This document shows positions 1 through 53,562 of a stretch of 53,562 bases of DNA, in pieces (within the stretch, counting starts at the first letter, position 1; the number at the start of each line of letters is the position of its first letter). The DNA is from Bacillota bacterium (lineage in GTDB: Bacteria > Bacillota > Bacilli > Alicyclobacillales > SLC66). The DNA lies in contig JAKACV010000015.1 of the NCBI GenBank assembly GCA_021821085.1, positions 1-53,562 of the forward strand, given 5' to 3'. The notes below the pieces were generated by a model that was not told where the DNA came from, searched no databases, and saw only the letters and a program-made list of their open reading frames with translations. Made by a program: the position numbers and the translations under genes.

Positions 1-552
1 TACAGTTGGGGGAACCATGATGCATCTGTTTACTTTGCTCGTTCTGCTACGGAATTCGAAGGACTTTTTCAACAAGACTATGCACGTGCAGGTGGAAATC
101 CTGAAACTCCATTAGCCTATCCTCTGCCACTGCGTTATGATACACAAATAGAATCGGCAATGCTTACGGCAATTGGCGACGCTAAACAGTCAATTGATAT
201 AGAAGCATTTGCTTTTACCAGTAGGCAGTTGATCGAAGCACTTGCCACAGCTGTGGCACGCGGAGTAAAAGTTAAAGTCGTCTTAGATCCGAAGGAACCG
301 TACAATCACAAGACTGCGCGCGAACTCTCAGCGGCAGGAGTCAACGTTTGCTATTATAAACCATACGACGGCGAGTACCTACACGCTAAAATTCTTGCAG
401 TGGATGCTGGGAGTGTGGTGTTTGTCGGGAGTGCAAATTTCTCTTATCATGGATTTTTTGTAAATCATGAAGGAGATGTAGAACTTACTGACGCCTATGC
501 ATTTGGCAAAAATATCGATGCTGATGTGAATGCTCAATTTGCGCGTGGTTAA
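1..552 (+). CDS. Phospholipase D-like domain protein (5' end outside window)
   Basis: The reading frame is open from base 1, so the N-terminus lies upstream of the window; 183 residues are visible. The visible part holds one complete PLD-type domain: a helix-rich start after about residue 45, then HAKILAVDAG (H-x-K-x4-D, the HKD catalytic motif) followed by GSANFS, the usual Gly-Ser-x-Asn continuation. The residues before it look like the tail of a first PLD domain, so the whole protein is probably a two-HKD enzyme of the cardiolipin synthase/PLD-nuclease type. The substrate (phospholipid or nucleic acid) cannot be told from the sequence. A membrane phosphatase follows 50 bp downstream on the same strand, which fits lipid metabolism but does not prove it. 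Confidence 0.8.
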   Translation, partial: YSWGNHDASVYFARSATEFEGLFQQDYARAGGNPETPLAYPLPLRYDTQIESAMLTAIGDAKQSIDIEAFAFTSRQLIEALATAVARGVKVKVVLDPKEPYNHKTARELSAAGVNVCYYKPYDGEYLHAKILAVDAGSVVFVGSANFSYHGFFVNHEGDVELTDAYAFGKNIDADVNAQFARG

Positions 553-602
553 ATTAATGGAAATCTATAATTATTGATGTGAAAAAAGGATGTGTAAGAA
601 AC

Positions 603-1157
603 GTGGCTAAGGATTGGTTAGTACAGATCCAGCGACGCGATCAACAGTGGGTTATGGCTGTGCAGGCGTTACGCGGGAAAAATGATGTGGTAGATCAGGT
701 CGCCCGTTGGATTGGTACATACGGTCCCCATTTATTCTTTCTTGAAATGGGGACTATTCTCGTTGCATATATAATGATGCTCCAACAAGGTGCCGCGCTA
801 CATGCGGCATATGAGATATTCGTCGCTATTGCCTCTGCGCTTTCTACGAAATTTGTGATCGATCCGATTGCGACGCATGTAGGGAGAGTTCGTCCATTTG
901 TCACTGAAGGATTTACACCACTGATCTACAAGGATCCACACGATCCGTCGTTTCCGTCCAACCATGCTGGTGGCGCTTTTGCATTAGGGACAATTCTTGC
1001 ATTGACCTTTCCTCAAGTTCTCGTTATATCGCTCGGATTGGCATTTCTGATTGCATTTGCGAGGTTTTATATCGGACTTCACTATATAACCGATGTTGTT
1101 GTGGGGGCGATGATTGGTTGTTCCATGTCATTTTTATACTGGAAAATCTGGGGCTAG
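603..1157 (+). CDS. PAP2 family membrane phosphatase
   Basis: A 184-residue integral membrane protein of the type-2 phosphatidic acid phosphatase superfamily. All three PAP2 signatures are visible: a K-x6-RP-like stretch ending in GRVRPF, PSNHAGG (PSxH) and RFYIGLHYITD (R-x5-H-x3-D). Several hydrophobic segments separate them. In Bacilli such proteins often act as undecaprenyl-diphosphate or phosphatidylglycerophosphate phosphatases on the outer face of the membrane; which substrate is used here is not visible. The GTG at 603 is preferred because an AAAAAAGGA stretch precedes it, though the spacing of about 12 is long; an in-frame GTG at 579 has no Shine-Dalgarno sequence. Confidence 0.85.
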   Translation: MAKDWLVQIQRRDQQWVMAVQALRGKNDVVDQVARWIGTYGPHLFFLEMGTILVAYIMMLQQGAALHAAYEIFVAIASALSTKFVIDPIATHVGRVRPFVTEGFTPLIYKDPHDPSFPSNHAGGAFALGTILALTFPQVLVISLGLAFLIAFARFYIGLHYITDVVVGAMIGCSMSFLYWKIWG

Positions 1158-1246
1158 TGTGGATCGGGAAAAGTGTAAATTTACAATTAAAAGGGAAAAA
1201 TATCAGTTGATTACCCATTGAGGTTGCGTGTGAAGGAGTGTTTTCT

Positions 1247-1687
1247 GTGCGAGTTCTCTCGAAGGCTATGAGCTTCGTATCGCGTCGATGCCATGGCAAA
1301 TTGTATTACGTATGTGGAACATCTCGATCATCTGGTCGCATGTGTCGTTTGACAATTTCGTTTGTATTCTCATTCATTTTCAGTTTTATTGTGATTACTT
1401 CACATGTCTTTGCAGCCACTTACCAGATTGCAATAACAGATCGCCTTTTTACGCCGAAAAAAATCGCAGGAGCGATTGATCAACCAGTTACAATCACCGT
1501 GTACAATAAGGGAACGAAGATACATAATTTTATACTTCCCGCATTTTATATCTATTCACCAAACCTTTCTGTACATCATTCAACGACTGTTCAATTTACA
1601 CCGGATAAAAAGGGTGTTTTTCAGTTTTACTCAGATGCAGGAGGAACAAAGGAACCTGGATTAGTTGGAGAAATTGACGTACAATAA
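1247..1687 (+). CDS. Exported cupredoxin-like domain protein
   Basis: About 146 residues. A long basic N-terminus leads into a hydrophobic segment (FVFSFIFSFIVITSHVFA) that looks like a signal peptide or anchor, followed by a roughly 90-residue beta-rich domain of the cupredoxin_1/EfeO-N type: it starts TYQIAITDRLFTPKKI, has a KIHNF turn where blue-copper proteins place a ligand histidine, and ends in GEIDV. The Cys and Met of a classical type-1 copper site are not seen, so metal binding is uncertain. The start was set at GTG 1247 because GAAGGAG lies 9 bases before it; the in-frame GTG at 1238 touches the same Shine-Dalgarno sequence. It stands alone, ahead of a convergent HIT gene. Confidence 0.7.
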   Translation: MRVLSKAMSFVSRRCHGKLYYVCGTSRSSGRMCRLTISFVFSFIFSFIVITSHVFAATYQIAITDRLFTPKKIAGAIDQPVTITVYNKGTKIHNFILPAFYIYSPNLSVHHSTTVQFTPDKKGVFQFYSDAGGTKEPGLVGEIDVQ

Positions 1688-1698
1688 ATTAAATACTA

Positions 1699-1760
1699 GC
1701 CAATCGTCTAGTGGTGATAGCTCCTAGAGATTCTAGTAAACTATGTCTTAGATGATTGGC
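1699..1760. terminator. Long-loop inverted repeat between convergent genes
   Basis: GCCAATCGTCTAG at 1699-1711 pairs with TTAGATGATTGGC at 1748-1760 (13 positions, two G-U type mismatches) across a 36-base loop. It lies in the short gap between the cupredoxin gene and the convergent HIT gene. There is no T-run, so a terminator role is only a guess. Confidence 0.35.
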
Positions 1761-1768
1761 GACTAGCA

Positions 1769-2110
1769 TTAGGCGAGAGTTAGTTCTAGGTCTCTACCAC
1801 CCAGCAGGTGAAAGTGCAGATGAAACACTGTTTGCCCAGCTGCCGTTCCCTTGTTTGATACTAATCGAAAGCCGTTTGTTGCAACACCTGTCAGTTCGGC
1901 TATTTGTTTTATTGCCTTCTGCAATTCGGAAAGGGTCTCCACATCGTTTTCCGACAATTCCATGATTGACTCCATATGGCGTTTTGGTACGATCAGCACA
2001 TGAATAGGGGCTGCTTTTTGGATATCTTCAAATGCTAAGACATGTTCTGATTCGTATATCTTCTTTGACGGTAGTTCGCCATTGATGATACGGCAAAAGA
2101 CACAGTCCAT
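1769..2110 (-). CDS. HIT family nucleotide-binding protein
   Basis: A 113-residue cytosolic protein of the HIT (histidine triad) family, of the Hint/PKCI-like branch. It begins with CVFCRIINGELPS, whose two cysteines are typical of zinc-binding members, and carries the catalytic HLHFHLLGG triad at about residues 96-104. Family members hydrolyse purine nucleoside phosphoramidates or related dinucleotides through a histidine nucleotidyl intermediate. It is convergent with the cupredoxin gene and divergent from the transaminase gene. The length is normal and all key residues are present. Confidence 0.92.
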   Translation of the reverse strand: MDCVFCRIINGELPSKKIYESEHVLAFEDIQKAAPIHVLIVPKRHMESIMELSENDVETLSELQKAIKQIAELTGVATNGFRLVSNKGTAAGQTVFHLHFHLLGGRDLELTLA

Positions 2111-2222
2111 TGTAGAAATTCCACCCTTCTCTATGTAAATAATTTGCTGTATTCTATCATATCAGACAGAAGCGGGATTGGCCAACACGATGAATAGTTC
2201 GAAAAAATGAGGGGTGTTAAAG

Positions 2223-3101
2223 ATGAATAACAGTGAAGCTATTCAAAATGGTGGTGGCATTGGATATGCGCGTGGGCGCTTTGTTGCCTTGGATGAAGCA
2301 GTTATACCAATTGAGGATCGAGCGCATCAATTTGGAGATGGAATTTATGAGGTAGTTCGAGTGTGGCATGGGAAGCCGTTCTTGCTAGAAGAGCACTTGG
2401 AACGTTTTCTTCGAAGTGCTGAATGGATTGAATTACCACTGGAACGTTCTATACCTGAATTGCGCACACTGATTGCCGATGCTATTTCGCGGTCGGGGTT
2501 TCAAGAAGCTCAAGTGTATTTTCAACTATCAAGGGGTATTGTTAAAAGAGATCATTCGTTTCCTGACGTTCCAAGTCATCTTAGTTTGACAGTACGACCT
2601 GTCGATTTATCTAAATGGACCGTGTTGCAGGAAAATGGACAACATATGATTCTAGTTGAAGATATCAGGTGGAAACATTGTCATATTAAATCGCTCAATT
2701 TATTGCCGAATGTGTGGATGAAGCAAAGGGCAATTGATCAAGGGGCAGATGATGCTATTTTCATTCGCGATGGTGTCGTCACTGAATGCACAAGCAGCAA
2801 TTTAGCCATTGTTCGATCTGGTGTTGTGTTCACTCATCCTGCAGATGATTATATTCTCCATGGTGTGACACGGAGATTTATGATGGAGCAAGCACGTTTA
2901 GCCGGCGTTGTCATTCGCGAAGAACGATTTGAACAAGAAGCGTTGTACACGGCGGATGAAGTTTTTACATTAGGCACGATGAGTGGTATTTTACCAGTAA
3001 CGAAGATCGATGGACGTGAGGTGGGGAAGAAGAATAAGGAACCATCGAGTGTGACTCGATGGTTGCAACAAGCGTTGCAAAAGGCGGTTGAAAATTTGTG
3101 A
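2223..3101 (+). CDS. dat: D-amino-acid transaminase
   Basis: A 292-residue class IV (fold type IV) PLP aminotransferase that interconverts D-alanine/alpha-ketoglutarate and D-glutamate/pyruvate, supplying D-glutamate for peptidoglycan. Evidence: HQFGDGIYEVVRV near the N-terminus; the PLP lysine in HIKSLNLLPNV (about residue 156), whose IKSLNLL context is typical of Bacillus D-amino-acid transaminases rather than branched-chain ones; and the cofactor-phosphate region GTMSGILPV near the C-terminus. ATG 2223 has GAGGGGTG seven bases upstream; the GTG at 2214 does not have a usable Shine-Dalgarno sequence. Aminodeoxychorismate lyase is a related alternative, but the motif pattern favours Dat. Confidence 0.88.
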   Translation: MNNSEAIQNGGGIGYARGRFVALDEAVIPIEDRAHQFGDGIYEVVRVWHGKPFLLEEHLERFLRSAEWIELPLERSIPELRTLIADAISRSGFQEAQVYFQLSRGIVKRDHSFPDVPSHLSLTVRPVDLSKWTVLQENGQHMILVEDIRWKHCHIKSLNLLPNVWMKQRAIDQGADDAIFIRDGVVTECTSSNLAIVRSGVVFTHPADDYILHGVTRRFMMEQARLAGVVIREERFEQEALYTADEVFTLGTMSGILPVTKIDGREVGKKNKEPSSVTRWLQQALQKAVENL

Positions 3102-3156
3102 AATGATTCACAAATAGAAGGTCTGGCGCAACGAGCGATTTATACCACAAAGAAAA

Positions 3157-3172
3157 TTGACCAATCAGTCAA
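3157..3172. promoter_or_regulatory. Candidate operator upstream of fadNAE
   Basis: TTGAC-N6-GTCAA forms a 5+5 inverted repeat about 70 bases before fadN. In Bacillus the fadNAE operon is repressed by the TetR-family protein FadR, and a TetR gene of that kind is found at 9885. Binding by that protein is an inference; the half-sites do not obviously match the palindrome in front of the TetR gene. Confidence 0.35.
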
Positions 3173-3239
3173 AAAATGATGTTCAAATGGACAGTGGTTT
3201 GTTATCATAAGGGAAGCAGGAGTAAGGAGGGGAATCTCA

Positions 3240-5633
3240 GTGAGGTTTATTCGACGTGTGGCAGTTTTAGGTTCAGGTGTCATGGGTGCGGCTATTGCAG
3301 CACACTTGGCAAACGTAGGTATTCCATCGCTATTGCTTGACATTGTTCCAAATAAGTTAATTCCTGAAGAGGAGAAAAAGGGGCTGACTCTTTCACATAG
3401 GGAAGTCCGTAACCGCCTTGCAAACGAGGGAAAGCTAGGACTTCTCAAAGCTAAACCAGCACCACTTTACAGTGCGAAAGATATTGATATGATCGAAACA
3501 GGAAACTTTGAGGATGATTTTTCCCGCATAGTAGAATGTGATTGGATTATTGAAGTGGTGGTGGAACGCCTTGATATTAAGCGTCAGATTTTATCAAAAG
3601 TTGATAAATTTCGACAAAGGGGATCCATTATTAGTTCAAATACTTCTGGTGTGTCAATCACTGCAATGGCGGAGGGGAGATCAGAGGATTTCCGGGCTCA
3701 CTTTCTTGGCACCCATTTCTTCAATCCCCCGCGTTATATGAAGTTGCTCGAAATTATTCCAACAGTTGATACAACTGTCGAAGTGATTCAACACATGCGC
3801 ACTTTTTGCGAGGATGTATTAGGTAAAGGGGTTGTCGTCGCGAGAGATACGCCCAATTTTATCGCAAATCGCATAGGAACCTATGGACTCTTGGTCACGT
3901 TAGATGAATTGCAAAAGTCTACGTTTGGTGTAGATGAGGTGGATCTCTTAACTGGACCTGTGCTTGGCAGACCAAAGAGTGCCACCTTTCGCACGCTCGA
4001 TCTTGTAGGGATTGACACATTTGTTCACGTCGCAAAAAACGTTTACGAGCAATCAATAGACTTGGAAGAAAAGGCTGTATTTGAAGTGCCTTCCGTTATT
4101 CGTACGATGGTCGAGAATGGTTGGATTGGGGATAAAAACGGGCAGGGGTTCTTCAAACGGGAAAAGACTGCACAAGGTCGTGAAATTTTTGCATTGGATC
4201 TCGACACAATGACGTATCGACCGCGTAGAAAGTTGTCATCCTCTTCTTTTGAGGCAGCGAAGGCGGCGTCAACACTTACAAAAAAATTGCAAGCGCTTCT
4301 TTATGGTGAAGATGAAGCTGCTCACTTTCTTTGGAACATTGTAAAGAAAACGCTACTTTACAGTGCGGATTTAGTCGGTATTATTGCAGACGATATTGTG
4401 GCGGTTGATCAAGCTATGAAGTGGGGTTTTAACTGGGATCTAGGACCGTTTGAACTATGGGATGCGATTGGGGTTCGCCGGTCTGTCGAACGCATGAAGC
4501 AGGAAGGGTTGAAGATACCTGGATTTGTGGAGTCATTGTTACATCATGGTGAGTCTTTTTATACACAGCGGGGCCAGACTGTTCAAAGTTTCTTTGTAGG
4601 AAGCGAATACAAAGATGCACAACCTGATTTGCGCAAGATCGATCTTGCTCTCTTGAAAGAAAATGGGGGCTTGGTCATGGGCAATAAGGGAGCGAGTTTG
4701 GTGGATCTTGGGGATGGTGTGGCTTGTCTTGAGTTCCACTCTTTAAAGCAAGCGATTGGTCCAGATGTTGTAATGATGATGATGAAAGCGGCCGATGAGA
4801 TTGAAAAGAATTTTGAGGCACTTGTTATCGGTAGTGAGGCAGTCAATTTCTCTGTAGGTGCTAACTTAATGATGATGCTTATGGAGGCGCAAGATGAAAA
4901 TTGGGATGAAATTGATTTGGTAGTTCGTCAATTTCAAAATGCCAATATGCGTTTAAAGTACTTAAATAAACCGGTTGTGATTGCTCCATTTGGACTTACC
5001 CTTGGAGGGGGCGCAGAGATTGCAATGTCGGCTACACAACTTCAGATGGCAGCTGAGACTTATTGTGGTCTTGTTGAAGTAGGCGTAGGCTTAATTCCCG
5101 GTGGCGGGGGGAATAAGGAATTGCTCGCTCGCTGGATGGAACGATTGCCTGATGGAACTGACCTGTCGCCTATTCCGCTTGTACAAAAGGCATTTGAAGC
5201 GATTGCGATGGCGAAAGTATCCACCAGTGCGAAAGAGGCAGAAGAGGTAGGGTTTTTGCGTAGAACTGATCGCATAACTGTGTCACGCGATCAGCTGTTG
5301 GCACAAGCAAAAGCGAGCAGTCTTGAATTAGTGAATGATTTTGTGCCAAGGAGACATAAAGGAATTCAAGTTACAGGTGAAAATGGAGCGGCGTATTTAA
5401 AAATCGGCGTATTTGGAATGAAGAAGAGCGGATATATCTCAGAACATGATGAAAAGATTGCTCATCATGTGATTCGCGTCTTAACAGGTGGTAAAGCACC
5501 TACAGGTAGTACTGTTAGTGAACAATACCTTCTTGATCTTGAACGAGAAGCGTTCTTGTCGCTATGCGGGGAGCCGAAGACGCAAGCGCGTATGCAGCAC
5601 ATGTTGCAAAAAGGTAAGCCGTTGCGCAATTAG
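3240..5633 (+). CDS. fadN: 3-hydroxyacyl-CoA dehydrogenase / enoyl-CoA hydratase
   Basis: A 797-residue bifunctional beta-oxidation enzyme matching the organisation and length of Bacillus FadN. The N-terminal Rossmann domain carries GSGVMGAAIAAHLANVG (residues 11-27) for NAD binding, followed by the 3-hydroxyacyl-CoA dehydrogenase C-domain with FFNPPRYMKLLEI and RDTPNFIANRIG. The C-terminal third is a crotonase domain with GLTLGGGAEIAMS and GLIPGGGGNKE (about residues 580-625). The GTG start has AAGGAGGGG seven bases upstream. It is the first gene of a fadN-fadA-fadE operon (gaps of 39 and 30 bp), and probably works with FadA in oxidising long-chain acyl-CoA. Confidence 0.95.
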   Translation: MRFIRRVAVLGSGVMGAAIAAHLANVGIPSLLLDIVPNKLIPEEEKKGLTLSHREVRNRLANEGKLGLLKAKPAPLYSAKDIDMIETGNFEDDFSRIVECDWIIEVVVERLDIKRQILSKVDKFRQRGSIISSNTSGVSITAMAEGRSEDFRAHFLGTHFFNPPRYMKLLEIIPTVDTTVEVIQHMRTFCEDVLGKGVVVARDTPNFIANRIGTYGLLVTLDELQKSTFGVDEVDLLTGPVLGRPKSATFRTLDLVGIDTFVHVAKNVYEQSIDLEEKAVFEVPSVIRTMVENGWIGDKNGQGFFKREKTAQGREIFALDLDTMTYRPRRKLSSSSFEAAKAASTLTKKLQALLYGEDEAAHFLWNIVKKTLLYSADLVGIIADDIVAVDQAMKWGFNWDLGPFELWDAIGVRRSVERMKQEGLKIPGFVESLLHHGESFYTQRGQTVQSFFVGSEYKDAQPDLRKIDLALLKENGGLVMGNKGASLVDLGDGVACLEFHSLKQAIGPDVVMMMMKAADEIEKNFEALVIGSEAVNFSVGANLMMMLMEAQDENWDEIDLVVRQFQNANMRLKYLNKPVVIAPFGLTLGGGAEIAMSATQLQMAAETYCGLVEVGVGLIPGGGGNKELLARWMERLPDGTDLSPIPLVQKAFEAIAMAKVSTSAKEAEEVGFLRRTDRITVSRDQLLAQAKASSLELVNDFVPRRHKGIQVTGENGAAYLKIGVFGMKKSGYISEHDEKIAHHVIRVLTGGKAPTGSTVSEQYLLDLEREAFLSLCGEPKTQARMQHMLQKGKPLRN

Positions 5634-5672
5634 CCCTCTGGGTAGCAAATATCATCCAAGGAGGAACGAAAT

Positions 5673-6851
5673 ATGAGAGAAGCGGTCATTGTCGCTGGTG
5701 GTAGAAGCGCCGTGGGTAAGGCTGGCAGAGGAACGTTGCGGCAAACGCGACCTGATGAGTTTGGCGCGGCTGTGCTAAAAGCAGTGTTGGAACGAGCGCA
5801 AGGATTGGATCCAGCGCTTATTGAGGATGTCGTTCTTGGTTGTGCAACGCCTGAAGCTGAACAAGGAATGAATCTTGCACGGATTATCGCGATGCGGGCC
5901 GGATTACCAACTTCAGTATCTGGTGTGACTATTAATCGATTTTGCAGTTCAGGACTACAGGCGATCGCTATGGCAGCGCAATCGATTCAAACAGGGATGA
6001 ATGATATTGTCATGGCAGGTGGAGTGGAGAGTATGAGTCGCTTGCCTATGGGTGGATACAATATTTCTCCCAATCCTTACTTGGCGGAGCACTATCCTGA
6101 GGTCTATATGTCCATGGGACATACAGCAGAGGAAGTGGCAACTCGTTTTGGGGTTAGTCGTGAAGATCAAGATGCTTTTGCAGTACAAAGTCATCAACGT
6201 ACTGCTGCGGCCATTCAAGAGGGGAAATTCAAACATGAAATTGTTCCGCTTGAAGTAACTCTTCGCGATACGGACGCGGAAGGTCGCGTTGTTGAGAATA
6301 AGCTCGTATTTGATACGGATGAGGGGGTACGATATGATACTTCCCTTGAGGGATTGGCAAGATTGAAACCGGCATTTCGCGTCGGAGGTTCTGTAACCGC
6401 TGGGAATTCCTCGCAGACAAGCGATGGAGCGGCGGCCGTGGTAATGATGTCTGCAGAGGATGCCTTAAAGCACGGATTAAAACCGCTTGGAGTCTTTCGT
6501 TCGTTTGCCGTGGCGGGTGTTGACCCTGATGTGATGGGGATTGGTCCAGTGGTAGCTGTGCCAAAAGCGCTCGAAAGAGCGGGGTTAAAGTTGCAAGATA
6601 TCAATCGAATTGAGTTAAATGAGGCATTTGCATCGCAGTCGCTACAAGTGATTCGCGAACTCGGGATGGACCCGAGTATAGTGAATGTGAATGGTGGCGC
6701 AATTGCGATGGGACATCCTCTTGGGTGTACAGGAGCTCGCCAGACGGTAACAATTCTTGAGGAATTAAAACGTTCTGGTGGGCGATATGGACTTGTCACG
6801 ATGTGTATTGGCGGCGGCATGGGTGCCGCTGGTATTTTTGAACGACTTTAA
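5673..6851 (+). CDS. fadA: Acetyl-CoA acyltransferase (3-ketoacyl-CoA thiolase)
   Basis: A 392-residue thiolase that cleaves 3-ketoacyl-CoA with CoA to release acetyl-CoA, the last step of beta-oxidation. The acyl-accepting cysteine lies in NRFCSSGLQAIAMA (about residue 90), the histidine in NGGAIAMGHPLGCTG, and the second cysteine in TMCIGGGMGAAGIFE at the C-terminus. Length and motifs are those of degradative thiolases. AAGGAGG precedes the ATG by 8 bases. Its place between fadN and fadE identifies it as FadA rather than a biosynthetic acetoacetyl-CoA thiolase. Confidence 0.95.
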   Translation: MREAVIVAGGRSAVGKAGRGTLRQTRPDEFGAAVLKAVLERAQGLDPALIEDVVLGCATPEAEQGMNLARIIAMRAGLPTSVSGVTINRFCSSGLQAIAMAAQSIQTGMNDIVMAGGVESMSRLPMGGYNISPNPYLAEHYPEVYMSMGHTAEEVATRFGVSREDQDAFAVQSHQRTAAAIQEGKFKHEIVPLEVTLRDTDAEGRVVENKLVFDTDEGVRYDTSLEGLARLKPAFRVGGSVTAGNSSQTSDGAAAVVMMSAEDALKHGLKPLGVFRSFAVAGVDPDVMGIGPVVAVPKALERAGLKLQDINRIELNEAFASQSLQVIRELGMDPSIVNVNGGAIAMGHPLGCTGARQTVTILEELKRSGGRYGLVTMCIGGGMGAAGIFERL

Positions 6852-6881
6852 TAGGCGAGATTAATCGAGGAGGATATGAAC

Positions 6882-8657
6882 ATGGCTGCAACAAGAGAGT
6901 ATGGCGCTGCTTTTTTTGTTACTCCGCAACGGGCAGAACACATTTTTACTCCAGAAGATTTTACCAATGAGCACAAAATGATTGCGAAGACCACGTCCGA
7001 TTTTGTACAGGGGGATATTGCGCCTGTCGCGGATCAATTAGAGCATCAAGATTGGGATCTTACGGTAAAACTGTTGCATAAGGCGGGGGATCTCGGTTTG
7101 TTGGCGGTTGATGTCCCGGAAGCGTATGATGGATTAGGTCTTGATAAGGTCACTTCTTCGCTGATAACGGAGTACATGACGCGTGGGGGCTCATTTGCAT
7201 TATCCTATGGTGCACATGTTGGGATTGGGTCTTTGCCGATTGTGTACTTTGGGAATGAAGAGCAAAAGAAGAGATACCTTCCAGACTTAGCATCAGGGCG
7301 TAAGCTTGCAGCTTATGCACTCACAGAACCGGGATCTGGTTCTGATGCACTTGGAGCGCGTACAGTGGCGAAACTGTCGGAAGATGGGAAGCATTATATT
7401 TTGAATGGTACGAAACAGTACATTACGAACTCCGCATTTGCTGACGTTTTTGTCGTCTATGCGAAGATTGACGGTGAACAGTTCTCTGCCTTTATTGTGG
7501 AGCGTGATTTTAAGGGTGTATCAACGGGTCCCGAGGAGAAGAAGATGGGAATCAAGGCTTCTTCGACACGACCATTGATTTTAGAAGATGTGCACGTCCC
7601 AGTAGAAAACTTGCTCGGTGAAACAGGAAAAGGTCATGTGATTGCATTTAATATTTTAAATATTGGCCGATACAAATTGGCTGTAGGATGCGTGGGCGGG
7701 ATTAAGGCGGCGCTTGAGACTGCAGTAAAATATGCGAAAACCCGTGAGCAATTTAAACGTCCAATCGCTTCATTCCCGCTTATTCAGGGTAAAATCGCCG
7801 ACATGGCGACGCGTGGATTTATTACGGAAAGTATTGCGTATCGTACAACAGGTGGCATTGACGCGGCGCTTTCAGAACAGGATTTGTCAGGCGCGGATTC
7901 TGGACGAAAAGCGGCTAAAGCCATCGAGGAGTTTGCCATTGAGTGTTCAATTAATAAAGTTTTTGCCTCAGAGTCATTAGATTTTACTGTGGACGAGGGA
8001 TTGCAGATATACGGTGGTGCTGGATTTATTCAAGACTATCCGATTGAACGAATGTATCGTGATTCTAGGATCAACCGAATTTTTGAGGGAACGAATGAGA
8101 TTAATCGGATGATTATCCCAGGAACATTGATGAAAAAAGCGTTTAAAGGTGAAGTTGCGCTATTGCAAGCAGCGCAAGGATTACAAGAAGAGTTGATGGG
8201 TATCATTGAGCAGTCCGATGAGTCTGCTACTCTTGGTGTGGAGCACCATGCGGTGGAAATGACACGTAAGATTTTCTTGTTCGTCGGTGGTCTTGCTGTT
8301 CAAATGTATGGTCAAAAACTTGATAGAGAACAAGAAATATTATCTAATTTGGCAGATATCTCTATTGCGCTATACGCGATGGAGACAGCTGTTTTACGTG
8401 CTGACAAGACGGCGAAGAGTGGACGGTTGGTATCTTCGGAAATTCAGGCCGACTATGTTCGGCTGTTTGTAGCGGAGACCTTCCCCGAAGTTGAACGGAT
8501 CGCCAAAGATACATTGGCGGCGATGCAAGATAGTGATACGTTGAAAACGTCGTTAACCGTATTGCGTAAGTTAACTCGGAGCGTTCCAGCGAATACTGTA
8601 GAATTGAAGCGACGGATTGCTGGTCGCATCATTGAGGCTGAGCAGTATTTGGCATAA
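6882..8657 (+). CDS. fadE: Acyl-CoA dehydrogenase
   Basis: A 591-residue FAD-dependent acyl-CoA dehydrogenase catalysing the first step of beta-oxidation. The core includes AYALTEPGSGSDALGA (FAD/substrate loop), the region around TREQFKRPIASFPLIQ, and DEGLQIYGGAGFIQDYP with RINRIFEGTNEINR, in which the glutamate is the usual position of the catalytic base. About 180 extra C-terminal residues follow the core, as in Bacillus FadE (about 594 residues). Of two in-frame ATGs, the one at 6882 is 8 bases from GAGGAGG and the one at 6876 only 2, so 6882 is chosen. It is the last gene of fadNAE, ending at a strong terminator. Confidence 0.95.
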   Translation: MAATREYGAAFFVTPQRAEHIFTPEDFTNEHKMIAKTTSDFVQGDIAPVADQLEHQDWDLTVKLLHKAGDLGLLAVDVPEAYDGLGLDKVTSSLITEYMTRGGSFALSYGAHVGIGSLPIVYFGNEEQKKRYLPDLASGRKLAAYALTEPGSGSDALGARTVAKLSEDGKHYILNGTKQYITNSAFADVFVVYAKIDGEQFSAFIVERDFKGVSTGPEEKKMGIKASSTRPLILEDVHVPVENLLGETGKGHVIAFNILNIGRYKLAVGCVGGIKAALETAVKYAKTREQFKRPIASFPLIQGKIADMATRGFITESIAYRTTGGIDAALSEQDLSGADSGRKAAKAIEEFAIECSINKVFASESLDFTVDEGLQIYGGAGFIQDYPIERMYRDSRINRIFEGTNEINRMIIPGTLMKKAFKGEVALLQAAQGLQEELMGIIEQSDESATLGVEHHAVEMTRKIFLFVGGLAVQMYGQKLDREQEILSNLADISIALYAMETAVLRADKTAKSGRLVSSEIQADYVRLFVAETFPEVERIAKDTLAAMQDSDTLKTSLTVLRKLTRSVPANTVELKRRIAGRIIEAEQYLA

Positions 8658-8665
8658 TGAAGATC

Positions 8666-8711
8666 AAAAACAGTTTAGGGAATGGTGGACACCATTCCCT
8701 AAACTGTTTTT
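8666..8711. terminator. Bidirectional intrinsic terminator
   Basis: A near-perfect palindrome: AAAAACAGTTTAGGGAATGG at the start of the left arm is matched exactly by the right arm, which ends CTGTTTTT, leaving about 20 paired bases around a tight turn. A runs on one side and T runs on the other allow it to end both fadNAE (plus strand) and the convergent LysM-3D gene. Confidence 0.92.
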
Positions 8712-8719
8712 GTATGTGT

Positions 8720-9682
8720 CTAAAAAGACTGCTTAGCTGTTTCTAACATGGGTTGCCATACATATTGGTCGAGTGCTATGACCCACACGTTCAGGACATT
8801 GCCTTGAACAGTTGTTGATTTTCCTGGTATATTTGTAGGTGAAGATTTTTTTACATAAGGTTGTATGAGTTTCTGATGTTTTATCATGGACAACATTTGA
8901 TTAGCTGTGATGTTTGTATTTCTTGTGGTTCCAGAATCAGCTTGTGATTGTGACAGATCTCCTTGTGTAGCGATTGCTGAATTGGTGTTTAAGCTTGAGA
9001 TCGGTTTTGCTGTTGAATTGGTGGCTGAACTAGCTGTTGATCCAACGATATTGGATGTAAGTACTGGAAGTCCATTCTCATAGGTCACGTCTGCACGTGG
9101 AAGCAAATACACCACTACACCTTGTTTCAGACCAAAATCCATAGCGGTTTGTTGATTGTTGTAAAATACATCGATGTGATTACCTATAATCGCACCACCA
9201 GTGTCATCTGCGATTCGCACGCCAATGCCGGGAATGTACACTGGGGTACCGTATGGAATGACTGATGGATCCACTGCGATCGATAAACCTTGTTGTGCCA
9301 CTTGTCCTGTTGACGTAATACCATACCCCGGATCACCTGGCACCTTACCTGTAGATTGATAACCATCTGTATATGCGGTTAGCGTGCAGACCATCGCCTG
9401 TGCACCGGATGGCAGAGTCTGTTCTGGACTTGGAACGAAGAGATGTTCACCAGTATAGATTAAATCGGGATTGCTCAATTTATTCAGTGCTTCTAGAATA
9501 TTCTGGCTAATATTGAAGGCTACTGCAATTGAGTCGAGTGTATCCCCGGACTGCACCACATAAGTGGTTGTTGCTGGGGCTATTTGTGTAGAGGACCCAT
9601 TTGGCGTTAACGAACTAGCTGCGATTGCCTTTCCGGTGAACAGTAAGCCAGTTAATAGAATAATCATTACGAATCGTTTCAA
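8720..9682 (-). CDS. Exported LysM-3D domain cell-wall protein
   Basis: About 320 residues. It has an N-terminal signal peptide (MIILLTGLLFTGKAIAAS), one LysM domain (YVVQSGDTLDSIAVAFNIS, ending YTGEHLFVPS) that binds peptidoglycan, and a 3D domain with the characteristic aspartates: LTAYTDGYQST, IAVDPSVIPYGTPVYI, RIADDTGGAIIGNHIDVF. A Ser/Thr/Asn-rich tail of about 120 residues follows. 3D domains resemble the MltA/RlpA double-psi barrel and occur in wall hydrolases such as Bacillus YocH and YuiC; lytic activity is inferred. The TTG at 9682 gives a clean signal peptide with GGGAGAG upstream; an upstream GTG at 9724 is the alternative. It is convergent with fadE. Two paralogues lie at 38707 and 52687. 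Confidence 0.85.
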   Translation of the reverse strand: MKRFVMIILLTGLLFTGKAIAASSLTPNGSSTQIAPATTTYVVQSGDTLDSIAVAFNISQNILEALNKLSNPDLIYTGEHLFVPSPEQTLPSGAQAMVCTLTAYTDGYQSTGKVPGDPGYGITSTGQVAQQGLSIAVDPSVIPYGTPVYIPGIGVRIADDTGGAIIGNHIDVFYNNQQTAMDFGLKQGVVVYLLPRADVTYENGLPVLTSNIVGSTASSATNSTAKPISSLNTNSAIATQGDLSQSQADSGTTRNTNITANQMLSMIKHQKLIQPYVKKSSPTNIPGKSTTVQGNVLNVWVIALDQYVWQPMLETAKQSF

Positions 9683-9808
9683 AATGATCTCACTCTCCCA
9701 AGTAAACTTACTAGCATTTTGCACCAGTTTTTAAATTACTAAACATTTTGATTTTAAAAATTGATTTGAGGGAATCCGTTGAGTACTCTAGCGACGTGTT
9801 TAGGGGTG

Positions 9809-9843
9809 TGATATGATATTTTTGACTGAGCGCTCGTTCGGTT
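9809..9843 (+). promoter_or_regulatory. Extended -10 promoter and TetR-type operator
   Basis: TGATATGAT at 9809-9817 is an extended -10 element. Directly behind it lies a palindromic stretch centred on GAGCGCTC (9828-9835) within TTGACTGAGCGCTCGTTCGG, the arrangement expected for autorepression by the TetR protein encoded downstream. No convincing -35 box is present. Confidence 0.5.
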
Positions 9844-9884
9844 GGAAATGAGTTCACAGCATGCAGGGTAAGGGAGAGCAGGGG

Positions 9885-10514
9885 ATGGCTAATATTCGCA
9901 ATATCGCTACACCAGTAAAAGACCCTGATCTCGTAAAGTTGCGTCGCGATCAAATTGTTCAAGCGGCGACAAAGCTCTTTGCAGAGAAGGGATTCCATGG
10001 AACGACCACACGCGAAATCGCTCGTGAAAGTGGGTTAGGAACTGGAACTTTGTATGAGTATGTAAGTTCAAAGGAAGATATCCTTTATTTGGTATGTGAT
10101 ATGATTCATACTCAGGTAGAGAACAGATTACATTCGGTCGCGGTGTCAGGTTCGCGCGCAGATGAGGTACTACCAGTCGTATTAGCTGGTTTTTTTCGGG
10201 TTATGGATGAGTTGCAAGAGCTTGTTCTGCTTATTTATCAAGAGACTAAATCATTGCCTTCAGAATACATGCATTATGTTTTGAAACGCGAAGAAGAGAT
10301 CAGCAATTATTTTGCAAAGATCTTGCGAACCGGAATTGCGGATGGGTCATTCTCAATTTCAGAAAATGTCGTGTTATTGATGGCTCATAATATTACTGTA
10401 TTAGGTCAAATGTGGGCGTTTAGAAGATGGACTTTACAGCGCAGTTATGAGTTGGAAGCGTTTGCAGAAACACAAACTTCACTTCTTATGCGAGAGCTTT
10501 GTGCTCATGAATAA
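9885..10514 (+). CDS. TetR family regulator, FadR-like
   Basis: About 209 residues. The N-terminal TetR helix-turn-helix spans RRDQIVQAATKLFAEKGF and TTTREIARESGLGTGTLYEY. The C-terminal ligand domain is of the TetR type that senses acyl-CoAs in Bacillus FadR. It lies between the fadNAE operon and icmF (22 bp from icmF, same strand), so it probably controls fatty-acid and branched-chain acyl-CoA catabolism; the effector is inferred from context. ATG 9885 follows AAGGGAG at 8 bases; the in-frame ATG at 9861 lacks a Shine-Dalgarno sequence. Confidence 0.82.
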   Translation: MANIRNIATPVKDPDLVKLRRDQIVQAATKLFAEKGFHGTTTREIARESGLGTGTLYEYVSSKEDILYLVCDMIHTQVENRLHSVAVSGSRADEVLPVVLAGFFRVMDELQELVLLIYQETKSLPSEYMHYVLKREEEISNYFAKILRTGIADGSFSISENVVLLMAHNITVLGQMWAFRRWTLQRSYELEAFAETQTSLLMRELCAHE

Positions 10515-10536
10515 AATGATCGGGGAGCGATTTTAG

Positions 10537-13500
10537 GTGGAAACAGTAGTTTACCGTCCGAAGCATCGAGTTCGATTCGTAACAGCTTCAAGTTTATTTG
10601 ATGGTCATGATGCATCGATCAACATTATGCGCAGATTGCTTCAGGCCTGTGGGGTCGAAGTGATTCATTTAGGTCACAATCGCTCGGTAAGTGAGATTGT
10701 GGAAACGGCCATTCAGGAGGATGTACAGGGAATTGCGATTAGTTCATATCAGGGTGGGCATGTTGAGTTTTTTAAATATATGATTGATATGTTGAAGGAG
10801 CAAGGAGCCGCCCATATTCGCGTTTTTGGCGGTGGTGGTGGGGTGATTGTTCCTCGGGAAATTGAAGAGTTGCATCAGTATGGGGTGAGTCGTATCTATT
10901 CCCCTGATGATGGACGCGCTCTAGGGCTTGTGGGTATGATCAATGATATGGTACAGTCATCTGATTTTCCAACGCAAAAAGACGCGGCAAAGGCGTGGTT
11001 GGAATCCTCGGATATATTGTATGGGCATAATCGACAACTTCTCGCGGAATTGATCACGATATTAGAGGAACGTGTAGATGCGGATCAGTCTGTCGTAGAT
11101 GTGTTGGCGCGCTTGACTGAGGCTGAAAATACGGTAGGTCTAAATAAAACAGTGGTCGTTGGAATTACGGGAACTGGTGGTGCAGGAAAAAGCTCTCTAA
11201 CAGATGAACTGGTGCGTCGATTTATTCGTGATTTCCCAAATAAACGCGTTGGAATATTATCGATTGATCCCTCGAAACAAAAGACAGGCGGTGCCTTGCT
11301 TGGTGATCGCATACGGATGAATGCGATCTACCAACCAAATGTGTATATGCGATCGCTTGCAACTCGTGCATCGAGGTCGGAATTGTCCCTTGTGACCAAA
11401 GAGGCGATTGCTGTTTTACGTGCCGCACACTATGATCTTCTCCTCGTTGAAACCAGTGGAATTGGTCAGGGGGATGCGGCGATTTCTCAGATTGTTGACG
11501 TAAGCCTCTATGTCATGACGAGTGATTACGGTGCACCTTCTCAATTGGAAAAAATTGACATGCTTGATTTTGCAGATCTTGTAGCGATTAATAAATTTGA
11601 TCGAAAAGGATCACTCGATGCTCTAGCTCATGTGAGAAAACAATTGCAGAGGAACTTCGAACGGTTTTCTGAACCACTTGAAAATATGCCTGTATATGGA
11701 ACAATGGCTAGTCAATTTAATGATCTCGGAACAAATACACTCTATGCTGCGCTGATTACAGCGATTGATCAAAAATCTGATCATGATTGGAGCGCATCAA
11801 TCAAAAACACAGAGGTGACACAGGAACGTTCAATCGTTATTCCTGGGGATCGATCGCATTATTTGCTTGACGTTGTACAGACTCTGCGCAAGTATCGCGC
11901 AAATGTAGAAGAGCAGGCCGTGATCGCTAGCAAATGGTACCAAATTGAAGGGGCGCGAGTCGATTTGGCAAAGCGCAAGGTATCCGGAGAGGTTCTTGAT
12001 GCATTGCGCTTAGCGGAAGAGGATATGAAGAGGCTGCTAGACCCGGCATATCTTCGCATGATTCAATCGTTCGGGGAGTTAGTAGAGCGATATCGGCAAC
12101 CTGAGCTCATTACACGCGTGCGCGACCGTGAGTTGCGTGCTCCACTTTATAATACATCACTCAGTGGTCTTTCAATTCCTCGAGTTGCACTTCCGCGCGT
12201 GCGCGACTATGGCGATATGTTGCGCTATTTATTGTTGGAAAACGTGCCGGGATCATTTCCTTATACTGCGGGTGTATTTTCTCTCAAACGGACAGAGGAA
12301 GAACCAAAGCGGCAATTTGCAGGAGAAGGAACGCCAGAACGTACAAATCGACGTTTTCATTATTTGTCTAAAGACGATTCGGCCAAACGGTTGTCGACCG
12401 CATTTGATAGTGTCACATTGTATGGGGAAGATCCGGATCACCGACCGGATATATATGGAAAAATCGGAGAAAGTGGAGTTTCCATATGTACGTTAGAAGA
12501 TATGGAACAGTTATATGACGGATTTGATCTTGTTCATCCGAGTACTTCAGTATCGATGACGATTAATGGTCCAGCTCCGATTTTATTGGCAATGTATTTA
12601 AATACGGCGATCAATCAGCAATTGCGTAAACGCGAAACTGAGAAAGGCTCACCTATTACTGAGAATGAACGAATGGCTATCAAAGAATCGACATTACACG
12701 CGGTTCGTGGCACTGTGCAAGCGGATATTTTGAAGGAAGATCAAGGGCAAAACACGTGTGTTTTCTCGACTGAATTTGCGTTGCGGATGATGGGGGATAT
12801 TCAACAGTATTTTATTGATGAAGGCATTCGGAATTATTATTCGGTCTCCATTAGCGGATACCATATTGCCGAGGCAGGGGCAAACCCTATTTCTCAATTA
12901 GCGTTCACGTTGTCGAACGCTTTCACTTATGTGGAGTATTATCGCAGTCGTGGAATGGATATTGACGATTTTGCTCCAAACTTATCCTTCTTTTTTAGCA
13001 ATGGGATGGATCCTGAATACACAGTGATGGGACGTGTGGCCCGACGGATTTGGTCGGTCGCCATGAAGTATCTGTACAATGGGAATGAACGCAGTCAAAA
13101 ACTGAAGTATCATATTCAAACTTCGGGTAGATCCCTTCATGCACAAGAGATCGACTTTAATGATATTCGAACCACTTTGCAGGCACTGCTAGCTATTTAT
13201 GACAATTGTAATTCTCTTCATACGAATGCATATGACGAGGCCATTACTACGCCTACCGAGAATTCAGTTAGGCGCGCGATGGCGATTCAGATGATCATCA
13301 ATCGCGAATTTGGTCTTACAAAAAATGAAAACCCAACTCAAGGCGCTTATTTTATTGAAGAACTTACAGATCTTGTTGAACAAGCCGTGCTTGATGAATT
13401 TATGCGTATTCATGAACGCGGAGGTGTTCTTGGAGCAATGGAAACTCAGTACCAACGAGGTAAGATTCAAGAGGAATCACTGTATTACGAGACGTTAAAA

Positions 13501-13815
13501 CACTCGGGTGAATTGCCGATTGTTGGGGTGAATACATTTATCGATCCATCGACATTGAAGGAAGATTACAAAGCGCCGGAGATTGAACTTGCTCGTGCTA
13601 CGCGAGAAGAAAAGGAACGACAAATTATGGAATTGCGCGCTTTCCAAGAACGCCATCAAGATGAGACAAAAGCAGCGCTCGAACGTTTAAAGAAAGTGGC
13701 TGTGGAGCATGAAAATATTTTTGTGGAATTAATGGAAACGGTAAAAGTAGCTAGTCTAGGGCAAATCACTGCAGCACTCTATGGGGTTGGAGGGCAATAT
13801 CGGCGTAATATGTAG
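10537..13815 (+). CDS. icmF: Fused isobutyryl-CoA mutase IcmF
   Basis: A 1092-residue adenosylcobalamin-dependent mutase fused to its own G-protein chaperone, interconverting isobutyryl-CoA and n-butyryl-CoA (some homologues also act on pivalyl- or isovaleryl-CoA). Domain order: B12-binding domain with [12 protein letters not shown] (residues 22-33, His24 as lower cobalt ligand) and FGGGGGVI; MeaI-type GTPase with Walker [10 protein letters not shown] (212-220); linker; then the mutase TIM barrel with [12 protein letters not shown] and [16 protein letters not shown]. The latter motif is that of IcmF, not methylmalonyl-CoA mutase. GTG start with GGGGAG 9 bases upstream. Its position behind the TetR gene and beside fadNAE suggests a role in degrading branched fatty acids or valine. 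Confidence 0.95.
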
Positions 13816-13880
13816 TTTATGAGTCTGCGTGTGATACAATATGAAACGAATGAAGTATTTTGAGGAGGAATTCATTTCGT

Positions 13881-14720
13881 ATGCATCTCATGCAGACTCT
13901 TATTTTTGCATTAGTTCAGGGAATCACAGAGTTATTCCCTATTAGCAGTGTGGGGCATGGTGTTTTACTGCCATATTTATTTCACTGGCCAAATATTCAA
14001 TCCAGCCCAAATTTTCTTCCGTTTATAGTCATGTTACATGTTGGAACGGCCGTTGCATTGCTGATTTTTTTTCTGCGGGACTGGCTGTTTTTTTTGCGAG
14101 CTGTATTTGCAAAAGGAAGTGCTGGGAAACAAAAAAAAACCATTATCGCACGCAAGGAGTTTTTATTACTGATAGTCGCAACATTGCCGGCCGTGATCAT
14201 TGGTGGATTAGGGGCAAAAAAATTTGCTGTGCTTTTTGCAACTCCTCAAGTCGCCATGGTTTTCCTGATTGTAAATGGGGTTATTCTGATCTGGGCTGAT
14301 CGCTTATTGCGTCGAACAGGTACGAAAAATGCCAATCAACTTTCGTATAAGCAGGCGATTATTATTGGGATACTACAATCACTTGCGTTGATCCCTGGAT
14401 TTTCGCGTTCGGCGATGACTATGGTTGGTGGATTACTCTATGGGCTTCGATACGAAGCAGCAGCAAGATTTAGTTTTTTGTTAGCCACGCCAATTATTCT
14501 TGGTGCAGCGGTAAAAGAGCTGCCAAAGTTACATCATGCTGCTCCCAGTATGGTTCACATGGCGCTCATTGGCGGTGTGGTGGCGGGTGTTGCTGCTTAC
14601 TTTAGCACATGGTTCTTGATGCGATATTTTAAAACCCACGAAGTCAAAGCTTTGCGTCCATTCGGGATATATTGTATCGTTGTGGGTCTCGGTACCCTTT
14701 TATACAGTTTTATTGCTTGA
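13881..14720 (+). CDS. uppP: Undecaprenyl-diphosphatase UppP (BacA)
   Basis: A 279-residue multi-pass membrane enzyme that dephosphorylates undecaprenyl diphosphate to recycle the wall lipid carrier. Motif 1 reads QGITELFPISSVGH (consensus E-x-x-P-x-S-S-x-G-H, with catalytic Glu and His). Motif 2 reads IPGFSRSAMTM, where most family members have PGxSRSGAT, so Gly is replaced by Ala here. At least seven hydrophobic stretches follow the family pattern. The ATG at 13881 has GAGGAGGAA 10 bases upstream; ATG 13890 is possible. It is not obviously co-transcribed with icmF (65 bp gap). Confidence 0.93.
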   Translation: MHLMQTLIFALVQGITELFPISSVGHGVLLPYLFHWPNIQSSPNFLPFIVMLHVGTAVALLIFFLRDWLFFLRAVFAKGSAGKQKKTIIARKEFLLLIVATLPAVIIGGLGAKKFAVLFATPQVAMVFLIVNGVILIWADRLLRRTGTKNANQLSYKQAIIIGILQSLALIPGFSRSAMTMVGGLLYGLRYEAAARFSFLLATPIILGAAVKELPKLHHAAPSMVHMALIGGVVAGVAAYFSTWFLMRYFKTHEVKALRPFGIYCIVVGLGTLLYSFIA

Positions 14721-14847
14721 AATAGACAATTCTTCTATGCTCCTTTCGTTTGGATAAAATCCTGACAGCTACACACATTGATAAGAGTGATGTGATGTGG
14801 ATACAACGATCAATATGTTGTATGTACATGCTGTCAGGGGGGATGAC

Positions 14848-16074
14848 ATGGGGTCGACTGTCAAATTTGCACACCTTTCAGTCGGAGGGCGTTGGTTACT
14901 GGTAATTGGGACGCTGTTTATGGCCGGGACTGCGCTCTCTAGCACGTTCATAAATGTTTATATTTGGAAAATAGATCGAACCTATGAAGCAATTACGTGG
15001 TTCAATCTATTGACGTATGGCTGTCTTCCTATCGCGTTTGCGGCAAGTGGATATCTCGCTGCCCTTGTTGGTGAGACTTGGGTAATGCGTAGTGGAGTTA
15101 TTATGTTGGTTGTTTTTTTTATATTTTTGCTTTGGCTAGGTCCCGATAGTGTCCGTTATGTAAAAGGGATGGGGATCTTCTTTGGAATCGGACAAGGGAT
15201 GTATTGGTTTTCTTTTCATGTTTTTTCATTTGACTTTACACTGCCCGAGAATCGGGGAAAGTTCAATGGCCTCAATGGGTTATTTGCATCACTTGCCAGT
15301 ATGACTGGACCGTATCTGGCTGGCTATCTAATTGCGCATGTTCGCCAGATTTCTGGTTATCATGCCGTGTTTACTTTGTCCTTTTTTCTCTTTACATTGT
15401 TATTTATCACTACATTTCGTGTCAAAGCAATAGAACGCTCACCATTGCCCCGTATTTCAGTTGTATTTCGCATGGCTCAGGACCCCGATTGGCGCAGGTT
15501 ACTTGTCGGTTCTTTTGTGTTTGGACTGCGTGAAGGTCTGTTTTCGTTTCTGATTGCCCTGTTGGTGTTTGATGCCGCGAAAAGTGAGGAAGGACTTGGT
15601 CTATATGGGTTGTGGACAGGTCTTCTGTCGCTTGTTGCGTTTTTTCTAGCGACTCTTGTTGGTAAACACGATAAATTAACAAAGGGGAGTATGGGAATTG
15701 CAGCTTTCTTATTGGGATGTACTCCTTTTGTCTTCCTTCAACAGGTGTCTACATTATCTCTCCTGATATTTGGAACGATTACTAGTTTTGTTTTGCCATT
15801 TTTTATTGTGCCATTTGGGACAATGATTATGAATGAAATCGATGAATCGGAAGAGTCTGCGGATTGTCGTGGAGAGCATCTTTCGGCTAGGGAATTGGTT
15901 CTTGGAGGCGGACGTGTACTCGGTATTGCAGGGTTTCTTGTTTTCGTTGTGCACAGACAAAACTTTCACTTGATCCCAATCGCGCTCATGGTCCTAGGTT
16001 TTACACAATTTATTGTATTTTTACTTACTTATCGCGTCACGTTTACTAATCGCAAAAAGACCCAATCCATCTAG
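14848..16074 (+). CDS. Major facilitator superfamily membrane protein
   Basis: About 408 residues with 11-12 predicted hydrophobic helices in two six-helix halves, joined by a basic cytoplasmic loop (RVKAIERSPLPRISVVFRMAQ, about residues 205-225). Overall pattern and length fit an MFS transporter; FNGLNGLFASLASMTGPYLAGYL resembles the helix-5 region of such proteins. The substrate is unknown, and neighbours give no hint. Start chosen at ATG 14848 because AGGGGGGAT precedes it; an in-frame GTG at 14797 is the alternative. A long inverted repeat follows the gene. Confidence 0.72.
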   Translation: MGSTVKFAHLSVGGRWLLVIGTLFMAGTALSSTFINVYIWKIDRTYEAITWFNLLTYGCLPIAFAASGYLAALVGETWVMRSGVIMLVVFFIFLLWLGPDSVRYVKGMGIFFGIGQGMYWFSFHVFSFDFTLPENRGKFNGLNGLFASLASMTGPYLAGYLIAHVRQISGYHAVFTLSFFLFTLLFITTFRVKAIERSPLPRISVVFRMAQDPDWRRLLVGSFVFGLREGLFSFLIALLVFDAAKSEEGLGLYGLWTGLLSLVAFFLATLVGKHDKLTKGSMGIAAFLLGCTPFVFLQQVSTLSLLIFGTITSFVLPFFIVPFGTMIMNEIDESEESADCRGEHLSARELVLGGGRVLGIAGFLVFVVHRQNFHLIPIALMVLGFTQFIVFLLTYRVTFTNRKKTQSI

Positions 16075-16136
16075 AAAGTGGTATGAGCAGAGGTGTTGGG
16101 ATATTATTTCTAGACGTGAATTGAAAGGCTAAAACG

Positions 16137-16205
16137 GTCCAAAAAGTCCCGAAAGTACAGATGATGGAAAAGCTTGTCCACCGCTTTCTACGGGGCTTTT
16201 TGGAC
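16137..16205. terminator. Long-stem inverted repeat between convergent genes
   Basis: GTCCAAAAAGTCCCG (16137-16151) pairs with CGGGGCTTTTTGGAC (16191-16205), one G-U pair, and the stem continues inside with AAAG/CTTT. The loop is about 30 bases. It lies between the MFS gene and the convergent ferredoxin gene. It probably ends transcription from one or both sides, though the loop is unusually large. Confidence 0.55.
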
Positions 16206-16224
16206 TAAACGTACAAAACTTACC

Positions 16225-16461
16225 TTATTTCTTGAAAAACTCGCGATTCTTTTCAATGAATGACTTTTCTTCATCAGGAACAAAATCTTCCTGGAAAATA
16301 GCAGCTACTGGGCATACGGCTTCGCATGCACCGCAATCAATACAGGTGTCTGGATCAATATAGTACTGGTCTTCGCCTTCATGAATCGCGTCCACTGGAC
16401 ATGTTTCTACGCAGTCAGCCGCTTTCTCGTCAATACAAGGCGATGTGATGACAAACGTCAT
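16225..16461 (-). CDS. 7Fe ferredoxin [3Fe-4S][4Fe-4S]
   Basis: A 78-residue ferredoxin. Seven cysteines at 9, 17, 21, 40, 43, 46 and 50 reproduce the Azotobacter FdI-type pattern shifted by one: Cys9, 17 and 50 for a [3Fe-4S] cluster and Cys21, 40, 43 and 46 for a [4Fe-4S] cluster; the residue at the fourth position of the first cluster is not Cys. CPVDAI and CPVAAI close the two motifs. The acidic composition suits a soluble electron carrier, possibly for the 2-oxoacid:ferredoxin oxidoreductase at 48-51 kb, though that link is only inferred. AAAGAGGAG precedes the ATG. Confidence 0.93.
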   Translation of the reverse strand: MTFVITSPCIDEKAADCVETCPVDAIHEGEDQYYIDPDTCIDCGACEAVCPVAAIFQEDFVPDEEKSFIEKNREFFKK

Positions 16462-16650
16462 TTGAATCCACTCCTCTTTAAGTTCCTTTCTGCCCTATCA
16501 TATAATACGTACTCAGCGAATTTCAACTGTGTTGCACCACAAAAAATAAATGGGTAATTTAGATAAGATAATAGATTCTAATGGATGTGAATTTTTCGTG
16601 GTACGACCATAGAATATCTTATGAAATAGATAACAATTGATGTCGAATGG

Positions 16651-16678
16651 TTGACAATGTGGCCGTAGCTGTTATTAT
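16651..16678 (+). promoter_or_regulatory. Sigma-A type promoter for NDH-2
   Basis: A consensus -35 TTGACA at 16651-16656 and -10 TATTAT at 16673-16678 with 16 bp spacing, about 100 bp before the NADH dehydrogenase start. The rest of the 318-bp gap (16462-16779) is AT-rich and holds no gene; two TTGTGAAAT repeats lie between the promoter and the gene. Confidence 0.6.
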
Positions 16679-16707
16679 ACAAAATGTATCGTCCTTAATA
16701 CTGTAGT

Positions 16708-16758
16708 TTGTGAAATTATATACACATTGTCATGTTGATTGTGAAATATTAGACATAC
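16708..16758 (+). promoter_or_regulatory. Two Rex-like half-site repeats
   Basis: TTGTGAAAT occurs at 16708-16716 and again at 16739-16747, 31 bp apart (three helical turns), each followed by a degraded second half (TACACAT, TAGACAT). Rex, the NADH-sensing repressor, binds TTGTGAA-N4-TTCACAA and controls ndh in Bacillus. The second halves are poor, so this is a candidate only. Confidence 0.35.
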
Positions 16759-16779
16759 TTTCAGGGAGCGGGAGATCCT

Positions 16780-17955
16780 ATGGAAAAGCAGATTGTAATT
16801 CTTGGAGCTGGATATGCTGGTTTGGTGTGCGCCATTCAGACGCATAAATATCTTGCGTCCTCTGAAGCAAAAATCACTTTAGTGAACAAGCACAGTTATC
16901 ATCAATTGATTACTTTATTACATGAATCGGCCGTTGGAGCACGTAGTGATCGATCCTTGCGCATTCCCTTGGAGAAAGTGCTACACGATAAAGACGTTAC
17001 CCTTCACAAGGGTACTGTTACTAAGATTGCCCCAGATGCCAAACAAGTGGTTTTAGAAGATGGGAAAAGCCTGCCTTATGATTTGTTGGTGATAGCGATT
17101 GGAAGCGAAACGGAGTACTTCGGTATTCCTGGATTAAAAGAGCATGCCTTTACATTAAAATCACTCAATCAAGCGCGACTGCTTCGCGCCCATGTAGAAT
17201 CATGTTTTGCACGATATCCACTCGAACGTAAACGCGAGTTGCTTCGTTTTGTGGTTGGTGGAGCAGGATTTAGCGGGATTGAGCTTGTAGGCGAATTTGC
17301 GGATGCACTACCTCGTCTCGCTAATGAAGCAGGTGTGCCATTGGAGTATGTGGAGATTTATAATGTCGAGGCTGCACCTGGAATTCTTCCGGGATTCGAT
17401 GTGGATTTGGTTAAAACGGCTGAAGAGAGCTTAAAAGCGCGTGGCGTGCGCTTTATGACTGGCGTGCCGATAACGCGCGTAGAGCCAGGTCTTGTGCATC
17501 TAAATACAGGAGATATCATCGAGGCTGAGACGATCGTGTGGACTGGTGGAGTTCGTGGCAATCAAATTGTTGTGGATGCTGGGTTTGAAACGGATCCGCG
17601 TGGGCGCGCTAAAGTGGATGCGTATCTGCAGTCCGTGAATCACGAGGGCGTCTATATTTTAGGCGATTGTGCGCTGATTTTAAATGAACAAGGTCGGCCA
17701 TATCCTCCTACTGCACAACTTGCCTGGCAAATGGGAGCTGCGTGTGGCAAATATCTATATCATGATGTGCGCGGGGGGCTAAAGGAAGAGTTCCAGCCAA
17801 ACATTGCAGGGGCAATTGCTTCACTTGGACGCAAAGATGCCATTGGCAAGATTGGTCGGTCTTTTAAAACTACTGGTAAAATGGCTTATCTGTTTAAGGA
17901 TGCGAGTAATTATCGTTATCTCAATAAAATCGGTTCCGTTTTTTCCAGCCGTTGA
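16780..17955 (+). CDS. ndh: Type II NADH:quinone dehydrogenase
   Basis: A 391-residue flavoprotein of the NDH-2 family: FAD-binding GAGYAGL (residues 9-15), NADH-binding GGAGFSGIELVGEFAD (about 160-175), the second FAD motif GVYILGDCA, and the quinone-site region PPTAQLAWQMG. It passes electrons from NADH to menaquinone at the inner face of the membrane without pumping protons. The length is normal. AGGGAGCGGGAG lies upstream of the ATG. It stands alone with its own promoter. Confidence 0.93.
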   Translation: MEKQIVILGAGYAGLVCAIQTHKYLASSEAKITLVNKHSYHQLITLLHESAVGARSDRSLRIPLEKVLHDKDVTLHKGTVTKIAPDAKQVVLEDGKSLPYDLLVIAIGSETEYFGIPGLKEHAFTLKSLNQARLLRAHVESCFARYPLERKRELLRFVVGGAGFSGIELVGEFADALPRLANEAGVPLEYVEIYNVEAAPGILPGFDVDLVKTAEESLKARGVRFMTGVPITRVEPGLVHLNTGDIIEAETIVWTGGVRGNQIVVDAGFETDPRGRAKVDAYLQSVNHEGVYILGDCALILNEQGRPYPPTAQLAWQMGAACGKYLYHDVRGGLKEEFQPNIAGAIASLGRKDAIGKIGRSFKTTGKMAYLFKDASNYRYLNKIGSVFSSR

Positions 17956-18094
17956 TCGTTATTTCTGAAAATTACTTGCGGCTTTTGACGGAAAGGTCTA
18001 AACTAGGTAGCAGTGGATTGTTTTTGTTTGGCACCTTAGAGACGCTGGCAGTAGGAATTGCATGTGACATACCTAACTGAAGGGATGGGTGTCC

Positions 18095-18328
18095 GTGTTT
18101 CAATGTCCGATCTGTGGTGAGCTGATGGAGGCCCTCACAAATTACCATTGTACGAGTCGCCATCACATGTCGCGCAAAGAACTCGTGGATCAACACGGAA
18201 TGCCACGGTATGTGTCGCCTGCAATGAAGAGAGAAGTGCAACAGTGGATTCGCTCTTCACAAGTGATTACCCGTTTAGACTATGAGGTGGCACAGGCGGC
18301 GGCGCGTAGCCAAATACGAAAAAATTAA
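18095..18328 (+). CDS. Small zinc-finger-like protein of unknown function
   Basis: About 77 residues. An N-terminal CPICGELMEAL-x4-HCTSRHH stretch gives a C-x2-C plus Cys/His arrangement that could hold one zinc ion; the rest is helical and charged. I do not recognise a named family. GTG 18095 is 9 bases from GAAGGGA; the in-frame GTG at 18089 is closer (3). A rho-independent terminator follows, so it forms its own short transcription unit or the end of the NDH-2 one. Confidence 0.65.
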   Translation: MFQCPICGELMEALTNYHCTSRHHMSRKELVDQHGMPRYVSPAMKREVQQWIRSSQVITRLDYEVAQAAARSQIRKN

Positions 18329-18342
18329 GAGGCAAATGCGAC

Positions 18343-18368
18343 CAGCCCTCGGGGTTCCGGGGGCTTTT
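18343..18368 (+). terminator. Rho-independent terminator
   Basis: AGCCCTCGG pairs with CCGGGGGCT (one T-G pair) around a GGTT loop, followed by TTTT. It ends the small zinc-finger gene. Confidence 0.8.
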
Positions 18369-18439
18369 GGTATGCTTTGCAATGAGATACGTATACTATC
18401 GGATATCTGTGGTGTGACACAGAGGGATTGGGGGAGTAG

Positions 18440-19774
18440 ATGTCAGTGACTTCGAACTGGATGACGGATCGGGTAGAAAATCAGATTCATTTACACATTT
18501 TGCCTACCGAAAAATATAAGATGGTGTCCGTGCTTGCGCAACTCGAATGTTCATTAGAAAGAGATCGCGCGACGAAGATCGCGTTAATTCCCCAAGTTTT
18601 GATGCGTGGGACAGAACATTATCCGGAGCCAACCGCTTTGATCCGAGCTTTTGATGATTTATACGGAGCCGCGATCGGAGCTCGCGTGAATAAACATGGG
18701 GATCGTCAAACGGTTGAATTTACAATGCAAGTTGCACATGAAGGTTACTTGCCTAATGCGGATGGTCTATTTGCTTCTGCGATGAACCTGTTTGCAGAGG
18801 TGATTTTTCAACCTAAAACACAACAGGGTGTATTTCGAAGCGACGATCTTGCAGCAGAAATCACTTTGCATAGACAACGAATTGAGAATGTAGTGAATGA
18901 CAAGATTGCCTATGCCGGGGAGCGTTGTGCACAAGAACTCTGTAAGGATGAACCCTTTGGCATTTCTCGTCTAGGGTATATCGAGGATTTGGCTTTTATT
19001 ACACCGATGTCGTTATATGAAGAATATCAGCAATTGCTTAAGAACTCAGCATTACATATTTACATTGTAGGTGCGGTAGAAGTATCTCAAATCAAAGAAA
19101 TCTGCAGTCATGAATTCGGGCGATTCATTAATTTGGATTTTAACTTAAATCATAGCAAAAAAGCAGTTGAGACAAACACTGCCAGGCATCTCGTAGATCA
19201 AAATGAACGTATTGTGATTGAACAAATGGACGTAGGGCAGGGAAAGCTAAATTTCGGATTGAGAACGAGTAGTTCCTATGATAAGGACGACTATCTTGCC
19301 CTTGTTGTATATAATGGGATTCTTGGAGGATTTCCGCATTCAAAGTTATTTATCAATGTCCGTGAAAAATCGAGTTTGGCCTATTATGCGTCGAGTCGGA
19401 TTGAGGGATTAAAGGGAGTTATTTTTATTCAATCGGGGATTCAAATTAGCAATTTTGAGCGTGCGCAAACGATCATTAAACAACAAGTGGAGGACATGCG
19501 GCGAGGTCAAATCACAGACGATGAACTTAATTTTACGAAAAAGGGACTTGTGAACCAGTATATGCAATCGGATGATCAACCGTTTACAGGTGCTGTATTG
19601 CAGATGTATAGTCGCTTTACTGGGCGCGAACGTTCTGTCGCAGAAATGATTAGGGATGTCCAGCAAGTCACAAAAGAAGATGTTGTTCGAGTTGCACAAG
19701 GGGTGCAAGTGGAGTTGGTCTATTTTCTGCGGGATAAGGAGGAGGTGCCACAGAATGCGAGCGCTCACATATAA
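18440..19774 (+). CDS. M16 peptidase-like protein (YmfF type, inactive)
   Basis: A 444-residue protein of the M16 (insulinase-like) superfamily, resembling Bacillus YmfF. It has the repeated M16 fold, with segments such as LIPQVLMRGTEHYPEPTALI, YNGILGGFPHSKLF and REKSSLAYYASSRIE, but no HxxEH zinc motif, so it is expected to be catalytically inert. It overlaps the next gene, a zinc-containing M16 peptidase, by 20 bp, which points to translational coupling and a heterodimer in which this subunit shapes the chamber. The natural substrate of the Bacillus pair is not established. GGGGGAG lies upstream of the ATG. Confidence 0.85.
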   Translation: MSVTSNWMTDRVENQIHLHILPTEKYKMVSVLAQLECSLERDRATKIALIPQVLMRGTEHYPEPTALIRAFDDLYGAAIGARVNKHGDRQTVEFTMQVAHEGYLPNADGLFASAMNLFAEVIFQPKTQQGVFRSDDLAAEITLHRQRIENVVNDKIAYAGERCAQELCKDEPFGISRLGYIEDLAFITPMSLYEEYQQLLKNSALHIYIVGAVEVSQIKEICSHEFGRFINLDFNLNHSKKAVETNTARHLVDQNERIVIEQMDVGQGKLNFGLRTSSSYDKDDYLALVVYNGILGGFPHSKLFINVREKSSLAYYASSRIEGLKGVIFIQSGIQISNFERAQTIIKQQVEDMRRGQITDDELNFTKKGLVNQYMQSDDQPFTGAVLQMYSRFTGRERSVAEMIRDVQQVTKEDVVRVAQGVQVELVYFLRDKEEVPQNASAHI

Positions 19775-21038
19775 ACGGTTGAATGAGACAGTATATGAAG
19801 AAACGCTTGACAATGGATTGCAAGTATTTATTCTCCCAAAACCAGGATTTCGCCAAACGTATGCAAACTTTACGACGCGATATGGATCAATAGACAGTGA
19901 GTTTACCGTGCCGAATCGTAAAGAACGCATCAAGGTTCCTGATGGGATTGCTCATTTTCTAGAACATAAGATGTTTGAAGAAGAGCAGGGTGATGTGTTT
20001 ATTGAGTTCGCAAAAACGGGAGCATCGGCGAATGCATTCACCACCTTTGACACGACAACCTATTTGTTTTCGAGCACAACGGAGATTGAGAAAAATTTAG
20101 AAATACTCCTTAATTTTGTACAAAATCCATATTTCACAGATGAAAATGTAGAAAAGGAAAAGGGGATTATTGGTCAGGAAATAAAAATGTATGAAGACAA
20201 TCCGAATTGGCAGGTCTATTTTGGCTTGCTTCAGGGATTGTATGGCGAGTTCCCGGTTGCAATTGATATTGCTGGAACAGTGGAATCAATTGCAAAGATT
20301 ACAAAGGAAACGCTGTATGATTGTTATCACACGTTTTATCATCCCTCAAATATGACATTATTTGTTGTTGGTGAAGTAGATCCCGATGCGATTTTGCGAT
20401 TGGTTGCGGCGAATCAAACGACTAAACAATATGAGCTTCAAGCTCCGATTGAACGGTTTTATCCACCTCTCTCGCACGGCATTCAACGTGAGCTTACGGA
20501 ATATCACCTTGATATTAGTCAACCGCGTGTCCTGTTTGGATATCGCGAAAAGATCATTGAACCATCGGCGGTAGACAGACAGAAGCGGGAGGCCGCTGTC
20601 GAAGTATGGATGGATTGTCTCTTTGGTAGAAGTTCAAAGCATTATCAAAAGCTTATTGACGATGGGCTGACAGATCAAGGATTTGGGTCAGAGTATGAGT
20701 TGACATATCTCTATGGTCACTCTATTTTTGGTGGAAATTCAAAACAACCGTTGGAGCTGGTGCGGCAAGTGAAATCTCTACTTGCCCAGTTTGCAGATCA
20801 GGGCATTGATCTAGGAGATTTTGAGCGTTCTAAGAAAAAAGCGATTGGTCGATTTATGTCTCTACTGGATTCGCCACAAGGTATTGCTAATGTATTTACT
20901 TCGCAAAAACTTCGTGGAGTAGATGTTTTAACCTCATTAGACATATTGCAGGATCTTGAAATTTCTGATGTGAACCAAGTATTGCGTGATCATGTAGTGG
21001 GTAATGAGTTGGCAATGTCGATCGTTTGGCCAGAATAG
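19755..21038 (+). CDS. M16 family zinc metallopeptidase (YmfH type)
   Basis: About 427 residues, the catalytic partner of the preceding gene. GIAHFLEHKMFEE holds the inverted zinc motif HxxEH (His67, Glu70, His71 in this numbering) and the distal glutamate is probably in EKEKGIIGQEIKMYEDNP. FGGNSKQPL and the C-terminal half follow M16 proteins. ATG 19755 is chosen because AAGGAGGAGG lies about 10 bases upstream; upstream in-frame codons would run deep into the previous gene. Processing of a secreted or membrane peptide is a fair inference from AlbE/AlbF-like relatives, but not proven. Confidence 0.9.
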   Translation: MRALTYKRLNETVYEETLDNGLQVFILPKPGFRQTYANFTTRYGSIDSEFTVPNRKERIKVPDGIAHFLEHKMFEEEQGDVFIEFAKTGASANAFTTFDTTTYLFSSTTEIEKNLEILLNFVQNPYFTDENVEKEKGIIGQEIKMYEDNPNWQVYFGLLQGLYGEFPVAIDIAGTVESIAKITKETLYDCYHTFYHPSNMTLFVVGEVDPDAILRLVAANQTTKQYELQAPIERFYPPLSHGIQRELTEYHLDISQPRVLFGYREKIIEPSAVDRQKREAAVEVWMDCLFGRSSKHYQKLIDDGLTDQGFGSEYELTYLYGHSIFGGNSKQPLELVRQVKSLLAQFADQGIDLGDFERSKKKAIGRFMSLLDSPQGIANVFTSQKLRGVDVLTSLDILQDLEISDVNQVLRDHVVGNELAMSIVWPE

Positions 21039-21059
21039 TACTGAAATTGGAGGTTCTTC

Positions 21060-21995
21060 GTGATTCAGTTTGAAATTTTACACCAAGATAGCGGGAAAAA
21101 ATTGCATCGCTATATGCGGCAGACATTACCGGGTCTGCCGCTTAGCGGTATTTACAAAATGATTCGGGTTGGACGAATAAAGGTTAATGGGAAAAAGGGC
21201 AAAAACGATACAGTCCTGATGGCCGGTGACCAGTTGGCTATTTATATAGCGGAACAAGAGTATAGCGAATTAGTTCGAGCGAAACCAAAATTCCAAGGAG
21301 TTCAGACAGATATTGATGTGGTTTATGAGGACGAACATATATTGGTAGTTAATAAACCAGTTAATCTTTTAACGCATCCGGATGCAACTGAGCATAAAGA
21401 TACCTTGATTAATCGGGTGTTAGCCTACCTCTATCAGAAAGGAGAAATTAACGATGGTCGCTCATTCTTGCCAGCGACTGTAAATCGCCTGGATCGAAAT
21501 ACTTCCGGAATTGTTTTGATTGGAAAAGACAGCGAAACACTCAGAAAATTATCGGAAGACATCCGTGAGCATCGTATCTACAAAAGATACCTTGCGGTAG
21601 TCTGGGGTAAATTGAGTGGTGAAGGGGAGATTGCTGTACCTCTTTCGCGTGATGGCGGACAAAATAAGACATTTGCACAGAATCACCAGGTCACGGTTGG
21701 AAAATCAGCACTGACTTACTTTCGTGCATTAGGTTCTGCGGCTGGCTTTACCCTAGTTCAAATCAACTTAATTAGTGGTCGTACTCATCAAATTCGCGCA
21801 CATATGAAGGCATTAGGACATCCATTATTGGGAGATTTAAAATATGGCGGGAAAAAAGCATTTTCGGTGGAACACCAGTTATTACATGCTTATGATATAG
21901 AGCTTCCGGATGGGAGAAGTTTTTATGCGCCTCCTTCTCCCGTGTTTTCAGATGTTCTCCACTCTACTGGATTGCGGCGCTATCTGTCACAGTAG
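21060..21995 (+). CDS. RluA family 23S rRNA/tRNA pseudouridine synthase
   Basis: A 311-residue enzyme with an N-terminal S4 RNA-binding domain (LPLSGIYKMIRVGRIKVNGK) and a RluA catalytic domain. The active-site aspartate is in VNRLDRNTSG (Asp145), where many relatives have HRLDxxTSG; SGRTHQIRAHMKALGHPLLGD further on is the family signature. The S4 domain and length suit the RluC/RluD branch, but the exact uridine cannot be assigned. GTG start with GGAGG upstream, 21 bp after the M16 peptidase, probably in the same operon. Confidence 0.9.
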   Translation: MIQFEILHQDSGKKLHRYMRQTLPGLPLSGIYKMIRVGRIKVNGKKGKNDTVLMAGDQLAIYIAEQEYSELVRAKPKFQGVQTDIDVVYEDEHILVVNKPVNLLTHPDATEHKDTLINRVLAYLYQKGEINDGRSFLPATVNRLDRNTSGIVLIGKDSETLRKLSEDIREHRIYKRYLAVVWGKLSGEGEIAVPLSRDGGQNKTFAQNHQVTVGKSALTYFRALGSAAGFTLVQINLISGRTHQIRAHMKALGHPLLGDLKYGGKKAFSVEHQLLHAYDIELPDGRSFYAPPSPVFSDVLHSTGLRRYLSQ

Positions 21996-22004
21996 TTATC
22001 TCAT

Positions 22005-22760
22005 TTAATGCTGGTGTAATAGATCAGTAATTACGATGCTTGCCAAAATGAGGCCTGCGACTGAAGGAACAAACGCCAAACTTCCTGGCGGATTAGCTGC
22101 TTTGCTTGAAAGGGGGATCTCCTTGTCTTCTTTTGCAGGAATAAGTGAGAGTTTAATTTCTTCATGTGTGTTCGCCGGTGTTTCTAGAGAACAGACTACT
22201 TTTAGACCTTGATCCATCCCGCGCTTACGTAATTCACGACGCATAACGCGAGCAATAGGGTCGACAGACGTTTCACTGATATCCATTACGCGAAACTGTG
22301 ATGGATCTGTCTTATTGGCGGCACCCATACTTGAAGCAATGGGAATAGCACGTGCTTTGCAGAGTTCAACAAGATGGATCTTTGCGCTCAGGGTATCGAT
22401 TGCATCTGCCACATAGTCAAACTGTATAGTGAAAATATCGTGTTCAGTATCTTTTAAAAAAAACATCTGTTTTTTATCTACTTGACAATCGGGATTGATA
22501 TCGGCAATTCGTTCAGCCATTACATCTACTTTGGGTCGGCCAATCGTACTTGTCAAAGCGGGAATTTGGCGGTTAATATTTGTAATGTCGACCACGTCCT
22601 TGTCAATGAGCACGAGGTGCCCAACTCCAGAACGTGCCAATGCTTCGGCTGTATAAGATCCTACGCCGCCTAGACCGAAAACGGCGACTGTCGAGTTTTG
22701 CAATCTATGTAGTCCATTGGTTCCGATGACTAATTCTGTGCGTGAGAAACGATGTGGCAA
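22005..22760 (-). CDS. tcdA: tRNA threonylcarbamoyladenosine dehydratase
   Basis: About 251 residues of the ThiF/E1-like superfamily. It contains the ATP-binding GLGGVGSYTAEALARSGVG, the conserved DxDxVDxTNxNRQ-like segment (DKDVVDITNINRQ) and GAANKTDPSQFRVMDI, which together are typical of TcdA/YgdL (Bacillus YrvM, about 254 residues). The enzyme cyclises the t6A base at position 37 of tRNAs using ATP. The TTG at 22760 is chosen: GAAGGAGAG lies 5-6 bases upstream and the resulting length matches the family. An in-frame ATG 29 codons upstream is a less likely start. Confidence 0.9.
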   Translation of the reverse strand: MPHRFSRTELVIGTNGLHRLQNSTVAVFGLGGVGSYTAEALARSGVGHLVLIDKDVVDITNINRQIPALTSTIGRPKVDVMAERIADINPDCQVDKKQMFFLKDTEHDIFTIQFDYVADAIDTLSAKIHLVELCKARAIPIASSMGAANKTDPSQFRVMDISETSVDPIARVMRRELRKRGMDQGLKVVCSLETPANTHEEIKLSLIPAKEDKEIPLSSKAANPPGSLAFVPSVAGLILASIVITDLLHQH

Positions 22761-22883
22761 AGTCAGCTCTCCTTCAGATGGGTATGGTGCAATCTTCTTT
22801 ATTGTACTATACCAGTTTGTCCATGTTAGAGGAGAAGTAGCAGACAACTTTGTAGAGTGAGACGCAATTTATGGGGTGAATAT

Positions 22884-23657
22884 ATGTCAAATGAATTATT
22901 TGATGTGCATGGCAAACGGGTTCTTGTGACAGGTGCATCAAGAGGGATTGGTTATGCACTCGCCGAAGGATTTGCTGTAGCAGGGGCACAAGTCGTTTTA
23001 GCGGCCCGCAATCAGATTGATTTAAATCGAGCCCAAGAACAACTTGAGGCATCTACAGGACAAGTGGCATCTACTGAAATACTGGATGTGCGCAATCAGG
23101 GTTCGATGGATCAATGCGTTGCTAATGTGGTTCGGGCATTAGGCGGAATTGATATTCTCGTGAATAATGCGGGATTGAATGTACGAGTACCGGCTCTGGA
23201 TGTTACAGAACAGGACTGGGATACCGTCGTTGATACAGATTTAAAGGGAGCCTTTTTTATGGCGCAAAAAGTTGGACGAGTTATGGTCAAAAGTGGGAAA
23301 GGTAGTATTGTTAATATATCGTCAATAGGTGGACATGTAGCGCTTCGGACTGGAGTTGCGTATGCAGCAGCGAAGGCGGGCGTACTACACATGACAAGAG
23401 TGCTTGCGGTAGAATGGGCGGTCAAGGGTGTTCGCGTGAATGCGATCGGACCATGGTATTTTCGCACGCCGTTGACTGAAAAATTACTGGATAATCCGGA
23501 ATATTTACATGATATCCTGATTCGTACACCAATGGGGCGAGTTGGCGAGGTTCAAGAACTCATCGGACCTGTACTTTTTCTGGCCTCAGAAGCGGCAAGT
23601 TATGTAACAGGCCAAGCCCTGTTTGTAGATGGAGGAATGGGCGTGTATGGGTTTTGA
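22884..23657 (+). CDS. Short-chain dehydrogenase/reductase
   Basis: A 257-residue classical SDR. TGASRGIG (residues 16-23) is the NAD(P) glycine motif, NNAG stabilises the fold, and the catalytic Ser and Tyr-x3-Lys are in NISSIGG and VAYAAAKAG. The C-terminal GQALFVDGGM is also standard. Similarity of the overall pattern is greatest to gluconate 5-dehydrogenase/KduD-like members, but the substrate is unknown. ATG 22884 with TGGGGTGAA upstream. It ends 10 bp before the start of murT, so the two may be co-transcribed. Confidence 0.85.
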   Translation: MSNELFDVHGKRVLVTGASRGIGYALAEGFAVAGAQVVLAARNQIDLNRAQEQLEASTGQVASTEILDVRNQGSMDQCVANVVRALGGIDILVNNAGLNVRVPALDVTEQDWDTVVDTDLKGAFFMAQKVGRVMVKSGKGSIVNISSIGGHVALRTGVAYAAAKAGVLHMTRVLAVEWAVKGVRVNAIGPWYFRTPLTEKLLDNPEYLHDILIRTPMGRVGEVQELIGPVLFLASEAASYVTGQALFVDGGMGVYGF

Positions 23658-23667
23658 GGTGACAAGT

Positions 23668-25023
23668 GTGTTGAAACAGTGGAGATCTTTATTTGCTTTA
23701 TGGGTGGGGCGAAGTGTCGGCCGCATTTTACGCCTGATTGGTAGACGCGGCACGAGTTTGCCTGGATTTCTTGCGACTCGATTAAGTCCTGATTTGTTAT
23801 TTCATTTACTCTCCCAACTACAGACATGCATTATTGTGACGGGGACAAATGGGAAAACAACCACAAATGCTCTATTGTATAGTATTCTTTCTAGTTCAGA
23901 GAGTCCGTGGATTACAAATAAAGATGGCGCTAATTTGGTGCAAGGCCTATTGGCTGCGCTCTTGCCACATGTTACTTCAGGTGGGAAGTTGCAGATTCAA
24001 AAAGCGGTGTTAGAGGTTGATGAAGCGACCTTGCCGCGCATTGTCGATCACTTTCATCCAACGATGATTATCGTAACAAATGTAGTTCGCGACCAACTTG
24101 ATCGTTATGGTGAAGTTGATCATGCGCTTGCTATGTTACGAAGAGGAATTTCGTATCCAGGCATACAATTGATCGTAAACGCGGACGATCCATTAGCGGC
24201 ATCGCTTGGGATTGGTCGTGAATTGACGTACTTTTATGGCATGGATGAGTGTCCGATTGATCGTCAAGAGAGGAATGAGGTGAAGGATGGGGCATTCTGT
24301 CTGTTGTGCGGTCGAGAGATCGAATATACGCGTACGATTTATGGTCAATTTGGACACTATGCATGCCCTAGTGGTGACTTCATTCGTCCTGTTCCTGAGT
24401 ATGCGGGAATATTGGAGAAGGGGATTCCGGAACTCACTGTGGTGAGACGAAAAAGCGGCGTAGAGGCAGAACGATTTCGTGTGAAAGCTCCTGTGCTTGG
24501 TCTATACAATTATTATAATCTGTTGGCAGCCGTTACAGTGGCGCAGATTTTGGGAGTTTCACCGTACAAAATTGAGAATGCGTTAACGAATTACGAAGCT
24601 CCGCTAGGACGCATGCAAGTATACTCTGGACGCACAAAAAGAATCTTAGCTTTAATCAAAAATCCTACTGGGGCGAATAGTATCTTGCGTACCATTGAAA
24701 CGGATGAACTGGTAAAGATCATTTGTTTTGCAATCAATGACGGGGATGCGGACGGGCGAGACGTTTCATGGTTATGGGATATTGATATTGAAAGTTTTCT
24801 TGATCAAGCAAATTGTACTCAGTATTATTGCGCAGGTCATCGTGCACTCGATATGGCTTTGCGATTGGCTTATGCGGGTGTGGAGCGAGAACGAATTGTC
24901 GTTTTAGATACATTATCAGATATTGTAACAGTTACAGATGAAGGGCAAGCGCCTGTTTACATCTTGTCAACCTATACTGCCCTCTATCCACTGGGTATTC
25001 ATTTACGGGAGGCGACTCAATGA
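23668..25023 (+). CDS. murT: Lipid II isoglutaminyl synthase subunit MurT
   Basis: About 451 residues of the Mur ligase superfamily. After a short N-terminal segment it has the ATP loop TGTNGKTTTNALLY, the central domain, a cysteine-containing insertion (CLLCGREIEY ... HYACPSG) and the MurT C-terminal DUF1727 domain. With GatD it amidates the alpha-carboxyl of D-glutamate in lipid II. The insertion keeps only three of the usual four zinc-ribbon cysteines (CPSG instead of CPxC). GTG 23668 lies 6 bases after GAGGTG. Its stop overlaps the gatD start (ATGA), so the subunits are translationally coupled. Confidence 0.93.
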   Translation: MLKQWRSLFALWVGRSVGRILRLIGRRGTSLPGFLATRLSPDLLFHLLSQLQTCIIVTGTNGKTTTNALLYSILSSSESPWITNKDGANLVQGLLAALLPHVTSGGKLQIQKAVLEVDEATLPRIVDHFHPTMIIVTNVVRDQLDRYGEVDHALAMLRRGISYPGIQLIVNADDPLAASLGIGRELTYFYGMDECPIDRQERNEVKDGAFCLLCGREIEYTRTIYGQFGHYACPSGDFIRPVPEYAGILEKGIPELTVVRRKSGVEAERFRVKAPVLGLYNYYNLLAAVTVAQILGVSPYKIENALTNYEAPLGRMQVYSGRTKRILALIKNPTGANSILRTIETDELVKIICFAINDGDADGRDVSWLWDIDIESFLDQANCTQYYCAGHRALDMALRLAYAGVERERIVVLDTLSDIVTVTDEGQAPVYILSTYTALYPLGIHLREATQ

Positions 25024-25781
25024 GTGATCTCGTCATTCGTGTAGGGCATTTATTTCCGGAATTACTGAATCTTTACGCTGATCAAGGGAATATCGCTGTG
25101 TTAAGGAGGCGTGCGGAGGCTCGTGGAATCGAACTTCAGGTCAAGTCTATTAAACTTGGTATGGAGTTGAAAGTAGAGGACTATGATTTTTTGCTACTTG
25201 GTGGTGGGTCAGATCGCGAACAAGGAATTGTGGGTAGAGCATTAACTCCGTATCGAAGTGATTTGCAGACGGCGATTGAAGAAAACATGCCGATCCTAGC
25301 TGTTTGTGGTGGGTATCAATTGCTTGGTGAATATTATGAATTGGTAAGTGGTGAACGCATTCCTGGATTACATCTCCTTGAGATGGTTACAAAGCCAGGG
25401 AAAGGACGTTTGATTGGGAATATCGCAGTTGACTGGTTAGAACAAAACCGCGAATTCAGAAAAGAAACGATCGTCGGATTCGAAAATCATATCGGCCGAA
25501 CCTATCATGACTATCCACCACTAGGACAAATATTAGAGGGATATGGAAATAATGGCGATGATCGATATGAAGGAGTTCAGTATAAGGCGTTGATTGGAAC
25601 TTATATTCATGGTCCACTTCTACCTAAGAACCCTCACGTAGCGGATCAGCTACTACGTCATGCACTGAGTTATCGAGGACATTTTGATTCGTTGCACGCT
25701 CTTAATGATTCACTGGAGTGGCAAGCACACTGTGCCGTGTTAACTCAACTTGGAGTGAAACGGGAAAAAGAGAGATCTTAA
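25020..25781 (+). CDS. gatD: Lipid II isoglutaminyl synthase glutaminase subunit GatD
   Basis: A 253-residue class I glutamine amidotransferase-like protein that hydrolyses glutamine and passes ammonia to MurT. The nucleophile is Cys96 in LAVCGGYQLLG and the histidine partner is His197 in TYIHGPLLPKNP; GGGSDREQ near residue 62 is typical of the CobB/CobQ-like branch to which GatD belongs. The four-base overlap with murT supports the pairing. A remnant of a GAF-domain gene begins immediately after its stop. Confidence 0.93.
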   Translation: MSDLVIRVGHLFPELLNLYADQGNIAVLRRRAEARGIELQVKSIKLGMELKVEDYDFLLLGGGSDREQGIVGRALTPYRSDLQTAIEENMPILAVCGGYQLLGEYYELVSGERIPGLHLLEMVTKPGKGRLIGNIAVDWLEQNREFRKETIVGFENHIGRTYHDYPPLGQILEGYGNNGDDRYEGVQYKALIGTYIHGPLLPKNPHVADQLLRHALSYRGHFDSLHALNDSLEWQAHCAVLTQLGVKREKERS

Positions 25782-25789
25782 TTGGATAT

Positions 25790-25942
25790 AGACCAAAAAT
25801 CGTCATACCTATTCGCGCGAGCGATGGCCGTCTTATTGGGGTCCTGGATGTCGATTGCACAACGACAGGGAGATTCACGAAAATAGATTGCTTGGAGTTA
25901 GAAGAAGTAGTGAGGATTCTTAGCGCGGAGACAGATTTTTAA
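25790..25942 (+). pseudogene. Remnant of GAF-type free Met-(R)-sulfoxide reductase
   Basis: About 50 codons directly after gatD read as the C-terminal end of a GAF domain: KIVIPIRASDGRLIGVLDVD, then TTTGRFTKIDCLELEEVVRI. This closely resembles the last third of fRMsr (YebR-type) enzymes. The N-terminal two thirds, including the catalytic cysteines, are absent and no start codon with a Shine-Dalgarno sequence precedes the segment; upstream in-frame codons lie inside gatD. The simplest reading is an internal deletion that brought the tail next to gatD. Confidence 0.7.
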
Positions 25943-25949
25943 ATGATAC

Positions 25950-25997
25950 AATGGATCAAGCCCCTCTCATCGTCTGAGATTTGAGGCTGGATCCATT
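25950..25997. terminator. Hairpin between convergent genes
   Basis: AATGGATCAAGCC (25950-25962) pairs with GGCTGGATCCATT (25985-25997), one mismatch, with a second small stem TCTCA/TGAGA inside. No long T-run follows. It sits between the gatD/GAF remnant and the convergent MBL gene. Confidence 0.55.
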
Positions 25998-26014
25998 AAA
26001 TCTCTATCATATAT

Positions 26015-26959
26015 TTATGCTTTTAATTTGTTTTTACGTTCCGCATAATACAATAAACCTTTGGCATCAAGTTCCAAATCCACGCCAAGATCCTGGATAT
26101 CTAGAGATTCCGGATGCCCAAGATTTGTTAAAATACGGCGAATCTCCTCTTCGAGTCCAGATTGAATTTCCTCCCACGTGATTCCTGCGTAGTATAGGTT
26201 TTCAACCATCATTGCAAAACGTTTAGCACCTCGGAGTGTTCCTTCTAGTGCTTCTTCTGTTTTGGATGGACCAAAATGCGTATGAAAGACGGTTTTTGCA
26301 TGGAGTACTCGAAGCTTTGCTACGGTGGAGATTACAGCGTCTGGATCAAAATCGGATGGGCTTGTAGATGGCAAGATAAATTCAAACGGCCATCCTGTGT
26401 AGCGATGTACATATCGAATACCAAGAGCATCTCCAGCAAAAACACTTTCTAACAGCGGATCATACATGCTGAAGTGATGTTTAGCGTGTCCTGGCGTATC
26501 ATAAAAAGTCACGATGCGATCACCGAAGTCCAGTGTTTCGCCATCTTGCATAATGAGCACTTGGCGCTCAGGGACTGGCAAGACTTCTCCAAAAAACTTC
26601 TCTAATTGCTCTCCATAGACAGTTCGTGCACCTGCCATCAACTTTGTAGGATCTATCATATGACGAGCACCACGTGGATGAACGACAAATGTAGTGTGAG
26701 GAGCAATTTGTGCCAACATGCCGGCGCCACCTGCGTGATCAAGGTGGACGTGCGTCAGCACGACGTAATCTAGATCTTGCGATTCTAGGTTTAATTCGTG
26801 TAGTGCTCGAAGGATATAGGGGTGACATGGTGCTGAGCCTGTATCAATCAGCACATTTTTTCGACCTCGATACAGGTATGCCGAGGATCTTCCTGGTTGC
26901 CCCTGTTCAAATAAATCAAACATATAGAGTCCGTCATTCACTTTTGTTGTATAATTCAT
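26015..26959 (-). CDS. MBL-fold metallo-hydrolase
   Basis: A 314-residue metallo-beta-lactamase-fold protein. THVHLDHAGG (HxHxDH) supplies most zinc ligands, DTPGHAKHHFSM the next histidine, SVFAGDALG the bridging aspartate, and FHTHFGPSK the last histidine. A roughly 80-residue C-terminal extension is helical. This layout is seen in a group of MBL proteins of unknown substrate in Firmicutes. The best Shine-Dalgarno sequence (AAAGGAGG) is 31 bases before the ATG rather than next to it, and no other in-frame start lies between them. Confidence 0.85.
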   Translation of the reverse strand: MNYTTKVNDGLYMFDLFEQGQPGRSSAYLYRGRKNVLIDTGSAPCHPYILRALHELNLESQDLDYVVLTHVHLDHAGGAGMLAQIAPHTTFVVHPRGARHMIDPTKLMAGARTVYGEQLEKFFGEVLPVPERQVLIMQDGETLDFGDRIVTFYDTPGHAKHHFSMYDPLLESVFAGDALGIRYVHRYTGWPFEFILPSTSPSDFDPDAVISTVAKLRVLHAKTVFHTHFGPSKTEEALEGTLRGAKRFAMMVENLYYAGITWEEIQSGLEEEIRRILTNLGHPESLDIQDLGVDLELDAKGLLYYAERKNKLKA

Positions 26960-27032
26960 GTCGTTGTGGAATCTGTAAAAGATCCACTTACCTCCTTTCG
27001 CATCGATCGTTATCTAGCGTTAGATTCACCCT

Positions 27033-28271
27033 TTAGTCTCGCGCATGCAGCGAATGTGTCTTAGAGAGTGCAGGGGTCCGTTTCTTCGTTCGTTGTAATC
27101 CTTTTCCATTCATTGAAAAGTTAACTTCATGAACGATAGCGGGCTGATCTTGAACGACTGGATTCGTTTCGTCAACTGTATAGCGAGATAGGGAGAGTAA
27201 CATACCCGCTGCGCATAGTTTCATGATGAGTGCCGTTCCTCCATAACTAATAAAGGGGAGAGGTATGCCTGTAATTGGCATGAGTCCAGTAACAACTCCA
27301 ACGTTAATGAGGACGCCCAACCCAATCATACTGGAAAGTCCTGTCGCTAGCAATGAAGCGAAGCGGTTAGGAAGATGTTGACTAATGCGAATACCTCGCC
27401 AGATAACGATAGCAAACAGCCCAAGGACAAATGCCGCTCCAACAAACCCTAATTCTTCAATAATAATGGCGAAAATAAAATCCTCGTGTGGGATGGGTAG
27501 GTACAAAAATGGTTCTATGCCTCGTCCTATTCCTTGACCGAACAATCCGCCATGATAAATCGCAATGAGCGATTGTTGGATTTGATACCCGCCTTTGTTT
27601 GTATATGCAGGATTCCAAGGATTAAGAAAGATCTTTAGGCGAATATTACGATAGGATTCGAACCATGCGAACGCGCCGACAATTGGCAATAAAATGCCTC
27701 CGACGGTTAAGATGTGGATGCGTCGAATTCCAGCCACAAACATAACAACCAATCCAGACATTAGTAACAACATCCCAGTCCCCATGTCCGGTTCAAGCAA
27801 TATCATGAGGAACTGCATCCCCAGAATGGTAAGAGGGGGGAGAATATCTCGCCGGAAGTCCCCTACTTTCTCACCCTTTTTATCAAATATGTAGGCCAAG
27901 TAAATTAATATTCCCACTAATGCGATCTCACTTGGTTGAAAGTGTAGTGCAGGAGGTCCAATCCATCGTCTCACTCCAGCGGCTTTATGGCCAATACCTG
28001 GGACAAGCACTACAAAAAGTGATACTAGCGTGCCGAGAGTAATCCACTTCGCGCTTTTCTGGATTTTTTCATATGGGATATTCATAAAAACAAACATCAC
28101 GCCCATCCCGATAATGGCGTAAATAAACTGCCGCTTAAAAAAATAAGCGGGAGTGGCGCCTGTGACTTGAATGGCCCATACCATACTGGCGCTGTATACC
28201 ATAACCACACCGAATGTAACGAGGGACAGAATCGTAAAGAGCAGAAGAAAATCTGGTCTATGTCTACGCAT
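27033..28271 (-). CDS. ftsW: SEDS glycosyltransferase FtsW
   Basis: About 412 residues with ten or so membrane helices, a SEDS family peptidoglycan polymerase that works with a class B PBP at the septum. Signatures: WIGPPALHFQPSEIALVGI, LLEPDMGTGMLLL, the long extracytoplasmic loop with NPWNPAYTNKGGYQIQQSL, PHEDFIFAIIIEELGF and the C-terminal PFISYGGTALIMKL. The basic cytoplasmic C-tail is typical of FtsW. ATG 28271 follows ACGGAGG by 8 bases. SpoVE is a close alternative, since both are found in spore formers. Confidence 0.88.
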   Translation of the reverse strand: MRRHRPDFLLLFTILSLVTFGVVMVYSASMVWAIQVTGATPAYFFKRQFIYAIIGMGVMFVFMNIPYEKIQKSAKWITLGTLVSLFVVLVPGIGHKAAGVRRWIGPPALHFQPSEIALVGILIYLAYIFDKKGEKVGDFRRDILPPLTILGMQFLMILLEPDMGTGMLLLMSGLVVMFVAGIRRIHILTVGGILLPIVGAFAWFESYRNIRLKIFLNPWNPAYTNKGGYQIQQSLIAIYHGGLFGQGIGRGIEPFLYLPIPHEDFIFAIIIEELGFVGAAFVLGLFAIVIWRGIRISQHLPNRFASLLATGLSSMIGLGVLINVGVVTGLMPITGIPLPFISYGGTALIMKLCAAGMLLSLSRYTVDETNPVVQDQPAIVHEVNFSMNGKGLQRTKKRTPALSKTHSLHARD

Positions 28272-28542
28272 CACAAAAACCTCCGTAGACATTAATTCGC
28301 GATGAACAACGTATCATCCTGCTTCTGCTACGCTGTAAAACGGAAAAAATATATTGGCATATGCTAATTTATTAAAAATACTAATTTACTTGAAGATCGA
28401 AATCACCTCCTTTAGCTCTTGTAAATGCGGACGAGGAGTTAATCAATTGGTACATCGTTGCATAGGATACATTGTAGCGTTTCGCTATACTAGAATGTGA
28501 CAATGTACGCGTATTGCGTTAAAGTGGACGAGTGGTGCAGAG

Positions 28543-28833
28543 TTACCATCCCCCCATAGCACCGAGGCCAAGCACTGTAACACCGACGATGGCCGCAAGT
28601 GGCAAGGCAAGTGCAGCGCCTGGGTAGTAGACGAGATCGACTACGCCAGATTGAACTTCTGTAAGTTTTGCAACAGATCTTTCGTCTAAGTTGGATGCAC
28701 TGACGAGACGATGCCCGAGAAGATGTATGTGAGTTCCCGTAACTCTGTGCAAATGTCCGCGATATGTGCCCATGGTGGTATGCACTAGGACAGGTTGCCC
28801 AATTAATGTGTGCCACTGATTTCTTGGAAGCAT
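28543..28833 (-). CDS. Small hypothetical protein with hydrophobic C-terminus
   Basis: About 96 residues. The N-terminal half, LIGQPVLVHTTMGTYRGHLH followed by RVTGTHIHLLG, resembles a small beta-barrel of the LSm/SH3 kind, as in Bacillus spore-coat-related DUF2642-like proteins, though I cannot name the family. The C-terminus (AALALPLAAIVGVTVLGLGA) is hydrophobic and glycine-rich, suggesting a membrane tail. AAGGAGGTGA lies 8 bases before the ATG at 28833, a very strong Shine-Dalgarno sequence that decides the start. It is divergent from the DedA gene at 28926. Confidence 0.7.
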   Translation of the reverse strand: MLPRNQWHTLIGQPVLVHTTMGTYRGHLHRVTGTHIHLLGHRLVSASNLDERSVAKLTEVQSGVVDLVYYPGAALALPLAAIVGVTVLGLGAMGGW

Positions 28834-28925
28834 GTGAGATGTCACCTCCTTAGTCATACGGTATGTGAAAGGTTGCAAAGTGGTAGGGGCGAAAGCGGAG
28901 CGTATGGAGTGAAGCGTATTGTGGG

Positions 28926-29543
28926 GTGAGACAAATCTCTGGCACAGAATTGTTGGGCTTAATTCACCATTATGGGTACATTGGGCTAACTGCCATCCTG
29001 ATCCTCGGGATTGTAGGTTTGCCATTACCTGATGAGACGATTTTGACGGCAGTTGGATATTTTGTGTATCGGGGTAATCTGTCGTACTTTCCAGCGTTGT
29101 TTTTTGGGATTTTTGGAGCCGTACTGGGAATTACATTGAGTTACTCTTTAGGAGTTTTTATTGGCAGGCCACTTTTGCTTCGATATGGGAGATATGTTCA
29201 CGTTACTGAATATTCGCTTCAACGGGTGGAACGTTACTTTGGGAAATATGGTGCGATCACCCTTTTTGGTGGTTTTTTTATTCCTGGAGTTCGTCATTTA
29301 ACCGCCATTGTGGCAGGGCTAAGTGGCATGACATACATACGTTTCGCTTTTCCTGCCTATGTGGGAGTTTGTGTTTGGGTAACTGTTTTTATCACGCTTG
29401 GACGATTTGCAGGACCCCAAATTGCAGGATTCACTGGAATGCTGTCGATAACAGATGCAGCATGGATTTTGGCAGGATTGACACTTAGCGGGTTTTTGAC
29501 GCTCATTGCGATGAAATCGTTGGCGAATCACCAAAAACCGTAA
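28926..29543 (+). CDS. DedA family membrane protein
   Basis: A 205-residue DedA/SNARE-associated (VTT-like) membrane protein. Conserved features are LPLPDETILTAVGYF near the N-terminus, GRPLLLRYGRYV, and FGGFFIPGVRHLTAIVAGLSGM, which contains the amphipathic region with essential arginine. Some DedA proteins are undecaprenyl-phosphate or phospholipid translocases; this is a family-level inference. A paralogue is at 41531. The GTG start has only a weak Shine-Dalgarno sequence (GTGGG). Confidence 0.87.
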   Translation: MRQISGTELLGLIHHYGYIGLTAILILGIVGLPLPDETILTAVGYFVYRGNLSYFPALFFGIFGAVLGITLSYSLGVFIGRPLLLRYGRYVHVTEYSLQRVERYFGKYGAITLFGGFFIPGVRHLTAIVAGLSGMTYIRFAFPAYVGVCVWVTVFITLGRFAGPQIAGFTGMLSITDAAWILAGLTLSGFLTLIAMKSLANHQKP

Positions 29544-29616
29544 CTTTCATGACGTTGCGCAAATGAAAAACTCATGCGATGATAAAGGTACAATGTTTAT
29601 GCATGGAGGCAAGGTA

Positions 29617-30810
29617 GTGGAGTCAATTGTAAAACGAAATATTCGCGATTTGGACTATCCTTTAATCTTCGTAATGATTTGCATCTCGATTATTAGTTGT
29701 ATAGCGGTTTATACCTCGACGTATGGAAAAGCCAACCCCGCAACAGGAAACGCAATTCTTGGCATACCACCGCATATTCTATTGCGGCAAATTGCATGGG
29801 AGATTTTGGGATACATTACGATGTTTGTTATGATTTTTATCGATTATAAGTCCCTTGCGAAGTGGCATTGGTGGTTTTATGGGATCGCTACATCTCTTTT
29901 GCTTTCTGTATTTGGATTTCATCGTGTAAACGGTGCTCATAGTTGGATTTCCCTTCCTGCTGGACTGAGTTTTCAACCTTCCGAATTAGCTAAAATTGCG
30001 TTGATATTATGGACCGCAGACTATATGGCGCGGATGAATGAACGAGAGTATCCAGATTACTCATTCAGGGGTCTGTTACCTATTTTCGGCGCTTTTGCAG
30101 TTCCGTTTATTTTAACGCTTAAGGAACCTGCTCTCGGTCAGGCTTTGGTTATGCTGGCTATTTTATTTTCGATGTTAATTGTTTATGTGCAAAAGAGGCA
30201 TTTGCGAACGATGGTGACGGGATCCATCGTATTTCTAGTAGCATTTATGCTAGCGATCGGTCCACTTGCAAATCAGACGATTCAACTGCTTGACCATCAG
30301 CACATTTTACATCCATATCAAACGCAACGATTAATTTCTTTTATTAATCCGACGGCCAATACAACAGGAGCCGGGTACCAAGTACTTGAAGCGGAGATTG
30401 CAGTGGGGTCTGGTGGAGTATTTGGAACTGGATTATTGCATGGATCACAGACAAATGGGAGTTGGATACCTTTTCAGTGGACAGACTTTATTTTTTCTGC
30501 CATCGCTGAACAACTTGGATTTGTGGGTTCAAGTGTATTAATTATGTTGTTCTTGATCATGTTATTTAGAATGGTGAAGGTCGCTATGACTGCGCTTGAC
30601 GATTTTGGAGCGTATGTCATAGCAGGATCAATTGGGATGTTTGCATTTCAAATTTTCCAAAATATAGGAATGAATCTAGTATTGAGTCCGGCAACCGGAA
30701 TTACATTGCCATTTGTGAGTTACGGTGGATCCTCTCTGGTTGTTAACTTTCTTAGCATTGGAATCGTATTGAGTATTTCTTTGCGTAGAAGAACACTTCG
30801 ATTTGACTAG
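29617..30810 (+). CDS. SEDS glycosyltransferase, RodA/FtsW family
   Basis: About 397 residues and ten helices; a second SEDS protein, on the strand opposite to ftsW and 1.3 kb away. WISLPAGLSFQPSELAKIAL, LKEPALGQALVM, INPTANTTGAGYQVLEAEIA, FQWTDFIFSAIAEQLGFVG and LPFVSYGGSSLVVNF match the family. No long C-tail is present, which favours a RodA-type elongation role with a class A or B PBP. GGAGG at 29605-29609 sits 7 bases before GTG 29617; in-frame ATGs at 29593 and 29563 are alternatives. Confidence 0.85.
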   Translation: MESIVKRNIRDLDYPLIFVMICISIISCIAVYTSTYGKANPATGNAILGIPPHILLRQIAWEILGYITMFVMIFIDYKSLAKWHWWFYGIATSLLLSVFGFHRVNGAHSWISLPAGLSFQPSELAKIALILWTADYMARMNEREYPDYSFRGLLPIFGAFAVPFILTLKEPALGQALVMLAILFSMLIVYVQKRHLRTMVTGSIVFLVAFMLAIGPLANQTIQLLDHQHILHPYQTQRLISFINPTANTTGAGYQVLEAEIAVGSGGVFGTGLLHGSQTNGSWIPFQWTDFIFSAIAEQLGFVGSSVLIMLFLIMLFRMVKVAMTALDDFGAYVIAGSIGMFAFQIFQNIGMNLVLSPATGITLPFVSYGGSSLVVNFLSIGIVLSISLRRRTLRFD

Positions 30811-30824
30811 GAAACTTGTTTTTG

Positions 30825-30841
30825 CGTTAACTAATCTAACA
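30825..30841 (+). promoter_or_regulatory. GlnR/TnrA-like box upstream of glnA
   Basis: CGTTA-ACTAATC-TAACA fits the Bacillus GlnR/TnrA consensus TGTNA-N7-TNACA at every fixed position but the first. It lies 7 bp before the -35 box of the glnA promoter, a position suited to nitrogen control. No glnR gene accompanies glnA here. Confidence 0.65.
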
Positions 30842-30848
30842 TTCTTTA

Positions 30849-30878
30849 TTGACGTGTGTTCAGTCCCAGGCGTATACT
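30849..30878 (+). promoter_or_regulatory. Promoter of glnA
   Basis: TTGACG (-35, 30849-30854) and TATACT (-10, 30873-30878), 18 bp apart, predict transcription from about 30885. This rules out a translation start at the TTG within the -35 box. Confidence 0.7.
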
Positions 30879-30917
30879 GTCTGCATGCACTTTACATTTG
30901 ATGTGGGGGTTGGAGAC

Positions 30918-32342
30918 GTGACCGCTTCAGAAATTTTATCTCTCATTCAAGAAAAAAAGATTCAAATGGTCGATTTTAGACTTGTGGATTTGCCGGGTCG
31001 GCAGCATCATGTTACGATTCCTGCCGTTGAGGTTGATGAAGATATGTTGACAAATGGCGTGGCATTTGACGGATCGAGTATCCAAGGATTTCGAGGCATT
31101 GAAGAGAGCGATATGGTAATGCGCCCTGATCTGAACACCGCCTATGTTGATGCATTTACTGCAGTTCCGACGCTCGATTTGATTTGTGACATTTACGAGC
31201 CGAGTGGTGTGAGATATAATCGTGATCCGCGTTTTATTGCTCAAAAGGCGGAGGCATTTTTGCAAAAGAGCGGTGTGGGAACAGCGGCCTATTTTGGTCC
31301 TGAATTGGAATTTTTTATTTTTGATGATGTTCGATTTGCTTCTTCTCAAGATGGAGCATTTTATCAGTTGGATTCTGAAGAAGCGAATTGGAATACTGGT
31401 AAAGATACAGGAACTAATCTTGGATATAAGGTGAAAAATAAGGGTGGATACTTTCCCGTTCAGCCTACTGATAGTCAACACGATTTACGGACAGAGATTG
31501 TCCTCGAACTGATGAATGCAGGGATTCGCGTTGAGCGGCATCATCATGAAGTCGCATCTGCAGGTCAGGCTGAGATCAATTTCCGCTTTGATACATTGGC
31601 CAATGTTGCAGATACCGTGTTGTTGTACAAATATATTGTGCGCAATGTGTCCAAAAGGTATGGTAAAGTGGCAACCTTTATGCCAAAACCGATATTTGGT
31701 GATAACGGTTCTGGCATGCATGTGCATCAAAGTATCTTCGATGGTGATAAACCTTTGTTTTTCGAAGAAGGAAGCTATGGTAACATGAGTAAACTGGCGC
31801 TTCATTATATCGGTGGAATTCTTCATCACGCACCAGCATTATTGGCATTTGCGACACCAAGTACAAATTCGTTTAAAAGGTTGGTACCAGGCTATGAAGC
31901 TCCAGTAAACCTCGTCTTTTCGAAGGGTAATCGAAGTGCGGCTGTGCGGGTTCCATTGGCTGCAGTGACACCGAAGTCGGCACGGATTGAATTTCGCACA
32001 CCAGATGCAACTGCCAACCCGTATCTTGCTTTTTCCGCGATGTTGCTAGCAGGGCTCGATGGAATTCGTCGTGAAATCGATCCTACGGCGAACGGATATG
32101 GACCAGTAGATAAAAACATCTATGAATTGTCTTCAAAAGATAAGCAAAAAATTCGCAGTGTACCAGGTTCGCTTGATGAAGTATTGACAGCGCTTGAAGA
32201 AGATCATGAATTTTTGTTGGAAGGCGGAGTATTTGATCGCGACTTCATCGAGACGTGGATCGAGTTTAAACGTACGACTGAGATACAACCGCTTGCGATT
32301 CGTCCACATCCACATGAATTTCTGATGTACTTTGACCTCTAG
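30918..32342 (+). CDS. glnA: Glutamine synthetase type I
   Basis: About 474 residues; condenses glutamate and ammonia using ATP. Signatures: VAFDGSSIQGFRGIEESDM, GPELEFFIFD, the glycine loop with RHHHEVASAGQAEINFRF, and KPIFGDNGSGMHVHQS. The internal region after residue 390 (KNIYELSSKDKQKI) includes a Tyr near the position adenylylated in GSI-beta enzymes. With its length, this points to the GSI-beta branch rather than the GlnR-feedback GSI-alpha of Bacillus, although the upstream box is GlnR-like. The start is taken as GTG 30918 (typical family N-terminus, GGGGG 7 bases upstream); ATG 30885 at the predicted +1 would be leaderless. Confidence 0.93.
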   Translation: MTASEILSLIQEKKIQMVDFRLVDLPGRQHHVTIPAVEVDEDMLTNGVAFDGSSIQGFRGIEESDMVMRPDLNTAYVDAFTAVPTLDLICDIYEPSGVRYNRDPRFIAQKAEAFLQKSGVGTAAYFGPELEFFIFDDVRFASSQDGAFYQLDSEEANWNTGKDTGTNLGYKVKNKGGYFPVQPTDSQHDLRTEIVLELMNAGIRVERHHHEVASAGQAEINFRFDTLANVADTVLLYKYIVRNVSKRYGKVATFMPKPIFGDNGSGMHVHQSIFDGDKPLFFEEGSYGNMSKLALHYIGGILHHAPALLAFATPSTNSFKRLVPGYEAPVNLVFSKGNRSAAVRVPLAAVTPKSARIEFRTPDATANPYLAFSAMLLAGLDGIRREIDPTANGYGPVDKNIYELSSKDKQKIRSVPGSLDEVLTALEEDHEFLLEGGVFDRDFIETWIEFKRTTEIQPLAIRPHPHEFLMYFDL

Positions 32343-32362
32343 AATGAAATGGAATCATTGAG

Positions 32363-32384
32363 GGCGCCCTTTAGGGCGCCTTTT
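32363..32384 (+). terminator. Rho-independent terminator of glnA
   Basis: GGCGCCC pairs with GGGCGCC around a TTTA loop and is followed by TTTT, 20 bp after the glnA stop. Confidence 0.88.
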
Positions 32385-32493
32385 GACTGTTATCTTATGT
32401 ATGTGTATCTTTTCATTGCGTTGCTTTTATGGGATAAGCTATCGTTAAAATCGTGATAACTGTATTCGGTAGTAGTTGGAAAGGGTGATTGTA

Positions 32494-33357
32494 TTGAAGA
32501 TAGGAGCAAACGTTTCGATTGCAAAAACCGGTTTATTGCATGCAGTTGAAGAAGCTATTGCTTATGACTCAGATACTTATATGGTCTATACTCGAAGTAA
32601 TCGTGGTGGAGCCGCAAAACCAATTGAACAGTTTCACAGAGATGAAGCGCTAGATATGATGAGAGAACATCATGTGAGCGATCCGGTTGTGCATTTATCT
32701 TACCTGGTGAACCTGGCTAGTCCTAAGGAGGATACTTTTGAGTATGGAATCATGATTTTGACAGAGGAAATAAAGCGCGTGCAGTATTTGGGGTTTCGCT
32801 ACATTGTGATGCATCCTGGTAGTCATGTCGGCACAGGAATAGATACGGGAATCGTACGCATTGCAGAAGGTTTAAATCATATTTTGCAGGGTGACGAGTC
32901 TTTGTTTCTATGTCTTGAAACGATGGCGGGTGATGGATCGAAGGTGGGGAATCGCCTCGAGGAAATCGCGGAGATTATTTCACTTGTAAAGCATAAAGAG
33001 AAGCTGGGTGTATGTATTGATACATGTCACAACTATAGTGCTGGGTATGATATTGTGCACAACTTTGATGGATTTCTACAGCAATTTGATGATCTTATTG
33101 GATTAGAGAGATTGAAGGTTGCTCATATTAACGACTCCAAGACGGCATTCAAATCGCACAAGGACCGCCATGCCAATATTGGTCGCGGATCATTAGGACT
33201 TGATGCGTTGCGATATATTGTACAGCATGAAGTGTTGCAGGAAATTCCTTTGATTTTAGAAACGCCGGGAGGATTGTATAAACATGAAATTGCTCTATTG
33301 CGCGGCGAAACGAATGAACTGCCGGCAGAAGGAGATGGGAAGCAAGAAAGTGAGTGA
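32494..33357 (+). CDS. nfo: Endonuclease IV (AP endonuclease)
   Basis: About 287 residues of the AP endonuclease family 2 TIM-barrel. Zinc-site signatures are visible: HPGSHVG, CLETMAGDGSKVG, GVCIDTCHNYSAGYD and HINDSKTAFKSHKDRHANIG. It cleaves the DNA backbone 5' to abasic sites in base-excision repair. The N-terminus reads KIGANVSIAK where many have KIGSHVS. TTG 32494 follows AAAGGG by 8 bases; in-frame TTG 32476 and GTG 32485 overlap that Shine-Dalgarno sequence. It is convergent with the lipoprotein gene. Confidence 0.93.
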   Translation: MKIGANVSIAKTGLLHAVEEAIAYDSDTYMVYTRSNRGGAAKPIEQFHRDEALDMMREHHVSDPVVHLSYLVNLASPKEDTFEYGIMILTEEIKRVQYLGFRYIVMHPGSHVGTGIDTGIVRIAEGLNHILQGDESLFLCLETMAGDGSKVGNRLEEIAEIISLVKHKEKLGVCIDTCHNYSAGYDIVHNFDGFLQQFDDLIGLERLKVAHINDSKTAFKSHKDRHANIGRGSLGLDALRYIVQHEVLQEIPLILETPGGLYKHEIALLRGETNELPAEGDGKQESE

Positions 33358-33373
33358 AAATTACGCGTAATAT

Positions 33374-35047
33374 CTATGTAGTTGTTGAAACATTCGTAAC
33401 AGTCCATAACGATAATTGTTTGATGGGGATAAGACCAGGCCCACTGATACGAACAAAGAGTCCCCTTTTTGGATTGAAGTCAAGCCTACTTGATTGAAGA
33501 GTGGTACTTGTGTTATTATTCTGCGTCATCTTGAGTGTGATAAGACCACGGGAAGGTAAGCTTGGCAACGGTGACTGTGTTGCGGCTGTTATCAATGCAG
33601 ATAGGCGCTTCGTTTGCGTTGGATTTGCAGGGCTACTAAAAGGGCCGAGTATATAAGTCCAACTCCCAACTGCGAATGCGGCGAACCATGTAGAAGGTGC
33701 ACTTCCTTTTTTGACTCCTGATGTTTTGTTAAGCGGCGTCGCATTGAGCCATTCTACGTAAGGGCCTTGAGACGAACTGAGGATCATCGTCGATTGAACT
33801 TTATACTTCCCAAAATAATCGGGGATGGTCATGATCGGTTGCGTAGAAAGATTTTTCGATGGAAGGACAAAATCTTTTGCGCCCTTATGTTGAATCGGAA
33901 TTTGATAAGCATGTGTCGCAGAGAAAGTGACATTCGAAACGGACACTGTTAATGGTGCTTGAGATTGGGTTTCATGCCACATCACGTGGTATGAAGTAGG
34001 ACTGGTTATGGATAATTTCACGAGAACTGATGGACTACTCGCTGAATGAAAGGCGAGTGAGGGAACATATAGTGATGGAAGTTGCAATCGATCCAACATC
34101 GCAGTGAATGCACTGCTATTTGCTAGTGGAGGGGTGTGTTCTACTTGGATTTTTGCTTTTGCATCGATGTGATATAAATCTGGTCCAGCAATGATGGCGG
34201 CATTTGACGCATCCGAATAAAAAGCCTGCGGTGTAAAATTTGTGTGAATGACTGTAGAAGAGTCAGTGATAAAATTATGGTATATCCATACCATGTTGGA
34301 ATTTTTCGTTAAAGTGTTCATGCGAGCATAAAAGACACCGTTTGTGGTCGGCGCAATTTCAGGCGGCTGATCTGCAGGGTATTGCCCAAGCAACTGAACG
34401 GTCTTATTGTTCTCGATCAAAGCGGCGAATTGAGAAACTCTTTGTCCATTGACCATCATAGGATAAGAAAAGAGCGTAGCAGATGGGTCTTTATATAAGG
34501 TGATGGCGTTCGCCTTTATATGTGCTGTGCTATAGGATGTATTATCGCGAAAAAGCAATGTTGAATTGTTCTCTAATGCGACATTACTTTTGGGGATGGC
34601 GCGTTGCGCGAATGAGGAAGAGACATACGGTGTAAGATAGAGTGAACCTATTAATTGGATTGGTATATTGAACGTAGTATCTGGATAAATTGTCCATAAG
34701 ACCCCATTCCCACTCAACGTATACATGAGTTTTGTGTGAGCAGGTAAATTGATTTGATAAGTCGTATGGTTTACCACGATTTTCCCTGTGGCAGTCATAT
34801 TGGCTACTTGTAGTATGTTACGGTGCATCGTGGCAACCATTTCGGGAAAAACGCTATGTAGTTTGAAATTTGCCATTTGGGAGATAAATTTTGATTTAAT
34901 GGATGAGACGGATGATGGATGTGTGACGCTGTGTCTCTGCTCATGAAGAGCATCAGAAGATTGTATGGCACCGCATCCTGATAGAGCCATACAGCCAGAT
35001 ACGATCATTACTCCAACTTTTATGCCATGGGCAATTTTCATTTGCAT
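33374..35047 (-). CDS. Large putative lipoprotein of unknown function
   Basis: About 557 residues. A signal peptide ends in the lipobox LSGC (MALSGCGAIQ), so the mature protein should be lipid-anchored on the outer face of the membrane. The rest is Ser/Thr/Asn-rich and beta-strand-like without recognisable motifs; repeated hydrophobic strands could form a propeller, but this is speculation. ATG 35047 follows TGGAG at 6 bases; the in-frame ATG at 35059 is poorer. Two further exported proteins lie just upstream on the same strand, possibly one envelope cluster. Confidence 0.75.
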   Translation of the reverse strand: MQMKIAHGIKVGVMIVSGCMALSGCGAIQSSDALHEQRHSVTHPSSVSSIKSKFISQMANFKLHSVFPEMVATMHRNILQVANMTATGKIVVNHTTYQINLPAHTKLMYTLSGNGVLWTIYPDTTFNIPIQLIGSLYLTPYVSSSFAQRAIPKSNVALENNSTLLFRDNTSYSTAHIKANAITLYKDPSATLFSYPMMVNGQRVSQFAALIENNKTVQLLGQYPADQPPEIAPTTNGVFYARMNTLTKNSNMVWIYHNFITDSSTVIHTNFTPQAFYSDASNAAIIAGPDLYHIDAKAKIQVEHTPPLANSSAFTAMLDRLQLPSLYVPSLAFHSASSPSVLVKLSITSPTSYHVMWHETQSQAPLTVSVSNVTFSATHAYQIPIQHKGAKDFVLPSKNLSTQPIMTIPDYFGKYKVQSTMILSSSQGPYVEWLNATPLNKTSGVKKGSAPSTWFAAFAVGSWTYILGPFSSPANPTQTKRLSALITAATQSPLPSLPSRGLITLKMTQNNNTSTTLQSSRLDFNPKRGLFVRISGPGLIPIKQLSLWTVTNVSTTT

Positions 35048-35156
35048 GCTGTTCTCCATTCCAATCTACTCTAGTCTATTCAACCTCTTATATTAGCACA
35101 CGTAAGAGGTCTTGCGTAGATTCTGTGGTCCTCCGTTTCGGATACAGATGCCCATG

Positions 35157-35738
35157 TTAGGGTCGCTCATAGCCTTCGCCAAGTTGGGAGGGTCGACGAA
35201 AACGATCAGCTAGTTGGATCAACCAAAGTCGATGATAAGGTTCTATATAGACAACTGGTTCAATGCGACGATCCAACCCAGGGGCTATTTGATATTGCCA
35301 AATAGTTGTTTTGTTTACAGCGCCTTCATTCATACGAACACCCATATGAATTGAATCGCGGTACCCATTCTTATAAGAGATTAAAGTAAGTTGGCCATGG
35401 AGTTCATTAACCAGAAAGCGATAGCGTGAGCTACGAATGACAGGTGCTTTGATCCAAGGGGTTAGTCCGTTAACGTCTGTCTTGTAGCGCCTTTCTGTTT
35501 CAAGTACGACAATCTCTGCACCCTCTAGAGGTTTTTGTGTGCGTCCATCTATGACTTTTACTCGCAAATTCCCGTACCCTTTCCCAATCATTACAGGATC
35601 ATATTTACTATAGGGTGCTTTTGTGTCAGAGGCGCTATGAGTCGCTGCGGAGCACGTGCTAAATGGTAATAAAGTAAGCACCACGATATATGCTGCGAAT
35701 CGTTTTCGAATGAGTTTCTGTACGTATGATTGCTTCAT
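35157..35738 (-). CDS. Exported protein with carboxypeptidase-regulatory-like fold
   Basis: About 193 residues. A signal peptide (FAAYIVVLTLLPFSTCSAAT) is followed by an Ig-like domain: NLRVKVIDGRTQKPLEGAEI then VVLETERRYKTDVNGLTPWI is the pattern of carboxypeptidase-regulatory/Big-like repeats, which mediate adhesion or protein contacts. The C-terminus is basic. ATG 35738 follows GGAAGGGG by 8 bases and lies 4 bp after the stop of the SpoIID-like gene, so the two are very likely translated from one mRNA and may act together. Confidence 0.7.
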   Translation of the reverse strand: MKQSYVQKLIRKRFAAYIVVLTLLPFSTCSAATHSASDTKAPYSKYDPVMIGKGYGNLRVKVIDGRTQKPLEGAEIVVLETERRYKTDVNGLTPWIKAPVIRSSRYRFLVNELHGQLTLISYKNGYRDSIHMGVRMNEGAVNKTTIWQYQIAPGLDRRIEPVVYIEPYHRLWLIQLADRFRRPSQLGEGYERP

Positions 35739-35742
35739 TATG

Positions 35743-36402
35743 TTAACCCCTTCCAACACCTGGTATTGTTCGAATCATGCGTCCCATGTAATAAAACTCG
35801 AGAATTTGCACTGGAGTTCTCCCTTGTGTTGCCCAATATTCAGATCCCCATTGTGCCATGATTCCGGCATTACGGTATTGCCAGTTGGGGTTATTTTCAT
35901 AACCTGCGCGATAATTCAATTCAAGGATTTCACTGTCTGTTTTAACAAAGGCCAAGTTGCGCGTGGAATAATAGGCTTGATCTGTGGTTGGTTGATCAGA
36001 CTCGGCACGATAGGTCTGGAAATTGACCGTGTTGTCAACATCGAACGTAAAGCCGTCGATTGTGACGGGATGAAGGTGGTGAAACCAGGCGAACATTTTT
36101 ACTGCGATGGCGCCCGCTTCAAGTGATGATTGATTCCAATTTGGGAACCATTCATTTGGCAGTACATCACGACAGTATTGATCGAAATTGACGTTAGAGA
36201 CATAGATGATCCGTCCTCGTGAATCGGGTTCGCCAGAAGCGTTATTTTCGCGAATAGCTACACGAATGGTGCTGGGGAAGGAAGTAGAGCCAACTGCACC
36301 TGTTTGGGCTTTTGCGAACTGAGTCGGAAAGCTTGCAGATAGCATTCCACATATTAGGAATCCAAGTGTTCCAAAGAACGATAGCTGCTGAATTTTAGAC
36401 AA
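35743..36402 (-). CDS. SpoIID-like domain exported protein
   Basis: About 219 residues with a signal peptide (FFGTLGFLICGMLSASFPT). The domain VNFDQYCRDVLPNEWFPNWN then SLEAGAIAVKMFAWFHHLHP matches the core of SpoIID/LytB proteins, in which the glutamate of the PxEW/PxEM motif is catalytic in a lytic transglycosylase acting on peptidoglycan; activity here is inferred. The domain seems shorter than in true SpoIID, and the protein is not in a known sporulation operon. TTG 36402 is preferred because GGAGGTG lies 9 bases upstream; the GTG at 36414 overlaps it. Confidence 0.75.
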   Translation of the reverse strand: MSKIQQLSFFGTLGFLICGMLSASFPTQFAKAQTGAVGSTSFPSTIRVAIRENNASGEPDSRGRIIYVSNVNFDQYCRDVLPNEWFPNWNQSSLEAGAIAVKMFAWFHHLHPVTIDGFTFDVDNTVNFQTYRAESDQPTTDQAYYSTRNLAFVKTDSEILELNYRAGYENNPNWQYRNAGIMAQWGSEYWATQGRTPVQILEFYYMGRMIRTIPGVGRG

Positions 36403-36554
36403 GGATCGTGACACCTCCGTTGCGTCTTCGAATGAAAATACTTGCTGTATTCATTCCCTATCTCGCTAATATCATGCGTTTTTGCTTGTGAAATCTTTGT
36501 TTGAAGGTAAAATGATGTGTAGGCAATATACTGAGTGAGAAGGGGAGTTTCAAT

Positions 36555-37037
36555 GTGGAAGAATTGAGATTGACTGGTACAAATCAACACCGTGCACCAG
36601 AGGGATTGTCCACACTATCGTCTCTTATTATCGATCGTGGAGAGATCTATTTAGATAACGGGGCTATTCACGGAAAGGCTAAAATTGATCAAGGGATTCA
36701 CTATGACACAGTTAGTGAGAACGTTCCAAACGGGCGCAAGGTGGCAATCGTTTGGTTAACCTTGTATCGAGCTACAGGTGGTCAAGGATTTAACGGAGCT
36801 GCCAGTTGCGAATCTTTTATTGACGAGGATCAGGCAAAAGGGTTTAAACAGTTGGCTACGCACGTCAACCAGATGGAGAAGGCGGTAAAAGGGAAGGTTG
36901 ACCTCTCTCATTTAGATACAGAGGAGTATGCATTGTTGAAAAAGTTTGTGCGTGAATTTAGACCGGACTTATATGAAAATGCTTCTGAGGCTTTCTTGCA
37001 AGCATTTTCTGATGAGTCATCGTCTGCGCAAAAGTAA
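36555..37037 (+). CDS. YwhD family protein
   Basis: A 160-residue cytosolic protein matching the Bacillus YwhD family. GEIYLDNGAIHGKAKIDQGI and VPNGRKVAIVWLTLYRATGG are characteristic segments; no catalytic motif is recognisable and the role is unknown. GTG 36555 follows AAGGGGAG. It ends 13 bp before the predicted start of the arginine decarboxylase gene, so the two are probably co-transcribed. Confidence 0.75.
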   Translation: MEELRLTGTNQHRAPEGLSTLSSLIIDRGEIYLDNGAIHGKAKIDQGIHYDTVSENVPNGRKVAIVWLTLYRATGGQGFNGAASCESFIDEDQAKGFKQLATHVNQMEKAVKGKVDLSHLDTEEYALLKKFVREFRPDLYENASEAFLQAFSDESSSAQK

Positions 37038-37050
37038 GGAAGTGGATTTT

Positions 37051-38508
37051 TTGTCAGATCAATCTCAAACACCGCTTTTCACGGCGTTGCGCAAACATGC
37101 TGCACGTCATCCCTTACAATTTCACATTCCAGGTCACAAGACCGGACTTGCTATGGATCCTGAATTTCGCGATTTCATTGGGGAGCAAGCGCTGAGTATT
37201 GACCTTATTAATATTGGTCCGCTTGATGACTTGCATCATCCAACAGGAATTATTGATCAGGCGCAAAAACTCGCTGCAAAAGCATTTGGGGCAGATGCGA
37301 CCTTTTTTTCCGTGCAAGGTACAAGTGGGGCGATTATGGCAATGATTATGTCAGTCGTTGGACCAGATGATGAGATTTTGGTGCCGCGTAATATTCATAC
37401 GTCTGTCTTATCGGCAATTATTTTATCAGGTGCACGTCCCTATTTTTTGCAACCGGAAATTGATCTTCAACTCGGGATTGCTCATGGGGTGCGCATTGAA
37501 TCAGTTAGGGATGGATTGGATCGGCATCCAAATGTAAAAGCAATTATGCTGATTAATCCAACCTATTTTGGTGTTGCGACTGATTTGCGAACCGTTGCGC
37601 AACTGGCGCATGAACGTGGTGTGGTTGTTTTAGTTGATGAGGCACATGGTGTACACACACATTTTCATGAGGAGTTGCCGCCATCGGCTATGGACTCGGG
37701 GTGTGATTTAGCCGCAACAAGTGTTCATAAGTTAGGTGGGTCGCTCACGCAAAGCTCTGTGTTGAATGTGCGCGAAGGACTTGTGCGTGCACGTCATGTG
37801 CATTCTATATTGTCCTTGTTGACTACGACATCCACGTCCTATATTTTGTTAGCTTCCTTAGATGCAGCACGACGTCAATTGGCTACTCGGGGGAGAGGAA
37901 TGTTGGATCGAGCCATTGTGTTAGCCAAAAAAGCACGTGAACAATTAAATGAAATACCAGGTATTTATTGTTTCGGTAATGAAATTCTGCAGTCGTCGGC
38001 AACTTTCGCGTTTGATCCTCTTAAATTGACGATTCGGGTAGCTGATATTGGATTATCTGGCTTTGAAGTGGAGGTCATACTGCGTGAAAAATATAACATT
38101 GAAGTGGAATTATCTGATTTATATAATGTGCTATGTGTAATTTCATTTGGGGACACGGAGGCAAACGTCTCAATGCTTGTATCAGCCATCGCGGAGATTG
38201 CCAATCGAGAATTATTACAACACCATCACAAGATTCAAATCGTTGTGCCTTCAACACCTGTGCTTGCCATGAATCCTCGTGATGCGTTTTATGCTGATAC
38301 TGAGGTCGTACAGCTTGAGGCGTCTATTGGGCGAATTATTGCGGATGTAATTAAAGTCTATCCACCTGGGATTCCTGTCCTATTGCCAGGAGAAATCGTG
38401 ACCGCAGACAACGTGGCGTATATCGAAGAAAACTTGCGAGCAGGTCTGCCTGTACAGGGACCCGACGATCCTACGATTGCGACTGTTCGCGTCGTGAAAA
38501 ACAGGTGA
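37051..38508 (+). CDS. speA: Arginine decarboxylase (Orn/Lys/Arg decarboxylase family)
   Basis: About 485 residues, close to Bacillus SpeA (about 490). A fold-type I PLP enzyme: FHIPGHKTG in the N-terminal part, FSVQGTSGAIMAMIMS, VLVDEAHGVHTHF and the PLP lysine in SVHKLGGSLTQSS (about residue 227). The C-terminal domain ends with YPPGIPVLLPGE. It makes agmatine from arginine for spermidine synthesis; lysine specificity cannot be wholly excluded. TTG 37051 follows AAGGAAG by 8 bases. It begins just after ywhD. Confidence 0.87.
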   Translation: MSDQSQTPLFTALRKHAARHPLQFHIPGHKTGLAMDPEFRDFIGEQALSIDLINIGPLDDLHHPTGIIDQAQKLAAKAFGADATFFSVQGTSGAIMAMIMSVVGPDDEILVPRNIHTSVLSAIILSGARPYFLQPEIDLQLGIAHGVRIESVRDGLDRHPNVKAIMLINPTYFGVATDLRTVAQLAHERGVVVLVDEAHGVHTHFHEELPPSAMDSGCDLAATSVHKLGGSLTQSSVLNVREGLVRARHVHSILSLLTTTSTSYILLASLDAARRQLATRGRGMLDRAIVLAKKAREQLNEIPGIYCFGNEILQSSATFAFDPLKLTIRVADIGLSGFEVEVILREKYNIEVELSDLYNVLCVISFGDTEANVSMLVSAIAEIANRELLQHHHKIQIVVPSTPVLAMNPRDAFYADTEVVQLEASIGRIIADVIKVYPPGIPVLLPGEIVTADNVAYIEENLRAGLPVQGPDDPTIATVRVVKNR

Positions 38509-38533
38509 TTATTGGCATGGAATGATTTACATC

Positions 38534-38563
38534 TTGGCAAGTTTATATGATGTCATGTATAGT
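38534..38563 (+). promoter_or_regulatory. Promoter of the riboswitch-controlled LysM-3D gene
   Basis: TTGGCA (38534-38539) and TATAGT (38558-38563) with an 18-bp spacer, placing the start site near 38570, just before the aptamer. Confidence 0.55.
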
Positions 38564-38577
38564 CTACGAGACATCAC

Positions 38578-38690
38578 ATAAGCTGAATCGCATGCAAACA
38601 TGCGTACGGAGGAACCGTGTGCTTTGGGGTGAACTCACGACTGTGAGCGGGCAACCTTCGCCCGAACCCGTCAGCTAACTCCGGAAGCCA
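38578..38690 (+). ncRNA. c-di-AMP riboswitch (ydaO/yuaA element)
   Basis: The leader contains the conserved pieces of the ydaO aptamer in order: GCTGAATCGCATG, GTACGGAGGAACCG, CTTTGGGGTGAA, a variable hairpin, GCGGGCAACCTTCGCCCG, AACCCGTCAGCTAAC and CCGGAAGCCAAGG. In Firmicutes these aptamers bind cyclic di-AMP and switch off genes of ion transport and cell-wall hydrolases such as LysM/3D proteins, exactly the type of gene that follows. There is no terminator with a T-run between aptamer and gene; instead AAGGAGG (38689-38695) abuts the aptamer, so control may be at translation. The aptamer itself is close to textbook. Confidence 0.95.
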
Positions 38691-38706
38691 AGGAGGCAAA
38701 TAGCGT

Positions 38707-39588
38707 ATGAAGTTTGATTTGGCTATTGTAAAGAAGTCGATGATGACACTTGTCGGAGCAGGAGTTTTATTTGGTTCCAGTGTAAGTGCATTTGCAGCGA
38801 CGATCCCAATGGGTCCATACGTTGTGCAAGCGAACCAGTCTCCATATGCAATTGCCTTGCAAACACAAGTCTCACTGCAAAATTTTGAGAAGGTCAATCA
38901 TCTTACAAGTGCCAGCGAAATTTACCCCGGTGAAGCGGTGGCGATACCGTTCCTTTACTCTGTAAACCCTGGAGACAGTTTGTGGTATATTGCCAACCAT
39001 TATAATACGACTGTGGCATCTATTAAACAACTAAACGGACTCACATCTACTTTGATTTTCCCTGGTCAGACGCTTTTGGTCGCGAGCGGTAGTCATGCGA
39101 TGTCACCTACGACAAACGCAGGTGAATCGATAAGTGGAGATCAGCAAAATACCTCTGCGCAGACTTCGTCTCCGTCAGCAACAGACAGCAGTAACTCTGC
39201 TTCCCCGCAAGTTTCCGCCGTTGCACGTAGTGTCGTGACTCCTCAGTCGCAGATCGCCGCGCCTAGTTCCACGCAGGCAGTGAATATGGTTGCCACTTCA
39301 TATGATGCGTCTGCAGCTAGTAATGGACCTTGGGGCGCTGTTAACTATTTCGGGAAACCATTGCAGTTTGGTGATGTTGCAGTCGATCCGTCAGTGATTC
39401 CTTTAGGATCGAAATTGTTTATCAGTGGCTATTCTGATCCAGCATTGCCACGTGGTGGATTCTATGCTACGGCGAATGATGTAGGTGGTGCAATAAAGGG
39501 CAATCGACTGGATATTTTTCTTCCTACAGCGAGTCAAGCGAATCAATTTGGCATAGAAAATATCAAAGTACAGGTGATTTCAAAGTAA
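38707..39588 (+). CDS. Exported LysM-LysM-3D cell-wall protein under c-di-AMP riboswitch
   Basis: A 293-residue secreted protein. Signal peptide up to about residue 31 (VSAFAAT), then a first LysM-like domain (YVVQANQSPYAIALQTQ), a second LysM (YSVNPGDSLWYIANHYNTTV, ending in FPGQTLLV), a Ser/Gln-rich linker of about 65 residues, and a 3D domain: FGDVAVDPSVIPLGSKLFIS, ATANDVGGAIKGNRLDIFLP. Predicted to act in the wall as a lytic or remodelling enzyme (Bacillus YocH-like). Expression should respond to c-di-AMP through the leader at 38578. Distinct from the two other 3D proteins in the window by its insertion SGYSDPALPRGG within the 3D domain. Confidence 0.92.
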   Translation: MKFDLAIVKKSMMTLVGAGVLFGSSVSAFAATIPMGPYVVQANQSPYAIALQTQVSLQNFEKVNHLTSASEIYPGEAVAIPFLYSVNPGDSLWYIANHYNTTVASIKQLNGLTSTLIFPGQTLLVASGSHAMSPTTNAGESISGDQQNTSAQTSSPSATDSSNSASPQVSAVARSVVTPQSQIAAPSSTQAVNMVATSYDASAASNGPWGAVNYFGKPLQFGDVAVDPSVIPLGSKLFISGYSDPALPRGGFYATANDVGGAIKGNRLDIFLPTASQANQFGIENIKVQVISK

Positions 39589-39633
39589 ATTAGGTATACT
39601 CTAGATGACTACACGATCAGAAGGAGGAAACCA

Positions 39634-40101
39634 ATGGAGATGAAAGAAGGACAAGCTGCACCAGACTTTACGCTCGAAGCAACGGGTGCGCAGTCAATTC
39701 AACTTTCGGATCAAAAAGGACATCCAGTTGTGTTATTTTTCTATCCGAAAGACATGACTCCTGGTTGAACTCAGGAGGCAAATGAGTTTCAGGCACTCTT
39801 AGCAGAGTACTCTGAACTCGGAGCCATTGTGCTAGGGCTTAGCACAGATAGTATGACATCACACGAAAAATTTGTGCAAAAGTACAATTTAACCTATCCG
39901 CTATTGTCCGATCCGGACGCTACTGTATGCACAGTGTATGGGGTGTATAAGGAAAAGAAAATGTACGGTCGGGCATATATGGGAATTGAACGCACAACTT
40001 TTCTGATTGATGCAAAGGGCGATATTGCGCGTGTTTATCCAAAAGTGAAAGTTGATGGACACGCGGCTAAGGTTCTTAGCGACTTGAAGCAACTGATATG
40101 A
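39634..40101 (+). CDS. bcp: Bcp/PrxQ-type peroxiredoxin with in-frame TGA at the peroxidatic position (candidate selenoprotein)
   Basis: Read through one TGA, the frame gives 155 residues from ATG 39634 (AAGGAGG 6 bases upstream) to the stop at 40101. It matches Bcp/PrxQ: APDFTLEA, VVLFFYPKDMTPG-[TGA]-TQEANEF, then LGLSTDSMTSHEKFVQKYNL, YPLLSDPDATVCTVYGVYKE and GIERTTFLIDAKGDI. The TGA (39766-39768, codon 45) falls exactly at the catalytic Cys45 of Bcp, in the context TPG-x-T. The usual resolving Cys50 is Asn; Cys99 is the only cysteine. No other stop and no frameshift occur. A stem-loop overlaps the codon (AACTCA/TGAGTT, loop GGAGGCAAA) and another is at 39784-39819. Best reading: selenocysteine. 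The alternative is a nonsense mutation or sequencing error. A GTG at 39829 could give a truncated product. Confidence 0.8.
39784..39819 (+). promoter_or_regulatory. Candidate SECIS-like stem-loop downstream of the TGA
   Basis: GAGTTTCAG (39784-39792) pairs with CTGAACTC (39812-39819) leaving one bulged T; inside it ACTCT/AGAGT closes a TAGC loop. The apical loop lies 31 bases after the TGA, within the 16-37 range known for bacterial SECIS elements, but no G occupies the first two loop positions. A second hairpin (39768-39788) has loop GGAGGCAAA, which begins with G, but sits too near the TGA. Both are readings by eye. Confidence 0.35.
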
Positions 40102-40107
40102 AAAGGT

Positions 40108-40316
40108 CTCCTTTAACAGGCTTGGGAGTAGGCTTGTTAAAGAGCCTGTTCAAAAAGGGTTGAGGTAAGATGCAAGCAGGGGTTTGGTGAAGTCTGGACA
40201 TGCGCGCGGAGTGTACGATAGGTGGTACATGAGCACGCATGTCCAGTACAAGCCGAAGCCCTGCGCCGCAGAGTTCTCGACCCTTTTTAAACAACCTCTT
40301 AAAGGAGTCTTTTTTG
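40108..40316 (+). terminator. Peroxiredoxin terminator, arms separated by the repeat
   Basis: CTCCTTTAA at 40108-40116 is matched by TTAAAGGAG at 40299-40307, followed by TCTTTTTT. Between the arms lie a small 11-bp hairpin (40111-40121 with 40132-40142) and the whole palindromic repeat. The arms and T-run look like an original intrinsic terminator whose loop received the element. Confidence 0.5.
40142..40298. repeat. 157-bp palindromic MITE-like element, copy 1
   Basis: The ends are imperfect inverted repeats: GAGCCTGTTCAAAAAGGG on the left, GAGGTTGTTTAAAAAGGG as the complement of the right end (19 of 23 positions match over the longer ends). The middle folds on itself: CTGGACATGCG pairs exactly with CGCATGTCCAG, and GCAGGG with CCCTGC. 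It is flanked on both sides by TTAAA (40137-40141 and 40299-40303), which looks like a 5-bp target duplication. It has no coding capacity worth noting. A second copy, cut by the window end, is at 53437. Confidence 0.85.
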
Positions 40317-40749
40317 ATGTAAAATAGAGTTTACTTACGCCAATTTCTGCTGCTCAACTTAAATCTTCTTTGGCACCCCGTGTAAGATGGCAGTCAATAG
40401 TATGAGTCCTGAAATATTCACAGCGAAGTAAATTGCTCACTAGAAATTGGATAATTAAAGGTAGTTATGCTTTGAAGACAAATGAATGGTAGTTCTTATG
40501 TGCTTGATATGCATTTTTATCATGATGATTGACCACTTGCATGATAGTGGATATATATAGGTTTTTAGGAATGAAAAGTAATTTCTTATAAATATTTATA
40601 ACACCGGTAATAGGTGAACTATTTTTGTTCACATTAAAATACCTCTTTAAAATGCTATCTGTTCAATGCGCGGATAAGTCAGTATAATTATCACTTCACA
40701 TTGTAATTTATCCGTATTACAGTACACATGTTTAACGTTTGCATTGAAA
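40304..40749. other. AT-rich spacer without recognisable gene
   Basis: After the terminator T-run, about 430 bases are AT-rich and hold no supported gene. Frames on both strands are broken by frequent stops. A 25-codon stretch on the minus strand ending at 40359 reads as a hydrophobic peptide (VNISGLILLTAILHGVPKKI) and could be the tail of a lost membrane-protein gene. Together with the repeat and the transposase remnant this marks a scrap zone of past insertions. Confidence 0.5.
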
Positions 40750-41001
40750 CGTAAGACCCGTTATCGAAAAAATCCACCCCAAACTTTATGACGTGAAAAT
40801 CATAAGATTTTTACACCGATTGACCGCAGTAGTTACAAGTGGAAACGAGCGTACAAAAAATGGACAGCGGTTGAGCGAGTGAATAGTTGGTTAGAAGAAT
40901 CGTTTGGGTTTGAAATCCATATGATGTATGGGTTTGCGAAGATGCAGATGCGCTGTGAATTGGCGCTCTGCGTGATGCGGGCGTTGGCCGACAGGACGAA
41001 T
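40750..41001 (+). pseudogene. C-terminal fragment of an IS transposase (DDE type)
   Basis: Translation gives RKTRYRKNPPQTL, a TGA stop (40789-40791), then HKIFTPIDRSSYKWKRAYKK and WTAVERVNSWLEESFGFEIH and KMQMRCELALCVMRALADR. The RSSYKWK...Y-x-x-R/W-T-A-V-E-R-V-N-S...FG-F pattern is that of the C-terminal end of IS4/IS5-type transposases, with the conserved E of the DDE triad in AVERVN. The N-terminal catalytic region and both IS ends are missing. It is a decayed insertion sequence; the TGA here is most simply a disabling mutation. Confidence 0.8.
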
Positions 41002-41119
41002 CAAGGAAAAGAGGTCAGCGCAAAATGCTCTCTTTGTTTAACGGGTGACTTGCGGAAAAAGTGGCGCTCTTGTGGTAGGCGTTGTAAAATGGAAATAGGA
41101 TGGCAAGGAGGAGTTAGCG

Positions 41120-41470
41120 ATGGTAACACTTACAGTGGAAGCGGCGAATGTAGTCAAAGATCTTTTGTCTGATAAGGATGACGCTATGGGATTGCGGATT
41201 TTCGTAAAACCTGGAGGATGTTCAGGTTTTAGTTATGGTATGGCACTTGATATGAAGAAGGAATCAGATTTACTCCTGATGCAAGAAGGCGTTCCCGTAC
41301 TTGTAGACGAAGTTAGTTTTCCTTATATTGATGGATCGGAAATTGACTATGTAAGTGGCTTGTCTGGCAAAGGATTTAAGATTGTAAATCCAAACGCGGT
41401 ATCAAGTTGTGGTTGTGGCTCAAGTTTTCATACCAAAGATGATCCGGGAACACCTGGTAGTTGTTCATAG
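41120..41470 (+). CDS. A-type iron-sulfur carrier (IscA/ErpA/HesB family)
   Basis: A 116-residue A-type carrier that receives and delivers Fe-S clusters. The three cluster cysteines are Cys34 (KPGGCSGFSYG), Cys97 and Cys99 (SSCGCGSSF). The C-terminus is extended by about 12 residues with an additional Cys (GTPGSCS). AAGGAGGAG lies 8 bases before the ATG. It stands alone, with the degraded transposase just upstream; its promoter is not evident. Clients could include the ferredoxin, KorAB or the radical SAM protein in this window. Confidence 0.93.
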   Translation: MVTLTVEAANVVKDLLSDKDDAMGLRIFVKPGGCSGFSYGMALDMKKESDLLLMQEGVPVLVDEVSFPYIDGSEIDYVSGLSGKGFKIVNPNAVSSCGCGSSFHTKDDPGTPGSCS

Positions 41471-41479
41471 GTTTGATAT

Positions 41480-41524
41480 GACTAAAAGGAGTGGACTCCG
41501 ACAAAGAGTCCACTCCTTTTAGTC
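41480..41524. terminator. Bidirectional terminator
   Basis: A perfect 19-bp stem (GACTAAAAGGAGTGGACTC and its complement) with loop CGACAAA. The TTTTAGTC end and the AAAA on the other arm serve both the Fe-S carrier gene and the convergent DedA gene. Confidence 0.92.
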
Positions 41525-41530
41525 TGGATG

Positions 41531-42145
41531 CTAGTTCTTTTTGCTCTGTCTTGTTGTGGGACGATTGCGCAAAAAGAAAACGACAAGGATTACTATGAGT
41601 AGGGTGGCAAACACGTAGGGCAACGCAGACGTATGCTGATCAATGCTTGACCAGTGCCCACCTAGTTGGTAACCAAGCAGTGTCAAAATGTAGACCCACG
41701 GAATGCTTCCGATTGTCGTGAATAGGAGAAACTTTGTTAATTTCATATTCGCGATACCCGCCGGTAGTGAAATAAACGTGCGGATTGCGGGTAGAACCCG
41801 AGCGATGAGAACGGTGATGGAACCATATCGTGCGAACCAGTGTTCGGCAGAGTTAAAATGTTTTTTTGAGAAAAAAATGTATTTCCCATAACGCAACAAG
41901 AGGGGACGACCGCCAATACTTCCTGCATAGTAGGCAACGAGAGAGCCTACTATATTGCCGATAACACCTGCGAAAACAGCCGCTGTAAAGCTGATATTTC
42001 CCTGCCAAGCTTCGAAACCAGCAAAGGTCATGATTAGTTCACTGGGGAGTGGGATACAGGAGCTTTCCAAAGTCATCGTGATGAAAATTGCGATTATGCC
42101 ATAATGGCGAATAACGTGTTCAAGGACAAGGGAAAGACCTTGCAT
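41531..42145 (-). CDS. DedA family membrane protein (second copy)
   Basis: About 204 residues with DedA signatures: TLESSCIPLPSELIMTFAGF, GGRPLLLRYGKYIFFSKKHF and ARVLPAIRTFISLPAGIANM. It is more typical of the family than the copy at 28926 (E and P in the first motif, R-x3-P-x-x-R in the second). Likely a membrane lipid or carrier-lipid transporter. ATG 42145 follows AAAGGGG by 6 bases; the in-frame ATG 31 codons upstream is not supported. Confidence 0.9.
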   Translation of the reverse strand: MQGLSLVLEHVIRHYGIIAIFITMTLESSCIPLPSELIMTFAGFEAWQGNISFTAAVFAGVIGNIVGSLVAYYAGSIGGRPLLLRYGKYIFFSKKHFNSAEHWFARYGSITVLIARVLPAIRTFISLPAGIANMKLTKFLLFTTIGSIPWVYILTLLGYQLGGHWSSIDQHTSALPYVFATLLIVILVVFFLRNRPTTRQSKKN

Positions 42146-42216
42146 GTGATACCCCTTTCTCACTGAAAAGCAACTTTGTAGAATACAGTATACAAGGTGA
42201 GAGAACACTAGTCTAC

Positions 42217-42246
42217 TTGTCCTTTGATTCACATACATGATATAGT
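42217..42246 (+). promoter_or_regulatory. Promoter of the GT2 gene
   Basis: TTGTCC (42217-42222) and TATAGT (42241-42246) spaced by 18 bp, about 50 bp before the TTG start at 42297. Confidence 0.5.
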
Positions 42247-42296
42247 AATGAGGACTTTACGCTCGCAATGTCGAGACATGACGGGAGAGACTACGA

Positions 42297-43544
42297 TTGG
42301 GTTTCTGGAACGCAGTGTTAGATGGAGCGTTCATTGCCCTGCAGGCGATTACCGGGCTCATCGGTGGCTACCAAATGATCTTATCTGTGTTTGGACTGTA
42401 CTATCGGAAAAAAGATATTCAGTTTAAACCACGCAAACGATTTGCAGTACTCGTTGCGGCGCATAATGAAGCACAGGTGATTTGTCCATTGCTCGATAAC
42501 TTGAAGAGGATGAGGTACCCTAGTCACTTGTATGATATTTACGTGATTGCAGATAATTGTACAGATAATACGGCTGAAATCGCTAGGGCCTCTGGAGTTA
42601 AGGTCGCTGAACGATGTAATGAGGAAGAGCGCGGTAAAGGGTTTGCTATTCGATGGATGTTAGAACGGCTCTATGAATCTGACCAGAGCTATGACGCTGT
42701 GGTCATGTTTGATGCTGACAATTTAGTTGCCACTAATTTTTTGCAGGTCATGAATGATCGACTAATGGCTGGTAAAAAAGTGATACAAGGTTATTTGGAT
42801 ATCAAGAACCCGTATGATTCTTGGGTTACAATCTCTATGGCAATTTCGTATTGGTATACGAATAGAATGTGGCAATTGGCAAGATACAATCTGGGATTAT
42901 CTTGTGCACTTGGCGGTACAGGTTTGTGCATCGACATGGGGCTCTTACAGCGTTTGGGATGGGAAGCAACTGGACTCACAGAGGATGTGGAGTTTGGGGC
43001 GAAGTGTGTCTCCGTTGGAGTGTATCCGGTTTGGGCGCATGATGCACGTGTGTATGATGAAAAACCCATTTCTTTACGAGCCTCGATGCGGCAACGATTG
43101 CGTTGGATGCAAGGGCATTTCAATTGTGCACAGCAATATATGATACCCCTTTTGAAGGCAAGCATCGTGGAACGAAGTTTGGGCAAGTTAGACGCTGCGA
43201 TTTATCTCTTTCAACCGATGAGATTTTTGATTTTATTTTTCACAGGATTTATGTTGCTGTTTCAATTGGGAGCACCAGTTGCATGGACGATGAATATCGC
43301 AACGGAATTACTACCTACGTGGTTTTGGGTGATGGTCAATCTCTTTATTTTATTTCAAATGCCTTTAGCGATGATCATGGATCGCATTCCGTGGAGAGCT
43401 TATTTGGGATTACCGCTTTTTCCGTTTTTTATGTTTACGTGGTTCCCAGTCACATCTATTGCCCTTTTTACTCGGCATAACAGAGTGTGGAAGCATACGG
43501 TGCACACGCGCGCTATTCATTTAGATGATATGCGATTGCGATAG
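42297..43544 (+). CDS. Membrane-bound family 2 glycosyltransferase
   Basis: A 415-residue GT2 enzyme of the processive type (like NodC or poly-GlcNAc synthases). One N-terminal hydrophobic segment, the GT-A domain starting RFAVLVAAHNEAQV, with IADNCTDNT (nucleotide site), FDADN (DxD, residues 139-143), the acceptor/base motif TEDVEF and QRLRWMQGH (QxxRW), then three or four C-terminal membrane helices. It probably polymerises a surface polysaccharide; the sugar is unknown and no partner genes (deacetylase, etc.) adjoin. TTG start with GGGAGAG upstream. Confidence 0.9.
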   Translation: MGFWNAVLDGAFIALQAITGLIGGYQMILSVFGLYYRKKDIQFKPRKRFAVLVAAHNEAQVICPLLDNLKRMRYPSHLYDIYVIADNCTDNTAEIARASGVKVAERCNEEERGKGFAIRWMLERLYESDQSYDAVVMFDADNLVATNFLQVMNDRLMAGKKVIQGYLDIKNPYDSWVTISMAISYWYTNRMWQLARYNLGLSCALGGTGLCIDMGLLQRLGWEATGLTEDVEFGAKCVSVGVYPVWAHDARVYDEKPISLRASMRQRLRWMQGHFNCAQQYMIPLLKASIVERSLGKLDAAIYLFQPMRFLILFFTGFMLLFQLGAPVAWTMNIATELLPTWFWVMVNLFILFQMPLAMIMDRIPWRAYLGLPLFPFFMFTWFPVTSIALFTRHNRVWKHTVHTRAIHLDDMRLR

Positions 43545-43555
43545 GGTCTGACGTG

Positions 43556-43590
43556 AGGCTCGCGGTAGGGAATTTCTCTGTCGCGAGCCT
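43556..43590. terminator. Hairpin between convergent genes
   Basis: AGGCTCGCG (43556-43564) pairs with CGCGAGCCT (43582-43590), loop of 17 bases. No T-run follows, so termination strength is uncertain. Confidence 0.6.
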
Positions 43591-43616
43591 TGCCGTAAAG
43601 GGCGCGAACAAAGCCT

Positions 43617-43934
43617 TTAGGCAGTGATCGCTTGAGACATGATCCGGATGGCATCCTTTCCGAGCATTCCAGTAGTAACGCCAATTGCGCGCGCTTCGTC
43701 AGTTACCGATTCAAGTGGTGCCGTTAGCAATTCATCTACCGTCTTCACGCCGACTGCACGCCCAGCGATGATGCGGCGATTGTGAAGTCGTGTATTGAGT
43801 AAAGCAATGTCAAGTGCTCCACACATAATGTAGCCGATTTCCGTTGACACCATGACAAGTTGCGTTTTTGGCAAAGTAACTGTGGTGGCTACACATGGAT
43901 AATCATCAATCATTAATGGAGTTACGGTTATCAT
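43617..43934 (-). CDS. YunC/DUF1805 family protein
   Basis: A 105-residue protein matching Bacillus YunC (DUF1805). VTLPKTQLVMVSTEIGYIMC, GALDIALLNTRL, RRIIAGRAVGVKTVDELL and APLESVTDEA are the family's conserved stretches. Function is unknown; the fold is a small alpha/beta domain. It is convergent with the GT2 gene and divergent from the radical SAM gene. GGAGGTC precedes the ATG. Confidence 0.88.
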   Translation of the reverse strand: MITVTPLMIDDYPCVATTVTLPKTQLVMVSTEIGYIMCGALDIALLNTRLHNRRIIAGRAVGVKTVDELLTAPLESVTDEARAIGVTTGMLGKDAIRIMSQAITA

Positions 43935-44035
43935 TTGGAAGCAGACCTCCTTTTTCAGTTAGCATATGGATTGAAGATGGTCTGGGTGTCAATATTTCTT
44001 GAATTGGCTATACTGATATTTGAGGTGACATGTGT

Positions 44036-45832
44036 ATGGCGCGAGTCTTTTTGACGACATTGAACGCTAAATTTGTTCACTCGTCTCTTGCGCTTAGATA
44101 TCTTCGTGCGATGATTTCGAATACGCATGAGGTGGTCATGGATGAATTTACTATACATGATCCAGCACAACATATTTTAGGGCGCATATACGAGGCTGCA
44201 CCAGATGTGATTGGATTTAGCTGTTATATATGGAACATAGAAGAGATCAAACGTTTATTGCCCTTGGTAAAGAAGATATTTCCTGATACTGTGATTGTAC
44301 TCGGCGGTCCAGAAGTCTCCTATGAAACGAGAGAATTCATGGAGGCAAATCCATCGGTCGATGTTGTAGTTATAGGTGAGGGGGAGGGATCTTTTCGCGA
44401 TTTTCTAGCGGTCTTAGGCGATCGAACTTCTTGGATTCGAGTTCCTGGGATCTGCTTTAGAAATGCTCAACAAGTGATCGAGCGAACGGGCCCTGGTGAA
44501 AAATTGGTGCTAGATGCTGTTCCTTCTCCCTACAGGGAGGATACGATGCATGAATTGCATCAACGAATCGTGTATTTTGAAGCAAGTCGTGGATGTCCTT
44601 TTCATTGTCAGTTTTGTTTATCTTCAATTGAAGATACCGTGCGCTATTTTAGTTTAGATCGTGTGATCGATGATTTACAACGGTTGATTGATGCTGGAGT
44701 CAGGCAGATTAAGTTTGTCGACCGAACATTTAATCTGCATAAAGAGTATGCAATTAAGATTTTCGAGTTTTTGATTCAAACAAAGGGGATTACAACGTTT
44801 CATTTTGAAATCACGGGCGACATCTTGAAGCCTGATATTGTACAATGGCTGTGTACGAATGCACCCCCTGGTCTGTTTCGCTTTGAAATAGGGGTTCAAT
44901 CCACCAATGATATTACAAATGATATTGTGCAGCGACGTCAGAATTTTACCCGTCTTTCTGAGACCGTACGAAATATTAAGGAGTCAGGCCGTATCTTGCA
45001 ACACTTAGACCTCATTGCTGGATTGCCAGAAGAAGACTATAGAAGTTTTCAAAAGACATTTGACGATGTGTTTGCGCTGCGACCAGATGAATTGCAACTT
45101 GGTTTTTTGAAATTATTAAAGGGTACTGGACTTCGCCGTATGGCTGATAAATTCGGCTATGTTTTCATGGATACTGCACCTTACGAAATTCTCTCAAATC
45201 ATTGCTTGTCGTTTTCGGATGTATTGCGCTTGAAGTACATGGAGGATATTTTAGAAAAATACTATAACTCGGGATGGTTTAAATTAACGATTGAATATCT
45301 GATGCGACACTGCTATGAGTCAGCTTTTGTTTTTTTTCAATCATTTAGTGAAATGTGGAATTCAAGGGGCTGGTCGCGCATTGGGCATCAACCGCTGGAT
45401 TTGGTCTTTCGACTACGGTCATTTTTGCAGTTAGAAGGATTCTTCGATGAAACTTTGGAAATTTTGCTGCATGCTGACTATTTATTACGCGAGAAGCTGA
45501 GACCACGTAATTTGTGGTGGGATCCGGAGATTTCGCATGGATTACAATTACATTTGGTTCGTTCACTTTTGGTAGAAAACAATCAAAGAATTGAATTGAC
45601 AGATGATCGATTATTTGTAAAACCACATCATCTCGAAAAGCGTATCGTGATTGATCGAGCAGCAATTGGAGCGATTCCGTTTTTATTTCCTGACGTTGAA
45701 ATACAGGATGCAAAGCGCTATTATCTCGTTTATGTGTACGCTGCTGGGGCGGGCACGGCAAACGTATATTTGCTTCATGACCAAGTAGTCGAAGAGCGCG
45801 ATGATGATTGGCTGATGGTTGTTAAGCCCTAG
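44036..45832 (+). CDS. B12-binding radical SAM protein (DUF4080 type)
   Basis: About 598 residues. An N-terminal cobalamin-binding domain (VFLTTLNAKFVHSSLALRYL to about residue 130, with VIVLGGPEVSY and VVIGEGEGSF) is followed by a radical SAM barrel with C-x3-C-x2-C in ASRGCPFHCQFCLSS (Cys187, 191, 194), and a long C-terminal DUF4080-like region of about 230 residues. Such class B enzymes methylate or rearrange unknown substrates. ATG 44036 is chosen because GAGGTGA is 7 bases upstream; the in-frame ATG at 44030 is too close to it. It needs cobalamin, as does IcmF in this window. Confidence 0.88.
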   Translation: MARVFLTTLNAKFVHSSLALRYLRAMISNTHEVVMDEFTIHDPAQHILGRIYEAAPDVIGFSCYIWNIEEIKRLLPLVKKIFPDTVIVLGGPEVSYETREFMEANPSVDVVVIGEGEGSFRDFLAVLGDRTSWIRVPGICFRNAQQVIERTGPGEKLVLDAVPSPYREDTMHELHQRIVYFEASRGCPFHCQFCLSSIEDTVRYFSLDRVIDDLQRLIDAGVRQIKFVDRTFNLHKEYAIKIFEFLIQTKGITTFHFEITGDILKPDIVQWLCTNAPPGLFRFEIGVQSTNDITNDIVQRRQNFTRLSETVRNIKESGRILQHLDLIAGLPEEDYRSFQKTFDDVFALRPDELQLGFLKLLKGTGLRRMADKFGYVFMDTAPYEILSNHCLSFSDVLRLKYMEDILEKYYNSGWFKLTIEYLMRHCYESAFVFFQSFSEMWNSRGWSRIGHQPLDLVFRLRSFLQLEGFFDETLEILLHADYLLREKLRPRNLWWDPEISHGLQLHLVRSLLVENNQRIELTDDRLFVKPHHLEKRIVIDRAAIGAIPFLFPDVEIQDAKRYYLVYVYAAGAGTANVYLLHDQVVEERDDDWLMVVKP

Positions 45833-45866
45833 GTATTGTGGTGTCATCTAAAGGAGGGGCCGACTG

Positions 45867-46346
45867 GTGTGGTTTTCTGTGTTTTTACGAGGTATTTCAC
45901 ATAATCCGGCTCTGATGGCCGCTCTGGTGTCAATCCTCGTAGCACAAGTGATCAAAGTTCCCATTTTCTATGCAACGAATAGAAAATGGGATTTATCAAA
46001 AATGATGTCCACAGGTGGTATGCCGAGTTCTCACTCGGCTGCCGTATCCTCACTATCGACGGTAATTGCCATCCGTGAGGGTTCTGGGTCTATGTTGTTT
46101 GCAACTGCTGTGGTTTTTGCCATTATCGTAATGTATGATGCTGCCGGAATAAGGAGACATGCGGGAGAACAGGCGATTGCCATCAATAAACTCGAAGAGG
46201 AAATTGGGAAATATATTGATCGATGGCCACTTGGACGGCATGAAGAGTATCAAAAGAAATTGAAAGAGATGTTAGGACATCAACCGATTGAAGTATTCAT
46301 GGGTTCTATTTTGGGAATTGTAATTGGAGTCATCGCTGCTCGTTAG
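45867..46346 (+). CDS. Divergent PAP2 family protein YuiD
   Basis: A 159-residue membrane protein of the DUF212/YuiD family. GGMPSSHSAAVSSL carries the PSSHSA motif related to PAP2 phosphatases, and VMYDAAGIRRHAGEQA the conserved D...R-H. Three to four hydrophobic segments are seen. Biochemical function is not established, though the motif suggests acid phosphatase/vanadium-haloperoxidase ancestry. GTG start with AAGGAGG upstream. Confidence 0.9.
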   Translation: MWFSVFLRGISHNPALMAALVSILVAQVIKVPIFYATNRKWDLSKMMSTGGMPSSHSAAVSSLSTVIAIREGSGSMLFATAVVFAIIVMYDAAGIRRHAGEQAIAINKLEEEIGKYIDRWPLGRHEEYQKKLKEMLGHQPIEVFMGSILGIVIGVIAAR

Positions 46347-46380
46347 TCATGTGAATGATCGATGACAAGGGGAGAGTTCA

Positions 46381-46560
46381 ATGCGATTGTCCGTACGAGA
46401 TATGGAAACTGTTCAAAGAGCGTTGCACAGTGCGTTATTGCGAGCTGAGACACCAGAGGAGCGAGTTCGCTATCAGGCAGTATTGGATCGCATTTATGAG
46501 CTGCCAGCAGTAGTCAAAGACGGATTTTTGTACGATTATGATGATGATGCAAAGACGTAA
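46381..46560 (+). CDS. Small hypothetical protein, 59 residues
   Basis: A short open frame with AAGGGGAGAG 4 to 8 bases before the ATG. It encodes a 59-residue acidic helical protein: MRLSVRDMETVQRALHSALL then RAETPEERVRYQAVLDRIYE and a C-terminal DYDDDAK. No family is recognised. It starts 34 bp after yuiD and its stop lies in the left arm of the palindromic terminator, so it looks like a genuine last gene of a yuiD operon. Confidence 0.7.
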   Translation: MRLSVRDMETVQRALHSALLRAETPEERVRYQAVLDRIYELPAVVKDGFLYDYDDDAKT

Positions 46561-46594
46561 TGAGGATCTGCCAGCGGCAGATCCTCATTACGTC
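46554..46594. terminator. Perfect palindromic bidirectional terminator overlapping both stop codons
   Basis: A 19-bp perfect stem (GACGTAATGAGGATCTGCC and its complement) around AGC. The left arm contains the stop of the 59-residue gene and the right arm the stop of the convergent gene at 46588. The stem is symmetric, but U-runs are missing, so ends may form by another mechanism. Confidence 0.8.
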
Positions 46595-46890
46595 TCATCT
46601 GAAAGATCGTGGACATCCTCACCGATCTGTTGGATCTCTGCTTGATCATGTTCGCGATTTATTTTTTTAATCGCCTGTTCGAGTGCGAGTTCTGGCGTTC
46701 CTACGACAGCACTGCCATAGATGTAAAGTTGGTCACTTGTCGTCGGAGTTCCAATTGCATAGAATTTATCTGTCATCGTCTCGAACAGTTCGATTTGATA
46801 GGATTCACTGCCTACCTGATAACTATAGGTCTCTTTGCGCAAGAGTTCTGCATCTTTTCTAAGGGGAATTGACTTCCACGAATCTGACAT
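46588..46890 (-). CDS. Hypothetical protein, 100 residues
   Basis: A soluble, acidic protein of 100 residues without recognised motif. A beta-rich stretch (SYQIELFETMTDKFYAIGTP) is followed by a helical C-terminus rich in Glu and Gln. GAGGA lies upstream of the ATG. It begins 3 bp after the stop of the membrane protein gene at 46894 on the same strand, hence one operon. Confidence 0.7.
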   Translation of the reverse strand: MSDSWKSIPLRKDAELLRKETYSYQVGSESYQIELFETMTDKFYAIGTPTTSDQLYIYGSAVVGTPELALEQAIKKINREHDQAEIQQIGEDVHDLSDET

Positions 46891-46893
46891 TGA

Positions 46894-47391
46894 TCATTCC
46901 TCACTTTTCAGCGTGTTGATTGGGGCGAATGGATGGCTCGAGGCCCATAACGCAATGACAATAAGCAATGCGATAATCCCAATTAAATTAAATAACATGG
47001 AAATGCCGTGGTACATGAAGAATTGGTTAATCAAAGGTGTCCTCGGTCCTGCAAACGTAGGAATGCGTGATGTGAGGTCAGCCATTCGCGGAAGGATAAT
47101 TAACCATGCAATGAGGGTGAGTAATGTCGTGATGCCTACGAGACTTTGGATTATACGTGCCCGTTTAGGGGGTCTCTGGGCATACAACCAAAAGGCTGTG
47201 ATAAATGCGATTACACAAAGTAGCCCAGTAAGTGTATAGTAAATAGGGAACAGCTCGTCTAATACTCGACCAGCTGAGTTGAGTGATAGCACGCTAAAAA
47301 GAGTTGGAGCAACACTTGCCGTAAAAAAAATCATGGTGCCAAATGTTATACTAACGGATATGGCAAAAGCCACACGCATGGTTGCTCGCAT
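46894..47391 (-). CDS. DUF4149-like membrane protein
   Basis: A 165-residue membrane protein with four hydrophobic segments. The pattern FFTASVAPTLFSVL near the N-terminus, a short loop, and an APRTPLI/HGISMLFN-like region before the last helix resembles DUF4149/TMEM205-type proteins. Function is unknown. ATG 47391 follows GGAGAG by 8 bases. It is divergent from the lipoprotein gene at 47422, the two starts being only 30 bp apart, so their promoters must overlap or lie within each other's leader. Confidence 0.7.
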   Translation of the reverse strand: MRATMRVAFAISVSITFGTMIFFTASVAPTLFSVLSLNSAGRVLDELFPIYYTLTGLLCVIAFITAFWLYAQRPPKRARIIQSLVGITTLLTLIAWLIILPRMADLTSRIPTFAGPRTPLINQFFMYHGISMLFNLIGIIALLIVIALWASSHPFAPINTLKSEE

Positions 47392-47421
47392 TCTATGATC
47401 TCTCCAAAAGGTGTGATAGGT

Positions 47422-48117
47422 ATGACTAAACGTGTTAAGCGCGCTTCTCTTCTCCTTGTAGCGTTAAGTTCAATTGCTTTAAGTGGTTGTGGTACATCGA
47501 ATAGTGGGGGTGGGCCTGTCTCACAACCAATTCCACAAACAAAGAGTGCTTCTGTACAGTCAAGTGGTACTTCTACAACCGGCTCGAATGCTCCGTCAAC
47601 AAGTAAAAGTTCAACCACAGGTAAAACGTCGACTAACAACCCAAAAGGGAGTACAGCGCAGACTAGCACGACCGCGTTAGCACTTTCTTCTGTCAGTGTG
47701 AGTGAAACAGGAACTGGAAATACATTTGTACCCGTGTCTTCTGCGGTTACATCTATTTTACTGCCATCTGGTTGGCAGTTGCAAACGAATTCCCTTGGGA
47801 GCGGAGGGACAAGTTTAAAACTAGTGAATCCGTCTGATCCTTCGGATATGATTAGTGAAGTTGTGATGCCCTCTGATCGCAATTTACAGTCTTTCTATAA
47901 TTCTCAATCGGCAGGAACTGCTCACTGGATCGTACCGAATCAAATTTTGTCATATACGCAATCAAATCCAGTAAATCCGTATCAGGATCGTGGTATTATG
48001 GCAAATTTGAGTTCAGGCGGCTCAATTCGTGTTGATGTATACCTGCCAGCTTCTGATCAAAGTAGTGCAAAGCAAATTTTAAATAGCTTTGTAGGCCGCA
48101 GTTCTACACAAGGATAG
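47422..48117 (+). CDS. Putative lipoprotein
   Basis: About 231 residues. A signal peptide (RASLLLVALSSIALSGC) with lipobox LSGC is followed by a 75-residue Ser/Thr/Gly-rich linker and a C-terminal beta-rich domain (SSAVTSILLPSGWQLQT onwards) of about 125 residues. No family is recognised; the linker suggests that the domain reaches into the wall. ATG 47422 follows AAAAGGTG; an in-frame ATG at 47395 is unlikely. A perfect terminator closes the gene. Confidence 0.75.
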   Translation: MTKRVKRASLLLVALSSIALSGCGTSNSGGGPVSQPIPQTKSASVQSSGTSTTGSNAPSTSKSSTTGKTSTNNPKGSTAQTSTTALALSSVSVSETGTGNTFVPVSSAVTSILLPSGWQLQTNSLGSGGTSLKLVNPSDPSDMISEVVMPSDRNLQSFYNSQSAGTAHWIVPNQILSYTQSNPVNPYQDRGIMANLSSGGSIRVDVYLPASDQSSAKQILNSFVGRSSTQG

Positions 48118-48130
48118 AGTCTCCATTCGT

Positions 48131-48170
48131 CAAATAAAGAGTCGGGAGAGCTCTCCCGACTCTTTATTTG
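48131..48170. terminator. Perfect 40-bp palindrome, bidirectional terminator
   Basis: CAAATAAAGAGTCGGGAGAG is followed directly by its exact complement. It separates the lipoprotein gene from the convergent korB. Confidence 0.93.
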
Positions 48171-48208
48171 GTTATAGTTTTATGACAATCTCTTTGAGAC
48201 GATCAAGG

Positions 48209-49075
48209 CTACGCAAATTCCTCCATGGTTTTTTCAAAGAAATCACGATCAATGTGAATGTCTTGATGAACAACTGGCGTCTCTTTAAAACCTTCAACTA
48301 GTGAATCAAATGGTTGCTTGTTCTTATCTTCAAAAATAAGGCCTGTGCAGAGACCGTCTGTATCGGCAACTTTTTCCATGGCCATTTTGCGATTGGTTGG
48401 ATCGTAGTCAGGGAACTGCTCCAAGCTGATGGTGTGTTCCTTGTACCATTCATAAGTGTTCACTTTGTTGTACGTAACACAAGGACTAAAAACGTTAATA
48501 AGTGAAAAGCCTTTGTGTCGAATTCCAGCTTGAATTAGTTCGGTCAGTTGACTTACGTCATGTGAAAAGCCTTGTGCTAAAAAGCCAATACCTGCAGCGA
48601 GTGCGATCTGTAACGGGCTGATGGCGTTTTCGATATTTCCTGCAGGTGTCGTTTTCGCTTTGAATCCAAATGCGCTCGTTGGTGAGTGCTGACCTTTTGT
48701 TAGTCCGTAGATCGAGTTGTCCATGACAATGTAGGTGATGTCCATATTGCGACGTGCAGCATGCATGAAATGCCCAAGTCCAATCCCGAAACCGTCCCCG
48801 TCGCCGCCTGCAGCTAATACAGTCAAGTTGCGGTTTGCTAATTTAACCCCCTGGGCAACTGGTAAGGAGCGACCATGGACACCATGAAACCCGTAAGCAT
48901 TCACATATCCTGAAATCCGACCAGAACAGCCAATTCCGGAAATAATCGCTACATTTTCCGGTTCTAAATCGAGGTTTCCTAGAGCGCGTTGGATCGACGC
49001 CTGAACAGCAAAATCACCACATCCTGGGCACCAGTTTGGTCTTATGTTATTGCGGAATTCCTTTACCGTTGCCAT
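48209..49075 (-). CDS. korB: 2-oxoacid:ferredoxin oxidoreductase, beta subunit
   Basis: A 288-residue TPP-dependent beta subunit. Cysteines of the Fe-S cluster are in WCPGCGDFA and GIGCSGRI, with another in FSPCVTYN; TPP/Mg binding is in AAGGDGDGFGIGLGHFMHA. With KorA it oxidises 2-oxoglutarate (or related 2-oxoacids) to acyl-CoA, passing electrons to ferredoxin. It overlaps the end of korA by 13 bp, indicating coupling. Oxoacid choice cannot be decided by sequence alone, but this two-subunit form is most often 2-oxoglutarate:ferredoxin oxidoreductase. Confidence 0.92.
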   Translation of the reverse strand: MATVKEFRNNIRPNWCPGCGDFAVQASIQRALGNLDLEPENVAIISGIGCSGRISGYVNAYGFHGVHGRSLPVAQGVKLANRNLTVLAAGGDGDGFGIGLGHFMHAARRNMDITYIVMDNSIYGLTKGQHSPTSAFGFKAKTTPAGNIENAISPLQIALAAGIGFLAQGFSHDVSQLTELIQAGIRHKGFSLINVFSPCVTYNKVNTYEWYKEHTISLEQFPDYDPTNRKMAMEKVADTDGLCTGLIFEDKNKQPFDSLVEGFKETPVVHQDIHIDRDFFEKTMEEFA

Positions 49076-50817
49076 GCGATCATCGATCCTTTCACGTGAG
49101 CTTCGATTTCCTTTGGTAAAAATGGCGTTCCATCATATTTGAGGTAGCTCTTCATTTCAGGATGCGTGAGTCCGAAGAACTGAATTAAATGAAATAGTTG
49201 ACCAGTTCCATTGCTCTCAATGACCATGGTCTGTTTGGCGCTGTTTACGTATGAAGTAAGCGTATTGATGGGGAAAGGTGAAAGAACCTTGATTTGAACA
49301 TGCCCCACTTTAAGTCCTTGTTTGCGTAAGCGTTCTGTTCCTTCATCGATGGCTCCGATCGATGAGCCAACTCCGATCAAGAGTATATCTGGATTTTTAT
49401 CACCTGTGTAGGAGACGCTGTTTGGCAATTCCGTGCCATTAAACTTATTCAAACGTTTATTCATCATGAGAACGTGATTTTTTTTCCCTTCATCAGGGCG
49501 GCCAATTTCACTGTGTTCAACGCCCGTCACATGGTGCAATCCGCCGCGTTGCCCAGGAAATACTCGTGGAGAGATCCCATCTTCCGTACGTTCGTACCGT
49601 TTAAACATTTGACCAGTAGGTACTTGATCAAGTTGTTCCTGCGTGGCAAGGCGACCGCGATCAATCGTCACCGCATCATAGTTAAATGGTCGAACAGATT
49701 GACTGGCTAAAGAAAGCGCCAAGTCTGTCATAATGATGACTGGACATTGATATTTCTCTGCATAGTTGAAGGCGTCAACCGTTGCATAAAAACTTTCTTC
49801 AGGCGTGGAAGGAGTTAAAACGATTTTTCCGATCTCACCGTGGTTGCCAAATAAGACCGCATACATATCGCTCTGTTCGTGTTTGGTTGGTAAACCTGTA
49901 CTCGGGCCACCGCGTTGGGTATCTATAATCACAACTGGAGTTTCTGTCATTCCTGCAAGTCCAAGAGCCTCCATCATAAGTGCAAGTCCGGGGCCTGAAG
50001 TTGCAGTTAAGGCGCGAGCACCTGCATAGGATGCGCCAATTGTCATATTTAAAGCGGCAATTTCATCCTCGGTCTGTACAACGACACCGCCAACTTTAGG
50101 TAGTTTTTTGATGAGATATTCCATTACGTCGGATGCTGGGGTGATTGGGTATGCTGGCATTACACGCGCGCCAGCAGCTAAAGCTCCGAATCCAATCGCG
50201 TCGTTGCCTATCATAAACAAGTGTTTGTCTGGAGTAGTTGGTGCGAGTTTGAATGCAGAAAAGTCGATTTGTTCATTACTCATAGTGTCGTAACCAGCCT
50301 TAACAGCCTCTAGGTTTTGATCGACGATTTTTTGGCTCTTGCGTCCAAATCGACTCTGTAAGACAGATGCGCAAAAATTAGCTTCTAGTCCCACAAGACG
50401 AGCTGTTGCGCCAAGTGCAACCATGTTCTTCATGATCACTGCGCCATGCTCTTCGGCGATTTTTGTAAAGGGCATGACAACAAGCTTCACATTGGAAGAA
50501 AGAGTATCAGGTAAATTTGGGTTGAATTTTGCATCGGCGATGACAATTCCGCCATCCCGCAATTCACCACCATTTAAGTCGATTGTCTCTTGATCAAAAG
50601 CGACAAGGATATCAAGGTAATCTGCACTTGCCGATTTTGGTTCAGTTGTGACGCGAACGTTGTCGTTCGTATGACCACCTTTAATTCGTGAAGAAAAATG
50701 TCGATAGGAATAAATATAATATCCCATGCGGTTTAGCGAGGTAGAAAATGTTTTACCAGTGGAATCAATACCCTCGCCTTGTTGTCCCCCAACCTTCCAG
50801 GACAGTTCTTGTAACAT
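49063..50817 (-). CDS. korA: 2-oxoacid:ferredoxin oxidoreductase, alpha subunit (gamma-alpha fusion)
   Basis: A 584-residue protein. Residues 1-190 form the gamma domain (WKVGGQQGEGIDSTGKTFST, RIKGGHTNDNVRV) and the remainder is the alpha domain with AYPITPASD (222-230), the EDEIAALNMTIGASYAGARA stretch and TSGPGLALMMEALGLAGMTE. This gamma-alpha fusion is the common two-subunit layout in aerobic bacteria and archaea. It is followed by korB with overlap, and preceded at 40 bp by a GntR regulator on the same strand, likely the operon's controller. Confidence 0.93.
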   Translation of the reverse strand: MLQELSWKVGGQQGEGIDSTGKTFSTSLNRMGYYIYSYRHFSSRIKGGHTNDNVRVTTEPKSASADYLDILVAFDQETIDLNGGELRDGGIVIADAKFNPNLPDTLSSNVKLVVMPFTKIAEEHGAVIMKNMVALGATARLVGLEANFCASVLQSRFGRKSQKIVDQNLEAVKAGYDTMSNEQIDFSAFKLAPTTPDKHLFMIGNDAIGFGALAAGARVMPAYPITPASDVMEYLIKKLPKVGGVVVQTEDEIAALNMTIGASYAGARALTATSGPGLALMMEALGLAGMTETPVVIIDTQRGGPSTGLPTKHEQSDMYAVLFGNHGEIGKIVLTPSTPEESFYATVDAFNYAEKYQCPVIIMTDLALSLASQSVRPFNYDAVTIDRGRLATQEQLDQVPTGQMFKRYERTEDGISPRVFPGQRGGLHHVTGVEHSEIGRPDEGKKNHVLMMNKRLNKFNGTELPNSVSYTGDKNPDILLIGVGSSIGAIDEGTERLRKQGLKVGHVQIKVLSPFPINTLTSYVNSAKQTMVIESNGTGQLFHLIQFFGLTHPEMKSYLKYDGTPFLPKEIEAHVKGSMIAWQR

Positions 50818-50857
50818 AGATTGTCACTCCCTCTAGCGTAACGCACAGGAGTACTGG

Positions 50858-51820
50858 TCACCGTTCTCGGCGAACATCAGCTACAGCTGCGCGGAGTAAA
50901 TTCACGGATGATGCATCGGGTCGAAAGACAAATTCAATCATAGACTGACGTGTTGTACAGGACTTCTCCACTTCACGGCGGCGGCTAGGTGAAACAATCA
51001 CTGCATGCAAGTCCTTTACAAAATGTGAAAGTTCTTGCGCATCGGCGGTTGTTGTCACGCGTAGTCTAAAACTATCAAGTCCTGCTTGACGCAAAGCTGA
51101 GCGAATTTTTCCTGCGAATCGTTCGCTGCGGCAAACAAGTCCCACTTCACTTTGTTCAGGAATCCGCGCAATTTTTACGATCGTCTCCAATTCTGGGTCA
51201 AGAGAAATCGCAAGTACATCTCGATCCTCACCTAGTAATTGTTGAACTTCATCAAAATGAAAAAAAGTCGTAATAATGAGGTCGGCGGATTCTACTTGCA
51301 GTAGTGCACCCCGTTCTTGATCGCGTAGTTCATCGATAATCACTGGGGTGATGTGTACACCTCCAAACTCTAGTTTGCGTGAGAAATACTCGACTTGCTC
51401 GCGATTGCATTCAATAAAGACAATTTGGGATTGGTCCAATAAAACTGCCTTTTCTTTAACACGAGCAGATGCGAACTGTAGGAAATCGTCAAGGGTAAAA
51501 CCGAGTTGGAGGCATTCTTCCAAAGCGACGTCGATGACCCTTTGAAGTAAGTCACGACGATTGCCCAATCTGACTTTGTCGTCACGATCACATACAAAAG
51601 TGCCACGTCCTTGAGCGGATGTGATCACACCTTCATGTTCAAGTTCGTGATACGCTTGACTAATGGTATTACGACTCACGCCGATGACTGCAGACAGTTC
51701 GCGTTCTGTCGGCAACTTATCGCCAGCTTGATATACACCAGCCCGGATGTCAGAGATAATTCGCTCCTTCACCTGAACGTAAAGTGGGATTCCATTCTTG
51801 CGAATGACTGAGCGGTTCAC
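50858..51820 (-). CDS. GntR family regulator, probable regulator of korAB
   Basis: About 320 residues. The N-terminal winged helix (IPLYVQVKERIISDIRAGVY, then AGDKLPTERELSAVIGVSRN and TISQAYHELEHEGVITSAQG) is a textbook GntR DNA-binding domain. The remaining 240 residues form a ligand domain not clearly FadR-, HutC- or MocR-like; no aminotransferase motif is present. GTG 51820 is preferred (GGGGAGG 8 bases upstream). It lies 40 bp before korA in the same direction. Its own control may involve the palindrome at 52116. Confidence 0.82.
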   Translation of the reverse strand: MNRSVIRKNGIPLYVQVKERIISDIRAGVYQAGDKLPTERELSAVIGVSRNTISQAYHELEHEGVITSAQGRGTFVCDRDDKVRLGNRRDLLQRVIDVALEECLQLGFTLDDFLQFASARVKEKAVLLDQSQIVFIECNREQVEYFSRKLEFGGVHITPVIIDELRDQERGALLQVESADLIITTFFHFDEVQQLLGEDRDVLAISLDPELETIVKIARIPEQSEVGLVCRSERFAGKIRSALRQAGLDSFRLRVTTTADAQELSHFVKDLHAVIVSPSRRREVEKSCTTRQSMIEFVFRPDASSVNLLRAAVADVRRER

Positions 51821-52181
51821 TGCAATCTCCTCCCCGCTATCCCAGTTGTCATGGACTAATCCACCGATCCATAGGATCTCTTCACGTTTTATTATACCCG
51901 ATGAGCAAACGAAATGAAGCCCTGTTTTCTCTTTTTTCATAGGAAATTTAAGAGTAGTATCGACTCGTCAAAAGATTTAGGTGTGGATCAAGGGGAGCGA
52001 GAGAGTAAAAGTGATTTTTCACTTTAAAATAAGATGAAAAAAATGGGAAGTTGTGCTACGCTATTTGCTATTATTCATCCTGTAGTTAGGCCGAAGTGGT
52101 CAGCGAACAGGTTATCATGAACGAGGTCACGTTCATGTCAGGTCAGGTCAGGGGGCGTGCGATATTTTTATTACAGAGGAG
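51821..52181. other. Intergenic region between divergent GntR and YutE-like genes
   Basis: About 360 bp. No supported gene. It contains the AAAGTGA/TCACTTT inverted repeat (52008-52025) and the 22-bp palindrome at 52116, then the direct repeats TCAGGTCAGGTCAGG. An ORF reading back from the GntR start extends upstream but has no separate start signal. Confidence 0.5.
52116..52137. promoter_or_regulatory. Perfect 22-bp palindrome, candidate operator
   Basis: CATGAACG-AGGTCA-CGTTCATG: two exact 8-bp arms. It lies in the divergent promoter region between the GntR gene and the YutE-like gene. Binding by the neighbouring GntR protein is an inference. Confidence 0.45.
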
Positions 52182-52619
52182 TTGCAAACAAAGGTTTTTG
52201 TATTGGCAGATGCTTTGCAGGAGTCTGCGCTTTTAATGAAGGAAGCAGTTTTACAACAAGCGGTGTTGCTAGATGGGTTAAATTCGCAATTACTTAACAA
52301 AGCGTTAGAGCGATTAGTTCATATTGCCATCGAAGCGATTACGGATATTGGGAATTTACTCATTGACACATTAATTATGCGGGATCCGGCGAGTTACGCA
52401 GATATCGTGGATATTCTCGAGGATGAAAGGGTGATTTCGACAGATGTGGCTGGAGCTTTGCGACCGATGGTTGAGTTTCGGCGGATGCTCATGCAGGATT
52501 ATACGAGTGCACACGCGCTGGAAATTCGCTCGTATGCTGAAAATGCGGATTTCATTGAGCGGTTTATTGAACAGTTGAGAAGCTATTTGGGTAATTCTGT
52601 AACAATACAAATAACCTAA
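52182..52619 (+). CDS. YutE/HepT-like (DUF86) protein
   Basis: A 145-residue helical protein resembling Bacillus YutE and the HepT toxin family. LNKALERLVHIAIEAITDIG, MRDPASYADIVDIL and FRRMLMQDY are the matching stretches. HepT toxins have R-x4-6-H near the end of this region; here the histidine is replaced (RRMLMQDY). No MNT-type antitoxin gene adjoins, so a toxin role looks unlikely; the function of YutE is unknown. TTG 52182 lies next to AGAGGA with almost no spacer; another TTG at 52203 (AAAGG 9 bases upstream) may be the true start. Confidence 0.75.
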   Translation: MQTKVFVLADALQESALLMKEAVLQQAVLLDGLNSQLLNKALERLVHIAIEAITDIGNLLIDTLIMRDPASYADIVDILEDERVISTDVAGALRPMVEFRRMLMQDYTSAHALEIRSYAENADFIERFIEQLRSYLGNSVTIQIT

Positions 52620-52648
52620 ATGAGAAGTTATTTGGAGGATACTATAAA

Positions 52649-52693
52649 AGCATAAACAACCTGGCGGAATATTTCCGCCAGGTTGTTTATGCT
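52649..52693. terminator. Bidirectional terminator
   Basis: A 21-bp perfect stem (AGCATAAACAACCTGGCGGA with A, and its complement) with TAT loop. The stop codon of the convergent 3D gene lies in the right arm. Confidence 0.9.
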
Positions 52694-53322
52694 CTATGGT
52701 TTTGTCGATTGTGACCAAAAACGTATACTTTGACATGTTTCTTAACACCGAATATTTTTGCGTCATTTTCATCCGGGTAGAAGACATCAATATGCGAACC
52801 TTTTATGGCGCCGCCGATATCTTCTGCTACTCGATACCCAATCCCATCGATGTAGACAAGGGATCCGAGAGGAATTAAATTGGGATCAACTGCGATGGTG
52901 TGCCGGGGTTTAGCCATCTTGCCAGTTGCAGTGATACCATATCCCGGATCGCCGGGATTTTTCCCTGTAGACTCAAATCCTGCGCTATACGCAGTTAATT
53001 TGCAGTCGTAGGTGTGAACCACTGCAAGCCGGCCAAGGGCTTCGGCTGTGGGGAGAACTGGATTTAAGGCGGCCATGGCCTCAATTGCTTGGATATTTGA
53101 CAGCATGCGCCGCTGCGATTCATGCACATGGTTCGCGTGCGCTTGATGATGGGACAAACTCTTCTCATGCAAAGAGTAGTGCTTATCAAGTGTGCGATGC
53201 TGCGGTGATTCACTGACTATGCACTGTGACTGCGTGTGATGGAAGTCACTGTGAGCGACGGCGGATGCTGTAGTAAGCATTGCTAACGCTCCGTACGCAA
53301 GCACGGTACTGATTGGCACCAT
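52687..53322 (-). CDS. Exported 3D domain protein
   Basis: About 211 residues. A signal peptide (STVLAYGALAMLTTASAVAH) is followed by a His-rich linker of about 70 residues (HHTQSQ, SLHEKSLSHHQAHANHVHES) and a C-terminal 3D domain: CKLTAYSAGFESTGKNPGDP, GITATGKMAKPRHTIAVDPN, LIPLGSLVYIDGIGYRVAED, IGGAIKGSHIDVFYP. There is no LysM domain. Probably a small wall-active enzyme; the histidines may bind metal. ATG 53322 follows GAGGTG by 9 bases; GTG 53334 overlaps it. Third 3D gene in the window. Confidence 0.88.
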   Translation of the reverse strand: MVPISTVLAYGALAMLTTASAVAHSDFHHTQSQCIVSESPQHRTLDKHYSLHEKSLSHHQAHANHVHESQRRMLSNIQAIEAMAALNPVLPTAEALGRLAVVHTYDCKLTAYSAGFESTGKNPGDPGYGITATGKMAKPRHTIAVDPNLIPLGSLVYIDGIGYRVAEDIGGAIKGSHIDVFYPDENDAKIFGVKKHVKVYVFGHNRQNHRA

Positions 53323-53436
53323 GAAGGAAACCACCTCAAAAAGGGTTAAAGTGAGTCATTCAAAGAATAGAAGTGCCCCAGTTGGATCGAGAATATGCAA
53401 AACGCATAAAATTTCTTGCGGCGATTTCACCTTATA

Positions 53437-53562
53437 GAGCCTGTTCAAAAAGGGTTGAGGTAAGATGCAAGCAGGGGTTTGGTGAAGTCTGGACATGCGC
53501 GCGGAGTGTACGATAGGTGGGACATGAGCACGCATGTCCAGCACAAGCCGAAGCCCTGCGCC
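53437..53562. repeat. 157-bp palindromic MITE-like element, copy 2 (cut by window end)
   Basis: The first 126 bases of the same element as at 40142, in the same orientation, differing at two positions (GTGGTACATG/GTGGGACATG and CCAGTAC/CCAGCAC). The left flank is TTATA, similar to the TTAAA flank of copy 1. It lies upstream of the 3D gene at 52687, on the side of its start. Confidence 0.88.

Follow-up and report, generated by a model that had tools for sequence, protein, structure and literature searches.

The window, the whole 53,562-nucleotide stretch of DNA that was analysed (contig C74 of genome G000), carries at 39634–40101 on the forward strand a 155-codon reading frame for a Bcp/PrxQ peroxiredoxin that is interrupted by a single TGA. 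The frame starts with ATG at 39634 and is preceded by a strong Shine-Dalgarno sequence, AAGGAGG (39621–39627, +), and an identical motif is found upstream of the gene in its two congeners. The TGA occupies codon 45 (39766–39768, +) in the context FFYPKDMTPG-U-TQEANEFQ, where U stands for the putative selenocysteine (Sec). No further in-frame stop occurs before the terminal TGA (40099–40101, +), which is read as a stop; the orthologues end nearby, several of them with TAA or TAG.

When read through with cysteine at position 45, the protein scores 141 bits against the AhpC-TSA family (PF00578) and, with 140 bits, reaches the curated cut-off of NF006960, the thioredoxin-dependent thiol peroxidase Bcp. 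The AlphaFold model has a mean pLDDT of 96.4, and Foldseek matches the predicted fold to Bcp/PrxQ structures with best TM scores of 0.91–0.96; the solved structures closest by sequence are the Bcp proteins of Burkholderia and Xanthomonas. In the alignment, codon 45 falls on the peroxidatic cysteine of Bcp/PrxQ, and the active-site pattern PxxxTxxC is present as PxxxTxxU (P38, T42 and Sec45). The original prediction, of a complete Bcp/PrxQ frame led by a strong Shine-Dalgarno sequence and broken solely by a TGA at the peroxidatic site, is thereby borne out by frame, profiles, fold and alignment. It also foresaw that standard gene calling would miss or split such a gene. Translation by the standard code indeed leaves a 90-residue fragment as the longest open reading frame after the TGA (GTG 39829–40101), and the organism’s Bcp enzyme would be overlooked.

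Codon 45 in related genomes

The Bcp orthologue is present in 58 of the 61 genomes that make up the neighbourhood of the window, and 18 of these 58 have TGA at codon 45: 11 in family f1, to which the window gene belongs, and seven in family f2. The TGA is shared by the two congeners that were compared, at a protein identity of 76%. Comparison of this codon among homologues had been proposed as a check, and stops elsewhere in the gene of relatives had been named as evidence against a selenoprotein. Every non-TGA homologue that was read has a cysteine codon here, TGC or TGT, the others are without an in-frame stop, and all 18 TGA-bearing orthologues lack a second stop before the end of the gene. 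Since the same codon is TGA in 17 other genomes, with no other interrupting stops, a chance TGA is excluded. A scan of named genomes with a Bcp alignment returned general Bcp genes, none of them with TGA at the site.

Of the 18 genomes with TGA, 17 have SelA above its cut-off, versus 11 of the 40 without TGA (Fisher p = 1.7e-6, uncorrected for the kinship of the genomes). The exception is G041, an assembly that is 99% complete, in which neither SelA nor SelB was found, while the TGA peroxiredoxin (L157) and a tRNA-Sec (L186) are retained. This could reflect an assembly gap, or else a recent loss, with the Sec trait in the process of disappearing. Altogether, SelA exceeds the cut-off in 30 of the 61 neighbourhood genomes, and the assumption that Sec use is rare in Bacilli does not hold for this part of them.

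Selenocysteine machinery

The genome that contains the window encodes each of the Sec components that were proposed as a check. A tRNA-Sec with a UCA anticodon lies on contig C89 (65.8 bits, above the cut-off, and also called as tRNA-Sec by ARAGORN), together with selA, an open frame of 482 amino acids that scores 570 bits against SelA. The selB gene is found on contig C62 (381 bits, 634 amino acids), and there are two copies of selD, on C76 (367 bits) and C14 (327 bits). With tRNA-Sec, selA, selB and selD present, the Sec pathway of this genome is complete.

The two SelD proteins are divergent paralogues (L073 and L170) in a single genome, both apparently Sec-containing: each carries an in-frame TGA at the U of the AGU motif in the glycine-rich N-terminal region, which reads GAGUACK in one and CAGUAAK in the other. 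An in-frame TGA in this motif is a feature of many known SelD proteins.

Downstream of the peroxiredoxin gene, at 40135–40305, is a near-palindromic, MITE-like repeat of about 170 nt with a very stable predicted RNA fold (−89.6 kcal/mol, z −9.7). The selB gene (L058) and the two selD genes (L073 and L170) likewise have copies of it nearby, which made it a candidate for an element shared among Sec genes. The candidate was rejected, because the genome holds at least 40 copies at 96% identity or more. Further along, at 40820–41172, is a transposase-end-like fragment (SYKWKRAYKKWTAVERVNSWLEESFGFE...), just upstream of an ErpA-like Fe-S carrier gene (41120–41470).

Coding constraint after the TGA

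Over the 107 codons that follow the TGA, the window gene differs from its two congeners at 18/11/58 and 20/6/57 sites in the first, second and third codon positions. The corresponding dN/dS is about 0.04–0.06 for the two congeners, a ratio that is approximate since dS is near saturation. The region downstream of the TGA is thus under strong purifying selection at the protein level, equal to the constraint on the upstream part.

This constraint bears on two other explanations for the TGA. UGA recoding in general competes with termination, and the codon might act as a selenium-dependent switch that mostly stops translation, yielding a short leader peptide, and lets the full-length protein be made only under selenium-rich conditions. 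Such a switch is very improbable, as the terminated product would be 44 residues long and devoid of the catalytic residue, constraint on the gene is equally strong before and after the TGA, and nothing that was found pointed to a regulatory role. Even less credence is due to a pseudogene or a sequencing error, in which TGA arose from TGC or TGT by mutation or misreading and no full protein is made. TGA is only one base away from either cysteine codon, and many relatives have Cys in their homologues, but the same TGA recurs in 17 other assemblies, including two congeneric species at 76% identity. The strong purifying selection after the TGA, the lack of a second stop or a frameshift, and the full Sec machinery in the genome all argue against a decayed or misread gene.

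A SECIS-like hairpin

A hairpin that resembles a bacterial SECIS element follows the TGA at 39777–39825 on the forward strand. It is composed of a core stem (39783–39797 with 39806–39820, +) and basal pairs (39777–39779 with 39823–39825, +), and corresponds to columns 12–60 counted from the U of the UGA, or 9–57 nt 3' of the UGA. Among 12 Sec sequences, 79.6% of cells are paired, compared to 73% in shuffled sequences and 32–50% when the pairing partner is slid, and changes on both sides, of the compensatory kind, occur at eight of the 18 pairs. Because amino-acid constraint alone can create pairing, a synonymous-codon randomisation was used as the control. By this measure, 16 distinct Sec sequences have a pairing z of 6.7 and an energy z of −7.2, versus 2.3 and −3.0 for 18 Cys sequences. 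One genome, G031, is a misfit to the hairpin register. The window hairpin folded alone is not significant against dinucleotide shuffles (z −0.84), and the support for it therefore comes from the sequence set.

In bacteria, a SECIS element is a hairpin that immediately follows the UGA and whose small apical loop includes a G (PMC1088965). The window hairpin lies directly downstream of its UGA, and its apical loop, as folded, is UAGC. The search for a SECIS-like hairpin after the UGA was positive: the hairpin is selected beyond the needs of the protein in the Sec set and only weakly so in the Cys homologues.

The hairpin also counts against the least probable alternative, that a standard amino acid is inserted at the UGA, either Cys via a UGA-reading tRNA-Cys or through a general reassignment of UGA: the site does require a chalcogen nucleophile and its usual residue is Cys, but the peroxiredoxin gene itself stops at TGA where its orthologues end, several with TAA or TAG, selA, selB and selD are retained, the UCA-anticodon tRNA is a tRNA-Sec by its fold, and the tRNA-Cys that was seen has a GCA anticodon.

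Machinery, conservation of the TGA, hairpin and coding constraint all favour the selenoprotein that was originally considered probable. The gene at 39634–40101 is almost certainly intact and encodes a Bcp/PrxQ peroxiredoxin with selenocysteine, its UGA45 being recoded as Sec.

Proposed mechanism and the resolving cysteine

From the genes present, insertion of Sec would proceed by the bacterial route. SelA would make Sec-tRNA(UCA) using selenophosphate supplied by SelD. When a ribosome reaches the UGA at codon 45 of the peroxiredoxin mRNA, SelB loaded with the Sec-tRNA(UCA) would bind the hairpin just 3' of the UGA, and Sec would be inserted in place of termination. In the presumed peroxidase reaction, Sec45 would attack the hydroperoxide and be converted to a selenenic acid, which would then be reduced by an external thiol, either thioredoxin or a low-molecular-weight thiol, in a one-Sec cycle.

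Classic Bcp proteins have a resolving cysteine at position 50. In the window gene this codon is AAT (39781–39783, +), encoding Asn, as had been noticed originally. The resolving Cys of atypical 2-Cys Bcp proteins, at +5 or around +36 from the peroxidatic residue, is thus missing, and position 81, which corresponds to the resolving Cys in Xanthomonas PrxQ, has no Cys in its vicinity. The sole other cysteine, Cys99, is replaced by Ala in the G012 Sec form. With Asn in place of Cys50, a one-Sec cycle with an external thiol as reductant is the most likely mechanism on the basis of the sequence. The suggestion that Asn50 suits such a mechanism stands to this extent, but Cys50 is also absent from Cys-form orthologues of f1, and its loss is consequently not tied one-to-one to Sec.

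Possible switching between Sec and Cys

The two families differ in this respect. The Cys forms of f2 retain Cys at +5 and all of its Sec forms but one lack it, while in f1 it is absent from both Sec and Cys forms. A tree built from 36 orthologues requires five changes of the Sec label, at least three of them forced by well-supported branches. It is possible, if somewhat short of an even chance, that the Bcp peroxiredoxin of this Bacilli order has gone back and forth between Cys and Sec repeatedly, and, as the pattern at +5 would fit, that f1 lost Cys50 in the Sec state and kept it lost on return to Cys in some members, in a family where the tree is weak internally. If so, the Cys-reverted f1 members would be 1-Cys enzymes descended from a selenoenzyme. 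With the TGA forms in 18 neighbouring genomes and the intact Sec pathway, natural pairs of Sec and Cys orthologues from Bacilli become available as a well-sampled set, and as a direct test bed for how Sec and the loss of the resolving cysteine go together.

Two other types of Sec peroxiredoxin were observed in the order. One, with TGA at the catalytic position (FYPLDWTPVU), occurs in G004, G005, G006, G008, G016 and G031 (L160–L163 and L172–L175) and falls far below every curated NCBIfam cut-off; no close copy of this DWTPVU paralogue was found in the window’s genome. The third type comprises AhpC-type peroxiredoxins of family f2 (L164–L169) with TGA at the peroxidatic Cys (FTFVUPTELAAVA).

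Comparison with known selenoproteins

Among the papers searched, none dealt with Sec use in Alicyclobacillaceae. The organism may lie in or close to the acidophilic Alicyclobacillus group, to judge by the character of its sequence, and its placement in Bacilli is that of the original prediction. That Sec peroxiredoxins are known in some bacteria, as the original prediction stated, is long established. PrxU of Eubacterium acidaminophilum is cited in PMC13188914 as a Sec-containing peroxiredoxin (Soehling et al. 2001). The window protein shares this property, but PrxU as defined by NCBIfam NF040737 (peroxi_PrxU, 233 positions) is a different, longer peroxiredoxin, against which the short Bcp/PrxQ protein of the window scores 64.6 bits, with a cut-off of 270. 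A protein named PrxU has also been reported by proteomics in Sulfobacillus thermotolerans, an acidophilic Firmicute, where it is raised on sulfide ore (PMC7409299). This too is a Sec peroxiredoxin, by the authors’ naming, from an acidophilic Gram-positive, but it belongs to another lineage, and the likeness is one of general type.

The Cys-type enzymes E. coli Bcp, Burkholderia Bcp (5enu) and Xanthomonas PrxQ (3gkn) resemble the window protein in fold and sequence (TM 0.91–0.96, 42–46% identity). They differ in having Cys in place of Sec and, usually, a resolving Cys (at 50, or at 84 in Xanthomonas PrxQ) that is missing in the window protein.

The closest relationship is with the Bcp-type Sec peroxiredoxins, which are already recognised as an abundant prokaryotic family. 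They are listed among the established prokaryotic selenoproteins as COG1225 (Bcp) with a TxxU motif (PMC9312934), and likewise as peroxiredoxin PF00578, TxxU (PMC13188914), and 43 genes of this type were found in the Sargasso Sea set (PMC1088965). The window gene joins this family: it belongs to the Bcp/PrxQ subfamily, has Sec at the peroxidatic position with the conserved Thr three residues before it and a hairpin right after the UGA, and has known Cys homologues. What sets it apart is its origin in an order of Bacilli and, perhaps, the Asn, rather than Cys, five residues after Sec. The less expected aspects are thus the Sec-rich order of Bacilli, the probable one-Sec active site without Cys50, and the possible repeated switching between Sec and Cys.
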